A stretch of DNA of 64,000 nucleotides. Origin: Streptomyces sp. NBC_01439 (GTDB lineage: Bacteria; Actinomycetota; Actinomycetes; Streptomycetales; Streptomycetaceae). The position numbers and the translations under genes were made by a program. The notes beneath the pieces were generated by a model, which worked only from the letters and a program-made list of their open reading frames with translations, made no database searches and was not told the origin of the DNA. Positions 1-64,000 of this stretch are shown piece after piece. The stretch lies in the NCBI RefSeq assembly GCF_036227605.1, contig NZ_CP109487.1, positions 5,247,001-5,311,000 of the forward strand, read 5' to 3'. Numbering within the stretch: the stretch's first letter is position 1; each line of letters opens with the position of its first letter.

Positions 1-359
1 TGCTCCACCTCGGTCCCTCCGTGCGCAGGAAGAAAGCCGTCCCGGCCGAGATAGAAGAGCGAAGCCGGCCCGAGGACATCGAGAACGGGCAGCACCGTAC
101 GCAGCCGAGCGATGTCAACGACCTCTTGGTGGGTCATCTTCCGCGTGGCGGCGTCCACCATCCCGGCGGCCCGCGGGCTCGGCGCAGTGACGAGGGCGGC
201 GTCACCGATCCGCACGATCCCGGTCCACGACGGTGGACACCACAGCGACCCGGGCGCGATCACGACCTTCGCCCGTCCTGAAGGCCGGAACTCGACCGGT
301 GCGCCCGCCAGCTCCGCCCAGAGTGCGCGGGCACGGTTGAGCAAGAGGTCGTCAGCCAT
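1..359 (-). CDS. GNAT-like N-acetyltransferase, C-terminus cut by window edge
   Basis: An open reading frame runs leftwards from an ATG at 359 and leaves the window without a stop, so only about 119 N-terminal residues are visible. It begins MADDLLLNRARALW. Later segments (a TAPSPRAAGMVDAA stretch, then VLDVLGPASLFYLGRDGFLP) resemble the N-terminal part of actinobacterial GNAT acetyltransferases. The acetyl-CoA-binding half would lie outside the window, so the family call rests on recall of overall pattern, not on catalytic motifs. It is divergent from the XRE regulator gene at 521 and shares a 160-bp intergenic region holding a palindromic operator candidate. Confidence 0.55.
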   Translation of the reverse strand, partial: MADDLLLNRARALWAELAGAPVEFRPSGRAKVVIAPGSLWCPPSWTGIVRIGDAALVTAPSPRAAGMVDAATRKMTHQEVVDIARLRTVLPVLDVLGPASLFYLGRDGFLPAHGGTEVE

Positions 360-471
360 GGCCGCATCCTGTTGTCTCCGCAGCCGGGGCGCGACCGGAT
401 TTCTCCCGGAGTCGTACCGCTGCACCCGGCCCGGCCGTGATCCGCGGCCCGGGTGACCGGGTGGGAGATGC

Positions 472-490
472 TGCAAGCGAGTCGCTTGCA
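472..490. promoter_or_regulatory. Palindromic operator candidate upstream of XRE regulator
   Basis: A perfect 9-bp inverted repeat with a 1-bp spacer (TGCAAGCGA, g, TCGCTTGCA) ends 30 bp before the XRE start codon. A second overlapping inverted repeat (CTTGC at 485-489, GCAAG at 498-502) follows. Two nested dyads directly before a helix-turn-helix gene suggest autoregulation, possibly also of the divergent acetyltransferase. Confidence 0.6.
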
Positions 491-520
491 ATAGTTAGCA
501 AGGTCGGGCAGGATCTGAGC

Positions 521-904
521 ATGGCATCGCTCAACGTCGGAAACCTCGGCGAATACCTCCGTGAGCAGCGTCGGCAGGCCCAGCTTTCGCTGCGGCAGCT
601 GGCCGAGCAGGCGGGGGTGTCGAATCCGTACCTGAGCCAGATCGAGCGCGGGCTGCGCAAGCCGAGCGCGGACATCCTGCAGCAGCTGGCCAAGGCGCTG
701 CGGATCTCCGCGGAGACGCTGTACGTGCAGGCCGGGATCCTGGACGAGCGGGACCCGGACGAGGTGGAGACGCGAGCCGTCATACTCGCCGACCCCTCCA
801 TCAACGAGCGGCAGAAGCAGGTGCTGCTCCAGATCTACGAGTCGTTCCGCAAGGAGAACGCGCTCGACGTGCCCACCGACGAGATGCCGTCGAAGACGAA
901 CTGA
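521..904 (+). CDS. XRE-family helix-turn-helix transcriptional regulator
   Basis: A 127-residue cytoplasmic DNA-binding protein. Residues 8-62 form a classic Cro/CI helix-turn-helix (EYLREQRRQAQLSLRQLAEQ, then GVSNPYLSQIERG and PSADILQQLAKAL). The C-terminal half ends in a charged helix and carries no ligand domain I recognise. The frame stays open further upstream, but the ATG at 521 is chosen because the HTH begins right after it and the palindromes at 472-502 then fall in the promoter. It is followed after 23 bp by an HbhA-like gene, so the two are probably co-transcribed. The regulator-HbhA-DUF2516 order is, to my knowledge, conserved in streptomycetes. Confidence 0.85.
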   Translation: MASLNVGNLGEYLREQRRQAQLSLRQLAEQAGVSNPYLSQIERGLRKPSADILQQLAKALRISAETLYVQAGILDERDPDEVETRAVILADPSINERQKQVLLQIYESFRKENALDVPTDEMPSKTN

Positions 905-927
905 AGTTGATCCGGGAGGACCAGCAC

Positions 928-1476
928 ATGGCCATCGCCGATGACCTGAAGAAGACCCTCACCGACCCCACTCCCCTCTACTTCGCCGCAGGCACCGCCG
1001 ATCTGGCCGTGCAGCAGGCCAAGAAGGTGCCCGACCTGATCGAGCAGCTGCGCGCCGAAGCTCCCGCGCGCATCGAGGCCGTGAAGAACACGGACCCGAA
1101 GGCCGTCCAGGATGCGGTCACCGCCAAGTTCGCCGAGGTGCTCGGCGCGATCGACCCGAAGAAGCTCGGGGAGACCGCCCAGGACCTGGCGCTGCGCGGT
1201 GTCGGCGTGGCCGCCGAGTACGCGGTGCGCGCCAAGGAGACGTACGACAAGGTCGCCGTGCACGGCGAGCAGGCCGTGCGGACCTGGCGGGGCGAGGTCT
1301 CCGCCGAGATCGTCGACATCGCCGTGGCCGTAGAGCCCGAGGCGGAGCCGGCGGCCGAGCCGGTGTCGGAGCCGGTCGCCGAGGCAGCCGGCGAGGAGAA
1401 GACCGCCGCGAAGAAGACCACCGCGCGCAAGAGCACGGCCAAGAAGGCCGCGGTCACGGCGGGCGACGCGAGCTGA
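928..1476 (+). CDS. HbhA-like Lys/Ala-rich hypothetical protein
   Basis: A 182-residue, mostly helical protein. The first ~130 residues (MAIADDLKKTLTDPTPLYFA onwards) are amphipathic helices resembling mycobacterial heparin-binding haemagglutinin HbhA. They are followed by a Glu/Ala/Pro-rich linker (EPEAEPAAEPVSEPVAEAAG) and a basic KKTTARKSTAKKAA tail like the HbhA lectin tail. There is no signal peptide. Start ATG 928 is preceded by GGGAGGA at 914-920. It lies 23 bp after the XRE regulator and is followed by a strong hairpin terminator. In a saprophyte an adhesin role is unproven; binding of nucleic acid or anionic polymers by the tail is inference. Confidence 0.75.
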   Translation: MAIADDLKKTLTDPTPLYFAAGTADLAVQQAKKVPDLIEQLRAEAPARIEAVKNTDPKAVQDAVTAKFAEVLGAIDPKKLGETAQDLALRGVGVAAEYAVRAKETYDKVAVHGEQAVRTWRGEVSAEIVDIAVAVEPEAEPAAEPVSEPVAEAAGEEKTAAKKTTARKSTAKKAAVTAGDAS

Positions 1477-1498
1477 AGCGCAGCCGCATGAGCGACGG

Positions 1499-1529
1499 CG
1501 GGCCGGGCACCCTTCAGGTGCCCGGCCCG
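1499..1529 (+). terminator. Intrinsic terminator after HbhA-like gene
   Basis: Perfect 13-bp GC-rich stem (1499-1511 with 1517-1529) and a 5-nt CTTCA loop, starting 22 bp after the stop codon. It is followed by TTGTGG without a long T-run, as is usual in streptomycetes. Confidence 0.8.
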
Positions 1530-1617
1530 TTGTGGTTGATGACGGGGCCCGTGCCGGTAGCGTGGAGTCGGGCGGCATCGGAAGTGCGAAGCAGAAGCTG
1601 AGAAGGCGGTCGAAGCG

Positions 1618-1959
1618 ATGTTGATGGAAGGGTTCGATCGAGGCGTGATCCCGTTCCTGGGGCTCGTCATGCTGGTGCTCGCCGTCGTGGCCTTCGTGCT
1701 CGCCCTGGTGGCGCGGGAGGACGCGTACCGGGCGGCCGACAAGCAGAGCAAGACCTTCTGGCTGGTCATCCTCGGCGTCACCGTGGCCGTGGACTTCTTC
1801 CTGGGGATGCTGTTCCTGCAGATCGCCGGTCTCGTCGCGACCATCGTGTTCTTCGTCGACGTGCGGCCGGCCCTCAAGCAGGTCTCGGGCGGTGGCGGCG
1901 GCCGGCGCGGCGGCAGCAGCAGCGACGGGCCGTACGGGCCCTACAACGGCGGACGGTAG
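1618..1959 (+). CDS. DUF2516 family membrane protein
   Basis: A 113-residue protein with two hydrophobic segments: residues ~10-35 (GVIPFLGLVMLVLAVVAFVL) and ~50-80 (TFWLVILGVTVAVDFFLGML, then IAGLVATIVFFVDV). It ends in a Gly/Arg/Ser-rich cytoplasmic tail. Size, motif order (VAREDAYRAADKQSKTFW) and position after the HbhA-like gene match DUF2516 proteins. Function is unknown; probably an inner-membrane protein. It follows the 1499-1529 terminator, so it likely has its own promoter in the ~90-bp gap. Confidence 0.8.
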   Translation: MLMEGFDRGVIPFLGLVMLVLAVVAFVLALVAREDAYRAADKQSKTFWLVILGVTVAVDFFLGMLFLQIAGLVATIVFFVDVRPALKQVSGGGGGRRGGSSSDGPYGPYNGGR

Positions 1960-2019
1960 CCGCTGCTGCGCCCGGCGGCGGCCGGGGACCCCGAGCCGTG
2001 GCGCCGGAGCGCGGCGGGC

Positions 2020-3414
2020 TCAGCCCTCGGCGCGGGAGAGCAGGACCACGGCCACGTCGTCGGTCAGCTCGCCGCCGTTGAGCCGGCGGGCCTCGGTGAC
2101 GGAGGCTTCCAGCAGGCCCTCGCCGCTCAGACCGCGGTCCAGGTGGCGGTTGATCATGTCGACCATGCCGTCCTGGCCCAGACGCTCCTTGCCCTTGCCG
2201 ATGTGGCCCTCGATCAGGCCGTCGGTGTAGAGCATCAGGCTCCATGTGCCGCCGAGCTCCACCTGGCGGCGCGGCCAGCGGGCCCGGGGCAGCAGCCCGA
2301 GGGCGGGGCCGCTGTTCTCGTACGGGAGCAGCCGCGCGCGGCGGCCCGGCCGGGAGATCAGCGGGGCCGGATGGCCGGCCAGGCACAGACCGGCGCGGCG
2401 TCCGTCCGGGGCGATGTCGACCGTGCACAGCGTCGCGAATATCTCCTCGCACGGCCGCTCCACCTCCAGGACCTCCTGGAGGGTGGCCAACAGGTCGTCG
2501 CCGCAGAGACCGGCCAGGGTCAGGGCGCGCCAGGCGATGCGGAGCTCGACGCCGAGCGCGGCCTCGTCGGGGCCGTGGCCGCAGACGTCGCCGATCATGG
2601 CGTGGACGGTGCCGTCGGGGGTGCGGACGGTGTCGTAGAAGTCACCGCCGAGTAGGGCCCGGCTGCGGCCGGGGCGGTACCGGGCGGCGAAGCGGAGGTC
2701 GGAGCCCTCCAGGAGGGGCGTGGGCAGCAGGCCGCGTTCCAGGCGGGCGTTCTCCTGGGCGCGCAGTTTCGATTCTGCGAGCTTGTACTGGGCGATGTCC
2801 GCCCGCTTTCTCTCCACGGCGTAGCGGATGGCGCGGCTCAGCAGCCGGCCGTCCAGCTCGTCCCGGAAGAGGAAGTCCTGTGCGCCGACCCGGACGGCCT
2901 CTGCGGCGCGCTCGGCATCGTCCTCGTCGGTGAGGACGAGGACGGCGTGGCGCGGGGCGATGCGCAGCACCTGACGGAGGGCGATCAGCTCGTCGACGGC
3001 GATGGCGGTGCCGGCGGCAGTTCCGGTGGCGGTGCCGTTGGCGGTCCCGTTGGCGGTGCCGGTGGCCGATCCGCCCGCCGCAGCTCCCGGCGTACGGGCA
3101 CTGGCGTCCGGGAGGGACAGGTCGAGGAGGATGCAGTGCACGTCGGGCGTGAGCAGCCGCTCGGCCTCGGTGAGGTTGCGGGCGGTGCGGAGCCGGATGC
3201 GGTGGCCGTCCGCGTCGAGGATCTCGGGGACGGTGAGGCTGCCGGCCGGGTCGTCCTCGATGACCAGGAGGGTCAGCGGGGTGGTGTGAGGGGTCGCGAG
3301 AGGGGTCGCCTGAGCGACGCCCGTGGCGGCTACGGCCGGGGCGGCGGTGTGCAGAACGGCCAGACCGCTCTCCGTGGCCGAGGTGTCCCTCTGCCGCGGT
3401 ACGGGTACGGGCAT
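2020..3414 (-). CDS. Response-regulator receiver fused to PP2C/SpoIIE serine phosphatase
   Basis: A 464-residue cytoplasmic signalling protein. Residues ~45-200 are a receiver domain with the acidic triad E53-D54-D55 and putative phospho-acceptor Asp98 (CILLDLSLPD). Residues ~205-230 form a helical linker. Residues ~232-464 are a PPM/SpoIIE phosphatase with metal-binding motifs GGDFYD (~256-261), GDVCGHG (~275-281) and ELTDDVAVV near the C-terminus. Streptomyces use such fused proteins to control anti-sigma/anti-anti-sigma pathways; no partner switch gene is adjacent here. Unusual feature: residues ~104-138, between receiver strand 3 and the next helix, are an Ala/Gly/Thr/Asn low-complexity insertion of short repeats (GTANGTANGTATGTAAGTA). 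Confidence 0.9.
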   Translation of the reverse strand: MPVPVPRQRDTSATESGLAVLHTAAPAVAATGVAQATPLATPHTTPLTLLVIEDDPAGSLTVPEILDADGHRIRLRTARNLTEAERLLTPDVHCILLDLSLPDASARTPGAAAGGSATGTANGTANGTATGTAAGTAIAVDELIALRQVLRIAPRHAVLVLTDEDDAERAAEAVRVGAQDFLFRDELDGRLLSRAIRYAVERKRADIAQYKLAESKLRAQENARLERGLLPTPLLEGSDLRFAARYRPGRSRALLGGDFYDTVRTPDGTVHAMIGDVCGHGPDEAALGVELRIAWRALTLAGLCGDDLLATLQEVLEVERPCEEIFATLCTVDIAPDGRRAGLCLAGHPAPLISRPGRRARLLPYENSGPALGLLPRARWPRRQVELGGTWSLMLYTDGLIEGHIGKGKERLGQDGMVDMINRHLDRGLSGEGLLEASVTEARRLNGGELTDDVAVVLLSRAEG

Positions 3415-3639
3415 CGTCTCCGGTTCCTTCCCTCCCCCCGAGGGTGCGCTCGTCCGGCAGACCCTAGCGGTCCCGGCCCGGCGAACGGAATGCCGCTCTT
3501 GGTGAGGGCCTCCGTCAAATGCGCCTATCGCGGGGGAAAATCGGCCTCACTGGATGACAAAGGTCACGGCGGGGCCGCGTTCCGTCCCGTTCAGCGAGAC
3601 GTGTCCGGGCCCCGCCGGGTTGCCTGCGTCACACGATCG

Positions 3640-3835
3640 GCCGCCCCGGTCCGGTCCGGCCCGTTTCGCCCCGGTCCGGCCCGTTCCGACCCCGACCGGG
3701 TACCGGCACCGGGTCCGGCACCGCCGGGCCCGTGCTGCCGTGCTTCGCCGCCGAGCCGGCACTGCCGTTCCGACCCCGACCCCGACCGGGAACCGGCAGC
3801 GGGTCCGGCACCGGCACCGCCGAGCCCCGGATCCG
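3640..3835. repeat. GC-rich near-duplicate repeats in a non-coding gap
   Basis: The 443-bp gap 3415-3857 between two minus-strand genes has no convincing gene. It holds two copies of a ~45-bp GC-rich block (about 3681-3722 and 3767-3822) built from CCGACCCCGACCGG and GGGTCCGGCACC, plus smaller copies of GGTCCGGCCCGTT near 3650-3690. The region can fold into hairpins and may end transcription of the phosphatase upstream region or the NlpC gene's tail. Confidence 0.6.
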
Positions 3836-3857
3836 TTGCCGAGCGACCCCGCAGGGG

Positions 3858-4943
3858 CTACGCGTCGGGGCGGACCACTGCCTTGATCGGCATTGAGCCC
3901 GCGCCCGCCAGCGTCACGTTCCGGCCGGGGCGCGGGGCGTGGACCATCGCGCCGTCGCCGACGTACATGCCGACGTGGGTCGCGTCGTCGAAGTAGATGA
4001 TCAGGTCGCCCGGGCGCATGTCCTTCAGCGCGACCTTCGGCAGCAGCCGCAGCTGCTCCTGCGAGGTGCGCGGGATGCCGCGGCCCGCCGCCAGCCAGGC
4101 CTGGGAGGTCAGCCCGGAGCAGTCGAAGGACGCCGGACCCACGGCGCCCCACTTGTACGGCTTGCCGATCTGGGCGGTGGCAAACTGCACGGCCCGCTTG
4201 CCCGCATCCGTGGCCGTGCCCTTGACGTCCTTCATCGCGCCCGTCGACAACCACGCCGTCTGGGCCTTGTACTGGGCTTCCTGCTCCAGCTGGATCAGCC
4301 GGGCCTTCTCCTCGGCCTCCAGCTTGCTCTCCAGCTCCTCCGCAGCCTTGATCTTCTCCTCGATCTGCTTCTTGGAGTCCTCCGACTTGACCCGGTTGGC
4401 CTCCAGGGTGGCCCAGCGCTCGCTCGCCTCCTCGGCGTAGCGCTGCAAGTCGGCCTGGGTCCGGTCCAGTTCGGAGAGCATGCCCGAGGTGGCCTTCTCG
4501 CCCTGGCGCAGCCGACCCGCCCCGTCGAGGTAGTGGTTCGGGTCGTCGCTCAGCGCCAGCTGCGCGCCCGGCGGCATTCCACCCGCGCGGTACTGGGCGC
4601 GTGCGGCGGCGCCCGCCCGGTTCTTCAGGGTGGCGATCTTCTCCTTGCCGGCGACGACGGCGTTGGCGATCTCGACGATCTTGTTCGACTGGGCCTTGGT
4701 CTCGGCCTCGGCGAGGTTGTAGGCGTCCGTGGCGGTACCCGCCTGCCGGTACAGCTCCTCGATCTCCTTGCGGACCTGTTCCAGGGACTTGCCGCCCGGT
4801 TCGGGGAGGGGCGCGGCCGGGGCTGCCGGGGCCACCGGTGCCGCGTGCGCCATCCCCGTGGCGAGGCCCGGCGCCGTCAGTATCGCCATCGTGCACAGCA
4901 GCACGAGAGAGCTTGCGCCTCGCCGTCGCCTTACGGCTCCCAT
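3858..4943 (-). CDS. Secreted NlpC/P60 peptidoglycan hydrolase with coiled-coil stalk
   Basis: A cell-wall hydrolase predicted to cut D-Glu-diaminopimelate stem-peptide bonds, like RipA/CwlO-type proteins. With this start it has ~361 residues: a basic N-terminus (RRRRGASSLVLLCTMAILTA) and signal peptide ending near MAHAA, a long charged coiled coil (~50-230), then an NlpC/P60 domain. The catalytic Cys is in FDCSGLT and the catalytic His in ATHVGMYVGDG, with a third polar residue in MVHAP. ATG 4943 is preferred because GGGGGG lies 3-9 nt upstream; an in-frame ATG at 4976 lacks such a site. No ydaO/c-di-AMP riboswitch signature was recognised upstream, although some Streptomyces wall hydrolases have one. 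Confidence 0.88.
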   Translation of the reverse strand: MGAVRRRRGASSLVLLCTMAILTAPGLATGMAHAAPVAPAAPAAPLPEPGGKSLEQVRKEIEELYRQAGTATDAYNLAEAETKAQSNKIVEIANAVVAGKEKIATLKNRAGAAARAQYRAGGMPPGAQLALSDDPNHYLDGAGRLRQGEKATSGMLSELDRTQADLQRYAEEASERWATLEANRVKSEDSKKQIEEKIKAAEELESKLEAEEKARLIQLEQEAQYKAQTAWLSTGAMKDVKGTATDAGKRAVQFATAQIGKPYKWGAVGPASFDCSGLTSQAWLAAGRGIPRTSQEQLRLLPKVALKDMRPGDLIIYFDDATHVGMYVGDGAMVHAPRPGRNVTLAGAGSMPIKAVVRPDA

Positions 4944-5151
4944 GGTCCCCCCAGGCACCCGAGCCAGACCTCGCATCAGATCTGACTATTCATCAGTAAC
5001 TTATCGCTGCCATCGGGATGGTGCCACGAGTCGATGAATTCCAACACCCTTGTGGATGGCGATCTGATCTTGTCCGCCCCAACGGACGACCTTCCCGGCC
5101 CCACACGGTTCAACGGCACGCCCCCGCCCCCGGTTCCCCCGCACGTCGCAT

Positions 5152-5973
5152 TCACCCCACTGGGCGCAACGCCTCCCAGGGCAGGGTCAGTTCCCCCTGC
5201 CGCCACCGCCGGGGACCGTCCACCAGCGGCCAGTCGCCGGCCAGCGCCCGCGCCGTCCGGATCCAGCGCTGCCGCGCCCCGTACGCGGCGTACGGGGCCG
5301 CCGCCGCCCACGCCCGGTCGAAGTCGCGCAGGAACGCGTGCACCGGCTCGCCCGGCACGTTCCGGTGGATCAGCGCCTTGGGCAGCCGTTCCGCCAGGTC
5401 GGAGGGGCGCTCCAGGGAGCCCAGCCGGGTCGCGAACGTCACCGTGCGCGCCCCCTCCGGCCCCAGCGCCACCCACACGTGCCGCCGCCCGATCTCGTCG
5501 CAGGTCCCCTCAACCAGCAGCCCGTCCGGGGCCAGCCGCCCGCACAGCCGCGCCCAGACCTCGGCGACCTGCTCCTCGTCGTACTGGCGCAATACGTTCG
5601 CCGCGCGGATCAGCGCCGGGCGGGCCCCGCCGTCCAGCGGCACCTCGAAACCACCGTGCCGGAAGCTCAGCCCCTCCCGCTCGTACGGCTTCGCACCCGC
5701 CACCCGCGCCGGCTCGATCTCGATGCCGACCACCCGCACCCGTGGCGCCGCGTCCCGCAGCCGCGCCAGCAGCTCGACCGCCGTCCAGGGCGCGGCCCCG
5801 TAGCCCAGGTCCACCGCGACCGGGGCCTCCGCACGCCGCAGCGCCGCCCCGTGGGTGGCTGCGATCCAGCGGTCCATCCGGCGCAACCGGTTCGGATTGG
5901 TCGTGCCGCGCGTCACCGAGCCCACGGGGCGGCCGGGCGCGCGGCTGGAGGGCGGGGTACTGCGGGAGGCCAT
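5152..5973 (-). CDS. Class I SAM-dependent methyltransferase-like protein
   Basis: A 273-residue soluble protein. Motif I of a Rossmann-fold methyltransferase is seen as VAVDLGYGAAPWTAVELLARL (~residues 50-70), followed by VVGIEIEPARV (acidic ribose-binding loop) and ALIRAANVLRQYDEEQV. The N-terminus has a TNPNRLRRMDRWIA segment typical of an actinobacterial family of unknown substrate. The start is ATG 5973; longer reading frames upstream are unlikely because they include low-quality sequence to 6084. It is divergent from mshA with ~230 bp between them. The substrate is unknown. Confidence 0.75.
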   Translation of the reverse strand: MASRSTPPSSRAPGRPVGSVTRGTTNPNRLRRMDRWIAATHGAALRRAEAPVAVDLGYGAAPWTAVELLARLRDAAPRVRVVGIEIEPARVAGAKPYEREGLSFRHGGFEVPLDGGARPALIRAANVLRQYDEEQVAEVWARLCGRLAPDGLLVEGTCDEIGRRHVWVALGPEGARTVTFATRLGSLERPSDLAERLPKALIHRNVPGEPVHAFLRDFDRAWAAAAPYAAYGARQRWIRTARALAGDWPLVDGPRRWRQGELTLPWEALRPVG

Positions 5974-6203
5974 GAGCCGAGGGTAAGCGGAGGGCCCGCG
6001 CACCAGGAAAATCCCGGTACGCACCACTGAAGAAGAGGAAACCTGCAGGAAAACCGGACACCCCGGAATGCGCGGGACGGCCATCCGGGTTGCACTCCTT
6101 GCAGGGCGTCTTCCGCGCCCTCGCCGTCATGCCGTCCGGCATGCGGTCCGTCATGCCGTCCGAGCGTCGTGCGTGCCCCGTCCGAGCCGAGAGGACTGGT
6201 CCC

Positions 6204-7574
6204 TTGAGCCAGTACGTGTCCCGCCTCAGTGGCCGCCTCGCCGCCGCCCGTGCCACCCGCCACGAGCCGCCCCGCCTGCGCCTTCCCGCCGTCGGCCACC
6301 ACCGCAAGCCGCGCCGCGTGGCCATGCTCAGCGTGCACACCTCACCGCTGCACCAGCCCGGTACCGGCGACGCCGGCGGCATGAACGTCTACATCGTCGA
6401 GCTGGCCAAGCGGCTCGCCGCGATCAACATCGAGGTGGAGATCTTCACCCGGGCCACCACCGGCGGGCTGCCCCCGGCGGTCGAGCTGGCGCCCGGCGTC
6501 CTCGTACGGCACGTGGACGCGGGCCCCTACGAAGGCCTCGCCAAGGAAGAGCTCCCGGCCCAGCTGTGCGCCTTCACCCACGGCGTCATGCAGGCCTGGG
6601 CCGGTCACCGACCCGGCTACTACGACCTCGTCCACTCCCACTACTGGCTCTCCGGCCACGTGGGCTGGCTCGCCGCGCAGCGCTGGGGCGTCCCGCTCGT
6701 GCACGCCATGCACACCATGGCGAAGGTCAAGAACGCGGCACTGGCCGAGGGGGACGCGCCCGAGCCCGCCGCCCGCGTCATAGGGGAGACGCAGATCGTG
6801 GCCGCCGCCGACCGGCTCATCGCGAACACCGCGGAGGAGGCCGACGAGCTCGTCCGGCACTACGAGGCCGACCCCGCCAAGGTGGCCGTCGTCCACCCCG
6901 GAGTCAACCTCGACCGGTTCACCGTCGGCGACGGCCGGTCCGCCGCCCGCGCCCGCCTCGGCCTCCCGCGGGACGCCGTCATCCCCCTCTTCGCCGGCCG
7001 GATCCAGCCGCTGAAGGCCCCCGACATCCTGCTGCGCGCCGTCGCCGTCATGGTCGACCAGGACCCCTCGCTGCGCCGCCGCCTCTTCGTCCCCGTCGTC
7101 GGCGGGCCCAGCGGCAGCGGCCTCGCCAAGCCGGAAGGCCTGCACAAGCTCGCCGCGAAGCTCGGCATCGCCGACCTCGTGCACTTCCACCCGCCGGTCG
7201 CCCAGGACGGCCTCGCGGACTGGTTCCGGGCGGCGTCCGTGCTGGTCATGCCCTCCTACAGCGAGTCCTTCGGGCTCGTCGCGATAGAGGCCCAGGCCGC
7301 CGGTACGCCGGTGCTCGCCGCCGAGGTCGGCGGGCTGCCCGTCGCCGTCAACGACGGGGTCACGGGGATCCTCGTACCCGGGCACGACCCGGTGGACTAC
7401 GCGCGGGAGCTGCGGCGCTTCGTGGACGAGCCGGCGCTCGCGGACCGGATGGGCGCGCAGGCGGCGCGCCACGCGCAGTTCTTCGGCTGGGACACGGCGG
7501 CGAGCGGCACGGCCGACGTCTACACCGCGGCCATGCATGATCATCGCCGTCGCGTACGCTCCCACCATGGCTGA
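6204..7574 (+). CDS. mshA: D-inositol-3-phosphate glycosyltransferase (mycothiol synthesis)
   Basis: MshA transfers GlcNAc from UDP-GlcNAc to 1L-myo-inositol-1-phosphate, the first step of mycothiol synthesis. The 456-residue product is a GT-B, GT4-family enzyme. The N-terminal domain shows [20 protein letters not shown] and [15 protein letters not shown] (MshA signature), and [18 protein letters not shown]. The C-terminal domain shows [17 protein letters not shown] and [21 protein letters not shown] (EX7E motif). I place the start at TTG 6204 ([11 protein letters not shown]), with GAGAGG about 10 nt upstream, because family members begin near this MSQYVSRL motif; further upstream is a repetitive ATGCCGTCCG stretch. 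It overlaps the YbjN gene by 8 bp. Confidence 0.95.
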
Positions 7575-8106
7575 CACCGCCGAGATCATCGAGAGCGCGC
7601 TCACCGGCGCGGAGCTGAGCTGGGAGAGCCCCGAGCCGGGGTCCTACGTCGTCCAGCTCCCCGGCACCCGCAAGCTGAGCACCACCTGCTCGCTCAAGGT
7701 CGGCCGGCACTCCCTGTCGGTCAATGCCTTCGTGATCCGCCACCCCGACGAGAACGAGGCGGGCGTCCACCGCTGGCTGCTGGAGCGCAACCTCAAGCTG
7801 TACGGCATGGCGTACGCGGTGGACCGGCTCGGCGACATCTACCTGACGGCCCGGCTCCCGCTGTCGGTCGTCGACCCGGAGGAACTGGACCGGCTGCTCG
7901 GCACGGTCCTGGAAGCGGCGGACGGCTCCTTCAACACGCTGCTGGAGCTGGGCTTCGCGAGCGCGATCCGGCGCGAGTACGAATGGCGGGTCGCGCGCGG
8001 CGAGCCGACCTTCAACCTCGACGCGTTCAAGCACCTGACGCGCCCGCAGGGCGAACCGGGCCGACCGGGCGAACCGGCCGACGGTCCCGGCACTCCGATC
8101 GGCTGA
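7567..8106 (+). CDS. YbjN domain-containing protein
   Basis: A 179-residue soluble protein with a YbjN/T3SS-chaperone-like fold ([66 protein letters not shown]). Its biochemical role is unknown; YbjN proteins are thought to act in protein-protein interaction or stress response. It overlaps the 3' end of mshA by 8 bp, suggesting translational coupling. A TACGCT hexamer also lies 6 nt before ATG 7567, so an additional leaderless transcript is possible. The last ~20 residues are Gly/Pro-rich and dispensable-looking. Confidence 0.8.
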
Positions 8107-8179
8107 CACGCGGCACCGAACGGTGCGCGAAGGCGTGTCGGCCCCGAAGGCCGGGCCCGGACGCCCGCACCGTGGCGGG

Positions 8180-9016
8180 ATGAGCGGGACCACAGCCGAA
8201 GCACTCATGTACGCCTGGTTCGCCCTGGCCCTCCTGTCCACCGGCTACGTCGCCCACGACGCGTTCACCAAGAACCCCGAACTCACGGTGATGAAGTGGG
8301 GCTGGGTGCTGGTGACCCTCTACATCGGCCCGGTCGGCGCCGCGCTCTACGTGCTGTCCTGCAAGGAGCCGCGGCCGGGGACCCACGAGCGGTTCGTGGC
8401 GCCGCTGTGGAAGCAGGCGCTCGGCTCGACCATCCACTGCGTGGCCGGAGACGCGACCGGCATCATGGTCGCGGCCGTCGTCGCCTCGCTGCTCGGCCTC
8501 CCGCCGTGGGCCGACGCCCTGTTCGAGTACGCGGTGGGCTTCGGCTTCGGGCTGCTGGTCTTCCAGGCCCTGTTCATGCGCGACATGCTCGGCGGCAGCT
8601 ACGTGCGGGCCGTCCGCTCGACGGTGTACGCGGAGTGGCTCTCGATGAACTGCGTGATGGGCGCCATGGTTGCGGTGAACGTGATCGTGCGCAGCCAGGT
8701 GCCGGGGGCGCGGGACGCCGGCGACGTGCGCTTCTGGGCGACGTTCTCGCTGGCGGTGCTGGCCGGCCTGGCCTTCGCGTACCCGGTCAACGTGTGGCTG
8801 GTCGCCAACCACCTCAAGCACGGGATGGGGACGGTACGGGCGCTGGGGGAGGGTGGCGAGCCGCTCCCGGCCGCCGCCGCCCACGCGGACGCCTCCGGCA
8901 TGGCCGTGCCGGAGGCGGAGGTGACGGCGGAGCAGAAGACGGCCATGGCGGTGCTGACGGTCCTCTTCCTCGCGGCCGGGGTCCTGCTGGCCGCGATCTT
9001 CGGCCACCTGTCCTGA
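8180..9016 (+). CDS. DUF4396 family integral membrane protein
   Basis: A 278-residue polytopic membrane protein. Hydrophobic segments include AEALMYAWFALALLSTGYVA, MKWGWVLVTLYIGPVGAALYVL, GIMVAAVVASLLGLPPWA, YAVGFGFGLLVFQALFM, a segment around WLSMNCVMGAMVAVNVIV, FWATFSLAVLAGLAFAYPVNVWLV and a C-terminal VLTVLFLAAGVLLAAIFG. The H/D-containing pattern and AYPVNVWLV match DUF4396, of unknown function. The start is uncertain: ATG 8180 has only a weak GGCGGG next to it, and GTG 8123 or ATG 8207 are alternatives. Its 3' end faces the MFS gene. Confidence 0.7.
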   Translation: MSGTTAEALMYAWFALALLSTGYVAHDAFTKNPELTVMKWGWVLVTLYIGPVGAALYVLSCKEPRPGTHERFVAPLWKQALGSTIHCVAGDATGIMVAAVVASLLGLPPWADALFEYAVGFGFGLLVFQALFMRDMLGGSYVRAVRSTVYAEWLSMNCVMGAMVAVNVIVRSQVPGARDAGDVRFWATFSLAVLAGLAFAYPVNVWLVANHLKHGMGTVRALGEGGEPLPAAAAHADASGMAVPEAEVTAEQKTAMAVLTVLFLAAGVLLAAIFGHLS

Positions 9017-9062
9017 CGCGCCCGCCCCGCCCCGCGCCCGCCCCGCGCCCGGGCCGGGCGGG

Positions 9063-10397
9063 TCAGCTTGCCGGGACGGTGTCCGTGGCCGGCGCGGGGG
9101 CCGCGGGGGCCGCGGGGAGCGCTTCGTCCGTCGGGGCGGTGGCGCCGTCGGCCGCTGCCGCCGGGGTCGTCCCCCTGTCGCCCTCGGAGAGGCCCCGCAT
9201 CAGCAGCCAGTAGCCGGCCGCGGCGACCGTGCCGAGGACGGCGGTGGCCCCCCACAGCCAGTCGGACCCGAACCGGTCGATCAGGAAACCCGCCATCAGC
9301 GGCGCGACCAGCGCGGCCACCGCCCAGGACAGGTTGTAGACGCCCTGGTAGCGGCCGCGCCCGTGGACCGGAGAGAGCCGTACGACCAGGCCCATCTGGG
9401 TCGGCGAGTTCACGATCTCGGCCAGCGTCCACACGCACACCGTCAGCGCGTACGTCCACAGCGGCCCGGCGAAGGCCGTCAGCGCGAACCCGTACCCGGC
9501 CAGCAGCGCCGAGATCACCAGCAGCTTCTGCGGGTCGCGCCGCTCGATGAACGCCGTGACCGGGATCTGCAGTAGCACGATCAGCAGCCCGTTCACGGCG
9601 AGGACCAGCCCGAAGTCCCTGGGCGAGAAGCCCGCGGAACCCATTGCGACCGGCAGACCCACCGAGCCCTGCGTGAAGATCAGTGAGATCAGGAACGACA
9701 GCCCGACGACGCCCATGAACCGCCCGTCCCGCAGCACGGTCCCGAGACTGATCGCGGGCTCCTCGCCGGCGGCCGACGCGTCCTTCGGCCGGGCGGGCCG
9801 GTCCGGCCGCGACTCGGGCAGCTTGACGAAGACCAGCACCGCGCAGACCAGCGTCAGGGCGGCCTCGCCGAGGAAGCCGGCGAGGTAGCTGTACTCCGCG
9901 ATCAACCCGGCGGTCGTGGCACTGACGGCGAAGCCGAGGTTGAGGGCCCAGTAGTTGAGCGCGAAGGCCCGTACGCGGTCCTCGGGGCGGACGATGTCCG
10001 CCATCATCGCCGCGACCGCCGGGCGGGAGGCGTTCGAGGTCATGCCGACCAGCAGGGCCACGGCCGCGATCGCCGCCGGGTGCTCCATGAAACCGAGCAG
10101 CGCCACCGAGAAGGCGGTCGAGGCCTGGGCCGCCAGCAGCGTGGGCCGGCGCCCGAGCCGGTCGGTCATCACGCCCGCGACGAGCGAGGAGACGACACCG
10201 CCGAGTCCGTGGAGGGCGACCACGAGTCCCGCGAAGGAGGCCGAATAGCCGCGGTCCAGGGTGAGGTACAGGGCCATGAAGGTGACGACGAAGGACCCGA
10301 GCCGGTTCACCAGGGTGCTCGCCCAGAGCCACCAGAACGCCCGGGGAAGCCCGGACACGCTCTCCCGGACAACCTGTGCCAAACGGGCAGCGGACAT
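9063..10397 (-). CDS. MFS family transporter
   Basis: A 444-residue major facilitator superfamily protein, probably a drug or metabolite efflux permease. Twelve hydrophobic segments can be traced. The MFS loop 2-3 motif is seen as [17 protein letters not shown], and [23 protein letters not shown] is typical of MDR-type transporters. The last ~35 residues are a cytoplasmic Ala/Pro/Thr tail. The start is ATG 10397 ([13 protein letters not shown]) with GGGGGGAT 6-13 nt upstream. It is divergent from gpm, sharing a 153-bp promoter region. The substrate cannot be told from the sequence. Confidence 0.88.
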
Positions 10398-10537
10398 GAC
10401 GGATCCCCCCGGCGGTGTAAGTATCACTTGTACGGCGTGCACATTACGAGCGGCGGGCGTCCGGGCGCCACTCGATTGACGCGCACCGTCAATCCGGCGG
10501 GACCCGGCACCGCGCGCGAGCGTCCCCGGGCGTCCAC

Positions 10538-10543
10538 TAGGCT
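10538..10543 (+). promoter_or_regulatory. -10 element for leaderless gpm transcript
   Basis: TAGGCT lies exactly 7 nt upstream of the gpm ATG, the spacing expected when transcription starts at or next to the start codon. There is no ribosome binding site before gpm. Confidence 0.55.
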
Positions 10544-10550
10544 CGTACGC

Positions 10551-11312
10551 ATGGCCGACGCACCGTACAAGCTGATCCTCCTCCGCCACGGCGAGAGCGA
10601 CTGGAACGCGAAGAACCTGTTCACCGGCTGGGTGGACGTCAACCTCACCGAGAAGGGCGAGAAGGAGGCGGTCCGGGGCGGTGAGCTGCTCAAGGACGCC
10701 GGCCTGCTGCCCGACGTGCTGCACACCTCCCTCCAGAAGCGCGCCATCCGCACGGCGCAGCTCGCGCTGGAGGCCGCCGACCGCCACTGGATTCCGGTGC
10801 ACCGTTCCTGGCGCCTGAACGAGCGCCACTACGGTGCGCTCCAGGGCAAGGACAAGGCGCAGACCCTCGCCGAGTTCGGCGAGGAGCAGTTCATGCTGTG
10901 GCGCCGCTCGTACGACACCCCGCCGCCGGTCCTCGAGGACGGCACGGAGTTCTCGCAGTCCGCGGACCCGCGCTACGCGTCGATCCCGAACGAGCTGCGC
11001 CCGCGCACGGAGTGCCTCAAGGACGTTGTCGAGCGCATGCTGCCGTACTGGTACGACGGCATCGTCCCGGACCTGCTGGCCGGCCGCACGGTCCTGGTCG
11101 CTGCGCACGGCAACTCCCTGCGCGGTCTGGTCAAGCACCTCGACGGCATCTCCGACGCCGACATCACGGGCCTGAACATCCCGACCGGCATCCCGCTCGT
11201 CTACGAACTGGACGCCGACTTCAAGCCCCTGAACCCGGGCGGCACCTACCTCGACCCGGACGCCGCGGCGGCCGCCATCGAGGCCGTCAAGAACCAGGGC
11301 AAGAAGAAGTAG
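10551..11312 (+). CDS. gpmA: 2,3-bisphosphoglycerate-dependent phosphoglycerate mutase
   Basis: Glycolytic enzyme interconverting 3- and 2-phosphoglycerate. The 253-residue sequence is complete: [20 protein letters not shown] at residues 8-27 holds the phospho-histidine (RHGES). It is followed by [27 protein letters not shown] (substrate loop), and the second His in [17 protein letters not shown]. The C-terminal [13 protein letters not shown] matches dPGM. The ATG is preceded by a -10-like box 7 nt away and no ribosome binding site. The gene ends at the left edge of an integrated element; a terminator at 11316-11368 remains attached to it. Confidence 0.97.
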
Positions 11313-11315
11313 GAA

Positions 11316-11368
11316 AAACGATCATGCCCCTGACCTGCGCAGACGACGTAGATCAGGGGCATTCGTTT
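11316..11368. terminator. Terminator of gpm at the left element edge
   Basis: The 10-bp stem ATGCCCCTGA/TCAGGGGCAT (11324-11333 with 11353-11362) is extended by AAACGA/TCGTTT (11316-11321 with 11363-11368) with a 2-nt bulge. It works in both orientations, serving gpm and the convergent integrase. A related hairpin sits at 20231-20275 on the other side of the element. Confidence 0.8.
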
Positions 11369-11370
11369 GC

Positions 11371-11391
11371 CCTGGGCCCTCTGTGGGCCCT
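11371..11391. other. Candidate left attachment site (attL core)
   Basis: A 21-bp sequence, starting CCTGGGCCCT, is identical to 20074-20094. It ends at the last base of the integrase stop codon. It contains a dyad (GGGCCC, 5-nt spacer, GGGCCC). A perfect direct repeat touching the integrase gene is the usual arrangement for an integrated element's end. Confidence 0.6.
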
Positions 11392-12626
11392 CAGCGTGGG
11401 GGACCGTCCGGCCGCAGAGCCCTGCCGAGAGCCTCGCGAGCGCGATCCCGGCTGCTCGGCATCAGGTGGGCGTAGACCTTCAGGGTGAGCCCGGGATCCG
11501 AGTGCCCCAGGTACTCGCTCACGGCCTTGATGCTTTCTCCCACGTCCAGCAGCACGGACGCGTAGAAGTGCCTCAGCGCGTGCATGCCGTGCTCCCGCGC
11601 GGAGGCGTGCTCACGGCTCTTAGCTGCGGGGATGACCCCGACCTTGGCGAGCGCGGGCTTCCAGTGGTCCTCGTTCACCGACGTGCGCCACAGGTGCCCG
11701 CCCTGCGGGCCGGTGAAGATCAGGCGCTTCGTGACGGGCTGGCCGCCGGCGCGCATCCACGGCAGCGTGATCTCCACGGGCGGGAAGAGCTTCATGTGCG
11801 CCTTGAGCGCGTCCGCCACGGGCTCGGGAAGCGGCACGTCGCGTAGCTTGCCGCCCTTCGGCGGAGCGAACACGGGGACGCTCAGGCTCTGCTTGAGCTG
11901 GTGGACGACGTGAAGCGTCCCGTTGTCGAAGTCGAGTTCCTCCACGGACAGCCCCAGGATCTCGCCCTGCCGCAGTCCGCAGCCGGCGCCCACATCCACC
12001 ATGGGTTGGAACCGCTCGACCAGGGCGCCTCGCATGGCGAAGACCCGTTCCGGCTGCCAGGGGACCACGCGTCGCGCGCCCATCTCCGGGAGCGCCACCG
12101 TGCGCGAGTTGCAGGGGTTCCGGGGCAGGCAGCCATCCTCGACGGCAGCGCTGAGGACGGCGCGCACATTGGAGAAGATGACGCGGGCGTACGAGCCGGA
12201 CATGCCGGAGGCTTCGAGCTGCGTCACGAACTCGCGGATGTGGCTCGGCTGGAAGGAGCCCAGCGGACGGTCCCCGATGCGTGGGAAGGCGTGGAGCTTG
12301 AGCTGAGACGTCATCGACGCTCGGGTGTTCGGGTCGCCGCTCTGGCTCGCGAGCCACTTTTCCGCGAACTCCTTGAAGGACGTCCGGGCCGCGCTCGGGT
12401 CGATGTACTGGCCGCGCGCCACGTCGGCGCGGATGGAGCTGAGCCACTGCTCGGCCAGGCGCTTCTGCCCGTCCTCGAAGGACTTGGACTTCTGCTTGCC
12501 GTCAGGTGCGAAGTAGCGCGCCCTGTAGCGCATGCCGGTGCCGTGGCGAGCCGTCTTGGTGCGGACGGTCTTGCCGTTGTCGTTGGTCTCTGTCTTGAAC
12601 CAACGGTCTTGGATGTGGCCAGCCAT
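11391..12626 (-). CDS. int: Tyrosine-type site-specific integrase
   Basis: A 411-residue phage-type integrase catalysing attP x attB recombination. Residues ~1-65 are an arm-binding region (RARYFAPDGKQKSKSFEDGQ) and ~75-165 a SAM-like core-binding domain. The catalytic domain has Arg219 (GCGLRQGEILGL), H349-x-x-R352 (MHALRHFYASVL), His375 (LGHSDPGLTL) and the nucleophile Tyr385 (KVYAHL), so the active site is intact. The stop codon touches the candidate attL. No tRNA gene adjoins either end, so the target appears to be the 3'-flank/terminator region of gpm. Confidence 0.95.
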   Translation of the reverse strand: MAGHIQDRWFKTETNDNGKTVRTKTARHGTGMRYRARYFAPDGKQKSKSFEDGQKRLAEQWLSSIRADVARGQYIDPSAARTSFKEFAEKWLASQSGDPNTRASMTSQLKLHAFPRIGDRPLGSFQPSHIREFVTQLEASGMSGSYARVIFSNVRAVLSAAVEDGCLPRNPCNSRTVALPEMGARRVVPWQPERVFAMRGALVERFQPMVDVGAGCGLRQGEILGLSVEELDFDNGTLHVVHQLKQSLSVPVFAPPKGGKLRDVPLPEPVADALKAHMKLFPPVEITLPWMRAGGQPVTKRLIFTGPQGGHLWRTSVNEDHWKPALAKVGVIPAAKSREHASAREHGMHALRHFYASVLLDVGESIKAVSEYLGHSDPGLTLKVYAHLMPSSRDRAREALGRALRPDGPPR

Positions 12627-12952
12627 GGGGCTGAGTCCTCTCGGTTGGGTGTGCCAGGGAGGCCGGACGGGGGTGTCCGGCGGGCTCTCTGCGGGGGTTC
12701 TGGGGGCTGGTCGGTGGGGTGCCTCCCTGCCTCCCTGAGGGGCTGTCTGCGCAGCTCAGGTGGAGGGAGGCGGTCCAGGGAGGCGGTCAGGGAGTTCTCC
12801 CTGCCTCCCTGGTGCTTCCCTGGGTTTTCGAGGGGTGGGGGCGGGACCCCTTTACCGGCGCTACCGGGCTGGTCAGGGGCGCTACCGCCCCCGCTACCGG
12901 GGCAAAGGGGTAGCTCTACCTGCGGCCCGCTCTCGGACGCTGTGACGGGGAG

Positions 12953-13080
12953 CTACTGCCTACTGCCCACCGGCTAGTGCCTACTGCCTACTGCCTATGG
13001 GCCTGTTCAGGGGCGGTGGGGTGGCTGCTGGAGGGGTTCTACTGCCTAGTGCCCGGTGGGCAGTAGGCAGTAGGCAGTAG
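12953..13080. repeat. Inverted clusters of the 7-mer TACTGCC between int and xis
   Basis: A perfect 21-bp inverted repeat (12953-12973 with 13053-13073) is built from tandem 7-mers. Forward copies of TACTGCC/TAGTGCC lie at 12954, 12961, 12975, 12982, 12989, 13040 and 13047; reverse copies (GGCAGTA) at 13059, 13066 and 13073. The rest of the 481-bp int-xis gap holds GCTACCG copies at 12860, 12881 and 12893 and CCTCCCTG-type repeats at about 12720-12815. The location suggests recombination-directionality or accessory sites. Confidence 0.85.
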
Positions 13081-13107
13081 CTCTGCGTGGAGGATGCCGG
13101 GGGTTCG

Positions 13108-13344
13108 TCAGGCGGCGTCGCGGGTGGCCTGTTCGCGGATCCAGGCGTGGACGGCGGCGGGGTCGTAGCGGATGTGCCGGCCGACGCGGAATCCGGGCGG
13201 GCCGGTGCGCTTCTTGCGCCAGCCGTAGATGGTCTCGATGGGGACGACGAGCATGGAGGCGAGGTCTTCGGGGGTCAGGTACCGGTCGGGGAGTCCGGCG
13301 CGGAGGATCGCGCGGGGGTCGTTGTCCGGGCTGTTGGCGGGCAT
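13108..13344 (-). CDS. xis: Excisionase-like helix-turn-helix protein
   Basis: A 78-residue protein with a MerR/AlpA-like winged helix-turn-helix at residues ~20-70 (YLTPEDLASMLVVPIETIYG, then WRKKRTGPPGFRVGRHIRYD and PAAVHAWIRE). This is the typical excisionase (helix_turn_helix_17) form found beside integrases of actinobacterial elements. It probably binds the repeats at 12953-13080 and steers the integrase to excision; that target is inference. The ATG start at 13344 has GGAGT 11-15 nt upstream. It is separated from the ATPase gene by 250 bp without a gene. Confidence 0.85.
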   Translation of the reverse strand: MPANSPDNDPRAILRAGLPDRYLTPEDLASMLVVPIETIYGWRKKRTGPPGFRVGRHIRYDPAAVHAWIREQATRDAA

Positions 13345-13594
13345 GGGCGGGGTGACTCCTCGTGTCCGTGGCGGGGGTGCTGAGGGTCGGTGCGGTCGCG
13401 GTCCTGGAGAGTTGCTGCATCGCAGCGTCCATAGCGCCCCAGCGTCCGAAGGGTCTCTATCCGCGCAGGTCGGACCCGGTTTGCGGTGTGGACGCTGGTG
13501 TGGACGCTGCGGACGCCGGCGGGGCTAGCGTCCGCAGGGGCTGACGTGCCCGGGCCGCTGGTGCGCGGCCCGGTCCGGTGGTGATCCGGCGGTG

Positions 13595-15214
13595 TCAGTG
13601 CTGCTCAGGGGTGGTGCGGCCTTGCCCGAGTGATGCCACTTCGGGCCAGAGCGGGTCTTGCGGGCGTGTGGACGCTGCGGGTGGGGTGGGGTCGATGCGG
13701 GAGAGGACGAGTAGGCGGTGGCGGTGCCGGTCCTGGCTACGTTGCGTGTCGTCCACGGCCACCCCGATCGACCGCAGGAGCGGGGCGAGCCGTTTGATGC
13801 GCCCGCTTGCCCGGGTGGCGTCCTTGGGCCAGCCCTGCGGCCGGAACCCTCCGGGGAGCGGGAGCTGTTCCAGGAGTTGGGCGGCGGTGCCGCTCCAGGT
13901 CCCGCACTCCTCCACGAGGGTGGCCACGGCTGTGCCGAAGGGGTCGCCTTCGAGCGCGTCCCCGGCGACGTTCGCGGATGTGGCGAGGTAGGAATCCAGG
14001 GTGTGCCACTCCTGGACCTGGTCGACGGCCGCGAGGACCCGGGCGAAGTCGGCCATGCGGGGCATGGAGTCCAACTTGATTCCGGGCAGGACGGCGAGGA
14101 CGGCCGCCAGGAGGTCGAACAGGGCGCCCAAGACGGCGGGTCGGACTGCCTCGAAGGCGGTGTCGAGTTCCTCTTCGGTGCGGCGTTGGTCTTCTTCGAT
14201 GAGCTGCAAGTCGAGCATGAGGAGCCGCTCTGCGAGGTCCCCGGCCAGGGCTCCGGCGTCGATGGTGGTCATGGCGAGGACTCGCCGGAAGGAGAGCACG
14301 ACCACGTCGTCGTCGGTGTAGAGCGCGCGGTCCACGATCCCGTCGCCGGTGACGGCCTTGCACAGGGTGTCGGAGAGCCAGGGTGGGATGGTGCTGATGT
14401 TGTCCAGGCACAGGGCCCAGGAGTTGAAGGCCTGAGCCGACCACGCCTTGACGTCCCGGGGCTGGCTCCGCTTGCTGGCGGGGGAAGGGTCGATGAGGTT
14501 GACGACCATCTGCGCCGTCTTCGACTTCCCCGTGCCCTGCTCGCCCTTGAAGGTGATCACCGGGTGCGGGATGTAGGGGATCCACGCGGCGATGAGCCAG
14601 CCGACGAGCTGGTGGAAGGTGGGTGCGTCCATGTTCAGCAGGGCGTGGAGCTTGGCCAGGCCGTCGCCGTCCAGGACCGGGGCGGGCATGGGCGCCATGG
14701 CGCCGGATCGGCGGAACAGGATCGGGGAGCGGTCCACGATGTGCCAGCCGCCGGCCGACACGGTCACCGCCCGGCCGTCCGCGCTGCCCAGGTCCACGAC
14801 GATGCCGTTCGGGCCGCCTCCCACCCGCAAGTCCACCGGCGCGGGGTCGTCCTTCTCGGCGACTCCCTCCAGGACCATCATGGCGTCCGCCAGCGCGGAC
14901 TGTGAGGCCACGTCGCCGTCGTAGGTGTCGGCGTACTTGCGGGCGAGACGCTGACGCAGTCCGGCCCGGCCGCGCAGGGGGAGGGCGATGTTCGGCCCGT
15001 CGATCGCGACCGCGTACGGGCGGCCGTCGGTCGAGGTGACGAACGTATACCCCTCCCGAGCCAGAGCGACGAGCCTGGACGCTGCCGAAGGCTTCTTCCC
15101 CTCCCCGGCTCCCCGGTCGGTCGGGGTCGATCGGTTGGCCTTTCGCGGGACGGTCGGGGGCTGGGGATCGGTGGTCTTGGCGTGGCCGTTCACGGTGTTC
15201 ACCGTGGTGTTCAC
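13595..15214 (-). CDS. Element-encoded P-loop ATPase (helicase-like)
   Basis: A 539-residue protein. Residues ~45-200 have no recognised domain. The ATPase region begins with FKGEQGTGKSKTAQ (Walker A, ~222-235), then WALCLDNIS (Walker B-like acidic residues) and VVVLSFRRVLAMTTID, and a C-terminal helical region. The layout resembles D5/SF3-like phage and plasmid replication ATPases, so a role in element replication or DNA unwinding is likely but unproven; no primase motif is seen. The GTG start at 15214 has AAGGAG 6 nt upstream and overlaps the HNH stop codon by 4 nt (GTGA), implying translational coupling. Confidence 0.75.
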   Translation of the reverse strand: MNTTVNTVNGHAKTTDPQPPTVPRKANRSTPTDRGAGEGKKPSAASRLVALAREGYTFVTSTDGRPYAVAIDGPNIALPLRGRAGLRQRLARKYADTYDGDVASQSALADAMMVLEGVAEKDDPAPVDLRVGGGPNGIVVDLGSADGRAVTVSAGGWHIVDRSPILFRRSGAMAPMPAPVLDGDGLAKLHALLNMDAPTFHQLVGWLIAAWIPYIPHPVITFKGEQGTGKSKTAQMVVNLIDPSPASKRSQPRDVKAWSAQAFNSWALCLDNISTIPPWLSDTLCKAVTGDGIVDRALYTDDDVVVLSFRRVLAMTTIDAGALAGDLAERLLMLDLQLIEEDQRRTEEELDTAFEAVRPAVLGALFDLLAAVLAVLPGIKLDSMPRMADFARVLAAVDQVQEWHTLDSYLATSANVAGDALEGDPFGTAVATLVEECGTWSGTAAQLLEQLPLPGGFRPQGWPKDATRASGRIKRLAPLLRSIGVAVDDTQRSQDRHRHRLLVLSRIDPTPPAASTRPQDPLWPEVASLGQGRTTPEQH

Positions 15215-15849
15215 GCAGACTCCTTTCGCGGGGTGTGGGCGGGGCCGTGGGGGTCGGAGCACAGTCGGGTGCGGGTCGATCGATCGGCTCGTGACCTGGG
15301 GTGGACGGCCTTGCGGTGGTCCTCGTGAACGCGGTGAACGCGCTGGTGAACACCCGACCGTCCACCCGACTCGACGGCCGTCCGGTCGGCCGACTGCCGG
15401 GCCAGAGCCAGCCGCGCCAGGACCCGCAAAACGCCCAGCGTGAACACCTCGGTCGAGCGGTGAACATCGACCCGATCCACCCGACTTCCACCCGACTCGA
15501 CCAGCGGACTCTCCCCATCCGATGGGGTCGACTGGGCGAGGGTGGAAGCCGGGTGGACGCCGGGGTGGACGGCCGGGGCGTCCACCCCGTCCACCGCCCC
15601 GATCAGCAGCAGCGCGATCAGCAGGGGGAAGCGGTCGGCCTTGGCGTGATTGCACGGCGGGCAGGCCAGCACGAGGTGGCCGGCCGACCACGTCCGTAGC
15701 ACCGACACCGGCACGACGTGATCAAGCGTCGCCTCCCGCAGCGAGGCGAACGGGCGCGCGCAGTAGGCGCACCGCTGCCCGTCGCGGCGGGCCAGCTGTT
15801 CCTTGCGTTGCCGTCGGCGTGCGGAGTTGAGCGGATGCCCTTTCCTCAT
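15211..15849 (-). CDS. HNH endonuclease with repetitive C-terminal tail
   Basis: A 212-residue protein. Residues ~20-80 are a complete HNH nuclease module: zinc-binding CAYC, then ATLDHVVPVSVL (DH-V-P catalytic motif) and LACPPCNHAKADRFP (second Cys pair and N/H). The remaining ~130 residues are low-complexity, rich in Val-His and Arg (GVHQRVHRVHEDHRKAVH), encoded by short GTGGAC/GTGAAC repeats. The ATG start overlaps the sigma-like gene's stop (ATGA) and its own stop overlaps the ATPase start (GTGA), so three genes form a coupled cassette. Small HNH proteins often act in phage packaging or as homing nucleases; which applies here is unknown. Confidence 0.8.
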   Translation of the reverse strand: MRKGHPLNSARRRQRKEQLARRDGQRCAYCARPFASLREATLDHVVPVSVLRTWSAGHLVLACPPCNHAKADRFPLLIALLLIGAVDGVDAPAVHPGVHPASTLAQSTPSDGESPLVESGGSRVDRVDVHRSTEVFTLGVLRVLARLALARQSADRTAVESGGRSGVHQRVHRVHEDHRKAVHPRSRADRSTRTRLCSDPHGPAHTPRKESA

Positions 15850-16745
15850 GCCGCCCGCTCCATGTCCGCGGCACCCAGAGCGCGCAGCACGGGGGCGCAC
15901 ACGGTCGCTCCCATGACCCGCTCCCGGCTGACCCCCAGCCTCTTGGCGATGTCCCGCGTGGGCACCTCCGGGCTCAGGAGCAGCGCACCCCGGGCCACGT
16001 CGTCCAGTCGCAGGAGAACCTCCCGCTGCGCCGCGCTTCGTGCCGCCAGCGCGCGCTGCTCCCACTCCGGCAGTGACTCCATGTCCACCGGGGAGCAGGA
16101 CAGCTCGGGGTTGTCGATCTGAAGCAGCAGGATCGCCGTTTTCGCGAGCCGGTCAGCGGTGGACGCGCTGCACCCCAGACGCTCGCCCATCGCCGTGTGG
16201 GGCATGCCGTCCAGCTTCAGCAGCAGCGCTTCCCGCTCTCGCTCCGGAAGCGCGGCCACCATCCTGGCCAGGTAATCCGGCAGGTCAACCCAGGCACACT
16301 GGTTGGGCAGCAGCGGGCACAGCGTGTTGCACGTGGCGGGCTCCGTCCAGTCCACCACCGTCTCCGAGGACCGCATCAGCGCGAAGTGCTCCGCAATCTC
16401 GCGCTTCACCCGGACGAACAGGACCTTGCGGATCTCCGTCTCGGACCACTCCGGGTGCCCCAGCACATCCGTCGCTCCGCTGCGGGCCACCCGCACCCAC
16501 ATGGACTGAACGACGTCCTCTGCCAGTGCCCATGCCTCGCCGTTCCCCATCCGGGTACCGCACAGCCGGGAGTAGGCGAACCGCACCAAGCGGTCCCCGT
16601 AGGCATCGAACAACACGGCCAGCCGGTCGGACTGCTCGGCCGTCAGCGGAATGATCTCGCCGTTCTCCAAGCGTCGCCCCCCGGGGCCGTTGCCCGTGGC
16701 AGTTCCAGAGATCCGACTCCTACGCTTTGCGACAGTTCCAGGCAT
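15846..16745 (-). CDS. ECF-like sigma factor with extra C-terminal helix-turn-helix
   Basis: A 299-residue protein resembling extracytoplasmic-function sigma factors. The region-2-like segment (~38-85) is LAVLFDAYGDRLVRFAYSRL to DVVQSMWVRVAR; the region-4-like segment (~175-220) is MVAALPEREREALLLKLDGM to LGCSASTADRLAKTAILLL. It continues for ~70 residues with a second HTH (VLLRLDDVARGALLLSPEVP, then TRDIAKRLGVSRERVMG). A Cys-containing linker (CNTLCPLLPNQCAW) joins regions 2 and 4. It is the first gene of the minus-strand cassette and overlaps HNH by 4 nt. It could be a dedicated activator of the element or a DNA-binding replication/packaging adaptor of sigma ancestry. Confidence 0.7.
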   Translation of the reverse strand: MPGTVAKRRSRISGTATGNGPGGRRLENGEIIPLTAEQSDRLAVLFDAYGDRLVRFAYSRLCGTRMGNGEAWALAEDVVQSMWVRVARSGATDVLGHPEWSETEIRKVLFVRVKREIAEHFALMRSSETVVDWTEPATCNTLCPLLPNQCAWVDLPDYLARMVAALPEREREALLLKLDGMPHTAMGERLGCSASTADRLAKTAILLLQIDNPELSCSPVDMESLPEWEQRALAARSAAQREVLLRLDDVARGALLLSPEVPTRDIAKRLGVSRERVMGATVCAPVLRALGAADMERAA

Positions 16746-16903
16746 GATGGGTCTACCCCTTCAAGGGTCGGGGAGCGGCTGACTGCTTGGCGGTAGGGAG
16801 CCGCTCCCTGCTTCGCCCTGGGCCTCTGGCCAGGGATTTTGCATCCAACAGCACCCCATGACAGGGCCTTGCGGCCTCCGATCGGATCGATCGGCGGGCA
16901 CAT

Positions 16904-16950
16904 CCCTAAGGTTCCCTAGGGCACCCTAGGGTGTCAAGCGGTACGCTAGG
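16904..16950. promoter_or_regulatory. CCCTAGGG operator cluster before GntR gene
   Basis: Two perfect CCCTAGGG palindromes (16914-16921 and 16925-16932, 11 bp apart) are flanked by half-sites CCCTAA (16904-16909) and CTAGGGA (16946-16952) within 80 bp of the GntR start. The -10-like TACGCTAG overlaps the last half-site. The spacing on one helix face fits a GntR-family autorepressor controlling both its own gene and the divergent sigma-like gene. Confidence 0.7.
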
Positions 16951-16983
16951 GAAGTAGCCCATTGAGACAGGGGAGTTGACGGG

Positions 16984-17742
16984 ATGCCGGACCAGGCCGA
17001 CAACCGGGCGCCGTACGCGCAGATCGCCGCCCACTACACGGAGCTGATCGCATCGGGGCAGCTCCAGCCGGGCGAACTGCTGCCGAGTATCAAGAACCTC
17101 GCGCAGGAGTGGAGCGTCAGCTCGGCGACCGCCGAGAAGGCGCTGAGGAAGCTGCGCAGCGACGGGCTCGTCAGGGGCATCCACGGAATCGGCACCGAGG
17201 TCTTGGACCGTCCCGCGCCGATGTCCTCAGGCTCTCAGCGCCAGGACCGGGGACGCCACAGCGGGTCGAGCTGGGGGGCCGGAGAACGGTCCGACTCCCA
17301 CGAAGCATCGGTGGTGTCGGCGCCGGCGGACGTCGCTCAGGCGCTGGACATCAAGCCCGGCTCGGAGGTGATCCGGCGGCGCCGTGTCTATCGCGACCGG
17401 CACGGCATCGTCGCCCACTCGACGTCATGGATCCCTGCTCAGTTCGGGAAGGCGATTCCGCAGCTTGCGATGAGCGAGCGGCTGACCGGCGGAACGTCGC
17501 TCCAGCTCATCGCGCAGATCACCGGCAAGCCGATCACCCACCGAATTGACACCGTTGCGGCGCGGCTGCTGACGTCGGAGGACGCGGAACTCCTGGAGCT
17601 GGACAGCGCCAAGCCCCCGCGTGAGCCGGTAGTCGTGATGATGGCCAAGTTCGTCAACAGCGCGGGCGACGTCGTGGAGTACGGAGTCGACCTCGGCAGC
17701 CCGGGACGGACCTGGCAGACGGAATCGGAAGTTACCCAGTGA
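16984..17742 (+). CDS. GntR/UTRA-family transcriptional regulator (KorSA-like)
   Basis: A 252-residue regulator. Residues ~8-72 are a GntR winged helix (APYAQIAAHYTELIASGQLQ, PSIKNLAQEWSVSSATAEKALRKL, GIHGIGTEV). After a Ser/Gly/Asp-rich linker, residues ~105-245 are a UTRA ligand-binding domain (AQALDIKPGSEVIRRRRVYR, WIPAQF, TRTWQ-type end). In pSAM2-type elements the equivalent KorSA silences replication and transfer functions, so it is probably the master repressor of this element. The CCCTAGGG array upstream is the likely operator. Its stop codon overlaps the kinase start (GTGA). Confidence 0.88.
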   Translation: MPDQADNRAPYAQIAAHYTELIASGQLQPGELLPSIKNLAQEWSVSSATAEKALRKLRSDGLVRGIHGIGTEVLDRPAPMSSGSQRQDRGRHSGSSWGAGERSDSHEASVVSAPADVAQALDIKPGSEVIRRRRVYRDRHGIVAHSTSWIPAQFGKAIPQLAMSERLTGGTSLQLIAQITGKPITHRIDTVAARLLTSEDAELLELDSAKPPREPVVVMMAKFVNSAGDVVEYGVDLGSPGRTWQTESEVTQ

Positions 17743-18347
17743 CGGCCGCCGACGGGGCGGTCCGGCCGCTCTGCGTGCTGATGGCTGGACTGCCGGGCTC
17801 AGGGAAGACCACCCTGTCCCGCGCGCTGACGGACCGCGGCTTCGTCAGGCTCTGCCCTGATGAGGAGATGTTCCGTCGGCACGGCGTGTACGGCGTGGAT
17901 TTCCCCCGAGGCACCTTCCCGACCCTTGAGCGCCCGATCCTCGAAGAGATCTCGGTAGAGCTTCAGGCGCACCTCCGCGCCGGGGACAACGTGGTGGTCG
18001 ACCACGGCTTCTGGACCCCGGATGACCGCGCTCGGTGGCACGGTGCTGCGACGGATGCCGGCGCTGCCTCGGTGCTGGTGTACCTGGAGGCAAGTCACGA
18101 GGAGCTCTGGGAGCGCGTGAGTAGGCGGAACGCTAGGCACGAAGCGGATCCGAACTCGATCTACTTCTCCGAGAGCGATCTGACCCGCTACCGCGCGCGC
18201 TTCGTGGCGCCGCAGCCAGACGAGCCCCACCTCGTCTATCGGGGAGACGCTGGCCCCTTGTTGAAGGCGCTGGAAGAGGCTGCGCAGGGCGACCTCGCCA
18301 ACCCGCGGACGCTGGGACAGGAGAAACCTGGTTTCCTGCCCGGCTAG
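17739..18347 (+). CDS. P-loop kinase / zeta-toxin-like ATPase
   Basis: A 202-residue cytoplasmic P-loop protein. Walker A is GLPGSGKTT at residues 17-25. It is followed by RLCPDEEMFRRHGVY, NVVVDHGFWTPDDRARW (Walker-B-like strand with Asp) and YLEASHEELWERVSRRN (lid arginines). This is the pattern of polynucleotide/choline-type small-molecule kinases and zeta toxins. It is translationally coupled to the GntR regulator (GTGA overlap), a pairing common on streptomycete integrated elements. Possible roles are nucleotide or small-molecule phosphorylation or a maintenance toxin; the sequence does not decide between them. It has no visible partner antitoxin of the epsilon type. Confidence 0.75.
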   Translation: MTAADGAVRPLCVLMAGLPGSGKTTLSRALTDRGFVRLCPDEEMFRRHGVYGVDFPRGTFPTLERPILEEISVELQAHLRAGDNVVVDHGFWTPDDRARWHGAATDAGAASVLVYLEASHEELWERVSRRNARHEADPNSIYFSESDLTRYRARFVAPQPDEPHLVYRGDAGPLLKALEEAAQGDLANPRTLGQEKPGFLPG

Positions 18348-18408
18348 CGCGTTGTGATGAGCCCCGAAGCCCCGATTTCCGGTCGGATGCCGGGGTTTCG
18401 CCTATCCC

Positions 18409-18496
18409 TTGCTAGTCGCTAGTTCCCAGGCCAGAGGCCCTCCAAGTTGCTAGGACTGGTGCTAGACCTAGCGCCACCTGTTGCTAGACCTAGCAC
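18409..18496. repeat. GCTAG-type palindromic repeats downstream of the kinase gene
   Basis: Tandem 7-mers GCTAGTC-GCTAGTT (18411-18424) are followed by two copies of the 12-bp GCTAGACCTAGC (18461-18472 and 18483-18494) and a single TGCTAGG (18448-18454). The CTAG-rich palindromes resemble repressor or transfer-locus sites. They open a 1.2-kb stretch (18348-19559) without any convincing gene. Confidence 0.75.
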
Positions 18497-18634
18497 CTGT
18501 TTCCAGGGCTCTGCGAGCGAGAGAAGGAGCTAGAAGGAGCGGCCTTCGGCCGCCGACTCCTGGCAGCTCGCTGCGCTCGCGCTCGCCGCTCAGTGGGGCA
18601 TGGCCGTGTGGGCGACTGGCAGGACGTCATGGGT

Positions 18635-18738
18635 GTGACGCCCCGCGTCACGCCTCGTGGCGCGTGACGGCCTGGCTGGCCTCGGTGCCCTGGACCTGCG
18701 TGACTCTGGCGTCACGGCTACCGTGACGCCCGTGACGC
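18635..18738. repeat. GTGACGC/GCGTCAC inverted 7-mer cluster
   Basis: GTGACGC at 18635, 18723 and 18732 faces GCGTCAC at 18645 and 18709; GTGACGG at 18664 is a variant. The pattern parallels the other 7-mer clusters in this element but uses a different word. Confidence 0.65.
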
Positions 18739-18765
18739 CGAGCCCCCTTTCGATGCGCCGTGGGG

Positions 18766-18873
18766 CGGTTACCGGTTACCGGTTACAGGTCGCGTGGACG
18801 CCGGTTCGCGCTGTTCAGGGCGGGGAGGGGCGGTGTCGTCGGCCTGTAACCGGTAACCGGTAACCGGTAACCG
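18766..18873. repeat. Inverted arrays of the 7-mer GGTTACC
   Basis: Three forward copies (GGTTACC at 18767 and 18774, GGTTACA at 18781) face four reverse copies ending at 18873. A 24-bp stretch (18766-18789) is perfectly inverted at 18843-18866. The spacer between the arms is 53 bp. Confidence 0.85.
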
Positions 18874-19065
18874 CGTCCGATGTGTTTGACCGTTTTGATC
18901 TCCCTGCCGTCGCCCGCTGGCAGCCGTGTGGAAGAGACCACCTGGCCGCGCCTTGGTGGCCTCTTCGTCTCGCTGCCGCGCCGAGTGGGTGGCGTAGCGT
19001 CCGCAGGGGCTTTCCCTCGGGGCAGCTTTGACCTGCGGTGATGCTCTTAGTCGGGGGTGAGTGCT

Positions 19066-19173
19066 GCGGACGCTGCGGACACTGTCGGACGCTAGCCAAT
19101 TCTCTTAGCGTCCGCACGATTCGTGCAGGTCAGAGTAGAGCGAGAGCGTCCAGCGGACGCTGCGGACACTGTC
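19066..19173. repeat. 21-bp direct repeat with GCGGACG/CGTCCGC words
   Basis: Positions 19066-19086 and 19153-19173 are identical. Between and around them lie inverted TAGCGTCCGCA words. A 17-bp relative (TAGCGTCCGCAGGGGCT) occurs at 18995-19011 and again near the excisionase at 13526-13542. Confidence 0.75.
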
Positions 19174-19363
19174 TTCCCTCAACTCTCTAGGACGGCAGGT
19201 ACCCAAGGCTAAGAGCTGCATGTCTCCCGTGGTGCCGACGGCTCTTCAGGTGGCTGCGGCCGTCTTCTCTGAAGAGCCGTCGTTGCCTGCGACTGGAGAG
19301 GCCTTCCAAGGGCGCGGGCGCCCCCACCCGCCCTCTTGGAAGGCCCCCTCCCACGCGGCTCTT

Positions 19364-19474
19364 CTACTGGGTAGTGGGGTGCCCGCCCCACTACCCAGTA
19401 GGCCCCCACTAGAGCTTGTGGGGGCCTTCAACAGCCCGTTTCTACTGGGGACCCCACTACCCACTACCCAGTAG
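19364..19474. repeat. Inverted clusters of TACTGGG/TAGTGGG 7-mers
   Basis: A 16-bp arm (19364-19379) is perfectly inverted at 19386-19401 with a 6-nt loop. A second hairpin (19401-19409 with 19418-19426) follows. Then CTACTGGG at 19442-19449 faces a tandem CCCACTA, CCCACTA, CCCAGTA at 19453-19473. Confidence 0.85.
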
Positions 19475-19559
19475 GCGCCCAGGTTGGCCGCGACTTCCCG
19501 CAGCCACAGGCAAGAGGAGCACCTCCGCCGACGCCGGGGGTGCTCCTCTTGCTTGTGCG

Positions 19560-19781
19560 TCACCGCTCCTGCTGAGCCTCGTAGAGCTCCCACGCGCGTT
19601 CCAGGGTCTCCACCGCAGCCGGGATCGCGCCCCGCTCCTCCAGATACTCCCGTTGGCCGCTGAGCTGCCGCCGACTTGGCCAGGCGGGATCGGCAGCGAC
19701 ATCACGCGCCAAGTCACCGATCGCGCTCTGATCCTTCGCGTGCGTCTTCAACCACGATGTGAAGCCCTGGGTTCGACTCAT
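19560..19781 (-). CDS. YozE_SAM_like domain small protein
   Basis: A 73-residue protein: MSRTQGFTSWLKTHAKDQSA, IGDLARDVAADPAWP, then EYLEERGAIPAAVETLERAW and ELYEAQQ. The FxxWL...D.IGDLARD..AD..WP pattern is that of the YozE sterile-alpha-motif-like family, small helical proteins of unknown function frequent on streptomycete mobile elements. The ATG start at 19781 is chosen because homology begins there; upstream sequence in frame is non-coding in character. It lies near the right end of the element, convergent to nothing, flanked by repeat clusters on both sides. Confidence 0.8.
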   Translation of the reverse strand: MSRTQGFTSWLKTHAKDQSAIGDLARDVAADPAWPSRRQLSGQREYLEERGAIPAAVETLERAWELYEAQQER

Positions 19782-19936
19782 ACCGACATCGTTCCACCAC
19801 CGCGGCGGCGCGGTGGGGAAACGGCAATCCCCAAGCTCACCCCTCTGAAGTGCTCCTATTTGGAAGGCCAGAGTGTGAAAGTCGCGCCGGCCGGGGCGTC
19901 GATGGGCCGCCGCCCGGAGGGTGGTTCTTCCCGTCC

Positions 19937-20053
19937 TTGTCGCTTGTCGCTTGTCGCTTGTCGCCTTAAGCCCCAACTGCTGTCTGGTGCCATGCCGCTC
20001 AACCGTGACCTGGGAAAAAGGACGACAAGCGACAAGCGACAAGACAAGCGACA
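19937..20053. repeat. Inverted arrays of the 7-mer TTGTCGC
   Basis: Four tandem TTGTCGC copies (19937-19964) face three tandem reverse copies (20022-20042, the first with one mismatch) plus a partial copy at 20048-20053. The spacer is 57 bp. The cluster abuts the candidate right end of the element. Confidence 0.85.
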
Positions 20054-20073
20054 GCACTGGCCGGGGCCCCGTT

Positions 20074-20094
20074 CCTGGGCCCTCTGTGGGCCCT
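20074..20094. other. Candidate right attachment site (attR core)
   Basis: Identical over 21 bp to 11371-11391; bases on both sides differ immediately. It follows the last 7-mer cluster by 20 bp. A weaker alternative right end lies at about 20231-20287, where a terminator related to the one after gpm is followed by the same TTGCCCTGGG. Confidence 0.6.
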
Positions 20095-20230
20095 GCGAGG
20101 GTGACCTGGGGCGACGGACAACGACCAACGATGACCACTCGGCAGCAGGTCAGGCGGGGTGCGCGGGCCTCTGACCAGGGCAGAAAAACGGGCCCGCCAG
20201 ACCCAGGGCAAGAAGTAACCCTTCCCCACG

Positions 20231-20275
20231 AAGAAGCCCCTCACCTGCTGGTTCTCCGCAGATGGGGGGCTTCTT
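20231..20275. terminator. Terminator right of the element
   Basis: Stem AAGAAGCCCC/GGGGCTTCTT (20231-20240 with 20266-20275), followed by GTTG. It sits upstream of the convergent end of the membrane-protein gene at 20322. Its layout and several blocks (GCCCCT, ACCTGC, GCAGA, TTGCCCTGGG) match the gpm terminator at 11316-11376. Confidence 0.75.
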
Positions 20276-20321
20276 GTTGCCCTGGGGCCGGCTGTCGGCT
20301 GTCGGCCGTCGGCCGTCAGGG

Positions 20322-21335
20322 TCAGTGGGTCGGACGCGTTCGGAGCCAGTACGAGCGGGCCGCGAGGGTCAGGGCGATCCCGTAGACGGCGAAGGCGACC
20401 ATCCCGATCCAGCCGACCAGCAGCGCGTCGCCCGCGGAGTGGAAGTCACCGCGCCGCATCGTCACTGCGCCGGCCGTGGCCAGGGCCAGGTATCCGACCC
20501 CCGCGACGCCGTACGGGGCGAGCGTGGCGGCGCCGAGCAGAGCCGGGGCGAGCGGGAGCCAGCGCGGTACCCGTCGGCCGCGCAGGAACGGCGTCCAGCG
20601 GGGGAAGACCTGCCCCCACGGGCGGACCAGGCCCCACAGCAGGAAGACGCCGAGCACGGCCAGCAGTGCGGTGGGGTCCAGCCCCCACGACTCCAGGGTG
20701 AGGAAGACCTCCGAGGCGCCGTTGCGCTCCGAGACCACGAGCACCTCCTCGCCGGTGATCCCCGCGAACGTCCCCCCGGACGCCCAGACCAGCTTCATCG
20801 CCGCGTACGGGACGAAGGCCAGCGTCCCCGCCCAGGCACCGAGCTGGATGAGTCGCGGGGCGGCGGAGGGCGCTCGTACGGCGCTACCGGCGGGCCGGCG
20901 GCGGCCGGACCGGGCGGTGGCGGCGAGCAGGACCGCCCCTACCGCTGCGAGGACCTTGTTCGCGGTGGAGGCCCAGCTGTCCACTCCCTGACCGAGCACC
21001 AGCGTGATCACATCCATCAGCAGGCTGAACGCGGTCATCCCGGCCAGCCCGCAGACCACCCAGAGCAGCACCCGTAGCGCTGGCCGCAGCCCGCGCAGCA
21101 CCACCGCTCCGCTGACCGACGCCCCCAGCGCACCCACTCCCACGACCGCCCAACCCGGTCCGGAGGTCACCGAGCCGCCGCCGTGGTGGAGCAAGGAGGT
21201 TCCGTTCAGTGCGCACACCAGGCCGAAGCCGGCGTACGACACGGCCCACAACACCGTTGCCCGGGCCACCCAATGCGGCCATCGCTGCCACCGGGCGCGC
21301 CGCAGCGCCTTCGTCGTCCGTTGAGCAGTCGTCAT
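20322..21335 (-). CDS. Polytopic membrane protein of unknown function
   Basis: A 337-residue integral membrane protein with about eight to nine hydrophobic segments, e.g. ATVLWAVSYAGFGLVCAL, GWAVVGVGALGASVSGAVVL, LRVLLWVVCGLAGMTAFSLL, VLAAVGAVLLAATA, WAGTLAFVPYAAMKLVWA, LLAVLGVFLLWGLV and WIGMVAFAVYGIALTLAA. No catalytic motif or transporter signature is recognised. The N-terminus is basic. The ATG start at 21335 is used. It lies just outside the element and reads toward it. A 189-bp gap to the next gene contains nothing recognisable. Confidence 0.7.
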   Translation of the reverse strand: MTTAQRTTKALRRARWQRWPHWVARATVLWAVSYAGFGLVCALNGTSLLHHGGGSVTSGPGWAVVGVGALGASVSGAVVLRGLRPALRVLLWVVCGLAGMTAFSLLMDVITLVLGQGVDSWASTANKVLAAVGAVLLAATARSGRRRPAGSAVRAPSAAPRLIQLGAWAGTLAFVPYAAMKLVWASGGTFAGITGEEVLVVSERNGASEVFLTLESWGLDPTALLAVLGVFLLWGLVRPWGQVFPRWTPFLRGRRVPRWLPLAPALLGAATLAPYGVAGVGYLALATAGAVTMRRGDFHSAGDALLVGWIGMVAFAVYGIALTLAARSYWLRTRPTH

Positions 21336-21524
21336 GCTCTGAAACGTCGCACCGACCGCCGGGCGGTGGCGTCGGCCGCCCGCACGATCTGCCTCCCTCA
21401 GACGGGTGAGCGACCCGGACTCCCCGTCGTCCGTAGGTCGTGCCCCGGGACTTGTCGACCCGCCGTCCGGCGGGGCTGGCTCAGGGGGTGGTCAGCTGGC
21501 CGCGGTGGCCGGCCCGGAGACGGC

Positions 21525-22001
21525 CTAGCCGGGGTAGGTCTTGAACGTGACCGCGGCGCTGTCCTCGCCCTCCCAGGCGACCTCCACCACGATCTTGTCG
21601 ATGTCGCCGTTCCCGAAGTTGGGCGCCTTCGGGTAACTGATGTTGAGGTGGAGTCCGCCGTTGTACTCGAACACGCCGCGCGGGTCCGGCTGGGAGGGGG
21701 AATCCTTCGGGTGGGTGTCGAGCCAGCCCCGGACCTCCGCGCGGGGCATGCGGAACGTTCCCGACCACTGGCTGGGGAAGATCGGGTCGTCGATCTCCAG
21801 GCATTGCTGCCGCTCCGCCCCGGGCGGCAGCTCCCAGCCCATCGCCGTCATGGCCTTCCCGCACTCCATGGCGCGCTCCTCCCACTGGCCCGCGTGCTGA
21901 AACGCGTAGAAGAACCCGCAGAACCAGACCAGGGCGGGCACCTCCACCACGGCCACGAAGAGGACCGCCAGGGCGATCATCCATTTTGTCTTCCGCGGCA
22001 C
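21525..22001 (-). CDS. Membrane-anchored hypothetical protein
   Basis: A 158-residue protein with an N-terminal membrane anchor (KWMIALAVLFVAVVEVPALVWFCGFFYAF, residues ~6-34) and an extracytoplasmic domain containing two Cys (AMECGKAMT and QQCLEIDDP), which may form a disulphide. The C-terminal half has WSGTFRMPRAEVRGWLDTHP and IDKIVVEVAWEGEDSAAVTF. I do not recognise the family. The GTG start at 22001 is preferred because GGGGG lies 5-9 nt upstream. It is transcribed in the same direction as the flanking membrane protein and the Cys-rich peptide gene. Confidence 0.65.
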   Translation of the reverse strand: MPRKTKWMIALAVLFVAVVEVPALVWFCGFFYAFQHAGQWEERAMECGKAMTAMGWELPPGAERQQCLEIDDPIFPSQWSGTFRMPRAEVRGWLDTHPKDSPSQPDPRGVFEYNGGLHLNISYPKAPNFGNGDIDKIVVEVAWEGEDSAAVTFKTYPG

Positions 22002-22083
22002 GCTACCCCCAAGATCGATTCGAACGCGTTCAATGCGTAGGACGGGTAGGTACGCGCGACGGTTGCACACCCGCGCATGCGAA

Positions 22084-22115
22084 GGGCCCCGGCCGAGGGA
22101 GGTCGGACGGGGCCC
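22084..22115 (-). terminator. Terminator of the Cys-rich peptide gene
   Basis: Stem GGGCCCC/GGGGCCC (22084-22090 with 22109-22115) with a nested CCGA/TCGG pair. It lies 28 bp past the stop codon of the 22143-22292 gene. Confidence 0.6.
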
Positions 22116-22142
22116 GTCGTGCGCGTGAGCCGGTGGAGGCGG

Positions 22143-22292
22143 TCAGCCGCCGCACTGGCAGGGGGCGCCGGACTGGCAGCCGCAGCCGCAGCCGGAGCCG
22201 CACCCGCAGGCCGCGAGCAGCGGTAGCCGCAGCGGCTCCGGCTTCGACGGCTGTTCGTGCTCCGGGGTGATGGGGACGGGGGAATCGGGCAT
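22143..22292 (-). CDS. 49-residue Cys-rich small protein
   Basis: A short protein, MPDSPVPITPEHEQPSKPEP followed by LRLPLLAACGCGSGCGCGCQ and SGAPCQCGG. Seven Cys sit in the last 22 residues as CGC and GCGCGC clusters, spaced C-x-C like metallothioneins or metal-binding peptides. The ATG start has an excellent GAGGAGG 5 nt upstream, which argues that it is really translated despite its size. It lies between phoU and the secreted-protein genes with its own terminator. A metal-binding role is inferred from Cys spacing only; it could also be a modified-peptide precursor, but no modification genes are adjacent. Confidence 0.65.
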   Translation of the reverse strand: MPDSPVPITPEHEQPSKPEPLRLPLLAACGCGSGCGCGCQSGAPCQCGG

Positions 22293-22473
22293 GGTTCCTC
22301 CTCGCAGGGGCGGGGCCCCGTGGCATACGGGACTTCGTACGACGACCGCCCTCGCCCTCATTCATGCCCAGCGCTACCGGCGCGTCAACGGCGCATTGGG
22401 GCTCGCCGTGGTCCGCGGCCGGGATGCCCTCGTCCGGATGCCCTCGTGCGGATCCTCCGCTTCCGGGCCGGTG

Positions 22474-23151
22474 TCAGACGCCCTCGACCTGGGTCGGCTG
22501 CTGGAGGTCGTCCGCGTGCTCACCCGTCACCAGGTAGACCACGCGCTTGGCCACCGACACCGCGTGGTCCGCGAAGCGCTCGTAGTAGCGGCCCAGCAGG
22601 GTCACGTCCACGGCCGTCTCGATGCCGTGCTTCCAGCGGTCGTCCATCAGGTGCTGGAACAGCGTGCGGTGCAGCTGGTCCATCTCGTCGTCGTCCTGCT
22701 CCAGCTGGAGGGCGAGGTCGACGTCCTTCGTGATGATCACCTCGGCGGCCTTCGCCATCAGGCGCTGCGCCAGCTGCCCCATCTCCAGGATGGTGGCGTG
22801 CAGGTCCCGCGGCACGGCCCGGTCCGGGAAGCGCAGCCGGGCGAGCTTCGCGACGTGCTGGGCGAGGTCACCGCTGCGCTCCAGGTCGGCGCTCATCCGC
22901 AGGGAGGTCACGACGATGCGCAGGTCGGTGGCGACCGGCTGCTGACGGGCCAGCAGGGCGATGGCGCGGGCCTCCAGGTCGTGCTGGAGGTCGTCGACCT
23001 TCTGGTCGGCGGCGATGACGCTCTCGGCGAGCTTCAGGTCGGCGTCGAGCATGGACGTCGTGGCCCGCCCGATCGCGGAGCCGACGAGCCGGGCCATCTC
23101 GACCAGGCCTTCTCCGATCGAGTCCAGTTCCTCGTGGTACGCGTCGCGCAT
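22474..23151 (-). CDS. phoU: Phosphate signalling regulator PhoU
   Basis: A 225-residue all-helical cytoplasmic protein with the two PhoU repeats: MRDAYHEELDSIGEGLVEMA and metal-binding E/D patterns (RSGDLAQHVAKLARLRFP, ERFADHAVSVAKRVVYLVTG). PhoU connects phosphate uptake to the PhoR kinase. It is divergent from phoR-phoP across a 217-bp region holding a PHO-box-like sequence, the arrangement described for Streptomyces. The start is ATG 23151. The C-terminus (LVTGEHADDLQQPTQVEGV) is typical of the actinobacterial family. Confidence 0.93.
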   Translation of the reverse strand: MRDAYHEELDSIGEGLVEMARLVGSAIGRATTSMLDADLKLAESVIAADQKVDDLQHDLEARAIALLARQQPVATDLRIVVTSLRMSADLERSGDLAQHVAKLARLRFPDRAVPRDLHATILEMGQLAQRLMAKAAEVIITKDVDLALQLEQDDDEMDQLHRTLFQHLMDDRWKHGIETAVDVTLLGRYYERFADHAVSVAKRVVYLVTGEHADDLQQPTQVEGV

Positions 23152-23263
23152 GTCTCGTGTCCCTCTCTCGACCTACTACTGCGGTACTGCCCGGGGGCGG
23201 GCCGGGGCGGCCAGCGGCCCCACGTTGACACGGTGAGCCGCAAACGCGTCCGACTCCGGCACC

Positions 23264-23295
23264 ACAAGTGAATCAACCCCGTCGCCAGGGTGAAC
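23264..23295 (-). promoter_or_regulatory. PHO-box-like site between phoU and phoR
   Basis: On the minus strand GTTCACC (ending near 23289) and ATTCACT, 22 nt apart, resemble the 11-nt direct-repeat units of Streptomyces PHO boxes (consensus GTTCACC). The position in the divergent phoU/phoR promoter fits known PhoP autoregulation. The repeat between them is weak. Confidence 0.45.
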
Positions 23296-23368
23296 TCTGG
23301 GCGACGACTGTTCGAGGTGCCACCCGAACGGCTGTGGAAGTGTCGTCGTGCCTGCTTAACCTGGATCC

Positions 23369-24568
23369 ATGGACGTGAACGCGGCGGTCGCCGCAGCTGC
23401 AGCGATCGCCGGTCTTTGCACCGGTGTGGTCGCGATGCTGGCGTTCCGCTGGAGCGAGCGCGACCACGCCCGCCCCACCCGGAGCTCCATCCGCCCCGAC
23501 CTCAATGCGGTGCTGCCGCCCGGCGTGGACACCGTCCTCTCCGTGCTGCGCTCCTCGGCGGTCGTACTGGACGAGGGCGACGCGGTGGTCAAGGCCAGCT
23601 CGGCGGCGTACGCCCTCGGCCTGGTCCGCGGCGGCAAGCTCGCCGTGGAACCGATGCTCCACATGGCCCGCGACACCCGCCGCGACGGGGAGATACGGCA
23701 GGTGGAGCTGGACCTGCCCCGGCGCGGCACCGGCCGGGGCGAGGCCCTCGCGGTCTCGGCGCGCGTCGCCCCGCTCGGCTCCCGGCTGGTGCTCCTCCTG
23801 GTCGAGGACCTCACCGAGGCCCGCCGCATCGAGGCCGTGCGCCGCGACTTCGTGGCCAACGTGTCCCACGAGCTGAAGACCCCGGTCGGAGCGATCTCCC
23901 TGCTCTCCGAGGCCGTCATGGACGCCGCGGACGACCCCGAGGCGGTCAGCCGCTTCGCGGGACGCATGCAGATCGAGTCCACCCGGCTGATCAACCTCGT
24001 GCAAGAGCTCATCGACCTCTCCCGGGTGCAGAACGACGACCCGCTGGAGGACGCCGAGCCCGTACGCGTGGACACGCTGGTCGCCGAGGCCATCGACCGC
24101 TGCCGCCACACCGCGTCCTCGAAGCAGATCACCATGGCCGCGGGCGGCACCGCCGACCTGCGCGTATGGGGCAACCGGGGGCAGCTCGCCGCCGCCCTCG
24201 GAAATCTGGTCGAGAACGCCGTCAACTACAGCCCCGCCCGCACCCGCGTCGGCATCGCCGGACGCAAGGTGACGGCTCCTGGGGGAGACTTGATCGAGAT
24301 CGCCGTGACCGACCAGGGCATCGGCATCCCGGAAAAGGACCGCGAGCGCATCTTCGAGCGCTTCTACCGCGTGGACCCGGCCCGCTCCCGTGCCACGGGA
24401 GGAACGGGCCTCGGCCTTGCGATCGTGAAGCACGTGGCGGCCTCGCACGGCGGGGAGGTGTCGGTATGGAGCTCGGAGGGCCAGGGTTCCACGTTCACCC
24501 TGCGACTCCCTGAAGCAGCCGCCCCGGCCCCGGCGGCGGCCCCCCGCACCCACCCGACCCCTGCCTGA
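23369..24568 (+). CDS. phoR: Phosphate-responsive sensor histidine kinase PhoR (SenX3-like)
   Basis: A 399-residue membrane kinase that phosphorylates PhoP under phosphate limitation. It has a single N-terminal hydrophobic segment (residues ~5-26), a PAS-like sensor region (~55-150), a HisKA domain with His167 in VANVSHELKTPVG, and a HATPase domain: N box NLVENAVNYSP, DQGIGIPEKDRERIFERFYR, TGGTGLGLAIVKHV. It ends in an Ala/Pro tail. TAACCT lies 6 nt before the ATG and no ribosome binding site is seen, suggesting a leaderless mRNA. phoP follows 41 bp downstream. Confidence 0.95.
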   Translation: MDVNAAVAAAAAIAGLCTGVVAMLAFRWSERDHARPTRSSIRPDLNAVLPPGVDTVLSVLRSSAVVLDEGDAVVKASSAAYALGLVRGGKLAVEPMLHMARDTRRDGEIRQVELDLPRRGTGRGEALAVSARVAPLGSRLVLLLVEDLTEARRIEAVRRDFVANVSHELKTPVGAISLLSEAVMDAADDPEAVSRFAGRMQIESTRLINLVQELIDLSRVQNDDPLEDAEPVRVDTLVAEAIDRCRHTASSKQITMAAGGTADLRVWGNRGQLAAALGNLVENAVNYSPARTRVGIAGRKVTAPGGDLIEIAVTDQGIGIPEKDRERIFERFYRVDPARSRATGGTGLGLAIVKHVAASHGGEVSVWSSEGQGSTFTLRLPEAAAPAPAAAPRTHPTPA

Positions 24569-24609
24569 CCAAGAACCGCTCCAGCCATTCCTGCCCCGGA
24601 GGTCCTTCC

Positions 24610-25290
24610 GTGACCCGAGTGCTCGTCGTCGAGGATGAGGAATCCTTCAGCGACGCCCTGTCCTACATGCTCCGCAAGGAGGGCTTCGAGGTCGCCATCG
24701 CCGCGACCGGGCCCGACGGGCTCGACGAGTTCGAGCGCAACGGCGCCGACCTCGTCCTCCTCGACCTGATGCTGCCCGGCCTGCCCGGCACGGAGGTCTG
24801 CCGGCAGCTGCGCGGCCGCTCCAACGTCCCCGTGATCATGGTGACCGCCAAGGACAGCGAGATCGACAAGGTCGTCGGGCTGGAGATAGGAGCAGATGAC
24901 TACGTCACGAAGCCCTTCTCCTCCCGCGAGCTGGTCGCCCGCATCCGCGCGGTCCTGCGCCGTCGCGGTGAGCCGGAAGAGGTCACCCCGGCCGCCCTAG
25001 AGGCCGGCCCCGTACGGATGGACGTCGACCGCCACGTGGTCACCGTCTCCGGCGGCAAGGTGGACCTCCCGCTGAAGGAGTTCGACCTGCTGGAGATGCT
25101 GCTGCGCAACGCGGGCCGCGTGTTGACCCGCATGCAGCTCATCGACCGGGTCTGGGGCGCCGATTACGTCGGCGACACCAAGACGCTGGACGTCCACGTC
25201 AAGCGCCTGCGGGCCAAGATCGAGCCGGACCCGGGCGCGCCGCGCTACCTGGTCACGGTCCGTGGTCTGGGCTACAAGTTCGAGCCGTAG
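24610..25290 (+). CDS. phoP: Phosphate response regulator PhoP (RegX3-like)
   Basis: A 226-residue OmpR-family response regulator. The receiver domain has the acidic pair E8-D9 and phospho-acceptor Asp52 (LVLLDLMLPGLPG), with VTAKDSEIDKV and GADDYVTKPFSSRELVARI downstream. The C-terminal winged helix has LPLKEFDLLEMLLRNAGRV and KTLDVHVKRLRAKIEPD. It activates phosphate-starvation genes and represses antibiotic production in Streptomyces by binding PHO boxes. The GTG start is preceded by GGAGGTCC. It forms an operon with phoR and ends at a strong bidirectional terminator. Confidence 0.96.
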   Translation: MTRVLVVEDEESFSDALSYMLRKEGFEVAIAATGPDGLDEFERNGADLVLLDLMLPGLPGTEVCRQLRGRSNVPVIMVTAKDSEIDKVVGLEIGADDYVTKPFSSRELVARIRAVLRRRGEPEEVTPAALEAGPVRMDVDRHVVTVSGGKVDLPLKEFDLLEMLLRNAGRVLTRMQLIDRVWGADYVGDTKTLDVHVKRLRAKIEPDPGAPRYLVTVRGLGYKFEP

Positions 25291-25323
25291 GCCGGACCCG
25301 GCCCTGAGGGGCGCACGGGAAGG

Positions 25324-25371
25324 TACGGGAAGGGCCCCCGTCCGCCGATGCGGATGGGGGCCCTTCCCGTA
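25324..25371. terminator. Bidirectional terminator between phoP and DUF461 gene
   Basis: A 22-bp stem with one G-T mismatch (25324-25345 with 25350-25371) and a 4-nt CGAT loop, between convergent genes. Confidence 0.9.
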
Positions 25372-25390
25372 TGCGTACGCGGGGTCCGCG

Positions 25391-26089
25391 TCAGTGGCCG
25401 GCGCTGTGCGACGGGGAACCGGCCGGCGTACCGGCGGCGGCGCCCGCGGGGGAGCCGGACGGGGTGGCACCCGCGGCCGCACCGGAGGCCCCGGCCGACG
25501 GGGAGCCGGACGGGGAGCCCGACGGCGAGCCCGAGGGGGAGCCGGACGGGGTGGCGGCCGGGGACGCGGCCGGTGCCGCGGTCGGGCCGAACGGTGCGTA
25601 CGGGCCGGTGGCCGGGACCACGAAGGCCTCCAGCTCGACGCCGCCCGTGCTGCTCAGCTGGAAGACGACCTTCTGGACCTCGCCGTCGCGGACGTTCGCG
25701 GCGCCGTCCTCGATCACGGCGGAGGCGTTGCCCTTGCCGCCGATCACCACGTAGCCGAGGGCCGGCACGGTGACCTTGCCGGAGCCTTCGGCCGGCTTCA
25801 GCGCAACCTTGCCCTTGCTACCCGGGAGGGTGATGCTGTCAACGGTCTCCGCCTTGGTGCCGTTGTTGAAGACCGTCGCGGAGACGACCGCGGGGCCCTT
25901 CTCGCCCTTCTGGCCCTGGGTGATCACCAGCGCGTTCTGGACCTCGATCTGGCCCTTGGCGGCGGCGGCGTTGTCCGGCTTGATCTGGAGGGTCTGCGCG
26001 TCGTTGCCCGCACCGCATGCGGCCAGCGAGGCGATCGAGAACACGATGGCGGTGGCGGCGAGGGCGCCGCGTCGAAGGCTGCGGCTCAC
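25391..26089 (-). CDS. DUF461-type secreted lipoprotein (possible copper chaperone)
   Basis: A 232-residue lipoprotein: basic n-region, hydrophobic core and lipobox SLAAC at about residues 21-25. The middle (~30-165) is a beta-sandwich of the DUF461/PCuAC type (VVSATVFNNGTKAETVDSIT, ALGYVVIGGKGNASAVI). The usual PCuAC Met/His copper ligands are not clearly present, so metal binding is uncertain. The C-terminal ~65 residues are Pro/Ser/Gly/Ala repeats (SGSPSGSPSGSP), probably a wall-spanning stalk, ending HSAGH. It lies convergent to phoP. No operon partner follows. Confidence 0.8.
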   Translation of the reverse strand: MSRSLRRGALAATAIVFSIASLAACGAGNDAQTLQIKPDNAAAAKGQIEVQNALVITQGQKGEKGPAVVSATVFNNGTKAETVDSITLPGSKGKVALKPAEGSGKVTVPALGYVVIGGKGNASAVIEDGAANVRDGEVQKVVFQLSSTGGVELEAFVVPATGPYAPFGPTAAPAASPAATPSGSPSGSPSGSPSGSPSAGASGAAAGATPSGSPAGAAAGTPAGSPSHSAGH

Positions 26090-26679
26090 GGCGGCGGCAT
26101 CTCCTTGGACGAACGGAAGGGGCGGGTGGACGCTCGGAACGGCCGAGGTAAAGCCGCTCTAAGGGTGTGTCAGCGCGCTTAGGTTACCGAGCCGCCGCCC
26201 CGCCCCCGCACCCGACCCTCCGCATGGCAGCCCCTGCCCTGGGAGCGCCCCGCGATCTTGCATTCCCCGGCGCCGTTCACCGCACCGATCTTGTGCCGCT
26301 CGCATATCGCGCACCGAACCCCTGTTGATCAATTCGAGGATTCCCCCGAACGGCACTTCGTGATCAATTCCGGATTGGGCCGGAACCCGCCCGGTGAGGG
26401 CGGCCGCCAGTCGGACGGAGTAGTTCGGTTTCCCGACTCGGAACCCGGCAAAACGGGACGTACGTCACACTGATGGGGGTGCCGGGCAGGTGTAGCGTGG
26501 CCCTTTCGCCTGGTCCGCGTAGCGCCCCCGACCTGCGAATACCCTCTTCCGGGAGCCCTCCGCAGCACGTTCGTGTTGCTGTTGTCAAGCCCCGAGATGT
26601 GCCCTGACCTGCGAAAACGCCATTCATAACAGTCAGTTCTCGTGTTACCCTGGATAGCCACGGAAGGGGTACCTGTCAC
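26090..26679. other. 590-bp intergenic region before carD
   Basis: No protein gene is supported here. A TGATCAATTC direct repeat occurs at 26325 and 26361. The last 100 bp are AT-richer than the surroundings (GCCATTCATAACAGTCAG, TACCCTGGATAG) and probably contain the carD promoter. The length leaves room for a small RNA, which cannot be judged from sequence alone. Confidence 0.5.
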
Positions 26680-27162
26680 ATGACGTTCAAGGTTGGCGAC
26701 ACCGTGGTCTATCCCCATCACGGGGCCGCGCTGATCGAGGCCATTGAGACTCGTCAGATCAAAGGCGTGGACAAGACCTACTTGGTGCTCAAGGTCGCCC
26801 AGGGCGACCTGACGGTTCGTGTGCCTGCGGACAATGCGGAGTTCGTCGGTGTTCGCGACGTAGTCGGCCAGGACGGGCTGGACCGGGTCTTCGAGGTGCT
26901 TCGTGCACCGTATGCAGAAGAGCCGACGAACTGGTCCCGGCGCTACAAGGCAAATCTGGAGAAGCTCGCTTCTGGCGATGTCATCAAGGTCGCCGAAGTG
27001 GTGCGTGACCTGTGGCGTCGTGAGCGTGAGCGCGGGCTTTCCGCGGGCGAGAAGCGCATGCTCGCGAAGGCACGCCAGATTCTGGTGAGCGAGCTCGCGC
27101 TCGCTGAGAACACGAACGAGGACAAGGCCGAGGCCCTCCTCGACGAGGTGCTCGCGTCCTGA
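26680..27162 (+). CDS. carD: CarD-family RNA-polymerase-binding regulator
   Basis: A 160-residue CarD/CdnL protein. Residues 1-55 form the Tudor-like RNA-polymerase beta-interacting domain ([20 protein letters not shown]). The C-terminal helical domain includes the conserved Trp that wedges into the promoter bubble ([17 protein letters not shown]) and [20 protein letters not shown]. It stabilises open complexes at rRNA and other housekeeping promoters. GGAAGGGG precedes the ATG. Length and sequence are typical. It is followed by a 272-bp gap before ispD. Confidence 0.96.
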
Positions 27163-27434
27163 CGCGAGTGCCCGTGCACCATCTGGTGCGCAGCTTGCCG
27201 CGGTGCCCGATGACAAGGTCTCTCCCTCCACGAGAGGCCTGTTGCCGGGCGCTGCGGCATGTCTGTATCCGTATCTTTTGTCTCACTGCCTCACTGCCAC
27301 CATTGCGATGGCGTGCCGGGCCCGGGCAGCCCGCTCGACCGGTCGTCCACGGAAGGGGCGAAGGGCGTCGCACCCGGCACCCTTCAGGCCATACCCATGT
27401 CGGCCGAAGTCACAAACCTGGCTCGGAGCTACTG

Positions 27435-28181
27435 ATGTCTGACGTAACGCGTCCCCACCGCACCGCCGCGGTGATCCCGGCCGCCGGCCGGGGGGTACGC
27501 CTCGGTCCCGGTGCCCCCAAGGCCCTGCGGGCCCTCGGCGGCACCCCGATGCTGATCCACGCCGTACGCGCGATGGCCCGCTCCCGCGCGGTCTCCCTCG
27601 TGGTGGTCGTGGCTCCGCCCGCCGAGGCCGCCGAGGTGCGCCTGCTGCTGGGTGAACACGCGCTGCCCGAGCGCACCGAGCTGCTGGTCGTCCCCGGTGG
27701 GGAGACCCGCCAGGAGTCCGTCCGGGCCGGCCTGGACGCGCTGCCGCCGGACGTCACCTCCGTACTCATCCACGACGCGGCCCGCCCGCTCGTCCCCGTG
27801 GACACCGTGGACTCGGTCATCGAGGCCGTACGCGACGGAGCGCCCGCCGTGGTGCCCGCGCTGCCCCTGGCGGACACCGTCAAGGAGGTCGAGCCCGGCA
27901 AGCCCGGCGAGCCCGAGCCGGTCCTCGGCACGCCCGAGCGGGCCCGGCTGCGCGCCGTGCAGACCCCGCAGGGCTTCGACCTCGCCACCCTGCTGCGGGC
28001 GCACGCCGCCCTCGCCGTCGACGGCGAGGGCGCCACCGACGACGCCGGAATGGTGGAACGGCTCGGCGTCACCGTCGTGGTGATCCCGGGCCACGAAGAG
28101 GCCTTCAAGGTCACCCGCCCCCTCGACCTGGTCCTCGCAGAGGCCGTACTCGCCCGCAGGAGGGCCAACGATGGCTACTGA
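27435..28181 (+). CDS. ispD: 2-C-methyl-D-erythritol 4-phosphate cytidylyltransferase
   Basis: IspD makes CDP-methylerythritol in the non-mevalonate isoprenoid pathway. The 248-residue protein has the nucleotide-binding loop [21 protein letters not shown] at ~11-31, [21 protein letters not shown] (Asp for metal), AVQTPQGF and [12 protein letters not shown] short insertion ([19 protein letters not shown]) extends one loop. It overlaps ispF by 11 bp, so the two are coupled, consistent with the IspDF fusion in other bacteria. The upstream gap (27163-27434) holds no gene. Confidence 0.95.
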
Positions 28182-28701
28182 GCCGATCACGCACACCGCG
28201 CACACCGCGCACACCGTTCCGCTGATCCCGCTCGTCGGCATCGGCACCGACGTGCACGCCTTCGAGACCGGCCGCGAGCTGTGGTGCGCCGGCCTGCTCT
28301 GGGAGGGGGAGGACGGCCTCGCCGGGCACTCCGACGGTGACGTGGCCGCCCATGCCGCCTGCGACGCGCTCTTCTCCGCCGCCGGCGTCGGGGACCTCGG
28401 CGCGCACTTCGGCACCTCCCGCCCCGAGTGGTCCGGCGCCGCCGGCGTCACCCTTCTGGCGGAGGCGGCCCGCATCGTCCGCGCCGAAGGCTTCGAGATC
28501 GGCAACATCGCCATCCAGGTGATCGGTGTGCGCCCGAAGATCGGCAAGCGGCGCGAAGAAGCGCAGAAGGCGCTCGCGGCCGCCGCCGGCGCCCCCGTTT
28601 CCGTGTCCGGCACCACCACCGACGGGCTGGGACTGACCGGCCGCGCCGAAGGCCTCGCCGCCATCGCCACGGCCCTCGTGTACCGGACGAACCGGGCCTG
28701 A
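28171..28701 (+). CDS. ispF: 2-C-methyl-D-erythritol 2,4-cyclodiphosphate synthase
   Basis: IspF cyclises CDP-methylerythritol 2-phosphate, releasing CMP. The 176-residue protein has metal ligands in [10 protein letters not shown] (Asp27, His29) and the third His in [12 protein letters not shown], followed by [24 protein letters not shown] and [15 protein letters not shown]. The N-terminus is extended by a Thr-His-Thr-Ala repeat (THTAHTAHT) encoded by a 9-bp tandem repeat, absent from typical IspF. It overlaps ispD and is followed by a terminator. Confidence 0.95.
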
Positions 28702-28736
28702 TCCCCCGCAGCGTCCGTACATCTTCGGCAACAAAC

Positions 28737-28768
28737 GTGCCCCGGGTCCCGAAAGGGTCGCGGGGCAC
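28737..28768 (+). terminator. Terminator after ispF
   Basis: Stem GTGCCCC/GGGGCAC (28737-28743 with 28762-28768) with a nested CCC-GAAA-GGG hairpin, just before the cysS promoter. Confidence 0.75.
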
Positions 28769-28782
28769 TGCTACAGGGCCAC

Positions 28783-28788
28783 TACCCT
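28783..28788 (+). promoter_or_regulatory. -10 element for leaderless cysS transcript
   Basis: TACCCT lies 7 nt before the cysS GTG, with no ribosome binding site in between. Confidence 0.5.
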
Positions 28789-28795
28789 GGATGCC

Positions 28796-30202
<1,407 letters not shown>

Positions 30203-30297
30203 GCCCGGGCAGCTGAGCCTGGTGTGCTGCGCGGCGCTCCGGGCGGCACACTCTTCATACGTACATATCGCAGCACCAACGAAAACAGGTAGAGGTC

Positions 30298-31269
30298 ATG
30301 GCCGGGAACAGCCAGCGCAGGAACCGCCGCACGTCCAACAAGAAGGGCGCCACGGTCGGCAGCGGTGGCCAGCGGCGCAAGGGCCTGGAAGGCAAGGGCC
30401 CCACGCCCAAGGCCGAGGACCGCAAGAAGCACAAGGCGAACCGCATCGCGAACGCCATGGCCCGCCAGGCCGCCAAGCGCCGCCCCGCCCCCCGCCGCGG
30501 CGGCCCCAAGGGCACCAGCGAGATGGTCGTCGGCCGCAACCCGGTCTTCGAGGCGCTGCGCGACGGCGTCCCCGCCACCACCCTCTACGTCCAGCAGTTC
30601 ATCGACAACGACGAGCGCGTGCGCGAGGCCCTCCAGCTCGCCTCCGAGCGCGGCAACATCAACCTGATGGAAGCCCCGCGCCCCGAGCTCGACCGCATGA
30701 CCAACGGGCTTAACCACCAGGGTCTGGTCCTCCAGGTCCCGCCGTACGAGTACGCGCACCCCGAGGACCTCACCGCGGCCGCCTACGACAACGGCGAGGA
30801 CCCGCTCATCGTCGCCCTCGACGGCGTCACCGACCCGCGCAACCTCGGCGCGATCGTCCGCTCCGTCTCCGCCTTCGGCGGCCACGGCGTGGTCATTCCC
30901 GAGCGCCGCGCCGCCGGCATGACCGCCGGAGCCTGGAAGACCTCGGCCGGCACCGCCGCCCGCACCCCGGTCTCGCGCGTCACCAACCTGACCCGCGCCC
31001 TCCAGGACTACAAGAAGGCCGGCATCACCATCGTCGGCCTCGCGGCCGAGGGCACGAAGACGGTCAACGACCTGCCCGAGCTGGCGGGCCCGGTCGTCAT
31101 CGTCGTCGGCTCCGAGGGCAAGGGCCTCGGCCGCCTCGTCGGCGAGAACTGCGACTACCTCGTCCGCATCCCGATGCCGGGCGGCGCCGAGTCCCTCAAC
31201 GCGGGCGTCGCCGCCGGCGTGGTCCTCTACGAGGCGGCCCGCCGCCGCGCCGACCGCGGTCGCATCTGA
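30298..31269 (+). CDS. rlmB: 23S rRNA (guanosine-2'-O-)-methyltransferase RlmB
   Basis: A SpoU/TrmH-family enzyme of 323 residues methylating 23S rRNA (G2251 in E. coli numbering). The N-terminal ~75 residues are a highly basic, disordered extension ([20 protein letters not shown] and [20 protein letters not shown]) usual in actinobacterial homologues. A substrate-binding domain follows ([16 protein letters not shown]). The knotted SPOUT domain has [31 protein letters not shown] and [19 protein letters not shown]. The ATG has GTAGAGG upstream. It is likely co-transcribed with cysS (95-bp gap). Confidence 0.95.
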
Positions 31270-31352
31270 TCCCCCGCGCACCGGGTTCCCGCACGTCGGA
31301 TCCCGTGCGCAACTGATCCATTTGGCTCATGGAACATGACCCGTGAGCGTGT

Positions 31353-31377
31353 CACCCCGCCCGATCCGGGCGGGGTG
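31353..31377. terminator. Terminator between rlmB and the DoxX-type gene
   Basis: Perfect 11-bp stem (31353-31363 with 31367-31377) and a 3-nt loop, followed by GGCTTGATCTT. Confidence 0.8.
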
Positions 31378-31449
31378 GCTTGATCTTGACGGGCCTCGGA
31401 CACATCCCTGGCGTCAAGGCAGTGTCCTAAGCACTGATCACTCGGTTAG

Positions 31450-32988
31450 ATGAGTGTGGACACCAGAACGTCAGGGTTCGACGACCAGCCCGCGCTGAGC
31501 ATGGTCAAGGTGCCGTGCGACCCCGCACAGGTCATCGTCAACCACGCCAGCTTCCGCGTGCGGCTCGCACCGAGCCCGAGCGCGCGTTCCAAGCCCGCGA
31601 GGGTCCCCGGCCGCGCACCCGTTCTGGGTGGCGCCGTGGCGGCCGCCGCCGGGGCCACCCGCCGCCGGGCCCCCGTGGTCTGGAGCGGCAAGTCCGACGT
31701 CGGCGACGCCGCCGCCATGGGCGGCCTGCTCCAGGCGGTGCGCGAGGCCGGCCGCGGATACGACGAGTACGACGGCGGCACCACCCAGGTCATCCCCCGC
31801 GTCGACCTGGCCCACGACCTCGCCGAGGACACCCTCGCCACGCCGACCGTCATCGGCCAGCGCAGCTACGGGGACCCCTCCGAAACCCGCTCCCTGGCCG
31901 CCGTGCGCGACCTGCCGTACCAGCAGGAGCCGCCCGGCGCCGGCCCTGGTAACGGCCCCGGGGCCGACTTCCGCCGGGCCGGCCCCGACACCCGCGGCCA
32001 AGCCTCCTACTACCCCGGCCGCCGGATGAACCTCGGCGTCGTGCTGCTCCCGCTGCGCGTCTTCCTCGGCTTCATCTCCATCTACGCCGGCATGGGCAAG
32101 CTGTGCGACCCCGTCTACTTCGACGGCGGCGAACGCGGCTCCATGGTCACCTGGCTGCACACGCTGAACCCCTGGGCCCTGGCCGAGCCGCTGCGCGACT
32201 TCGCCCTCGCCCACCCGGTCGGCGCGGGCCTGACCGTGGCCTTCCTCCAGGTCATCGTCGGGGTGCTCACGGTCTTCGGCCTGTGGCAGCGGTTCGCCGC
32301 CTGCTTCGGGGCCCTGCTGTCCGCCGCACTGCTGATGACGGTGAGCTGGAAGACCGTCCCGGCCTACGACGCGCCCGACATCATCTACCTCGCCGCCTGG
32401 AGCCCGCTGATCATCGCCGGCGCCCCGGTCTACTCCCTCGACGGGCGCCTCGCCGGCGAGGCCTGGCGGACCCTCGGCCCGCGCTCCGAGATCTGGCGGC
32501 TGCGGCGGCGCGTCCTGCGCCGCGGAGCCGTCATGGCCACCGTCGTGTGCGGGCTCACCCTGCTCATCGGCTCGCTCCTCGGCGGCGCCGTCCGCTCCTC
32601 CACCGTCGTCACCGTCCCCGGGCCGGGCGAAGCCCCCAGCAACTACCTGCCCGGCCGGCCCCTGCCGCAGGCACCGGCCACGCAGCAGCCCGTACAGCAG
32701 CAGCCCACGAAGGCTCCGACCAAGGCCGCCTCGCCCTCGGCCAGCGCGACCGAGCCCGCCGCCAAGTCCGGGAAGACCGCGTCCGGCACCCCCACCAAGG
32801 GGACCTCGGGCACCCGCTCCGAGTCGCCCGCCGCGACGCGCGGCACCACCGGCAAGCAGCAGACCCCGCGCAGCACCCCCCGCCAGTCCTCCCCGGCCAA
32901 GCAGCCGCCCTCCTCCGCGGGGAGCAGCACGGGCGGCGGGGCTCCGGCCGCGAAGCAGCCGGGCCTGATCGGCGGACTCATCGGCTGA
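31450..32988 (+). CDS. DoxX-family membrane protein with long flanking tails
   Basis: A 512-residue protein. Residues ~1-190 are a soluble, Ala/Arg/Pro-rich region. Residues ~195-320 hold the DoxX-like four-helix unit (MNLGVVLLPLRVFLGFISIYAGMGKLCDP, AGLTVAFLQVIVGVLTVFGL, CFGALLSAALLMTVSWKT, PDIIYLAAWSPLIIAGAP). A further helix (~362-385) is followed by ~125 residues of Pro/Thr/Ser/Ala/Lys low complexity, probably exported. DoxX-type proteins are linked to thiol/redox complexes in mycobacteria; the role here is not known. Start ATG 31450 follows a gap of 180 bp containing a terminator. Confidence 0.8.
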   Translation: MSVDTRTSGFDDQPALSMVKVPCDPAQVIVNHASFRVRLAPSPSARSKPARVPGRAPVLGGAVAAAAGATRRRAPVVWSGKSDVGDAAAMGGLLQAVREAGRGYDEYDGGTTQVIPRVDLAHDLAEDTLATPTVIGQRSYGDPSETRSLAAVRDLPYQQEPPGAGPGNGPGADFRRAGPDTRGQASYYPGRRMNLGVVLLPLRVFLGFISIYAGMGKLCDPVYFDGGERGSMVTWLHTLNPWALAEPLRDFALAHPVGAGLTVAFLQVIVGVLTVFGLWQRFAACFGALLSAALLMTVSWKTVPAYDAPDIIYLAAWSPLIIAGAPVYSLDGRLAGEAWRTLGPRSEIWRLRRRVLRRGAVMATVVCGLTLLIGSLLGGAVRSSTVVTVPGPGEAPSNYLPGRPLPQAPATQQPVQQQPTKAPTKAASPSASATEPAAKSGKTASGTPTKGTSGTRSESPAATRGTTGKQQTPRSTPRQSSPAKQPPSSAGSSTGGGAPAAKQPGLIGGLIG

Positions 32989-33007
32989 TGCCGGCACGGC
33001 AAACCGG

Positions 33008-33035
33008 GGCCCGGCACGCGCGAGCGTGCCGGGCC
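33008..33035. terminator. Terminator after the DoxX-type gene
   Basis: Perfect 12-bp stem (33008-33019 with 33024-33035) and a 4-nt GCGA loop between convergent genes. Confidence 0.85.
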
Positions 33036-33122
33036 TCCGCACGTACGCGTACCGGGCGCGCGGAGCCGCGTACGTACGGAGCCGTACGGGCCGTACGGGC
33101 GTCGGTCGGCCCGTGAAGGGCC

Positions 33123-33890
33123 TCAGACGGCCTTCTGCTCCGCCAACTCCCGCGCGGCCTCGCTGAGGTCCTTCGCGGTGTCGATCGCCCGCCAGTAGGC
33201 CCCTTGCGGCAGCGGGTAGCCCGCGAGGCGCCGCTCACGGGCCAGGCGCGGGAACGTCGTGCGCTCGTGGTCCCCCAAGTCCGGCAGCAGCGCGGCGAAT
33301 TCGGCACTGAAGACGTACACGCCGGCGTTGACCGGATAGGGCGACGGCGGGGCCTCGATGAAGTCCAGCACCTGACCGAACTCGTTGGTCTCCACGACCC
33401 CCCACGGGATCCGCGGGCGCGCCAGCGCGAGCGTGGCCACCGCGTCGCGCTCCGCGTGGAAGGCGGCCATCTCGCGGAGCGAGAACCGGGTCCACACGTC
33501 GCCGTTGGTCGCGTACCAGGCCCCCTCGGGATGTGGGAGGTGCCGGGCGGCGTACTTGAGGCCGCCGCCGCGCCCCAGCGGCTCCTCCTCGACCACCGTG
33601 GTCACGCGCAGCGGCAACCGGGCCCCGGCGAGCCACTCCTGGAGCACCCCGGCCAGGTGCCCGCAGGAGACCACGGCGTCCGTGACCCCCTCGGCGGCCA
33701 GCCAGGCCAGCTGGTGCCCGATGATCGGCACCCCCGTGCCCGGGATCTCGACCATCGGCTTCGGGCGGTCGTCCGTGTACGGGCGCAGCCGCGAACCCTG
33801 GCCGCCCGCCAGGACGACGGCCTGGGTGGGGGCGGCGGGGAACGCGGCTGCGGAGGGAGCGGGCGGCGCGGATCGGTGGTCGTCGGTCAT
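33123..33890 (-). CDS. Sugar-phosphate nucleotidyltransferase
   Basis: A 255-residue NTP_transferase enzyme, predicted to make an NDP-sugar from a sugar-1-phosphate. The signature is AVVLAGGQGSRLRPYTDDRPKPMVEI at ~24-49, followed by DAVVSCGH, EEEPLGRGGGLKYAA, WYATNGDVW (metal Asp) and PVNAGVYVFS. It lacks the C-terminal hexapeptide repeats of full-length GlgC/RfbA or ManC-type pyrophosphorylases, so it is a single-domain form like HddC or RmlA-minimal enzymes. The sugar cannot be named. Its start lies 28 bp after the stop of the secreted hypothetical gene upstream. Confidence 0.85.
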   Translation of the reverse strand: MTDDHRSAPPAPSAAAFPAAPTQAVVLAGGQGSRLRPYTDDRPKPMVEIPGTGVPIIGHQLAWLAAEGVTDAVVSCGHLAGVLQEWLAGARLPLRVTTVVEEEPLGRGGGLKYAARHLPHPEGAWYATNGDVWTRFSLREMAAFHAERDAVATLALARPRIPWGVVETNEFGQVLDFIEAPPSPYPVNAGVYVFSAEFAALLPDLGDHERTTFPRLARERRLAGYPLPQGAYWRAIDTAKDLSEAARELAEQKAV

Positions 33891-33918
33891 GACGGCCAGC
33901 GTAGGGAGGTGGCGTGCG

Positions 33919-34332
33919 TCAGCCCATGGAGGCGACGCCGGAGGCGTACGAGGTGTCGCAGACGGGCCGGGCGAACGACTGGGCCTTCGTCGGACCGTAC
34001 GCGTCCACGGCGGCGCGCCCCACCGCCCGCGCGATCCCCACGCAGTGTTCGGCGAGCGACGGCCGCCGGTCCACCTCCTGCTGGAGGTGGGTCAGGACGT
34101 CGTCCGGCCGCCCGCCCTGCTGCAGCTCACCGACGAGCTGATCGCGCAGCACCTCGTGCGCGGCACGCGGCTTCGCGGGGACGGAGACGTCCTCGGCGGA
34201 GGCGGTCACGATCTGCGAGGACGAAGTGTCCGCCCAGGGGACCATGGTGACCGCGAGGGTCCCGGACAGGACGAGGACGACGGGCAGGACCAGGGCGAGG
34301 GATCGGCCGATACGGCGGGCAGTGTGGGTCAC
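33919..34332 (-). CDS. Small secreted or membrane-anchored hypothetical protein
   Basis: A 137-residue protein with an N-terminal signal/anchor (RRIGRSLALVLPVVLVLSGTLAVTMV, residues ~6-32). The mature part is helical (AAHEVLRDQLVGELQQGGRP to LTHLQQEVDRRPSLAEH) and contains two Cys (EHCVGIAR, RPVCDTSY) that may pair outside the cell. I do not recognise the family. It starts at GTG 34332 and is directly upstream of, and probably co-transcribed with, the nucleotidyltransferase gene. Confidence 0.65.
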   Translation of the reverse strand: MTHTARRIGRSLALVLPVVLVLSGTLAVTMVPWADTSSSQIVTASAEDVSVPAKPRAAHEVLRDQLVGELQQGGRPDDVLTHLQQEVDRRPSLAEHCVGIARAVGRAAVDAYGPTKAQSFARPVCDTSYASGVASMG

Positions 34333-34489
34333 GAGGGCGAGAGTAGCGCTCGGTGAAGATTTGGCGACATTTAGTCACCCTGTCGGGGGATGGTTCGACG
34401 TGGTCTTTCGAATTGGGGGTTGACGGTTGGGGTCGAATGGCCCGGTCTGCCGGGGTTGCGTCCGCAGTCCCGGACGGGCAACGGACGCC

Positions 34490-34520
34490 GGAGGGGCGCC
34501 CCTTGACGGGACGCCCCTCC
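34490..34520 (-). terminator. Terminator after msiK
   Basis: Stem GGAGGGGCG/CGCCCCTCC (34490-34498 with 34512-34520) starting 27 bp past the msiK stop. The rest of the 214-bp gap (34333-34546) shows no gene. Confidence 0.75.
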
Positions 34521-34546
34521 AACGACCGCGAAACCGGCGGGAACTG

Positions 34547-35635
<1,089 letters not shown>

Positions 35636-35751
35636 GGTGATGAATCCCTTCTACCGGCAGGAACGTGCCGGACGATCCGAGTGGAAGGAAGAATGGGTCT
35701 AGTCCACCGAAATGGACTTCCGGCCGACGCTACCCGCCCGGACGGCTCCTG

Positions 35752-36621
35752 TCAGCACCTGGCGGCTGTGATTGACGATGCAGTGGTGCCCCGCGCCGGG
35801 CAGAGCAACTCACTTTTGGCTTTGTTCCCGCTTCGACGCCCGCTGCCGGACCGTGTGCGGCCCCGGGGGCGCACACGGTCGGTCTTACAAGGGCTCCACG
35901 GGCATTGCGGCCGACAGCCCGCGATCACTTCCTCGACGAGCACGGAGAGGAAGTACCGGTCGGCACGGTCCCGGGTCACGGTCAGTTTCACCGGTGACAG
36001 CCCCGGCGGGAGCGCGCGTGACCAGCGCACGTCCAGTGGGACCGGCTGCTTGGCGAGGGTGACCGAGGCCGTGCCCGGACGTTGCGGGTCCTCGATCCAC
36101 CGGAAGCCGGTGCGGACGTAGGTCGCCGATTCCTTCGGCCGGTGCTTCGACTTCCGTCGCGGGTGCCTCGCCGTTCCCTTGAAGAAGCGGGAGAAGGCGG
36201 AGTCGAGGTGGCGCAGTGCCTGCTGGAGGACCGTGGACGAGGTCTCTGCCAGCCATGCCGTCCTCGGCACCCGTTTCCACCCGGTCAGGGCCCGGCAGGT
36301 TTCCGCGAAGCCCAGCGACACCCGGTGGTCCTCCCACGCTTTCGCCCGGAGGGCGAGGCCCTCGTTGTAGACCCACCGGCAGGCGCCGAAGGTCTGGCGG
36401 AGTTGGGCGGCCTGGTCCGCGGTCGGATAGAAGCGGAAACGGTAGACGCGCTGCTGCGTGCCCGGCGGTCTGGTCCGGCTCTCGAGCGGCGATCCTGCGC
36501 GGGCCCGGTGTTTGGTTCGGTCGCCCACCCCGAGGAGTTCGCGCTTGACGTGCCGGGCTTCGTCTCCCGTCACTCGGCCCGCCATCGCCCCTCCCCCGAT
36601 CCGATCTTCAGAACGACACAC
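35752..36621 (-). pseudogene. Truncated TnpB (IS200/IS605 OrfB) remnant
   Basis: The product up to residue ~225 matches the N-terminal half of TnpB/OrfB: VYRFRFYPTADQAAQLRQTF (HTH_OrfB_IS605), CRWVYNEGLALRAKAW, LQQALRHLDSAFSRFFKGTA, RHPRRKSKHRPKESATYVRT, PVKLTVTRDRADRYFLSVLV. Immediately after LVEE the sequence turns into unrelated Arg/Gly/Ser-rich residues. The RuvC-I Asp motif, catalytic Glu and zinc-finger CxxC region are therefore missing, and no TnpA is nearby. The breakpoint lies near 35945. A 10-bp perfect hairpin (35850-35859 with 35870-35879) follows the break and may be a remnant end structure or a terminator. Confidence 0.8.
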
Positions 36622-36746
36622 CAGTCCGTTTAACGAACGTGCGTGTGGCTGGTTACGGGTGCGGGTTCAATGCGATGGCTCGGGGAATCGGCCGCTGTGT
36701 AGAGTGATGGCGGCTCCACGCGCAGTGCGTTTGCGGGTGGGTGTGT

Positions 36747-36822
36747 GCCGCCTTAGCTCAGTTGGCAGAGCGGTTGCCTTGTAAGCTCCAGGTCATCGGT
36801 TCGATTCCGATAGGCGGCTCCA
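36747..36822 (+). tRNA. tRNA-Thr (anticodon TGT), CCA encoded
   Basis: A 73-nt cloverleaf plus encoded CCA: acceptor GCCGCCT/AGGCGGC, D arm GCTC-AGTTGGCA-GAGC, anticodon loop CTTGTAA (TGT at 36780-36782), T arm ATCGG-TTCGATT-CCGAT. The anticodon stem GTTGC/GCTCC has only three of five Watson-Crick pairs (mismatches T-C at 36774/36888-equivalent position 36788, and T-T at 36775/36787), which is odd for a functional tRNA. The other arms are perfect. A strong terminator follows at 36864. Confidence 0.88.
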
Positions 36823-36863
36823 TCCCAGGTCAGGGCTTTCTGGCCGAGGGAATTCGTGCAGAA

Positions 36864-36899
36864 GCGGAAGGCCCCGGGTGATCACCCGGGGCCTTCCGC
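36864..36899. terminator. Terminator between tRNA-Thr and FAD oxidoreductase gene
   Basis: Perfect 16-bp stem (36864-36879 with 36884-36899) and a GATC loop, serving the tRNA and the convergent gene. Confidence 0.9.
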
Positions 36900-36914
36900 G
36901 TGTTCGGGAACGGG

Positions 36915-38300
36915 TCAGTGGCGGCCCGAGATGCGGTCGGCCAGGCGGGCCAGGGGGGTGGTCGTCGGGCGGTGGGTGGCGCTCTCGTGGCGGTCCGCCT
37001 CGCGGTAGGCGGCGTAGAGGGCCTGGACGCCGAGCCAGCGGAAGGGCTCCGGCTCCCAGCGGCGGACGCGGTGGTCGACCCAGGGCAGGGCGGTCAGTTC
37101 GGTGGATTCGCCGAGGACCAGATCGCGCAGGGTGCGGGCCGCGAGGTTGGCGGCGGCGACGCCCGAGCCCACGTAGCCGCCCGCCCAGCCCAGGCCCGAG
37201 GCGCCGTCCAGGGTGACGGTGGCGCACCAGTCGCGGGGCACGCCGAGCACGCCCGACCAGGCATGGGTGATCTCCGTACCCGCGAGCTGCGGGAAGAACG
37301 AGGTCAGGAGGGTGGTCAGGGCGGAGACGGTGGCCGGCTGGGTGCGGCCGTCGTGGTCGGTGCGGGAACCGAAGCGGTACGGGACCCCGCGGCCGCCGAT
37401 CGCGATGCGGTCGTCGGCGGTGCGCTGGGCGTACATGTACGCGTGGGCCATGTCGCCGAGGAGCGTGCTGTCCGACCAGCCCAGCCGGGCCCAGGTCTCG
37501 GCGGGGAGCGGCGCCGTCACGATCATCGAGGAGTTCATGGGGAGCCACGAGCGCTTCTGGCCCTTGAGGGCGGCGGTGAACCCCTCGGTGCAGCGCAGTA
37601 CGTAGGGGGCGCGGACCGTGCCGTACGGGGTGACGGCCCGGCGCGGGGCGATCTCGGTGACGGGTGTGGACTCGTGGATGACCACCCCGAGGGCTTCGAC
37701 GGCGGCGGCCAGGCCCTTGACCAGCTTCAGGGGGTGGATGCGGGCACCGTGGGGGCTCCAGCTGGAGCCGACGGCGTCGGCGATGTCGATGCGGGTGCGG
37801 GTGGCGGGGGCGTCGAGGAGTTCGCGGTCGGTCTCGCCGAAGGCGACCTCGTGGGCGTGGAAGGCCTTCAGCCGGCTGAGTTGGGCGGGGGTGCGGGCGA
37901 CTTCGAGGACGCCGCCGCGGTGGACGTCGGCGTCGATGCCTTCCTTGACGGTGACGTCGATGACCTCGGTGACGGTCTGGTTCATGGCCTGTTGGAGGCG
38001 GCGGGCGGCCGGGCGGCCGTGGAGGGCGGCGTAGCGGTCGCGGCCGGCGATGCCGTTGTAGAGCCAGCCGCCGTTGCGGCCGGAGGCGCCGTAGCCGCAG
38101 AACTTCTGTTCCAGGACGGTGATGCGGAGGTCGGGGGCGGCGCGCTTGAGGTAGTAGGCGGTCCACAGGCCGGTGTAGCCGCCGCCGACGATGACGACGT
38201 CGGCCGTGGCGTCGGTGGTGAGGGGGGCGCGGGGCGGGGCGGCCGGGGTGCCGCTTCGCTCGGACGCGTACCAGAAGGAAATACCGCCGTTGATCGTCAT
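36915..38300 (-). CDS. FAD-dependent oxidoreductase (DAO family, PuuB-like)
   Basis: A 461-residue flavoprotein of the D-amino-acid-oxidase/glycine-oxidase fold. The Rossmann motif ADVVIVGGGYTGLWTAYYLKR is at ~33-53, with VLEQKFCGYGASGRNGGWLY next (FAD contact, as in gamma-glutamylputrescine oxidase). The C-terminal WAGGYVGSGVAAANLAARTLRDLVLG motif closes the FAD site. It likely oxidises a primary or secondary amine; the substrate is not determinable. The start is ATG 38300. It is flanked upstream by an 850-bp repeat-filled gap. Confidence 0.88.
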   Translation of the reverse strand: MTINGGISFWYASERSGTPAAPPRAPLTTDATADVVIVGGGYTGLWTAYYLKRAAPDLRITVLEQKFCGYGASGRNGGWLYNGIAGRDRYAALHGRPAARRLQQAMNQTVTEVIDVTVKEGIDADVHRGGVLEVARTPAQLSRLKAFHAHEVAFGETDRELLDAPATRTRIDIADAVGSSWSPHGARIHPLKLVKGLAAAVEALGVVIHESTPVTEIAPRRAVTPYGTVRAPYVLRCTEGFTAALKGQKRSWLPMNSSMIVTAPLPAETWARLGWSDSTLLGDMAHAYMYAQRTADDRIAIGGRGVPYRFGSRTDHDGRTQPATVSALTTLLTSFFPQLAGTEITHAWSGVLGVPRDWCATVTLDGASGLGWAGGYVGSGVAAANLAARTLRDLVLGESTELTALPWVDHRVRRWEPEPFRWLGVQALYAAYREADRHESATHRPTTTPLARLADRISGRH

Positions 38301-39150
38301 GGGGGATTTGGTACACCTCGTTCCGGAAGGGTGTCCAGGGACGGGGTGTCGTGGTTCGGGGGCGTAGGGGTGGCGGGCTGTCCGATGCGGTGTGCCCTGC
38401 GGGCCTGCCCGGCGGCGTCCGGCGGGTCCGGATCCTCGCCGGGCTCTGCCCGGGCCCGCGCCGTTGCCCTGCGGGCTGCTTGGTCGTGTTGCTGCCGTCT
38501 GCCGGGCGCTGCCCGGGCCCGCGCCTCAATCGCCGGCGAGGCTGGATAGGTGGGTCCGTGCCTCGGTGGGTGGGCGGGGTTGGGGGTGGCGGGTTTGTTG
38601 GTGTGGGTCGGTCCGGGGGGCCGTGGTGGGGTGTCTCCTCGGCTCGGCGCGTGCGGGCACGTCTCGGTTGTGCTCGGTGGTAGCGCCTCGTCCTGCGGGG
38701 ACACCCCACCACGTCCCCCCTCCCCTCAGCCGCACAACCCACAGGGAAGCCCCCCACTGACCTGTTGGCGCCGCAGCCGCACGGGGAAGGGGGCCTCCCC
38801 CTGGCGGTGCAAGCCCATGGGGACGGATTCCACTCACCCGTTGACGGTGCAGGCCCATCGAGAAGGGGCCCCGTTGGCGGTGCAGGTTCATGGGGAAGGG
38901 GGACAAGGTCGGGCTGTCGGAGCCGTGCCGTGGGGTGGGGACACGGAGGAGGGTCCCCGCAGGACGAGCGCGCAACCCAGGCCGTCTGGCAGGACCGCGG
39001 CCGCCTGGCGCGAGCCGAGGAGACCCTCCTGCGGGGCACCGCCCCACCCATCAAAGCCCCGCCGGCGATTGAGGCGACCCACCTCGGCACGAGGCAACGT
39101 GCCACCGAGCCGCAAATCCGCCGAGCCCCCGCCAGGGATACCGTCGGGGG
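38301..39150. repeat. 850-bp intergenic region with dispersed and tandem repeats
   Basis: No gene is supported. The region includes a GCCTCAATCGCCGGCGAGGC element (38523-38545) and an inverted relative at 39057-39075. Between them (about 38726-38910) are four or five degenerate ~35-40-bp units around GGTGCAGGCCCATGGGGA (38804, 38845 and 38879 are the clearest). CCCGGGC-rich hairpins at 38440-38520 and a GAGCCGAGGAGA-type segment add further secondary structure. Open frames here on both strands are long only because GC content is high. Confidence 0.65.
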
Positions 39151-40050
39151 ATGGTCGAGATTCCGGATGGGCTGATCGAGGCGCAGGTCGGGTACAACGG
39201 GGACGCGGGGCGGGAGTTCATCGCCGCGTTGCCCGGGCGGGCGGCGCGATTTCTGGAGCAGTGGGGGCTGCGGCGGACCGGGCCGGTGATGCACGGGGTG
39301 ACGGCCCTGGTGTTGCCGGTGGAGCGGGCCGACGGCAGCGGGGCCGTGCTGAAGCTGGTGTCGGTGGACGAGGAGAGCGTGGGGGAGCCGGTCGCGCTGC
39401 GCGCGTGGGCCGGGCAGGGGTGCGTGCGGCTGCTGGAGCACGACGTGGACACCGGGACCCTGCTGCTGGAGCGGTTGGACGAGGGGCGGGATCTGGCGGC
39501 GTTCGCGCGGGAGGACGCGCGGCGGGCGGTGGTGGTGGTCGGGGAGTTGGTGGCGCGGCTGACGGCGGTGCCCGCCCCGGCGGGGTTGCGCGGGCTCGGT
39601 GAGATGGCCGCCGGGATGCTGGAGGAGGTGCCGCGGGCGCTGGCGCAGCTGGTGGATGCGCGGGACCGGCGGGTGCTGAAGGACTGCGCGGCGGCGGTGG
39701 CGGAGGTCGTGGGGGAGCCGGGGGACCGGCTGCTGCACTGGGACCTGCACTACGAGAACGTGCTGGCGGGTGGCCGGGAGCCGTGGCTGGCGATCGACCC
39801 GAAGCCCTTGGCGGGCGATCCGGGTTTCGATCTGATGCCGGCGATCATCAACAACTTCCGGGCCGGGGACGTGCGGTGGCGGTTCGACCTGCTGACGGAG
39901 GTGGCGGGGCTGGAGCGGGAGCGGGCGAGGGCCTGGACGCTGGGGCGGGTGCTCCAGAACTGCCTGTGGGACGTGGCGGACGGTGAAGAGCGGCTGGACG
40001 AGGACCAGTTGACGGTCGGCGAGGTGCTCGGCCCTAGGCTGCGGGCATGA
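39151..40050 (+). CDS. Aminoglycoside/hydroxyurea-type phosphotransferase (APH(6)-like)
   Basis: A 299-residue kinase-fold protein. The catalytic loop LLHWDLHYENVLAGG (~192-206) carries the Asp and Asn; the metal-binding motif is AIDPKPLAGDPGFDLMP. Both match the streptomycin 6-kinase/hydroxyurea phosphotransferase family (APH_6_hur). The N-lobe has AVLKLVSVDEESVGEP (Lys and Glu). It could confer antibiotic self-resistance or phosphorylate a cellular metabolite; no antibiotic cluster is adjacent. It overlaps the GNAT gene by 4 nt (ATGA), so the two probably act or are expressed together. Confidence 0.82.
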   Translation: MVEIPDGLIEAQVGYNGDAGREFIAALPGRAARFLEQWGLRRTGPVMHGVTALVLPVERADGSGAVLKLVSVDEESVGEPVALRAWAGQGCVRLLEHDVDTGTLLLERLDEGRDLAAFAREDARRAVVVVGELVARLTAVPAPAGLRGLGEMAAGMLEEVPRALAQLVDARDRRVLKDCAAAVAEVVGEPGDRLLHWDLHYENVLAGGREPWLAIDPKPLAGDPGFDLMPAIINNFRAGDVRWRFDLLTEVAGLERERARAWTLGRVLQNCLWDVADGEERLDEDQLTVGEVLGPRLRA

Positions 40051-40523
40051 TCCGTAGCGCTGAAGTCGACGACGTGCCCGCCATCCACGCGATGATCCGC
40101 GATCTCGCGGAGTACGAGAAGGTGCCGCACGAGGCGCGGGCCACCGAGGAGCAGCTGCGGGCGGCGCTGTTCGGGGCGAGCCCGGCGGTGTTCGCGCACG
40201 TCGCGGAGACGGAGGACGGGGAGGTCGTGGGCTTCGCGATGTGGTTCCTGTCCTTCTCGACGTGGCGCGGGGTGCACGGGATCTATCTGGAGGACCTGTA
40301 CGTGCGGCCGGGCGTGCGCGGTGGTGGTCACGGCAAGGCGCTGCTGAAGGAGTTGGCGCGGACCTGTGTGGAGCGGGGGTACGAGCGACTGGAGTGGTCG
40401 GTCCTCGACTGGAATTCGTCTGCCATCGACTTCTATCGATCAGTTGGGGCCGTGCCAATGGACGAGTGGACCGTGAACCGTCTGACGGACGACGCGCTCC
40501 GCAAGCTGGGCGGGGCGGAGTAA
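40047..40523 (+). CDS. GNAT N-acetyltransferase (diamine acetyltransferase-like)
   Basis: A 158-residue acetyltransferase. The acetyl-CoA loop is LYVRPGVRGGGHGKALLKELAR (~90-111). YLEDLYV before it and DWNSSAIDFYRSVGAVPMDEW after it are typical of the SAT/thialysine acetyltransferase subgroup. Translation is coupled to the upstream kinase by ATGA overlap; a TAGGCT box also lies 6 nt before the ATG inside the kinase gene, so a leaderless transcript is possible. Substrate unknown; spermidine-like amines are the family's usual targets. Confidence 0.85.
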   Translation: MIRSAEVDDVPAIHAMIRDLAEYEKVPHEARATEEQLRAALFGASPAVFAHVAETEDGEVVGFAMWFLSFSTWRGVHGIYLEDLYVRPGVRGGGHGKALLKELARTCVERGYERLEWSVLDWNSSAIDFYRSVGAVPMDEWTVNRLTDDALRKLGGAE

Positions 40524-40581
40524 CTGCCGGACGCCCGCCCGGGACCGTGAGGAGAGGGCACCGGGCGGGCGAGCGGGATGG

Positions 40582-41185
40582 CTACCCGACGGCCGGGACT
40601 GGGTGCTCCGGGGAGTCGAGCCAGGCCCAGGTGGCTCCGTCCGGGGTGACCGTGAGGCCGAACCGCTCGAATTCCGGTCGGCCCTGGTCGTCCCACCAGG
40701 CGTGGGCCGCCGTGAGTTCACCCCAAAGCTCCCTGGGCCCGGACTGGTAGACCTCGAACTCCTCCGCGCCGGGTACGAAGTCCACCGACGCCCAGGAGGT
40801 GACCGGGGTGTCCCGGAGCCAGAGCGTGTAGCGCCCGCCGTCGTACTTCTCCGGGTAGGGGAACATCCCCTGGGTCTGGAGCCCGATGGCGAACATGGGG
40901 AGCCAGTCGGCCACGTCCTCCGGGGACAGGGAGGTGGTCGTCTCGTGCGGGGTGAGTGGTGCTGTGGGCTGCCCCGGCTGAACGGTGAACTGGGCACCGG
41001 GGCGGAGTCTGTGAGGGTGAGTGCCAACCCGGCCCGCGATGAGGCCTGCACGTGTCGCTCTCCGGCTCCGGCCTCCGCCAGGAATTCAGGGAGCGGAGGA
41101 CGGTTCCGGCAGACACAAGCGATTCGTGCAGCGACTCCACGACCGTGCTCGAGGTCACTGTCTCCAGTTCGTGCGAGCTGTCCAC
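40582..41185 (-). pseudogene. Decayed RiPP-type protein-isoaspartate methyltransferase (FxlM/TgmC-like)
   Basis: The C-terminal 110 residues from 40914 (ADWLPMFAIGLQTQGMFPYP, DTPVTSWASVDFVPGAEEF, VYQSGPRELWGELTAAHAWW, ERFGLTVTPDGATWAWLDSP) match the C-terminal extension of methyltransferases that accompany FxLD lanthipeptide and graspetide systems. The same frame stays open upstream to about 41020 but the central SAM-binding domain is missing. At 41110-41185 another frame encodes VVESLHESLVSAGTVLRS, like such enzymes' N-terminus. The gene therefore appears internally deleted and frameshifted. It sits beside a DUF5753 regulator and shares its promoter motif. Confidence 0.6.
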
Positions 41186-41226
41186 GAGAGGGACGCTAGG
41201 GCCGGTAGCCCGGTCCCGTGGGGGGC

Positions 41227-41251
41227 TGATTCGCTGTGATTCTCGGGCCGG
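41227..41251 (-). promoter_or_regulatory. Repeated promoter motif upstream of the methyltransferase remnant
   Basis: A 25-bp sequence with the direct-repeat core TGATTCGCNNTGATTCTC is shared, with three mismatches, with 42935-42959 upstream of the DUF6879 gene. In both places it lies 40-70 bp upstream of a minus-strand gene. A common regulator, perhaps the neighbouring XRE/DUF5753 protein, is suggested. Confidence 0.5.
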
Positions 41252-41273
41252 TCCGTGATCTTCCAGGGGATTC

Positions 41274-42116
41274 TCAGACGGTGTCGAGAGCGCGCCGGGC
41301 GCGGGCGATCACGCGGTGGGCGTCCGCACCGTAGACCGCGGACTCGGAGAGCGCCTGCCAGACCTTCCGGTACACGGCCACGCTGTCCGCGTCGTCCAGC
41401 CAGAGTTCCGCGTGCCAGTCCTCCGCGATCACCAGGCGGTCGTCGTACAGCCAGAACCCGTTGGCGGGCGGGATCTTCAGGGAGGCGCCGAACGGGACGA
41501 TGCCCAGGCAGACGGTGTCCAGTCCAAGCACGCCCGCAAGGCGGTCGAGCTGGGCGGCCAGTACGGGGGGAGGGCACACGAGAGCGTGGAGCGCGGCCTC
41601 CCACATCACGATGTGGAACGTGCGCCCCGGCTCGTACAGCATCTCCTGACGTCTCACGCGGGCCCGTACGGCCTCCTCCGTGTCCCGGACGGACTGGTGG
41701 AGGTCGGCGTAGCGGGTGAAGACGTGGCGGGCGTACTCGGCGGTCTGGAGCATGCCCACGACCGTGGAGCCCTGCCAGACGTGGAACGTCCTCGTGCGTT
41801 CGTACTCGGCCGTGAGGTTGTCCTGCACGGGCTTGTGGCCTGCGGCGAGCTGTCTGCGCCACGCGCGGGACCGGGACTCCAGGCTCCGGAGCCTGGTGAT
41901 CAGCTCCTCTGCGGCCTCCGGATGGCCGGTGCCTTCCGCCCACGCCAGAAGGTCGTCCGTCGTCGCGGTCTGGCGGCCGGTCTCCAGTTTGCTGATCTTG
42001 GACTGGGGCCAGCCGAGGAGGACCGCCAACTGGCGGCCGGTGAGACGCCGATCGGTGCGCAGCTCGCGCAGCCGCGCACCGAGGGCAACCCTTGCCTGTT
42101 GGAAGTCGGTGCTCAC
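41274..42116 (-). CDS. XRE-family regulator with DUF5753 domain
   Basis: A 280-residue Streptomyces-type regulator. Residues ~8-62 are an HTH (RVALGARLRELRTDRRLTGR, QLAVLLGWPQSKISKLETGR). From ~90 on is the DUF5753 sensor domain (HVWQGSTVVGMLQTAEYARHVF, FHIVMWEAALHALVCPPPVL, VCLGIVPFGASLKIPPANGF, ADSVAVYRKVWQALSESAVYG). Such proteins, WhiJ-like in layout, pair with small partner proteins. The GTG start at 42116 overlaps the upstream DUF6879 gene's stop (GTGA), so the pair is translationally coupled. Confidence 0.87.
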   Translation of the reverse strand: MSTDFQQARVALGARLRELRTDRRLTGRQLAVLLGWPQSKISKLETGRQTATTDDLLAWAEGTGHPEAAEELITRLRSLESRSRAWRRQLAAGHKPVQDNLTAEYERTRTFHVWQGSTVVGMLQTAEYARHVFTRYADLHQSVRDTEEAVRARVRRQEMLYEPGRTFHIVMWEAALHALVCPPPVLAAQLDRLAGVLGLDTVCLGIVPFGASLKIPPANGFWLYDDRLVIAEDWHAELWLDDADSVAVYRKVWQALSESAVYGADAHRVIARARRALDTV

Positions 42117-42865
42117 CCGGCGGACGGCACCTGTTCCGCGAAGGTCTCGTACGGGACGGCGTGGTGCCACGCGGCGTCCCGGACCTGGCACGCGCGGGCC
42201 ACCTCGACGGGGTCCGTGACCAGCTCGACGCCGGTCATCACGTCGTCGTCATCGAAGTGGAGCCGGGCGATGACCCGGGAGTCGAAGAGCCAGAAGTCCT
42301 CCTCGGGGAGTTGCAGTGCTTCGGCTTCGGAGCGCCACAGGTTGCGGATGTCCTCGCCCACCGCGCTGTTGCGGCGGGCGTTGTCGAGCAGATAGCGCTG
42401 GCCGGGGGTGGGCGGGTTGTCGGCGATCCGTACCCGCTCGAAGCGCTTGCCCAGGGCGGACTGTTCCCGCCGGGACGCGCACCAGGGGTCGTCCAGGTCC
42501 CAGCCGGCGTCTTCGCCCCGGATGAACCGCTGGTACGTCTCGGTCTCCTCGTCCGACTTGTAGCGGCGCCGCGTCTCCAGGCGCCAGGCCGTGTGCGCGA
42601 AGGTCCGGAACATGCCGGCGAACTCCTCGAAGCCGATCAGCACGGGCGTCCTTTCCACGTCCCTGGGGGAGAAGTCGGCGAGGAGCACGCGCGGGACGAC
42701 CACGAAACCCTCCCCGTCCTTGACGTTCCGGAGCTGTGCCACGTCGTCGGGGTCGGTCACGGCGTTGCCCTGGACCAGAACTTCCCCGGTGTCCAGGTCC
42801 TCGTACAGGGTCGGGCATCCGTCGTTGCCGGAGTTGGTGCCGATGAACCGGAGTCGCCGTGTCAT
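42113..42865 (-). CDS. DUF6879-family hypothetical protein
   Basis: A 250-residue soluble protein. The N-terminal ~75 residues (FIGTNSGNDGCPTLYEDLDT, VLVQGNAVTDPDDVAQLRN) are a small beta domain. The rest matches DUF6879-type proteins (FSPRDVERTPVLIGFEEFAG, HTAWRLETRRRYKSDEETET, FWLFDSRVIARLHFDDDDVM). This pairing with a DUF5753 regulator is frequent in Streptomyces, but its biochemical role is unknown. The ATG at 42865 has GGGAGGGG about 8 nt upstream. The TGATTCGC-type repeat lies ~70 bp upstream. Confidence 0.75.
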   Translation of the reverse strand: MTRRLRFIGTNSGNDGCPTLYEDLDTGEVLVQGNAVTDPDDVAQLRNVKDGEGFVVVPRVLLADFSPRDVERTPVLIGFEEFAGMFRTFAHTAWRLETRRRYKSDEETETYQRFIRGEDAGWDLDDPWCASRREQSALGKRFERVRIADNPPTPGQRYLLDNARRNSAVGEDIRNLWRSEAEALQLPEEDFWLFDSRVIARLHFDDDDVMTGVELVTDPVEVARACQVRDAAWHHAVPYETFAEQVPSAG

Positions 42866-42934
42866 TGCCGTTCCCCTCCCACCAGCGGACAAGTCCCGAC
42901 CAGGATGGTGCGGGTGCGGGCTCCCTGTCCTGCG

Positions 42935-42959
42935 TGATTCGCAATGATTCTCGGGACGG
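42935..42959 (-). promoter_or_regulatory. Repeated promoter motif upstream of DUF6879/DUF5753 operon
   Basis: Second copy of the 25-bp motif described at 41227-41251 (22 of 25 positions identical). The two TGATTC half-sites are 10 bp apart, i.e. on the same face of the helix. Confidence 0.5.
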
Positions 42960-43065
42960 GAGCAAAAGGGCCGGTGGTCCTCGGGCACGTGCCGGGCCGT
43001 CGCCTGTAGGTCGTCTCGCCTACTACTTCCGTGCCGTGCCCCCGTTGCGGACACGGGCGGGGCGG

Positions 43066-44058
43066 TCAGGGTTCCAGGACGACCTTGCCGGTGGTGGCGC
43101 GGGTTTCCAGGTCGTGGTGGGCGGTGGAGGCCTCGGCGAGCGGGTAGCGGGTCAGGGCGGGGCGCAGGCGGCCTGCGGCGGCCTCGGCGAGGGCGCGGGT
43201 TTCCAGGACGCGCAGGGGGTCGGGCGCGCCGACCTGCTGGAGCATGGTGGGGCCGAGGACGCTCCGGGTGGTGATGGCGCGGGCGTCGAGGTCGGCGCGT
43301 TCGGCGTCGGTGAGGTGGAGGGGGCCGCCGGACCAGCCGAAGACGAGGTGTCGGGCGCCGGGGGCGAGGAGGCCGAGGGCGGTGCGGGCGGTTTCGCCGC
43401 CGACGGAGTCGAAGAGGACGGTCGCGCCGTCGGGGTGGTGGGCGCGTACGGCGTCGGGCCAGGTGGGGTCGGTGTAGTCGAGGGCGAGGTGGGCGCCGTT
43501 CGCTGCGGCCCGGGCGGTTTTGGCGGGGCCGCCGGCGAGGGCGATGACGGTGGCGCCAGCGTTGACCGCGTACTGGACGAGGAGGGTGCCGATGCCGCCG
43601 GCGGCGGCGGGGACCAGGGCGACCGAGTCCGGGCCGAGGTCGGCGAACTGCAGGATCCCGAGGGTGGTGCGGCCGGTGCCGATCATGGCGACGGCTTCGG
43701 CGGGGTCGAGGCCGGGCGGTACGGGGTGCAGGCGGTCGGCGTCGGCGACGGCGTACTGGGCGTAACCGCCGGGGGCGAAGCCGAGGTGGACGACGACGGT
43801 TCGGCCGAGCCAGGCGGGGTCGGTGCCGGGGCCGAGGGCGTCGACGGTGCCGGCGACCTCGCGGCCGGGGATGGTCGGGAGCTTGGGGAGCGGGGCGGGC
43901 GGGCCCTGGATGCCCTGGCGGAGGCTGGTGTCGAGGAGGTGCACGCCGGCGGCGGCGACGGCGATGCGGACCTGACCGGGGGCGGGGACGGGAGCGTCGG
44001 TGTGCTCGTAGGAGAGGTTCTCGGCGGGGCCGAAGGCGTGGAGGCGGATGGCTCGCAT
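43066..44058 (-). CDS. Zinc-binding alcohol dehydrogenase family / quinone oxidoreductase
   Basis: A 330-residue MDR-superfamily protein. The GroES-like N-terminal domain has IRLHAFGPAENLSYEHTDAP, IAVAAAGVHLLDTSLRQG and PGREVAGTVDALG. The nucleotide-binding domain has ALVPAAAGGIGTLLVQYAVN (AxxGGxG, NADPH) and VLFDSVGGETARTALGLLAP. The Cys/His zinc ligands of true alcohol dehydrogenases are absent, so it is more likely a quinone oxidoreductase/enoyl reductase type. ATG 44058 is chosen as start. It is divergent from the pentapeptide gene. Confidence 0.85.
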   Translation of the reverse strand: MRAIRLHAFGPAENLSYEHTDAPVPAPGQVRIAVAAAGVHLLDTSLRQGIQGPPAPLPKLPTIPGREVAGTVDALGPGTDPAWLGRTVVVHLGFAPGGYAQYAVADADRLHPVPPGLDPAEAVAMIGTGRTTLGILQFADLGPDSVALVPAAAGGIGTLLVQYAVNAGATVIALAGGPAKTARAAANGAHLALDYTDPTWPDAVRAHHPDGATVLFDSVGGETARTALGLLAPGARHLVFGWSGGPLHLTDAERADLDARAITTRSVLGPTMLQQVGAPDPLRVLETRALAEAAAGRLRPALTRYPLAEASTAHHDLETRATTGKVVLEP

Positions 44059-44153
44059 GGTGGGCATGACGACCACGGTGCGACCTCGAGCGCGGTTGAG
44101 GTCAAGGGCCGGCTTTGGCGGCTGTTGTCAGTGGGCTGGTTCACGATGGGGGC

Positions 44154-44828
44154 ATGGCGCGCAAAGGGCAGCAGGAGACGGTCAGGGCGGCGCGGCGGCC
44201 GGAGCTGAGGTTGCCCGAGTTGACGGTGTGGGAGGGGGACGGGCTGGAGCCGGACGGGGACTACGACGGGTTGGAGTTCGCGGATCTCGACTTGGTGGGG
44301 CAGGAGGGGATCGGGTCCCGGTTCATGGACTGCGCGGTGCGGCGGTGTGCGCTGGACGAGGCGGGGCTGGCGAAGGCGAGGGTCCTGGATTCGGTGCTGG
44401 AGGGGGTCCGGGGGGTGGGGACGGACCTGTCGGGGGCTTCGCTGCGGGACGTGGAGGTGGTGGACGCGCGGCTGGGCGGGGTGCAGCTGCACGGGGCGGT
44501 GCTGGAGCGGGTGGTGGTCCACGGGGGCAAGATCGACTACCTGAACCTGCGGAAGGCGCGCCTCAAGGACGTGGTCTTCGAGGGGTGCGTGCTGGTGGAG
44601 CCGGACTTCGCGGGAGCGGTGCTGGAGCGGGTGGAGTTCCGGGACTGTGTGCTGCGGGGGGTGGATTTCAGCGGGGTGCGGATGGTGGACGTGGATCTAC
44701 GGGAGGCGTCCGTGCTGGAGATCGCGCGGGGGGTGGATGCGCTGACCGGTGCGGTGATCAGCCCGGCGCAGCTGTTCGACCTGGCCCCGGCGCTTGCTTC
44801 CCAGCTGGGGGTGCGGGTGGTTCCGTAG
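44154..44828 (+). CDS. Pentapeptide-repeat protein
   Basis: A 224-residue protein with tandem A(D/N)LXX-type pentapeptide units from ~45 to ~195: LEFADLDLVGQEGIGSRFMD, CAVRRCALDEAGLAKARVLD, TDLSGASLRDVEVVDARLGG, YLNLRKARLKDVVFEGCVLV, VDFSGVRMVDVDLREASVLE. These form a right-handed quadrilateral beta-helix. Some such proteins mimic DNA and protect gyrase; no evidence for that here beyond the fold. The C-terminal segment (GAVISPAQLFDLAPALASQL) closes the helix. ATG 44154 is chosen; upstream in-frame GTG 44115 is less likely. No strong ribosome binding site is seen. Confidence 0.85.
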   Translation: MARKGQQETVRAARRPELRLPELTVWEGDGLEPDGDYDGLEFADLDLVGQEGIGSRFMDCAVRRCALDEAGLAKARVLDSVLEGVRGVGTDLSGASLRDVEVVDARLGGVQLHGAVLERVVVHGGKIDYLNLRKARLKDVVFEGCVLVEPDFAGAVLERVEFRDCVLRGVDFSGVRMVDVDLREASVLEIARGVDALTGAVISPAQLFDLAPALASQLGVRVVP

Positions 44829-44884
44829 CGGGCCCGTGGGTCGGGTGCGGCGCCGCCCGGGGGCGCTGCCCCCCGAGCCCCCGC

Positions 44885-44907
44885 GCCTCAAACGCCGGCG
44901 GGGCTGG
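44885..44907. repeat. GCCTCAAACGCCGGCGGGGC dispersed repeat
   Basis: One copy of the 23-bp palindromic repeat family that also occurs at 38523, 39057, 48616 and 62479-62643, always in intergenic DNA. Confidence 0.75.
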
Positions 44908-45044
44908 GAGAGCGGGGCGCTGCTCCCGGGCCCTGCGGTTGCGGCGAATGGCCGAGCGGGCGGACGCCTGGACGGGCGGGGTGTCGGGTGGGGTGCTTAA
45001 CGTCGCAGGCAGAGACGTCGGTGCGCGAGGCCTGTGGAGGTGGC

Positions 45045-46112
45045 ATGTCCCGTCGGAGCCGCTGGTTGGCAGGTGCCTGCGCCAGTTCGGTCGCCGTCGG
45101 CCTGCTCGTCGTGGGGGGCTTCTTCGGGAGCCCGCCGTTGCGGGAGGGGGCCGGAGGGAGCGCGGGGACGGAGGGCGCCGAGGTCACGGGGGTCGCCGTG
45201 GGCGCCTATCTCCACTACGACTCGCCCGGCGTCGAGCGGATGGAAGAACTCTCGCACTGGCTCGGCGGTACCGAGCTGCGCGCCGGGCACACCTATCTGC
45301 CCAGCGACACCTGGCTGAACATCGAGGGGGAACCGTATTTCCTGCAGGCCTGGGCACGGTGGCGAAAGGAGAAGGCCGACCGGCTGTTCGTGCTGAACGT
45401 GCCCATGCAGGAACACAACGAGGCCCGTGTTGCCGACGACCGGGTCGCCGAGCTGATCCGCTCCGGCGCCCGGGGTGCGAACGACCACCACTTCCAGCGG
45501 CTGGCGAGGCGTCTGGTCGACCTCGGGGTGCCGGACACGGTGATCGTGCTCGGCTGGGAGATGAACGGCTTCGACTACACCCACCGGTGCAGTCCCGATC
45601 CCCAGAACTGGAAGACGTACTGGCGGCGCATCGTGGCCGCCATGCGGTCGGTGGAGGGCCAGCGGTTCCGTTTCGACTACGCCCCCAACCGCGGGAGGGA
45701 CGCGGTCGCCTGGACCAGCTGCTATCCCGGCGACGACGTGGTCGACATCATCGGCATGGACTCCTACGACCAGGAGCCCGGCCGGACCTTCGACGAGCAG
45801 GTCACCCAGCCCTACGGACTCCAGCAGCAGGTCGACTTCGCGAAGGCGCACGGCAAGCGGATCTCGTACCCCGAATGGGGGCTGTTCCGGCACGGCGACA
45901 ATCCGGAGTACGTGCGGGGCATGCTGGCCTGGTTCGCCGAGCACGAGCCGCTCTACCAGAGCATCACCGACTACTGCCCGCACGGTGTGTGGCAGTGCGG
46001 GCAGAACCCGCGTTCCAGCCAGGTGTTCCGGGAATTCCTGTCCGCCGGGCCGGTCGGGCCGGTCGGGCCGATCGGCCCGACGGGGGTGACAACGGGCCCG
46101 CCGCGGCACTGA
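45045..46112 (+). CDS. Secreted GH26-like glycoside hydrolase
   Basis: A 355-residue exported protein. Residues 1-27 are a signal/anchor (RRSRWLAGACASSVAVGLLV). The mature part is a TIM-barrel like mannanases/GH26: acid-base Glu172 in VLGWEMNGFDY, RFDYAPNRG, CYPGDDVVDIIGMDSYD, and nucleophile Glu277 in ISYPEWGLF. The substrate is probably a beta-glycan such as mannan or a capsule/exopolysaccharide. The C-terminus ends in a short collagen-like Gly-Pro repeat (GPVGPVGPIGPTG). GTGGAGG precedes the ATG. It stands alone in the + direction. Confidence 0.82.
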   Translation: MSRRSRWLAGACASSVAVGLLVVGGFFGSPPLREGAGGSAGTEGAEVTGVAVGAYLHYDSPGVERMEELSHWLGGTELRAGHTYLPSDTWLNIEGEPYFLQAWARWRKEKADRLFVLNVPMQEHNEARVADDRVAELIRSGARGANDHHFQRLARRLVDLGVPDTVIVLGWEMNGFDYTHRCSPDPQNWKTYWRRIVAAMRSVEGQRFRFDYAPNRGRDAVAWTSCYPGDDVVDIIGMDSYDQEPGRTFDEQVTQPYGLQQQVDFAKAHGKRISYPEWGLFRHGDNPEYVRGMLAWFAEHEPLYQSITDYCPHGVWQCGQNPRSSQVFREFLSAGPVGPVGPIGPTGVTTGPPRH

Positions 46113-46155
46113 CCGCCCCGGAGGGCGGGCCGGGGGACGGGCCGGGGGAGCCGGC

Positions 46156-46695
46156 CTACGCCGGGACGCGGGGGAAGCGGGCCTGGAGGGTCCAGATGGC
46201 CGGGTTGTCGGCGAGGCCGTCGTGCATGTCGATCAGGTCAGCGATGAGGTCGTGCAGGAAGTCGCGGGCCTCGCGGCGCAGCAGGCGGTGGCTGAAGGTC
46301 AGCGGGGCTTCCTCGGCCGGCATCCAGTCGGCCTCGACGTCGACCCAACCGAAGCGGCGCTCGAAGAGCATCCGGTCCGTGGACTCGGTGAAGTCGAGTT
46401 CGGCGAACTGCCGGTGGGCGGAGCGGTTGCCGCGGGGGTCCTTGTCGAGCTGCTCGACGATGTCGCACAGGGCCCACGCGAAGTCCAGTACGGGCACCCA
46501 TCCCCAGGCTGTGGACACTTCCCGGTCCGCGTTGGTGTCGGCGAGGTAGACGTCCCCGCAGAACAGGTCGTGCCGCAGGGCGTGGACGTCCGCGGAGCGG
46601 TAGTCGGTCTGCGGGGGGTCCGGGAAGCGCCGGGAGAGGGAGTAGCCGATGTCGAGCACGTAGCTGATGGTGTCACGGGTGCCGGGGGCGTTCAC
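46156..46695 (-). CDS. Hypothetical protein upstream-adjacent to SenR gene
   Basis: A 179-residue acidic soluble protein: ISYVLDIGYSLSRRFPDPPQ, ADVHALRHDLFCGDVYLADT, VPVLDFAWALCDIVEQLDKD, LLRREARDFLHDLIADLIDM. It has no signal peptide or transmembrane segment. I do not recognise a named family with confidence. It starts at GTG 46695, 8 bp after the senR stop, so it is probably the last gene of the senS-senR transcript. Confidence 0.65.
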   Translation of the reverse strand: MNAPGTRDTISYVLDIGYSLSRRFPDPPQTDYRSADVHALRHDLFCGDVYLADTNADREVSTAWGWVPVLDFAWALCDIVEQLDKDPRGNRSAHRQFAELDFTESTDRMLFERRFGWVDVEADWMPAEEAPLTFSHRLLRREARDFLHDLIADLIDMHDGLADNPAIWTLQARFPRVPA

Positions 46696-46703
46696 CTCGG
46701 GTG

Positions 46704-47324
46704 TCAGGGCAGGAGGCGCTGTTCCTTGGCCACGGAGACCGCGCCGGCGCGGGTGTCGACGCCGAGCTTGTCGTAGATGCGGCCCAGGTGGGTCTTGACG
46801 GTGGCCTCGCTGATGAACAGGGCGCGGGCGATGTCGCGGTTGCCCAGGCCCCGGGCCAGCTGGCCGAGGATGTCGAGTTCGCGGTCGGTCAGGGTGGGGC
46901 GGGTGCCGCGCATGTGGGCCATGACCCGGCTGGCCACCGGTGCGGACAGGGTGGTGCGGCCCTGGGCCGCGGAGTGGATGGCGGCGAAGAGTTCCTCCGG
47001 GCGTTCGGCCTTGAGGAGGTAGCCGGTGGCGCCGGCGCCGATCGCGCGGGTGATGTCCGCGTCGGTGTCGTAGGTGGTGAGGACCAGGACGTGCGGGGGC
47101 CGGGGGAGCGCCGTGATGCGGCGGGTCGCCTCGACGCCGTCGATGCCCTCGCCCAGCTGGAGGTCCATCAGGACCACGTCGGGGCGGAGCTTCGCGGCGA
47201 GGGCGACGGCCTCCTCGCCGCTGCCCGCCTCGCCGAGGACCTCGATGTCGGGCTCGCTGCCGAGCAGGGCCAGGAGCCCGGCGCGGACCACCACGTGGTC
47301 GTCGCAGAGGAGGATCGTGGTCAT
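46704..47324 (-). CDS. senR: NarL-type response regulator SenR
   Basis: A 206-residue response regulator: receiver domain with D8-D9 and phospho-acceptor Asp54 (VVLMDLQLGEGIDG), TTYDTDADIT and GYLLKAERPEELF, then a LuxR HTH (LTDRELDILGQLARGLGNRD and ISEATVKTHLGRIYDKLGVD). Its neighbours (a five-helix NarL-type kinase and an HbpS protein encoded divergently) identify it as the SenR partner of the haem/redox SenS-SenR system described in S. reticuli. The ATG overlaps the kinase stop (ATGA). Confidence 0.88.
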   Translation of the reverse strand: MTTILLCDDHVVVRAGLLALLGSEPDIEVLGEAGSGEEAVALAAKLRPDVVLMDLQLGEGIDGVEATRRITALPRPPHVLVLTTYDTDADITRAIGAGATGYLLKAERPEELFAAIHSAAQGRTTLSAPVASRVMAHMRGTRPTLTDRELDILGQLARGLGNRDIARALFISEATVKTHLGRIYDKLGVDTRAGAVSVAKEQRLLP

Positions 47325-48538
47325 GGGGCCGGCTCCAGGGGGATGGCCGCGGAGAGGACGGTGCCCTCGCCCGGCGTGGATTCGATCGTCAGGGTGCCGC
47401 CGAGCTGGCGGACGCGGGCCCGCATGGCCGGGAGGCCGTGCCCGCGGTCGACGGAGCCGGAGCGGGTGTCGGTGCTGGTGCCGGTGCCGGTGCCGGTGCT
47501 TGTGTGGGTGCGGGTGCGGGGCTCCGTGAAGCCGTGGCCGTCGTCGGCGACGTCCAGGACGACCTGGTCTCCCAGGAAGCTCAGGGTGAGGGCGGCCGTG
47601 CGCGCGCCGGAGTGTTCGCGGACGTTGGCCAGCGCGCCCTGGGCTATGCGCAGCAGGGCGGACTGGACGCGGTCGGGGAGCGGGGCCGCGGTGCCTTCGA
47701 GGTGGAACCGGACCTCGATGTCCGGGCCGGCGTCGAGGGAGCGCAGGGCTTCGGCGAGGCCGGCTCCATCGGCGAGCTCGGGCGGGGCCAGGTCGTGGAC
47801 GAGCCGGCGGGCTTCGGCGAGGCCGTGCGCGGCGATGCCGGTGGCGGTACGGACGTGCGCGCGGGCGGTGGCCGGGTCGGTCTCCCAAGTGCGGTCGGCG
47901 GCCTGGAGCAGCATCTGCTGGCTGGACAGGTTCTGGGCGAGGGTGTCGTGGATCTCCATGGACAGCCGCTGCCGTTCGGCGAGGGTGCCTTCGCGGCGCT
48001 CGGTGGCCGCCAGCTCGCGGCGGGTGCGGATCAGGTCGTCGATGAGGGTGCGCTGGGCCCGGGCCTGGCGTTCCATGTGGACGAAGACGGCGGTGGCGAG
48101 GGCGGCGACGGCGGGCGGGGCCAGCAGCAGGTTGGGGTCGAAGGACTTGGCCAGCTGGAGCTGGGCGATCACCACGAAGCCGGTGAGGAGGGCCACGAGG
48201 ACGATGGCGGCGCGCGGCGGGAGGGTGCGCAGGGCGGTGAAGAACAGCGGTACCGCGCACCAGGCGAAGCTCGGCGCGAGGACGACCAGGACCATCCAGG
48301 TGGTGACGACCAGGCCGAGCCACAGCAGCCGCCGGGCGGTGGGGGCGGCGCCGAGGGCGGGGCCGAGTACGTAGAGCAGGGCCAGCGTGATGCTGAGGGC
48401 GATGATCCACGGGGTGCGGGGTTCGCCGGGGTGGCGGAGGAGGAAGCGGATCAGGGAGGCGCCGAGGAGGAGGAAGAACGCGGTGTGGGCGACCGTGGCC
48501 AGTGTTCGGGTGTCCGGGTTGCTGGCGGGGTGGCTCAC
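47321..48538 (-). CDS. senS: NarL-type sensor histidine kinase SenS
   Basis: A 405-residue membrane kinase. Five to six hydrophobic segments occupy residues ~15-155. The HisKA_3 box is AERQRLSMEIHDTLAQNLSS (phospho-His ~197). The HATPase domain includes ALLRIAQGALANVREHSGAR (N box), VVLDVADDGHGF and RGHGLPAMRARVRQLGG. In S. reticuli SenS is modulated by extracellular HbpS in response to haem and oxidative stress. A Thr/Gly/Arg/Ser repeat (HTSTGTGTGTSTD) is inserted in the ATP lid between the G1 and G2 boxes. GTG 48538 is chosen because AGGAG lies 6 nt upstream; ATG 48571 lacks one. Confidence 0.88.
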   Translation of the reverse strand: MSHPASNPDTRTLATVAHTAFFLLLGASLIRFLLRHPGEPRTPWIIALSITLALLYVLGPALGAAPTARRLLWLGLVVTTWMVLVVLAPSFAWCAVPLFFTALRTLPPRAAIVLVALLTGFVVIAQLQLAKSFDPNLLLAPPAVAALATAVFVHMERQARAQRTLIDDLIRTRRELAATERREGTLAERQRLSMEIHDTLAQNLSSQQMLLQAADRTWETDPATARAHVRTATGIAAHGLAEARRLVHDLAPPELADGAGLAEALRSLDAGPDIEVRFHLEGTAAPLPDRVQSALLRIAQGALANVREHSGARTAALTLSFLGDQVVLDVADDGHGFTEPRTRTHTSTGTGTGTSTDTRSGSVDRGHGLPAMRARVRQLGGTLTIESTPGEGTVLSAAIPLEPAP

Positions 48539-48615
48539 CGGTTGCTCCTGGTTTGCGAAGGGTCCGTTCATTGTCGCCCGCGGCGCCGTTGCCGGGGCCC
48601 CGCCCCGGGCCCCGC

Positions 48616-48638
48616 GCCCTAAGCGCCGGCAGGGCTGG
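48616..48638. repeat. Dispersed palindromic repeat copy
   Basis: GCCCTAAGCGCCGGCAGGGC-type variant of the repeat seen at 44885 and 62565, inside the senS-hbpS intergenic region. Confidence 0.6.
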
Positions 48639-48772
48639 AAGGGGCCTGCGGGGCTGCGGGAGCGGCGGGGTTGAGGGGCCGGCGGCGGCGGGCTGCGGGA
48701 GGGGGCGACTGTGGGGGTGGAGGGGGTCTTGACCAGGAAATACCTCGCTGGAGGCGGGCCGCATCGACCGAT

Positions 48773-48794
48773 CGGATGACCCCGGGGTCATCCG
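48773..48794. promoter_or_regulatory. Perfect 22-bp palindrome between senS and hbpS (SenR operator candidate)
   Basis: An 11-bp arm, CGGATGACCCC, is followed directly by its reverse complement. It lies about 235 bp from the senS start and 160 bp from the hbpS start. SenR is known to bind upstream of hbpS in S. reticuli, so this dyad is the best operator candidate. Confidence 0.6.
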
Positions 48795-48954
48795 GTCCGG
48801 TGGGCGGGGCGAGCCGGTACGGGGACGGGGCGCAGGGGGTTCCGGGCCGAGGCTTGGAGCAGTGAAGGAGCCGGTCCGACCGGCCCGGAGCGCCCCGTGC
48901 CGACCCCGTGCCCCGTGCCCCCGCGCACCCGTGCCACCGTTCTCAGGAGCAGAG

Positions 48955-49521
48955 ATGAACACCCGCACCCGCGTTCTCACCGGTACCGCCCTCGCCGTCG
49001 CCCTGGGCGCCGGAACCTTCGGAGCCGTGAGCGCCAGCGCGACCCCCGCCTCCGACGTCGCCTCGGCGTCCGTCGCCTCGGTCTCCTCGAAGAAGGACGG
49101 GGCGGGCGACAAGAACTTCACCACGACGACGCACCTCACCGTCGATGCCGCGACCCGCGCCGCCCAGGCCGCGCTGAAGGCCGCCGAGTCCGAGAACCAG
49201 AAGGTGACGGTCGCGGTCGTCGACCGCAACGGCAACACCATCGTCACCCTGCGCGGCGACGGCGCGGGTCCGCAGTCCTACGAGTCGGCGCAGCGCAAGG
49301 CCTTCACCGCCGTGTCCTGGAACGCCCCGACCTCGGTCCTCGTGGGCCGCCTCGCCCAGACCCCGAACCTGAAGGACATCCCCGGCACCCTCTTCCTCGG
49401 TGGTGGCACCCCGGTCCAGGCGAACGGCGCGCCCGTCGCCGGTGTCGGCGTGGCCGGCGCCCCGAGCGGTGACCTGGACGAGAAGTTCGCCAAGGCGGGC
49501 GTGGACGCGCTCGGCAAGTAA
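48955..49521 (+). CDS. hbpS: Secreted haem-binding protein HbpS (GlcG/HbpS family)
   Basis: A 188-residue exported protein: signal peptide (TRVLTGTALAVALGAGTFGA to SASA, ~1-30), a Ser/Ala linker, then a GlcG/HbpS domain (LTVDAATRAAQAALKAAESE, VTVAVVDRNGNTIVTLRGDG, AQRKAFTAVSWNAPTSVLVG, LFLGGGTPVQANGAPVAGVG). HbpS octamers bind haem and iron outside the cell and modulate SenS. GGAGCAGAG precedes the ATG. It is divergent from senS-senR, as in the described system. The intergenic region carries the perfect palindrome at 48773-48794. Confidence 0.9.
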   Translation: MNTRTRVLTGTALAVALGAGTFGAVSASATPASDVASASVASVSSKKDGAGDKNFTTTTHLTVDAATRAAQAALKAAESENQKVTVAVVDRNGNTIVTLRGDGAGPQSYESAQRKAFTAVSWNAPTSVLVGRLAQTPNLKDIPGTLFLGGGTPVQANGAPVAGVGVAGAPSGDLDEKFAKAGVDALGK

Positions 49522-49540
49522 CCCGCGGAGCCGGCCCGCC

Positions 49541-49546
49541 TAGGAT
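49541..49546 (+). promoter_or_regulatory. -10 element for leaderless peptidase transcript
   Basis: TAGGAT lies 7 nt before the GTG of the M1 peptidase gene. Confidence 0.5.
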
Positions 49547-49553
49547 CGAGTGC

Positions 49554-50966
49554 GTGGAACTCCGTGCCCTCTCCCGCCTCGCCGCCCCTGCCGTCGCCGT
49601 CCTGCTCGCCCTCACCACGGGGTGTACGGGGGAAACGGTGCAGGGGCGGCCGGGTGCGTCGGGGCTGCGCGACCCGTACTTCCCCCGGGCCGGGAACGGC
49701 GGCTACCAGGTCGACCACTACGCGCTGGACCTGGACTACGACCCCGCCGACGGGCAGCTGCACGGCACGGCCGTGATCACGGCCCGCGCCGAGCAGGCGC
49801 TCAGCTCCTTCAACCTGGACCTCAGCGGCCTGGACGTCCAGGGCGTGACCGTCCAGGGCGAGGGGGCCCGGTACAACCGGACCGGCACCGAGCTGACCGT
49901 GCGCCCCGCCGAGGACCTGAAGAAGGGCGAGGTCTTCCGTACGGAGGTCGACTACAGCGGGAAGCCGAAGTCCCTCGCGGATCCGGACGGCGCCAAGGAG
50001 GGCTGGATCACCACGGAGGACGGTGCGGTCGCCGTCGGCGAGCCGGTCGGTTCGATGACCTGGTTCCCCGGCAACCACCATCCCAGCGACAAGGCCGCGT
50101 ACGACATCACCCTCACCGTTCCGCGCGGCTACGAGGCGGTGTCGAACGGAGAGTTGCGCTCCCGTACCGAGGACGCGGACGGGCGGACCGTCTTCGCGTG
50201 GCACAGTCCGGAGCCGATGGCGAGCTATCTGGCGACCGCCGCCGTCGGGCGGTACCGGGTGACGACCGGGCGGACGCCCTCGGGGATCGGCCTCTACAGT
50301 GCCGTGGCGCCCGGGGAAGAGGCCGCGAGCACCGGTCCGCTCACGCGGCTGCCGGAGATGGTGGACTGGAGCGCGGGCCGGTTCGGCCCGTACCCCTTCG
50401 CCACGGCGGGTGCGATCGTGGTGCCCGCCGGGACCCTCACCTACGCGCTGGAGACCCAGGGCCGGCCCGTCTACTCCGGTGCGCCCGAGGACGAGGAGCT
50501 CGTCGTGCACGAGCTCGCGCACCAGTGGTTCGGCAATTCGGTGTCGCCGAAGTCCTGGAAGGACATCTGGCTCAACGAGGGTTTCGCGACCTATGCCGAG
50601 TGGCTGTGGGCCGAGGACCACGGCGGGCCCACGGCGCAGCAGCACTTCGAGGCGTTCCTGGCCGGCGACACGGACGTGGACGGGGACGCCGGTGTCGACT
50701 GGGACGCCTTCCCGCCGGCCTCCCCGCCCGGGCCCGAGGAGATCACCGCGGCTCCGGTGTACTACCGCGGCGCGATGGCCCTGCACCGGATCCGCCAGGA
50801 GGTCGGCGACGAGAAGTTCTTCGACCTGGTGCGCGGCTGGGCCACCGACCACCGCCACGGGAACGCGAACACAGCCGAGTTCACCGCCTACGCCGAGAAG
50901 AAGACCGGGCAGGACCTGAAGGAGGTCTGGGACGTGTGGGTGTACGGGAAGGACCGGCCGAAGTAG
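49554..50966 (+). CDS. M1-family zinc metallopeptidase lipoprotein
   Basis: A 470-residue exported aminopeptidase-like protein. The signal peptide ends in a lipobox (LALTTGCTG, Cys ~24). The N-terminal beta domain (YQVDHYALDLDYDPADGQLH) is that of M1 enzymes. The zinc site HELAHQWFGN (~320-330) and downstream NEGFATYAEWL glutamate are intact; the exopeptidase motif is seen as PAGTLTYALETQGRP rather than classical GAMEN, so the substrate preference may differ. A helical C-terminal part has YYRGAMALHRIRQEVGDEKF. It starts with GTG 32 bp after hbpS, probably leaderless. Confidence 0.9.
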   Translation: MELRALSRLAAPAVAVLLALTTGCTGETVQGRPGASGLRDPYFPRAGNGGYQVDHYALDLDYDPADGQLHGTAVITARAEQALSSFNLDLSGLDVQGVTVQGEGARYNRTGTELTVRPAEDLKKGEVFRTEVDYSGKPKSLADPDGAKEGWITTEDGAVAVGEPVGSMTWFPGNHHPSDKAAYDITLTVPRGYEAVSNGELRSRTEDADGRTVFAWHSPEPMASYLATAAVGRYRVTTGRTPSGIGLYSAVAPGEEAASTGPLTRLPEMVDWSAGRFGPYPFATAGAIVVPAGTLTYALETQGRPVYSGAPEDEELVVHELAHQWFGNSVSPKSWKDIWLNEGFATYAEWLWAEDHGGPTAQQHFEAFLAGDTDVDGDAGVDWDAFPPASPPGPEEITAAPVYYRGAMALHRIRQEVGDEKFFDLVRGWATDHRHGNANTAEFTAYAEKKTGQDLKEVWDVWVYGKDRPK

Positions 50967-50978
50967 CGTCCCGGTCCG

Positions 50979-51497
50979 CTACGGGGCTTCGAGCGGCTTG
51001 CGCAGCACGGTGCAGTCGCGGCCCAGCTCGCGGTCCTTGGCCTTGCGGAGGGTGACGTACCCCTGGGACTGCCAGAAGGCGAGGGCCTCGGGGTTGTTGT
51101 CCAGTACGGCGATGCGGACGCCCGCGCGTCCGGCGGCGCGGAAGCGGTCCTCGACCAGGGTGGCCACGGTGCGGCCGTACCCCTCGCGGTGCGCGGTGGC
51201 GTCGATGAGCAGCAGGCCGATCCACGGGTCCGGGTCGTCGGCGGCGGGTGCTTGCGCGAGGGTGGCGGCCAGCCCGACGAGGCGTCCGGCGGACCGTGCG
51301 AGGAGCACCTCGGCGCTGTCGTGGGCGAGTTCACCGGCGAGCGCGGCGGCGACCTGTTCGACCGTGATGCGGTCCGGATCGGGGAAGTCTCCGCTGAGTT
51401 CGAAGAACGCGTGGTTCGTCGAGTAGAGAGCGGCGATCTCGGTGAGCACCGGGCCGGGAAGGGCGCCGTCGACGGGGACGAGCGGTTGCAGGATCAC
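50979..51497 (-). CDS. GNAT N-acetyltransferase
   Basis: A 172-residue acetyltransferase: EVLLARSAGRLVGLAATLAQ, PWIGLLLIDATAHREGYGRT (acetyl-CoA loop HREGYGRT), VRIAVLDNNPEALAFWQSQG. It starts at GTG 51497. It is convergent with both neighbours; its 3' end is 12 bp from the M1 peptidase stop. Substrate unknown. Confidence 0.82.
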   Translation of the reverse strand: MILQPLVPVDGALPGPVLTEIAALYSTNHAFFELSGDFPDPDRITVEQVAAALAGELAHDSAEVLLARSAGRLVGLAATLAQAPAADDPDPWIGLLLIDATAHREGYGRTVATLVEDRFRAAGRAGVRIAVLDNNPEALAFWQSQGYVTLRKAKDRELGRDCTVLRKPLEAP

Positions 51498-51512
51498 CTG
51501 TCGAACGGTAGC

Positions 51513-51547
51513 GAAGCCCCCTCCCCGGACGGCCGGGAGGGGGCTTC
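51513..51547. terminator. Terminator after terD
   Basis: Perfect 13-bp stem (51513-51525 with 51535-51547) with a 9-nt loop, between terD and the GNAT gene start. Confidence 0.8.
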
Positions 51548-51586
51548 ACCAGCGCTGTTGTCCGGCGGGTGCCGGACCGGGCGGTC

Positions 51587-52162
51587 TTAGACGTTGACGC
51601 CGAAGTCCTGCGCGATGCCGGTGAGGCCGGAGGCGTAACCCTGGCCGACGGCGCGGAACTTCCACTCGGCGCCGTTGCGGTAGAGCTCGCCGAAGACCAT
51701 GGCGGTCTCGGTCGCCGCGTCCTCGGAGAGGTCGTAGCGGGCGATCTCGGCGCCGCCGGCCTGGTTCACGACGCGGATGTACGCGTTGCGGACCTGGCCG
51801 AAGTTCTGGCTGCGGGCCTCGGCGTCGTAGATGGAGACCGGGAAGACGATCTTGTCCACGTCGGCCGGGAGGCCGGCGAGGTTGACGTTGATGGCCTCGT
51901 CGTCGCCCGCGCCCTCGCCGGTGCGGTTGTCACCGGTGTGGACGATGGTCTGGTCCGGGGTGGACTTGTTGTTGAAGAAGACGAAGTGGCCGTCGGAGAC
52001 GACCTTGCCCGTCGGGTTGACCGCGATGGCCGAGGCGTCGAGGTCGAAGTCGACACCGGTCGTCGTACGGACGTCCCAGCCGAGGCCGACCGTGACGGCA
52101 GCGAGGCCCGGGGCCTCCTTCGAGAGCGAGACGTTGCCGCCCTTGGACAGGCTGACAGCCAT
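51587..52162 (-). CDS. terD: TerD-family protein
   Basis: A 191-residue cytoplasmic Ca2+-binding protein of the TerD (tellurium resistance/stress) family: [60 protein letters not shown] (acidic Ca2+ loop), [40 protein letters not shown]. Streptomyces have many TerD paralogues implicated in differentiation and phage defence-like ter systems; this copy is solitary. The ATG start at 52162 has AAAGGGA upstream. Confidence 0.95.
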
Positions 52163-52349
52163 GGGATTGTCCCTTTCCTCATCCAACATGCACGTACAGG
52201 CGGTCAAACTACCGCTGCCCCCTATAACGCGACGAGAGGCCGGTCGGGTTCCCGTCGTGAATTGTCTGTGACGGGGAATCTCCGGGTGTCGAATGCGGAG
52301 GCGGTAAATACGGGTGACGGCGGCCGCGCCGGGGGCGGATCATAGGGGC

Positions 52350-52775
52350 ATGCCTGGTCCTTATGTCATCCGCGGTTCCGTCGTGCTTCCCGAGGGGGAG
52401 CTCGCCTGGCGGTTCTCGCGGTCCTCGGGGCCGGGTGGTCAGCACGTGAACACCTCGGACTCGCGCGTGGAGCTGTTGTTCGACCTGGCGGCCACCAAGG
52501 CGCTGCCCGAGGTGTGGAAGGAGCGGGCGCTGGAGCGGCTCGCGGCGAAGCTGGTGGACGGGGTGGTGACCGTACGGGCCTCCGAGCACCGCTCGCAGCT
52601 GCGCAACCGGGAGATGGCGCTGGTCCGGCTGGCTTCGCTGCTGGCCGAGGCGACGGCGCCGCCGCCGAAGCAGCGCCGGCCGACGAAGATCCCGCGCGGG
52701 ATCAATGAGCGCCGGTTGCGCGAGAAGAAGGCGCGGGCCGAGACCAAGCGCGGCCGCACGGGCCGGGACTGGTAG
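52350..52775 (+). CDS. arfB: Peptidyl-tRNA hydrolase ArfB (ribosome rescue)
   Basis: A 141-residue release-factor-like protein that frees stalled ribosomes. The catalytic GGQ is in FSRSSGPGGQHVNTSDSRVE (~24-43). The C-terminal tail is strongly basic and helical (RRLREKKARAETKRGRTGRD), as needed to enter the empty mRNA channel. There is no codon-recognition domain. ATG 52350 is used. It is divergent from terD and convergent with the flavin reductase gene. Confidence 0.93.
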   Translation: MPGPYVIRGSVVLPEGELAWRFSRSSGPGGQHVNTSDSRVELLFDLAATKALPEVWKERALERLAAKLVDGVVTVRASEHRSQLRNREMALVRLASLLAEATAPPPKQRRPTKIPRGINERRLREKKARAETKRGRTGRDW

Positions 52776-52792
52776 TCCCGCCCGTGCCCGTC

Positions 52793-53362
52793 TTAAGCGC
52801 CCAGGTGCCGGTAGCGCCCGCGGAAGTACGCCAGCGGCTGCCCGTCCGGGGACGGCAGGGCGGCCGTGAGGACCCGGCCGACGACCAGGGTGTGGTCGCC
52901 CGCCTCGACGCGGTTCTCCGTACGGCATTCCAAGGTGGCCAGGGCGCCGTTCAGCAGCGGCGCCCCGGAGGCCTCGCCGCGGACGTACGGCAGGTCGGCG
53001 AAGAGCAGCCGGTCGCTGATGCGGCCCTTCATCGAGAAGCGGCCCGCCACCTGGAGCTGGTGGTCGGCGAGGACCGACACCGCCCACAGGGGCTGTTCCG
53101 CCAGCAGGTCGTCCATCCGGGAGCCCTCGCGCAGGCTCACCAGGACCAGCGGCGGGTCCAGGGACACGGACATGAAGGCGGTCGCCGTCATGCCGACGTC
53201 CTCGCCGCGCGGGCCGTCCGCCGCCAGTGGGGGCTCGTGCGCGGTGATCAGGCACACGCCCGCCGCCAGCCGGGACATCGCGGCCCGGAACTCGTCATTG
53301 CTCACTCCCTCAGCATGCGGGGTTCCGTGGGACGGGGCGGGTACGGGGGTCGTCTTCAGCAC
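52793..53362 (-). CDS. Flavin reductase-like domain protein
   Basis: A protein of up to 189 residues with the flavin reductase split-barrel: FRAAMSRLAAGVCLITAHEP, TATAFMSVSLDPPLVLVSLR (FMN contact), AVSVLADHQLQVAGRFSMKG, LECRTENRVEAGDHTLVVGR. It supplies reduced flavin to a monooxygenase partner or acts on its own; no partner is adjacent. GTG 53305 (VSNDEFRAAM) is an alternative start that would remove a Pro/His-rich leader. It is divergent from cdgB. Confidence 0.85.
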   Translation of the reverse strand: MLKTTPVPAPSHGTPHAEGVSNDEFRAAMSRLAAGVCLITAHEPPLAADGPRGEDVGMTATAFMSVSLDPPLVLVSLREGSRMDDLLAEQPLWAVSVLADHQLQVAGRFSMKGRISDRLLFADLPYVRGEASGAPLLNGALATLECRTENRVEAGDHTLVVGRVLTAALPSPDGQPLAYFRGRYRHLGA

Positions 53363-53524
53363 GCTGAAACGCTAATCTCGCCCTTCCGCGCCGCACATCG
53401 GGCCCTGGTCCGAGTCGCGCCCCCGCCCCTTGGCCTAGGCCCGGGCGTATCGTTTGCTCTCGAGAATGTGGGGGAGCGCTCCCAGTCGGTGTACGGGCCC
53501 GTTGCGCACCGATATTCACCTGAT

Positions 53525-53538
53525 GTGACTTGAGTCAC
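53525..53538. promoter_or_regulatory. BldD-like operator upstream of cdgB
   Basis: GTGACTTGAGTCAC is a perfect 14-bp palindrome containing the TNAC...GTNA pattern of BldD boxes. cdgB is a known BldD target in S. coelicolor. It lies 128-141 bp before the chosen start codon. Confidence 0.7.
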
Positions 53539-53665
53539 AGAGGGCAAGATTTGTTGACCCTGTGTACCTGCCGCACAGCTCACTGTGATTCAGTGGACGG
53601 GACACCGCAACGAAACGCCGATGACAAACCTGGAGTTGCTGTCGAGGTCTCGGGGAGAGCGAGCA

Positions 53666-55441
53666 ATGGAGACCGAGTCGGAGCCGTACGTCCGTCTTGC
53701 GACCCTGCGGCAGCTGCATCGGGTGGTGGCCGAGCTCAATACGGCCCGGAGCCTGGCGGACACCCTGCAGACCGTCGTGGACGGCATCGTCGTGGGGCTC
53801 GGCTACGAACTCGCCTGTGTCAACCTCGTTCGCCCGGACGGTGATCTCGTCGTCGCTGCCTTCGCCGGCGATCCTGCTGCGGAGGCCCTCATCACCGGCC
53901 GCGTCGGCTCCCGCGCCTCCTGGGAGCGCCGCCTGACGATGGGTGAGAACTGGGACGGGCTCAGGTTCATCCCGCACACCGAGGGCTGGGTCCTCATGGA
54001 GGACGACGTGCCCCAGTGGCACACCGACGGCCCCGATCCGCGGTTCGAGGACGAGTGGCACCCCGAGGACCGGCTCTACGCACCCATGTACGCGTCCGGC
54101 GGGGAACTTCTGGGTGTCATTTCGGTGGACAGACCGCGCAACGGCCGCCGGCCCGGCGCCTGGGGCCGCGAAGCGCTCCAGATGTACGCCTTCCAGGCGG
54201 CGATTGCGATCAGCAATGCCAGGCTCCGGGCGAACATGCAGCGCGCCCTCGTCCGGCTGGAGCGCGAGCAGCAGGCGCTGCGCGCCAGCGAAGAGTCGTT
54301 CCGCCAGGCCTTCGAGTACGCGCCCAGCGGCATGGCGATCGCCGAGATGGGCGGGGACCAGCACGGCCGGCTCCTGCGGACCAACGACGCGCTGTGCCGC
54401 CTCCTCGGCCGGCCCGCCTCCGTCCTGCGCCGCTACTCCTTCTCCGACCTGGTCCACCCCGAGGACATCGGCACCCTGCTGCGCACCTCCGCCGAGGGCG
54501 GCCGCGCCGAGCTGCGGCTCGGTCGCCGCGACGGCACGTACGTATGGGTCTCGCTGCGCAACTCCGTCGTCGCCGACGCCGCCGACGGGCCCCGGTTCCT
54601 GCTCACGCACGTCGAGGACATCGAGGAGCGCAAGCGGCACGAGCTCCAGCTCGCCCACCGCGCCAGCCACGACTCGCTGACCGGCCTGCCCAACAGTGCC
54701 GAGCTGCGGGCCCGGCTCGGCGCCCGGCTGTGCCGTAGGCCACAGTCCGTACGGGCCAGCGCGATCGAGGCGCTGGACGCGGCCTTCGAGGGGCGCGACG
54801 GATACGACGGGCACGCCGCGCACGGGCCGCACGGGGGGCATGCGGCGCACGCGGGGTACGACGGGCACCCGGTGGGGGCGGAGGCGGGTGGTGCCGGTGA
54901 GCACGGGTTTCATGCCGACGGCCCCGACCGGTACGCCGGGGCCGACCCCTTCGAATTCCCCGGGGCGCCGCCCGCCCCGTCGGACGGCCCGTACGACCAC
55001 CACGTGCACACGGTGGCGCCCGCGACCGACGTCGACGACGGGACGAAGGGGCTCGCGGTCCTCTTCTGCGACCTGGACGGCTTCAAGTCGATCAACGACC
55101 GGTTCGGGCACCACACGGGCGACGCGGTCCTGATCGAGGTGGCCCGGCGGCTGACGACCGGCGTCAGGGACGGTGACACCGTCGCCCGGCTGGGTGGTGA
55201 CGAATTCGTCGTCCTGGCCGACGGCCTGGGCGCCGCCGACGCCGCCGACCTCGCCGTCCGGCTGCGCAACGCGATCATCCCGCCGATCCGGGTGGACGGC
55301 CGTGCGGTGCGTGTCGGGGCCAGTTTCGGCATCGGCTGGGCCAGCTGCGGGATGTCCGCCGACGAGGTGCTGCGCTCCGCCGATCAACGGATGTACATCG
55401 AGAAAAGGTCCCGGTCGAAGGCCCATCGCCGGGCGGGATGA
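53666..55441 (+). CDS. cdgB: Diguanylate cyclase CdgB (GAF-PAS-GGDEF)
   Basis: A 591-residue c-di-GMP synthase. Domains: GAF (~15-185), coiled-coil linker (190-212), PAS (~213-325, ending VEDIEERKRHELQLA), GGDEF from ~330 with DSLTGLPN, then FCDLDGFKSINDRFGHHTGD (metal/substrate) and the active site RLGGDEF (GGDEF at 510-514). No inhibitory RxxD site is evident just before it. A ~100-residue His/Gly/Asp/Pro-rich insertion (~356-460) splits the GGDEF domain. In S. coelicolor CdgB affects development and is repressed by BldD; the palindrome at 53525 fits. ATG 53666 has GGGGAGAG upstream. Confidence 0.93.
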   Translation: METESEPYVRLATLRQLHRVVAELNTARSLADTLQTVVDGIVVGLGYELACVNLVRPDGDLVVAAFAGDPAAEALITGRVGSRASWERRLTMGENWDGLRFIPHTEGWVLMEDDVPQWHTDGPDPRFEDEWHPEDRLYAPMYASGGELLGVISVDRPRNGRRPGAWGREALQMYAFQAAIAISNARLRANMQRALVRLEREQQALRASEESFRQAFEYAPSGMAIAEMGGDQHGRLLRTNDALCRLLGRPASVLRRYSFSDLVHPEDIGTLLRTSAEGGRAELRLGRRDGTYVWVSLRNSVVADAADGPRFLLTHVEDIEERKRHELQLAHRASHDSLTGLPNSAELRARLGARLCRRPQSVRASAIEALDAAFEGRDGYDGHAAHGPHGGHAAHAGYDGHPVGAEAGGAGEHGFHADGPDRYAGADPFEFPGAPPAPSDGPYDHHVHTVAPATDVDDGTKGLAVLFCDLDGFKSINDRFGHHTGDAVLIEVARRLTTGVRDGDTVARLGGDEFVVLADGLGAADAADLAVRLRNAIIPPIRVDGRAVRVGASFGIGWASCGMSADEVLRSADQRMYIEKRSRSKAHRRAG

Positions 55442-55509
55442 GGCGGTCTGCCGCTCGTGGGCGCACCTGTTCGGGGTAGGCTCCCGGGGGTCGAAAGGAG
55501 TGACCTGCG

Positions 55510-56541
55510 ATGACGACGCCCGCGAACAACGGCCCGTACGGTGGGGCGAACAAGCCCGAGGACGACGATCCGTTCGGCTACCTCTACGAGGACGGCCAGG
55601 CGGCCGGAGCCACCCCGCCCGCATCGGGCGGTGGATACGGCTACCCCGGCGCGTCGGCCGGCGGTCACCACGGTCCCCAGCCCGGCGTCCCGCGCACCTC
55701 GCACCACCAGGTGCGGACGGTCGGCGAGCGCAGGAACGGCGGCCAGCGCGGACCCGTCCCGCAGCAGGGCCCGGGCTACCAGGCCCAGTACCAGGCCCCC
55801 GAAGCGCTCCAGGCCGGCGGCTACGGCGTTCCGCAGCAGGCGCACCCCCCGCAGCACCAGACCCAGGCGACTCCGCACCCGGGCGGTCACGGTGGCGGCG
55901 GCGGTGGCTCCAGCCGTCGCGGTCTGCTGATCGCGGCCGTCGCGGTCGTCGCCGTCGTCGTGATCGGCATCGTCGCCGCCCTGCAGTTCGGTGACAAGGA
56001 CAAGGGCAAGGGTGGGGAACAGCCCACTGCGAACGACGGCCAGCAGTCGGCGGCTCCCCAGAACCCGGCCAGCCCGGCCCCGAGCAGCAGCCCGAAGCCC
56101 TCGCAGGCCCCGCTCCCCAAGGGCGAGGCGGCCGGCGCGGGCATGGTGCTGACCGGTGGTGCGCGGCTGGAGAGCACGGTGCCCGGTTCGAAGAGCTCGG
56201 GCGGCCAGTACGTCGCCGGCTTCAACCAGACCGGTGCGGCGCTCACCTGGACGGTGGACGTGCCGGAGGCGGGTGAATACACGCTGTTCGTCAACTACGG
56301 CGTTCCCGGCAAGCCCGGCAAGGCGACCCTCACGGTCAACGGGCAGAGCCCGAACCAGTCGCTGAACCTGGACAATTTCGCCAAGGCGGCGGACGGCGCC
56401 TGGGAGAAGGGCTGGACGCGCACCTTCGCGTTCATCACCCTCAAGAAGGGCACGAACACGATGAGGATCTCGTGCGAGGCCGGCAACCAGTGCGACGTCG
56501 TCTTCGACCAGCTGGAGCTGGGTTCGGGCCACAAGCGCTGA
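55510..56541 (+). CDS. Membrane-anchored carbohydrate-binding (CBM6/35-like) protein
   Basis: A 343-residue protein with inverted topology. Residues 1-135 are a cytoplasmic Gly/Pro/Gln/His-rich, low-complexity region. A single transmembrane helix follows (GLLIAAVAVVAVVVIGIVAAL, ~136-156). After a Pro/Ser linker comes an extracellular beta-sandwich of CBM35/CBM6 type (GARLESTVPGSKSSGGQYVA, LTWTVDVPEAGEYTLFVNYG, CEAGNQCDVVFDQLELG). It probably binds wall or hyphal polysaccharide. It follows cdgB by 68 bp and may share its transcript; GAAAGGAG precedes the ATG. Confidence 0.82.
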   Translation: MTTPANNGPYGGANKPEDDDPFGYLYEDGQAAGATPPASGGGYGYPGASAGGHHGPQPGVPRTSHHQVRTVGERRNGGQRGPVPQQGPGYQAQYQAPEALQAGGYGVPQQAHPPQHQTQATPHPGGHGGGGGGSSRRGLLIAAVAVVAVVVIGIVAALQFGDKDKGKGGEQPTANDGQQSAAPQNPASPAPSSSPKPSQAPLPKGEAAGAGMVLTGGARLESTVPGSKSSGGQYVAGFNQTGAALTWTVDVPEAGEYTLFVNYGVPGKPGKATLTVNGQSPNQSLNLDNFAKAADGAWEKGWTRTFAFITLKKGTNTMRISCEAGNQCDVVFDQLELGSGHKR

Positions 56542-56580
56542 CGGCGCTGACGGCGGGGACGGACGCCCCCGGAGACACAT

Positions 56581-56612
56581 CAGGCCCTGCCGCACCCGTG
56601 CGGCAGGGCCTG
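56581..56612 (+). terminator. Terminator after the CBM protein gene
   Basis: Perfect 13-bp stem (56581-56593 with 56600-56612), 6-nt loop, followed by TTTCC. Confidence 0.85.
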
Positions 56613-56686
56613 TTTCCGTCGTGCTGCAGTCAAGGGCGTCGTCCACACGGCACCGTGACGGATGTTCAGTCTTCGTCGCGGAGCGG

Positions 56687-57607
56687 TCAGTCACCGTCGG
56701 TGACGCGCACGGAGTGTCGCAACTCCTCGTAGACGCCGGGGTCGAAGGCCCCCGCCACCGGGGCGAGGACGGTGGCCGCCGAGAGGGCGACCGCGCGGGT
56801 GAGGCGTTCCGGCCAGTCCAGGCCCTCCGCCAGTGCGGACAGCAGGCCGGCGACCACGGAATCGCCTGCTCCGGTCGGGTTGCCGGACAGTCGGTGCGGC
56901 GGGGCCGCCCGCCAGGCGCCCTCGGCGGTGCAGGCCAGCAGGCCGGCCGGGCCGAGCGAGGTGACCACCGCGTGGGCGCCCCGGCGGCGGGCGTCGCGGG
57001 TGGCGGGGAGCGGGTCGCGGGATCCGGTGAGCTCGGCCAGTTCGGCGGCGTTCGGCTTGATGATCTCCGGGCGGGCGGCCACTCCGCGGCGCAGGGCCTC
57101 GCCACTGGTGTCCAGCAGTACGGGCACCCCGGCCGCGCGGGCCGACCGTACGAGCAGCGCGTACGCGCCCACCGGCACGCCCGGCGGGAGGCTGCCGCAC
57201 AGGGCCACCGCGCGGGCGCCGCGCACGAGGTCCTCGTAGCGGGCCAGGAACCGCGCCCACTCGGCGGCGGTGATCTGCGGGCCCGGCTCGTTGAACTGCG
57301 TGGTGTCGCCGGAGGTCGCGTCGGCGACGGCGACCGTGCGGCGGGTGTTGCCCGCGCAGGGCACCAGGGCGTCGACCGCCCCCGACGACTGCGCAAGCAA
57401 CTCCCGTACGACGGAGCCGACGGGGCCGCCGGCGAAGCCCGTCGCGGTCACCTCGTGCCCGAGGGCGGCCAGGACGTGCGCGACGTTGATCCCCTTGCCG
57501 CCGGGGCGTTCGGTGACGGTGGAGACCCGGTGCGAGGCGTGCGGGAGCAGCCGCGGCACGCGGTACGTGACGTCGAGCGCCGTGTTGAGCGTCACGGTAA
57601 GGATCAT
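56687..57607 (-). CDS. PfkB-family hexose kinase (1-phosphofructokinase-like)
   Basis: A 306-residue ribokinase-family enzyme. MILTVTLNTALDVTYRVPRL and RPGGKGINVAHVLAALGHEV (N-terminal signature), KPNAAELAELTG and the C-terminal GNPTGAGDSVVAGLL (anion hole and catalytic Asp) match 1-phosphofructokinase/tagatose-6-phosphate kinases. It lies next to nagA and nagK, so it may act on a phosphorylated hexose in amino-sugar catabolism, e.g. tagatose-6-phosphate; this is inference. ATG 57607 has GGAG 7 nt upstream. Confidence 0.87.
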   Translation of the reverse strand: MILTVTLNTALDVTYRVPRLLPHASHRVSTVTERPGGKGINVAHVLAALGHEVTATGFAGGPVGSVVRELLAQSSGAVDALVPCAGNTRRTVAVADATSGDTTQFNEPGPQITAAEWARFLARYEDLVRGARAVALCGSLPPGVPVGAYALLVRSARAAGVPVLLDTSGEALRRGVAARPEIIKPNAAELAELTGSRDPLPATRDARRRGAHAVVTSLGPAGLLACTAEGAWRAAPPHRLSGNPTGAGDSVVAGLLSALAEGLDWPERLTRAVALSAATVLAPVAGAFDPGVYEELRHSVRVTDGD

Positions 57608-57743
57608 GGGTACTCCCGGGTCTGATGCTGCCGGGATCATGCCAGGGGGTACCTTCCAGCGGTAGCCGGGGGAGCGGGCGGTCGGCCCGGTTCCGGGGTC
57701 GCCCGGTTCCCTCCGCACAGCCGCCCGGCCGTCAGACCGGCGG

Positions 57744-58895
57744 TCAGGAGGGCGGGCTGACGATCCATTCGCCGCGGCGCATGACTCCCTTGACGTCGAA
57801 CGCGGCGTCCAGCACGACGAGGTCCGCGTACTTGCCGGGCTCCAGCGAGCCGATCTCGTCGTACAGGCCGATCAGCTTGGCCGGGTTGGCGGAGATCGCC
57901 TGGACCACGGACTCCACCGGCAGCTTGTCGAGGGTCACCGAGCGCTTGAAGGCGGTGTCCAGGGTCAGTGTCGATCCGGCGATGGAGCCGCCCTCCACCA
58001 GCCGTGCCACGCCGTGCTTGACCTCGACCTCCAGCGGGCCGAGGTGGTAGGTCCCGTCGCCGAAGCCGGCCGCGTCCATCGCGTCGGTGATCAGCGCGAC
58101 GCGGTGCGCGCCCGCGTGGTGGAAGGCCAGTTCCAGTGCCGCCGGGTGCAGGTGGGTGCCGTCGTTGATGAGCTCGACGGTGATCCGCTCGTCCTCCAGC
58201 AGCGCGGCGATCGGGCCGGGTTCGCGGTGGGCGAGGGGCGGCATCGCGTTGAAGAGGTGGGTGGCCACGGTCGCGCCCGCGTCGATGGCGGCGCGCGTCT
58301 GCTCGTACGTGGCGTCCGTGTGGCCGATCGCCGCGATGACCCCGTGTTCGGCGAGCAGTCGTACGGAGTCCAGGCCGCCCGGCAGTTCGGTGGCGAGGGT
58401 GAACATGCGGGCGGCGCCGTGCGCGGCGTCGATGAGCTTGCGGACCTCGGCCGGGTCGGGGTCGCGGAGCAGGTCCTCCTTGTGGGCGCCCTTGCGGCAG
58501 GGGTTGATGAACGGCCCCTCGAAGTGGATGCCGGCGATCTCGCCCGCTTGCGTCAGTTCGGCGAGCAGCCCGGCCCGCCGGGCGAGTTCGTCCAGGTCCC
58601 CGGTGACGGTGGAGGCGACCAGGGTGGTGGTGCCGTGTTCGCGGTGGGTGCGGACCCCCTTGAGGACGTCCTCGGCGGTGCCGGAGGTGAACGAGGCGCC
58701 GCCGCCACCGTGGTTGTGCATGTCGACGAAGCCGGGGACGATCCAGTGCCCGGACAGGTCGACGCTCAGCGCACCCTCGTGGGCGCTGCCGGCGATGCGG
58801 TCGCCGTCGACGATGACTCTGCCGTTCGCCACCGTTCCGGTGGGCAGCACCACCCTGGCGCCCGAAAGAACAGTGCTGTGCGCGCTTCCGGACAT
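57744..58895 (-). CDS. nagA: N-acetylglucosamine-6-phosphate deacetylase
   Basis: NagA removes acetate from GlcNAc-6-P, feeding NagB and, in Streptomyces, generating GlcN-6-P, the signal that releases DasR. The 383-residue amidohydrolase shows WIVPGFVDMHNHGGGGASFT (metal HxH), IHFEGPFINPCRKGAH, AIGHTDATYEQTRAAIDAGA, THLFNAMPPLAHREPG, ITDAMDAAGFGDG (catalytic Asp) and a C-terminal SANPAKLIGLYDEIGSLEPG. Its ATG overlaps the nagK stop (TGATG-type junction), so the two genes form an operon. Confidence 0.95.
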   Translation of the reverse strand: MSGSAHSTVLSGARVVLPTGTVANGRVIVDGDRIAGSAHEGALSVDLSGHWIVPGFVDMHNHGGGGASFTSGTAEDVLKGVRTHREHGTTTLVASTVTGDLDELARRAGLLAELTQAGEIAGIHFEGPFINPCRKGAHKEDLLRDPDPAEVRKLIDAAHGAARMFTLATELPGGLDSVRLLAEHGVIAAIGHTDATYEQTRAAIDAGATVATHLFNAMPPLAHREPGPIAALLEDERITVELINDGTHLHPAALELAFHHAGAHRVALITDAMDAAGFGDGTYHLGPLEVEVKHGVARLVEGGSIAGSTLTLDTAFKRSVTLDKLPVESVVQAISANPAKLIGLYDEIGSLEPGKYADLVVLDAAFDVKGVMRRGEWIVSPPS

Positions 58896-59836
58896 CAGGC
58901 AGGTACCTCCGTGGCGAGTAGGTCCCAGGCGAGCAGACCTGCGCCCAGGCATCCGGCGGTGTCCCCGAGGGCAGCCGGAACGATGTGGGGGAGCCGCTGG
59001 AACGTCACGCGCTCCTCCACGGCCGTCCGTAGTGGTGTGAACAAGGTCTCCCCGGCCTCCGCCAGCCCGCCGCCGATGATCAGCGTGCGCGGGTCCAGCA
59101 GGGTGATCGCGGTGACCAGTCCGTCGGCGAGGGCGCCGACGGCGGCCAGCCAGACCTCCCGGGCGCGCGCGTCCCCGGACGCGACGGCCTTGGCGCAGTC
59201 CGCGGCGTCGGCCTCCGGGTCGCCGGAGGCCGCGGCCCAGGCGCGGCTGACGGCCGCGGCGGAGGCGAGGGTCTCCAGGCAGCCGTGCTGGCCGCAGCCG
59301 CAGGCGGGGCCGCCCGGGCGCACCACGATGTGCCCGATCTCGCCCGCGTAGCCGTGGGCGCCGGCCTCGATGCGGCCGGCGATGCCGATGGCTCCGGCGA
59401 TGCCGGTGCCGAGCGGGACGAAGAGGAAGCGGTCGGCTCCCCGGCCGGCGCCGATGCGGCCCTCGGCGAGTCCACCCGTGCGCACGTCGTGGCCGAGGGC
59501 CACGGGGATGCCGCCGAGGCGGTTGCTGAGCAGGGCGCGCATCGGTACGTCGCGCCAGCCCAGGTTCGCCGCGTAGACGGCGATCCCGTGTTCGGCGTCG
59601 ACGATGCCCGGGACGGCGATGCCAGCGGCCGAGGCGGGCCGTCCGAAGCGCTCCCGGCCGATGTCGAGCAGCTCGGCGGCGAAGTCCTGGATCGTCTCGA
59701 CGACGGCGTCGGGGCCCCGCTCGCGGCCGGTGGCCCGGCGCGCTTCGTGGAGCAGGTTGCCCTCCTCGGCGACGAGGGCGGCCTTCATCCCGGTGCCGCC
59801 CACATCGAGGGCGATGACGTGTTTCACGGGTTTCAC
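58895..59836 (-). CDS. nagK: ROK-family N-acetylglucosamine kinase
   Basis: A 313-residue ROK kinase: N-terminal ATP loop IALDVGGTGMKAALV (DxGxT), FVPLGTGIAGAIGIAGRIEA, ROK zinc motif GPACGCGQHGCLETLAS (CxCGxxGCxE complete), and GHDVRTGGLAEGRIGAG. With nagA downstream it probably phosphorylates GlcNAc at O6. A DasR-like site lies 28 bp upstream of the start, consistent with amino-sugar control. It is divergent from the sugar-binding lipoprotein gene. Confidence 0.9.
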   Translation of the reverse strand: MKPVKHVIALDVGGTGMKAALVAEEGNLLHEARRATGRERGPDAVVETIQDFAAELLDIGRERFGRPASAAGIAVPGIVDAEHGIAVYAANLGWRDVPMRALLSNRLGGIPVALGHDVRTGGLAEGRIGAGRGADRFLFVPLGTGIAGAIGIAGRIEAGAHGYAGEIGHIVVRPGGPACGCGQHGCLETLASAAAVSRAWAAASGDPEADAADCAKAVASGDARAREVWLAAVGALADGLVTAITLLDPRTLIIGGGLAEAGETLFTPLRTAVEERVTFQRLPHIVPAALGDTAGCLGAGLLAWDLLATEVPA

Positions 59837-59863
59837 AGAGACAGTCTCGCGTGCTCGGCGGGG

Positions 59864-59879
59864 AAAGGTCTAGTCCAAT
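59864..59879. promoter_or_regulatory. DasR-responsive element (nagKA side)
   Basis: AAAGGTCTAGTCCAAT matches the DasR consensus ACTGGTCTAGACCACT at 11-12 of 16 positions, including the GGTCTAG core. It sits 28 bp from the nagK start. Confidence 0.65.
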
Positions 59880-59949
59880 GAGGGAGATTGTTGAGCGGCC
59901 ATACAAATTCGGGACCCGGGTCGGGAGCTCGATGTGGACGAGCCGCCAA

Positions 59950-59965
59950 AGTGGTGTAGACCTTA
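59950..59965. promoter_or_regulatory. DasR-responsive element (sugar-binding protein side)
   Basis: AGTGGTGTAGACCTTA keeps the TGGT-TAGACC part of the DasR consensus. It lies 39 bp before the lipoprotein GTG start. Together with the site at 59864 it brackets the divergent promoter region. Confidence 0.55.
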
Positions 59966-60003
59966 CGTGGATCGTACGTACAAGAAGTCGTGGATGGAGA
60001 ACT

Positions 60004-61302
60004 GTGAAGGGCCGTTACCTGAGCCTGGCCGCGTCCGGCGCCGTGCTGTGCCTGACTGCCGTGACGCTGACGGGCTGCGGAGCCCTCGACGGGCTCACCG
60101 GAGACAACGAGGTGACCCTGCGGGTCGTGGCGGCTGACTACGGGGACAATCCGCAGAACTCCTCCGAGGCGTACTGGAAGGACCTCGCCACGGGCTTCGA
60201 GAAGGCCAACCCGGGCACCAAGGTCGAGGTCAGCGTCTACTCCTGGTCCGAGGTCGACGCCAAGGTCGCCGAGATGGTCAAGGCCGGCAAGGCCCCCGAC
60301 ATAGCCCAGATCGGCGCCTACTCCGACTACGCGGCCGCCGGCAAGCTGTACTCGGCGGAAGAGCTGCTCTCCGTGAAGACCGAGGCCGACTTCCTCGGGC
60401 CGCTCGCGGACGCCGGCAAGGTCAAGCAGGTCCAGTACGGCATGCCCTTCGTCTCCAGCACCCGGCTGCTCTTCTACAACGAGAAGCTGCTCGCCGACGC
60501 CGGTGTGATCGGCAAGGACGCCAAGGGATGGCAGCCGAAGAGCTGGGCGGACCTCGAAGCCGCGGCCAAGAAGCTCAAGGCCGCGAACGTGCCCACCCCC
60601 TTCGCGCTGCCGCTGGGCCGCGAGGAGGCGCAGGCCGAGACGATGATGTGGATGCTCGCGGGCGGTGGCGGCTACACCGACAACGAGGAGTCGTACGCGA
60701 TCGACTCCGCCCCCAACGTCAAGGCGCTGGAGTTCCTGCGGGACAAGATGGTCGGCCAGGGGCTGACCGGCCCCGTGGAGCCCGGCAAGCTGGACCGGCA
60801 GGCCGCCTTCGACGGCTTCACCAAGGGCGAGGTCGGCATGCTCAACGGGCACCCGACACTGCTCAAGCAGGCCGCGGCCAAGGGTGTGAAGTTCGGCATG
60901 GTGCCGCTGCCCACCTCCGACGGCAGCGACCAGCCCGCGATGGGCGTGGCGGACTGGATCATGGCCTTCAAGAACGGCCACCGCCAGGAATCCGGCAAGT
61001 TCCTGGACTTCCTGTACCAGCCGAAGAACGTGACGGCCTTCACCGAGAAGTACGACCTGCTGCCCGCCACCACCAGCGGCTACCAGGCCAAGCAGGCCGC
61101 CACCGGCGGCTCGTCCGCGCAGCTGAAGCCCTTCCTCACGGCACTGCCCAGCTCCCGGCTGTACCCGGTCGGCAAGAAGTCCTGGGCGGGCGTCAGCGAG
61201 GACATCAAGCAGAACATCGGCAAGACCGTCCAGCCCGGCGGACAGCCCGCGAAGGTGCTGGAGCAGATCGCCAGGGCCGCCCGCGCGTCCGACCCGCGCT
61301 GA
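60004..61302 (+). CDS. Extracellular sugar-binding lipoprotein (ABC importer component)
   Basis: A 432-residue solute-binding protein of family 1. The signal peptide ends in lipobox LTGCGALDG (Cys ~25). The mature protein shows YWKDLATGFEKANPGTKVEV, APDIAQIGAYSDYAAAGKLY, YGMPFVSSTRLLFYNEKLLA, FTKGEVGMLNGHP and WIMAFKNGHRQESGKFLDFL, typical of carbohydrate binders. No permease genes follow, so it is an orphan binding protein or works with distant permeases and MsiK. Two DasR-like sites upstream suggest an amino-sugar ligand. GTG 60004 has GGAG 6-9 nt upstream. Confidence 0.9.
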   Translation: MKGRYLSLAASGAVLCLTAVTLTGCGALDGLTGDNEVTLRVVAADYGDNPQNSSEAYWKDLATGFEKANPGTKVEVSVYSWSEVDAKVAEMVKAGKAPDIAQIGAYSDYAAAGKLYSAEELLSVKTEADFLGPLADAGKVKQVQYGMPFVSSTRLLFYNEKLLADAGVIGKDAKGWQPKSWADLEAAAKKLKAANVPTPFALPLGREEAQAETMMWMLAGGGGYTDNEESYAIDSAPNVKALEFLRDKMVGQGLTGPVEPGKLDRQAAFDGFTKGEVGMLNGHPTLLKQAAAKGVKFGMVPLPTSDGSDQPAMGVADWIMAFKNGHRQESGKFLDFLYQPKNVTAFTEKYDLLPATTSGYQAKQAATGGSSAQLKPFLTALPSSRLYPVGKKSWAGVSEDIKQNIGKTVQPGGQPAKVLEQIARAARASDPR

Positions 61303-61349
61303 CCGGTGGCGGCGGGCCGGGTGTCAGAGCGCGGCGTTAATCTGGCGGT

Positions 61350-61586
61350 ATGACGGACGAGGGGCAGCTGACGGCCACGGAGGCCGCGGTGCTCGCGTAC
61401 GAGGGACGCACCTGGCCCGGGCCCGGAGCCAAGGAACGGGCCATCCGGGAAGGGCTGGGGATGACCCCCGTCCGCTACTACCAGTTGCTCAATGCACTGA
61501 TGGACGACCCGCGGGCCCTGGCGCACGCCCCGGGCACGGTGAACCGGCTGCGCAGGATCCGAGAGGCCCAGCGAGCCCGGCGATAG
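61350..61586 (+). CDS. DUF3263 domain protein
   Basis: A 78-residue protein, TATEAAVLAYEGRTWPGPGA, KERAIREGLGMTPVRYYQLL, NALMDDPRALAHAPGTVNRL. The sequence is a compact helical, HTH-like domain (DUF3263) conserved in actinobacteria, perhaps DNA binding. TAATCT lies 6 nt before the ATG and no ribosome binding site is visible, so a leaderless mRNA is likely. It precedes otsB by 39 bp. Confidence 0.88.
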   Translation: MTDEGQLTATEAAVLAYEGRTWPGPGAKERAIREGLGMTPVRYYQLLNALMDDPRALAHAPGTVNRLRRIREAQRARR

Positions 61587-61625
61587 CCGTAGCCGTGGCA
61601 CCGCCCGGCCGTTAGGGTCGTGCGT

Positions 61626-62474
61626 ATGGGGAGTCATCCGCACGACCTGCCGATGCCCGTCACCGCAGCCGGACGCGAGGGACTCGAAGCCCTGCTCCGC
61701 GCACCCCGCCGGTCCGTGGTCGCCCTGGACTTCGACGGCACCCTCGCCGACATCGTCCCGGACCCGGACCAGGCCCGAGCCCACCCCGGAGCCGTCCCGG
61801 CCCTGTCCGCACTCGCCCCCGAGGTCGACTCGGTGGCGGTGATCACCGGACGGCCGGCGGGCGTCGCCGTCCGCTACGGGGGCTTCGCCGGCGTCCCCGG
61901 CCTGCAGCACCTGGTCGTCCTCGGCCACTACGGAGCCGAACGGTGGGACGCGGTCAGCGGCATCGTCCACGCGCCCGCCGAGCACCCCGGGGTGGCGGCG
62001 GTCCGGGCGGAGCTGCCCGGGTTCCTGGATTCCATCGGGGCCTGGCGCGGCACCTGGATCGAGGAGAAGGGCCGGGCACTGGCCGTGCACACCCGCCGGG
62101 CGGCGGACCCGGCGGCGGCCTTCGCGGCGCTGCGGGAGCCGCTGGCGGAGCTCGCGGCGCGGCACGGGCTGATGGTCGAGCCGGGGCGTGCGGTGCTGGA
62201 ACTGAGGCCCCCCGGCATGGACAAGGGCGTCGCCCTGACCGAGTTCCTGGCGGAGCGGGACGCGGAGGCAGTGCTGTACGCGGGCGACGACCTGGGTGAC
62301 CTGGCGGCGTTCTCGGCCGTGGAGAAGGGCCGGGCCGACGGCCTGCCGGGGCTGCTGGTGTGCAGTGGCTCCGCGGAGGTGCCGGAGCTCGCCGCCCGGG
62401 CCGACCTGGTCCTCCCGGGCCCGGGCCCGGTCGCCGCCTTCCTGGCCGCCCTGGCCGAAGCCATCCGAAGCTGA
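61626..62474 (+). CDS. otsB: Trehalose-6-phosphate phosphatase
   Basis: OtsB dephosphorylates trehalose-6-phosphate. The 282-residue HAD phosphatase has VALDFDGTLADIVPDPDQA (nucleophile Asp in DxDGTL), VAVITGRPAGVAV (motif II Thr), KGRALAVHTRRA, MDKGVALTEFL (motif III Lys) and LYAGDDLGDLAAF (motif IV acidic pair). TAGGGT lies 7 nt before ATG 61626, implying leaderless transcription. It is convergent with otsA, separated by 192 bp of palindromic repeats. Confidence 0.94.
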   Translation: MGSHPHDLPMPVTAAGREGLEALLRAPRRSVVALDFDGTLADIVPDPDQARAHPGAVPALSALAPEVDSVAVITGRPAGVAVRYGGFAGVPGLQHLVVLGHYGAERWDAVSGIVHAPAEHPGVAAVRAELPGFLDSIGAWRGTWIEEKGRALAVHTRRAADPAAAFAALREPLAELAARHGLMVEPGRAVLELRPPGMDKGVALTEFLAERDAEAVLYAGDDLGDLAAFSAVEKGRADGLPGLLVCSGSAEVPELAARADLVLPGPGPVAAFLAALAEAIRS

Positions 62475-62478
62475 AGTT

Positions 62479-62643
62479 CAGCCCCTCCGGCGTTTGAGGA
62501 GCGGGGTCCGGGGCGGAGCCCCGGCAGCGGCGCCGTGGTCGGGGGCCAGCCCCCGAACCCCCGCGCCTCAAACGCCGGCGGGGCTGGATGGTGCGCCTCA
62601 AACGCCGGCGGGGCTGGATTTTCCAGCCGTCCGGCGTTTGAGG
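62479..62643. repeat. Four copies of a dispersed palindromic repeat between otsB and otsA
   Basis: The family word GCCTCAAACGCCGGCGGGGC occurs directly at 62565-62587 and 62595-62617 (a 30-bp tandem) and inverted at 62479-62499 and 62623-62643. GGGGTCCG-GGGCGGAGCCCC-type hairpins lie beside them. The block probably ends both convergent transcripts. Confidence 0.8.
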
Positions 62644-62666
62644 ACCGGGTCCGGGCAGAGCCCGGT

Positions 62667-64000
62667 TCAGGCAAGGGCCGAGAGCTGGGCCTCGAACCAG
62701 GCCGCCGGTGGGAGGGCCGTCGCCGCTGCCGCGAGGCGTTTGGTGCGTTCCGCGCGCTCAGCCGCCGGCATGGACAGCGCCACGTGCAGGGCCACGGCCG
62801 TTTCCGTCACGTCGTACGGGTTCACCTTCAGCGCGTCCTGGCGGAGCTCCTCGTACGCCCCCGCCCCCGTGGACAGCACCAGCGCGCACCCCGCCTCCGA
62901 CACCACCGGGATCTCCTTCGCCACCAGGTTCATCCCGTCCCGCACCGGGTTCACCAGCGCCACGTCCGCCAGCCGGTACGCCGCCAGCGAGCGTTCGAAG
63001 TCGTCCTTCACCGACACCAGCACCGGCTGCCACTCCGCCGTACCGAACTCCGCGTTGATCTCCGCCGCCAGATCCCGCACCGACTGCGTGTAGTCCCGGT
63101 ACACCCTCAGGTCCTGCCGCGACGGGTACGCCGACGCCAGGTGGACCACTCGGCCCCGCCATTCGGGGAAGTGGGTCAGGAGCTCCCGGTAGGCCAGCAG
63201 GCCGCGCAGGATGTTCTTCGACAGTTCCGTGCGGTCCACGCGGACGATCGTCTTCAGGTCTCCGACCTCGGCCCGCAGCTGCGCCAGTTTGTCGTCGACC
63301 CCGGGCCGGTGCGCCAGTTCCCGCAGCTCGGCGTCGTCCACTCCGAGGGGATACCTGGACACCCGCGTGAACCGTTTCTCGGCGCCGCTCTTCTTGTGCC
63401 TCACACCGGCCGGCTTCTCGCCCCTCGCGATGCCGCTCGCGTCGTCGATGTCCGCGCCGTCGATGAAGCCGTTCGCCCACTTCGAGGTGTGGAAGCCCAG
63501 CAGGTCCGCCCCCAGCATCCCCCACACCAGCTCCTTGCGGACGGTGTCCGGGAGCATGTCCATGAAGGGCGCCGACGCCCACGGCGTGTGCGTGAAGTGC
63601 GCGATCTTCAGATCCGGCCGCAGCTCGCGCAACTGCCCCGGAACCAGCGCCAGGTGGTAGTCCTGCACCAGAACGCGGGCGCCCTCCGCCGCCTCGTCCG
63701 CGAGGGCTTGCGCGAAGGCCCGGTTGTAGCGCCGGTACGACCCCCACCGCCGGTGGAACTCGGCGTCGAAGACCGGTTCGCGCGGGATGTCGTAGAGGTG
63801 GTGATGTGTGAACCACAGCACAGAATTGGCGATTCCGTTGTACGCGTCGTCATACATCGTGGGATCGATATCCAACATCCGGACGCCCGGCTCGGACGCG
63901 CCCCGGCGGACCGCTTCCCGGTCCGCGTCCGACAGCGCCGCGCAGATCCACAGCGCCTCCGGCTGCTCGGCGAGGGCCGTGGAGAGTCCGGAGACGAGAC
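62667..64000 (-). CDS. otsA: Trehalose-6-phosphate synthase, 5' end outside the window
   Basis: OtsA (GT20) makes trehalose-6-phosphate from a nucleotide-glucose and glucose-6-phosphate. The frame is open to the window edge, so about 30-40 N-terminal residues are missing; the visible part begins LVSGLSTALAEQPEALWICA. Seen are YNGIANSVLWFTHHHLYDIP, VLVQDYHLALVPGQLRELRP, FTHTPWASAPFMDMLPD, RVDRTELSKNILRGLLAYRE, ALVNPVRDGMNLVAKEIPVV and ALVLSTGAGAYEELRQDALK, all GT20 signatures. It ends 62667 after AAAATALPPAAWFEAQLSAL. Confidence 0.95.
   Translation of the reverse strand, partial: LVSGLSTALAEQPEALWICAALSDADREAVRRGASEPGVRMLDIDPTMYDDAYNGIANSVLWFTHHHLYDIPREPVFDAEFHRRWGSYRRYNRAFAQALADEAAEGARVLVQDYHLALVPGQLRELRPDLKIAHFTHTPWASAPFMDMLPDTVRKELVWGMLGADLLGFHTSKWANGFIDGADIDDASGIARGEKPAGVRHKKSGAEKRFTRVSRYPLGVDDAELRELAHRPGVDDKLAQLRAEVGDLKTIVRVDRTELSKNILRGLLAYRELLTHFPEWRGRVVHLASAYPSRQDLRVYRDYTQSVRDLAAEINAEFGTAEWQPVLVSVKDDFERSLAAYRLADVALVNPVRDGMNLVAKEIPVVSEAGCALVLSTGAGAYEELRQDALKVNPYDVTETAVALHVALSMPAAERAERTKRLAAAATALPPAAWFEAQLSALA

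Follow-up and report, generated by a model that had tools for sequence, protein, structure and literature searches.

A Streptomyces integrative element without a detected TraB carries arrays resembling clt sites of several TraB classes

Streptomyces sp. NBC_01439 carries an integrated element of ~8.9 kb, with an Int and a Rep of its own, inside the 64,000-nucleotide stretch of DNA analysed here (the window). Four of the heptamer arrays in its non-coding DNA look like clt, the cis-acting locus of Streptomyces-type conjugation at which the FtsK-like TraB of a conjugative element docks on double-stranded DNA (dsDNA), and their words match TraB classes A, B (subtypes B1 and B3) and C. The element is probably an integrative hitchhiker equipped with several clt mimics, which would make it a dsDNA counterpart of oriT mimicry. 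With clt-like sites of four TraB kinds and no transfer pump detected in it, it probably depends for transfer on whichever helper element the cell contains.

An integrated element in which no TraB was detected

The element lies between two direct repeats, the left one inside the 3′ end of a gene that, from reading it, we take to be phosphoglycerate-mutase-like. Its borders and main genes are as follows:

11294-11306, no strand: left attachment repeat CCAGGGCAAGAAG, direct repeat of 20203-20215
11391-12626, minus strand: tyrosine integrase, int (Pfam Phage_integrase, 3.4e-14)
13106-13345, minus strand: reading frame of a small protein, presumably excisionase-like from its position
13595-15214, minus strand: Rep, 539 aa, an ATPase in whose sequence a Walker-A-like motif was read; diagnostic gene of the element's family
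15583-15849, minus strand: HNH endonuclease (Pfam HNH, 3.9e-07)
15846-16745, minus strand: sigma-factor-like HTH protein (Pfam Sigma70_r4_2, 1.7e-11)
16984-17742, plus strand: GntR-UTRA regulator (Pfam GntR and UTRA)
17739-18347, plus strand: P-loop kinase or zeta-toxin-like protein (Pfam AAA_33, 8e-24; Zeta_toxin, 5.4e-09)
19560-19781, minus strand: YozE_SAM_like small protein (Pfam, 8.5e-09; start taken from the frame)
20203-20215, no strand: right attachment repeat CCAGGGCAAGAAG, direct repeat of 11294-11306

Pfam searches gave no match for the excisionase-like protein or for Rep. A frame at 13737-15518, considered as Rep, was rejected as a shadow frame.

Int, an Xis-like protein, Rep, GntR and insertion at a gene 3′ end are shared with AICEs, and integrase and replication gene are both present. 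Unlike AICEs, the element has no detected TraB/FtsK-type translocase: five TraB references and their C-termini found no match in it at E≤0.01, and there was no FtsK among the Pfam matches of its main genes. With its own integration and an incomplete transfer apparatus, it has the make-up of an integrative and mobilizable element.

Heptamer arrays are concentrated in the element

A sequence-only reading had described at least five clusters of one design, tandem 7-bp units facing reverse-complement units, in which the word changes from cluster to cluster, with GCTAG repeats as a similar sixth. All six were located at their positions in both orientations, and the description of a constant design with changing words holds. 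Beyond these words, arrays of CTCCCTG, AGCGTCC (two copies) and TCCACCC were found (units given as forward + reverse complement):

12723-12811: CTCCCTG/CAGGGAG array, near int and before it
12953-13080: TACTGCC array, 5 + 3 units; clt-like, TraB class B, subtype B1
13424-13533: AGCGTCC array, candidate iterons
15476-15587: TCCACCC array, a repeat cluster
18409-18496: GCTAG array, 5 + 2 units
18635-18738: GTGACGC array with GACCTGCGTG core, 3 + 2 units
18766-18873: GGTTACC array, 2 + 3 units; clt-like, TraB class C
19068-19161: second AGCGTCC array, a repeat copy
19364-19474: TACTGGG/TAGTGGG array, TACTGGG 2 + 2 and TAGTGGG 1 + 4 units; clt-like, TraB class B, subtype B3
19936-20053: TTGTCGC array, 4 + 2 units; clt-like, TraB class A

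When a cluster was defined as one exact 7-mer occurring at least five times per 140 bp in both orientations, the element contained 7 clusters, compared with 0 in 100 dinucleotide shuffles. TACTGCC, GTGACGC, GGTTACC and TTGTCGC passed this test, and TACTGGG/TAGTGGG (mixed words) and GCTAG (a 5-mer) did not. The 55-kb flanks held 2 clusters and 20 samples of 20 kb from the same chromosome held 6, two of which fall in L010, a locus with another integrated conjugative element. The density in the element is not that of ordinary chromosome.

The proposed arm spacing of ~50-60 bp was borne out for exact facing tandem pairs of period 7 in TACTGCC (62 bp), GGTTACC (60 bp) and TTGTCGC (59 bp), whereas GTGACGC and TACTGGG were less regular. 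Six facing pairs of period 7 occurred across the window and a further 400 kb of its genome, four in the window (from three arrays) and one each in L010 and L022. Period 9 gave two such pairs, and periods 4, 5, 6, 8, 10, 11 and 12 gave none.

Four arrays resemble sites at traB or in a tra cluster

The TACTGCC array is 72% identical over 139 bp to an array 24 bp past the stop codon of traB in L103 (score 82, null maximum 29), and the TACTGGG/TAGTGGG array is 80% identical over 113 bp to one that follows the L150 traB (score 103, null maximum 31). Plasmid BLAST found no match for the TACTGGG stretch and, for TACTGCC, short matches in other bacteria only. The TTGTCGC array shares 84-85% over 48-49 bp with traB-adjacent arrays of L086, L092 and L098, a likeness of the core and one arm, the rest of the spacer not being alike; it is also 79% identical over 114 bp to L096.

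For GGTTACC, the likeness is 82% over 106 bp to a site in the tra cluster of L010, a TraB_C element and another integrated conjugative element of the same genome. The array is also 88% identical to L038, a plasmid without a TraB match, and a plasmid stretch of 107 bp matches it at 90.7%. The whole plasmids L038, L040 and L042 all have GGTTACC and no match to the five TraB references. Three viral contigs, scanned for arrays only, contained the GGTTACC pattern, and 18560-18900 had no phage match. TraB_C was found in 4 of 179 genomes. Separate searches of the source genome covered classes B, C and E and gave no TraB_B (E≤1e-60) and no TraB_E (E≤1e-40), which leaves GGTTACC as the only word with a known resident partner.

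The array word follows the TraB C-terminus

To score arrays at traB itself, 107 loci were taken as input, giving 84 non-redundant Streptomyces traB loci of classes A, B, D and E. An array lay within 220 bp 3′ of the traB stop in 80 of the 84, compared with 7 of 1,680 shuffles; other windows of the same loci had one in 52 of 840. This position was seen in 31/31 loci collected by the TTGTCGC or TACTGCC pattern and in 49/53 collected by TraB protein search. TTGTCGC, TACTGCC and TACTGGG all lie within ~30 bp of the traB stop in their home elements; TTGTCGC is 2-14 bp after it in 29 of 37 fetched loci. The other eight have no TraB reference match (E≤1e-15) within ~10 kb, and five of them are members of the window element's family. 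GGTTACC lies ~1.4-1.6 kb upstream of the TraB_C gene in all six genomic loci and likewise in all four fetched plasmids with TraB_C.

Pairs of TraB proteins with the same word had C-termini of 0.74 identity at a motor identity of 0.72, whereas pairs with different words had 0.35 at 0.69. The word thus tracks the C-terminus more than the motor. L120 is nearest to the class B reference over its full length, yet both its C-terminus and its word are of class A. Within class B, however, C-terminal identity between proteins with different words can reach 0.88, a point against the clt-mimic reading. HTH profiles matched the C-termini, mostly under Pfam cut-offs, and a PDB profile search gave no significant match.

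The sequence-only interpretation, that structure or period is selected, was partly supported. Spacing between units differs among classes: all 19 class C spacings were 7, the chief values in class B were 7 and 14 and those in class A 12, 7 and 17, and classes D and E showed no regular spacing. Because D and E depart from it, a fixed period of 7 was rejected as a general selected feature. Selection seems to act on a 7-bp word read by the matching TraB end more than on a fixed period. TGACCTGC was rejected as a universal core, occurring in 23/33 class A and 5/10 class E but only 1/14 class B and 2/27 class D loci.

A named element of such form, which the sequence-only reading did not know of, does exist: clt. 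The clt loci of pWTY27, pJV1, pSVH1 and pIJ101 are described as short direct and inverted repeats at the transfer gene, bound by FtsK-like Tra proteins; that of pWTY27 is needed for transfer, and TraA footprints its 7-bp TGACACC repeats (PMC3583192, in the part available), the same as our class D word. Short direct and inverted repeats are common to these plasmids and the element, and binding is in print for pWTY27; the element differs in apparently gathering several clt types with no tra gene found. The best candidate binders would be TraB proteins of other elements and not the element's own Int, Xis, GntR or sigma-like proteins, which had been proposed for binding tests.

Several words on one element

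Four distinct catalogue words occur in the window element. Among 32 TraB-positive loci, 30 had one, one had none and one had two, a count with a bias, in that the loci were chosen by word (29 by TTGTCGC, 2 by TACTGCC and 1 by GGTTACC). Arrays are kept in homologous elements, though not always with the same words: 11 of 29 relatives found by Rep had one to three words, and in 18 no word of the 17-word catalogue reached the threshold used. These 18 speak against the hitchhiker reading; some contigs end early and the catalogue is incomplete. Reversed-word controls passed in 1/29 and 1/5 relatives and in 2/32 TraB-positive loci. The window's single pass was the TACTGCC array itself, one catalogue word reading TACTGCC backwards. 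L106 has an array site without TraB and without the element's genes.

Arrays near rep and unplaced words

That the arrays are replication origins, some iterons for the element's own Rep and others copied origins by which foreign Reps replicate it, is unlikely for the set as a whole. Such a design is known at origins, the site bound by RepA in pWTY27 being an inverted repeat of ~105 bp built of 7/8-bp units (PMC3583192, in the part available). In the element's family, AGCGTCC adjoins the stop of rep in all but one of the 35 members scanned, and the two AGCGTCC arrays are probably the element's replication iterons. TGCGTCA adjoins a rep relative in L256 and a rep-like frame (by eye) in others, and in some relatives it lies away from their own rep. 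Since arrays of like design also adjoin rep genes, finding an array is not enough to identify a clt. However, in the window element only AGCGTCC at 13424-13533 adjoins rep, and TTGTCGC, TACTGCC, TACTGGG and GGTTACC do not; in their home elements these four words lie beside traB or within the tra cluster, and the covariation of word and TraB C-terminus also argues against iterons.

The CTCCCTG/CAGGGAG array, kept in 27/35 family members, is probably Int/Xis-related and not clt. GCTAG is found in 19/35, often near the kinase gene. The GTGACGC array has related stretches on two TraB_C elements and one plasmid (70% over 115 bp to L264, 82% over 40 bp to L010 and 75% over 97 bp to L154); its pattern occurs in 8/246 genomes, most places inspected being the rep-side site of another word. 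No tie of GTGACGC or GCTAG to any TraB was found, a point against the hitchhiker reading.

A model of transfer by helper TraB proteins

In the hitchhiker model, TTGTCGC would address class A, TACTGCC B1, TACTGGG B3 and GGTTACC class C. A matching helper active in the cell would provide a TraB that recognises the heptamers through its C-terminal winged helix, loads onto the circle formed on excision and drives this DNA into the recipient. The element would benefit from several words through mobilisation by a broader range of helpers; one could speculate that facing arms load TraB from both sides. More generally, tra-less integrative elements of Streptomyces probably include a class that gathers clt sites for TraB pumps of several specificities, so that many helpers could pump one small element as dsDNA.

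A close parallel is the staphylococcal pWBG749 system, in which non-conjugative plasmids mimic oriT subtypes, each with a specificity protein and with specificity switching (PMC8136818, in the part available). Both would have mimics of several transfer-site subtypes, with relaxase and single-stranded DNA there but, in the model, a TraB pump and dsDNA here, so that no nick or relaxase is expected. Integrative and mobilizable or hitcher elements share self-integration and helper-dependent transfer, which for our element we infer; the available parts of PMC5704250 and PMC11389934 describe them as relaxase/oriT systems, and that of PMC5704250 mentions the TraB route only in connection with conjugative plasmids and ICEs. 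Site mimicry, known for relaxase systems, would in this model extend to dsDNA conjugation. The arrays offer candidate clt sites for many such elements and a first word-to-TraB table, from which an element's helpers might be predicted from its DNA, and they suggest a mechanism for the spread of small plasmids and islands without transfer genes in Streptomyces.

Other explanations for the arrays

The arrays could be scars, pieces of clt from decayed conjugative elements once integrated nearby, as tandem integration at a single site is possible for such elements (PMC9513070, in the part available) and L096 is a deleted relative with two arrays kept. We regard this as improbable: the five TraB references (E≤0.01) found no match in the window element, L089, L096, L106, L108, L110, L111, L113 or L114, the sites keep both arms and are packed in compact non-coding stretches, and the same array kinds recur in several relatives.

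A panel of foreign TraB sites would also fit titration of helper TraB, blocking competing elements instead of gaining transfer. This seems very doubtful, as an integrated element would be of low copy and small plasmids without a TraB match also keep such a site.

Finally, tandem units fit slippage, plasmids of unrelated bacteria hold short stretches like TACTGCC, and heptamer repeats are known in other bacteria, including cyanobacteria; functionless repeats made by slippage are nevertheless barely credible, being largely contradicted by the traB position, the covariation with TraB and the conserved spacers.

Heptamer arrays are concentrated in an integrated element

The window (G000:C1:5247001-5311000, in a single-contig genome of 9.58 Mb) contains an element lying at the 3′ end of what we take, by reading, to be a phosphoglycerate-mutase-like gene. 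The element encodes Int, a small Xis-like protein, Rep, HNH, a sigma-like protein, GntR, a P-loop kinase and a YozE-like protein.

11294 and 20203, 13-bp direct repeats that bound the element
11371-11391 and 20074-20094, perfect 21-bp direct repeat inside both element ends, perhaps integrase arm sites
35639-35697 (-), msiK RNA, an ordinary chromosomal feature
36747-36819 (+), tRNA-Thr gene, an ordinary chromosomal feature

The sequence-only reading had described clusters of facing 7-bp repeats with differing words, and every word was recovered in place in both orientations. Across the window and 400 kb of the same genome, six facing tandem pairs had period 7, four of them in the element and from three arrays; other periods were nearly devoid of such pairs (two at period 9). 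A looser cluster test found seven clusters in the element and none in 100 dinucleotide shuffles, against two in the flanks and six in 20 × 20 kb of the same chromosome, so ordinary chromosomal DNA does not carry clusters at equal density. The TACTGGG and GCTAG arrays, although their words are present, fell below the threshold of this test.

Similar arrays adjoin traB genes

Efficient transfer of plasmid pWTY27 requires its clt (TraB docking site), which spans 16 bp within traA plus 159 bp next to it and holds four 7-bp TGACACC repeats footprinted by TraA (PMC3583192). Two papers describe 8-bp repeats at clt that are recognised by TraB (PMC4170104, PMC12857230).

The TTGTCGC pattern with a 45–75 bp gap was present in 37 of 392 genomes, and its backward control in none; the spacer was conserved in many. 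Of 42 places, 37 were fetched with ∼10 kb per side (unfetched: G178, G301, G372, a second place in G230 and the window itself). At 29 of the 37 fetched places, the array begins 2–14 bp past the stop codon of a ∼700-residue FtsK/SpoIIIE-like protein. The other eight had no TraB reference match within ∼10 kb: five relatives that share Rep with the window element at 70–76% (L089, L108, L110, L111, L113), a deleted relative (L096), an array-rich element with a serine recombinase (L114) and a site between two transposase genes (L106). In L114 (8500-11800, genome G165), the serine recombinase gene is followed by ∼3.2 kb that are largely non-coding. About nine distinct arrays lie there, several containing the motif TGACCTGC, and the TraB references had no match nearby.

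Protein searches were then used instead of DNA words. Matches occurred in 26/150 genomes for the class B query, 4/179 for C, 23/150 for D and 10/150 for E. From 107 loci (L084-L153, L218-L254) among the matches listed, we excluded loci that lacked a match, had an internal stop, lay too close to an end or encoded an identical protein; the 84 non-redundant traB loci left for scoring belong to classes A, B, D and E. Among these listed matches, 80/84 carried at least four copies of a 7-mer within 170 bp directly past the stop (31/31 pattern-picked and 49/53 protein-found loci); L145, L146, L244 and L246 had no array by that test. Among the controls, 7/1,680 shuffles passed, as did 52/840 windows taken elsewhere in these loci; some of the latter windows may include rep-side arrays. 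TGACACC was the top word at 10/27 class D loci, several others had it shifted or in a variant form, and the array starts at the stop codon. At class C loci, the GGTTACC array lies ∼1.4–1.6 kb upstream of the gene (6/6).

The octamer TGACCTGC adjoins heptamer arrays in 31/84 traB loci (23 A, 5 E, 2 D, 1 B; ∼14-fold over background) and also occurs at window positions 19029 and 19125. Two loci (L149, L152) encode further TraB-like proteins with other C-termini and have TGTGGGA or CTCCCAC arrays past the stop. The traB-bearing S. anulatus plasmid NZ_CP109526.1 (L041) has a TGACACC array at the traB end and, ∼3 kb away, a second, foreign-type TTGTCGC array (L041:377-478 and L041:3573-3670).

The array word covaries with the TraB C-terminus

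Nine TraB-like proteins (eight of classes A, B and C encoded beside the arrays, and one of class D) were all weak FtsK/SpoIIIE matches, with a single one exceeding the Pfam cut-off. Helix-turn-helix profiles matched the C-terminus of most. HTH_23 matched 29/29 class A and 7/8 class B C-termini (E≤0.1, mostly below cut-offs). Among 43 class A/B proteins, mean identity over the motor part was 0.72 for same-word pairs and 0.69 for different-word pairs; over the last 60 residues it was 0.74 and 0.35, respectively, pairs not being independent observations. At one locus, L120, the protein comes nearest to the class B reference, yet has a class A C-terminus and the class A word. Within class B, changes of one or two bases (TACTGCC, TACTGGC, TACTGGG) accompany changes in one short C-terminal stretch (for example GRSREAVRKT, RRSRQAVRAA, GKDRKTVRAG), while class B pairs that differ in word can have as much as 0.88 of the C-terminus in common. 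Word and TraB reader thus covary.

The element carries several traB-type words and no detectable TraB

The window arrays also align to sites at transfer genes. The TACTGGG array aligns at 80% over 113 bp to the array after traB in L150, the TACTGCC array at 72% over 139 bp to that of L103, and the TTGTCGC array, core plus one arm only, at 84–85% over 48–49 bp to L086, L092 and L098. The GGTTACC array and spacer recur at 82% over 106 bp inside the transfer gene cluster of L010, a second integrated conjugative element of the window's own genome. For all four arrays, the scores clearly exceeded the highest among 100 or 200 shuffles. In another genome, L096 has kept TACTGGG and TTGTCGC arrays next to each other. 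The GGTTACC region also matched 23 plasmid records (21 Streptomyces, 2 Kitasatospora). Among the eight opened, four (L039, L043, L045, L046) encode a TraB_C-like protein with the array ∼1.4–1.6 kb upstream of its gene, three (L038, L040, L042) have the array and no match to any of five TraB references, and L044 has no exact array. By annotation, L038 has GntR, sigma-like and HNH genes as in the window element.

The five TraB references and their C-termini had no match in the element. Searches of its genome for classes B to E recovered TraB_C and TraB_D genes and found neither TraB_B (E≤1e-60) nor TraB_E (E≤1e-40); class A is near B in sequence. The element is best explained as a probable integrative hitchhiker that relies on mimics of the clt sites belonging to several types of TraB. 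The arrays, their positions, the covariation and the failure to detect a TraB form its observed part; the element would then be excised, and a helper TraB would bind it, load on it and transfer it. The closest analogue is oriT mimicry by staphylococcal plasmids. There, five subtypes of oriT occur on conjugative plasmids, each paired with a specificity protein, and every subtype is mimicked by non-conjugative plasmids (PMC8136818). The available text of open-licence papers on such arrays, clt mimicry and TraB hijacking raises the question and describes no such element (PMC9513070, PMC3218068, PMC5704250, PMC11389934).

Arrays across the element family

Searching with Rep gave 50 loci in the genome collection. 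We retained 29 that had one or more other genes of the element's set and gave no TraB match; the 21 dropped (L186, L190-L203, L206-L209, L211, L215) mostly had Rep at 57–63%, several with TraB_D. Of 17 catalogued traB words, the window element has four, which correspond to TraB classes A (TTGTCGC), B (two subtypes, TACTGCC and TACTGGG) and C (GGTTACC). The 29 relatives have none (18), one (7), two (3) or three (1), and the five TTGTCGC-found relatives one (3) or two (2). Among 32 TraB-bearing loci, chosen by TTGTCGC (29), TACTGCC (2) or GGTTACC (1), 30 have one word, one has none and one has two. Reversed words passed in 1/29, 1/5 and 2/32 loci, respectively, and once in the window; there it is the TACTGCC array that passes, since the catalogued CCGTCAT reads TACTGCC backwards. 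Three of five genomes with a TTGTCGC-found family member (G023, G268, G015) also have a TraB_A-type locus, which is only suggestive.

Other arrays recur across the window element and its 34 relatives. AGCGTCC adjoins rep in 34/35, with a second copy elsewhere in most, and probably represents the element's own iterons. A CTCCCTG array, probably Int/Xis-related, precedes int in 27/35, and a GCTAG array occurs in 19/35, often near the kinase gene. The GTGACGC array has relatives on three loci (L264, L010, L154). In other elements, TGCGTCA/GTGACGC arrays adjoin a rep-like gene (L156, L158, L159, L161 and L165 by eye; L256:6597-6746 by tblastn) and are likely origins; in some of the window element's relatives this word lies away from their rep. 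TACTGCC-like short repeats also match plasmids of unrelated bacteria (Shinella NZ_CP086611.1 and NZ_CP131131.1), at 12–13 places per record.
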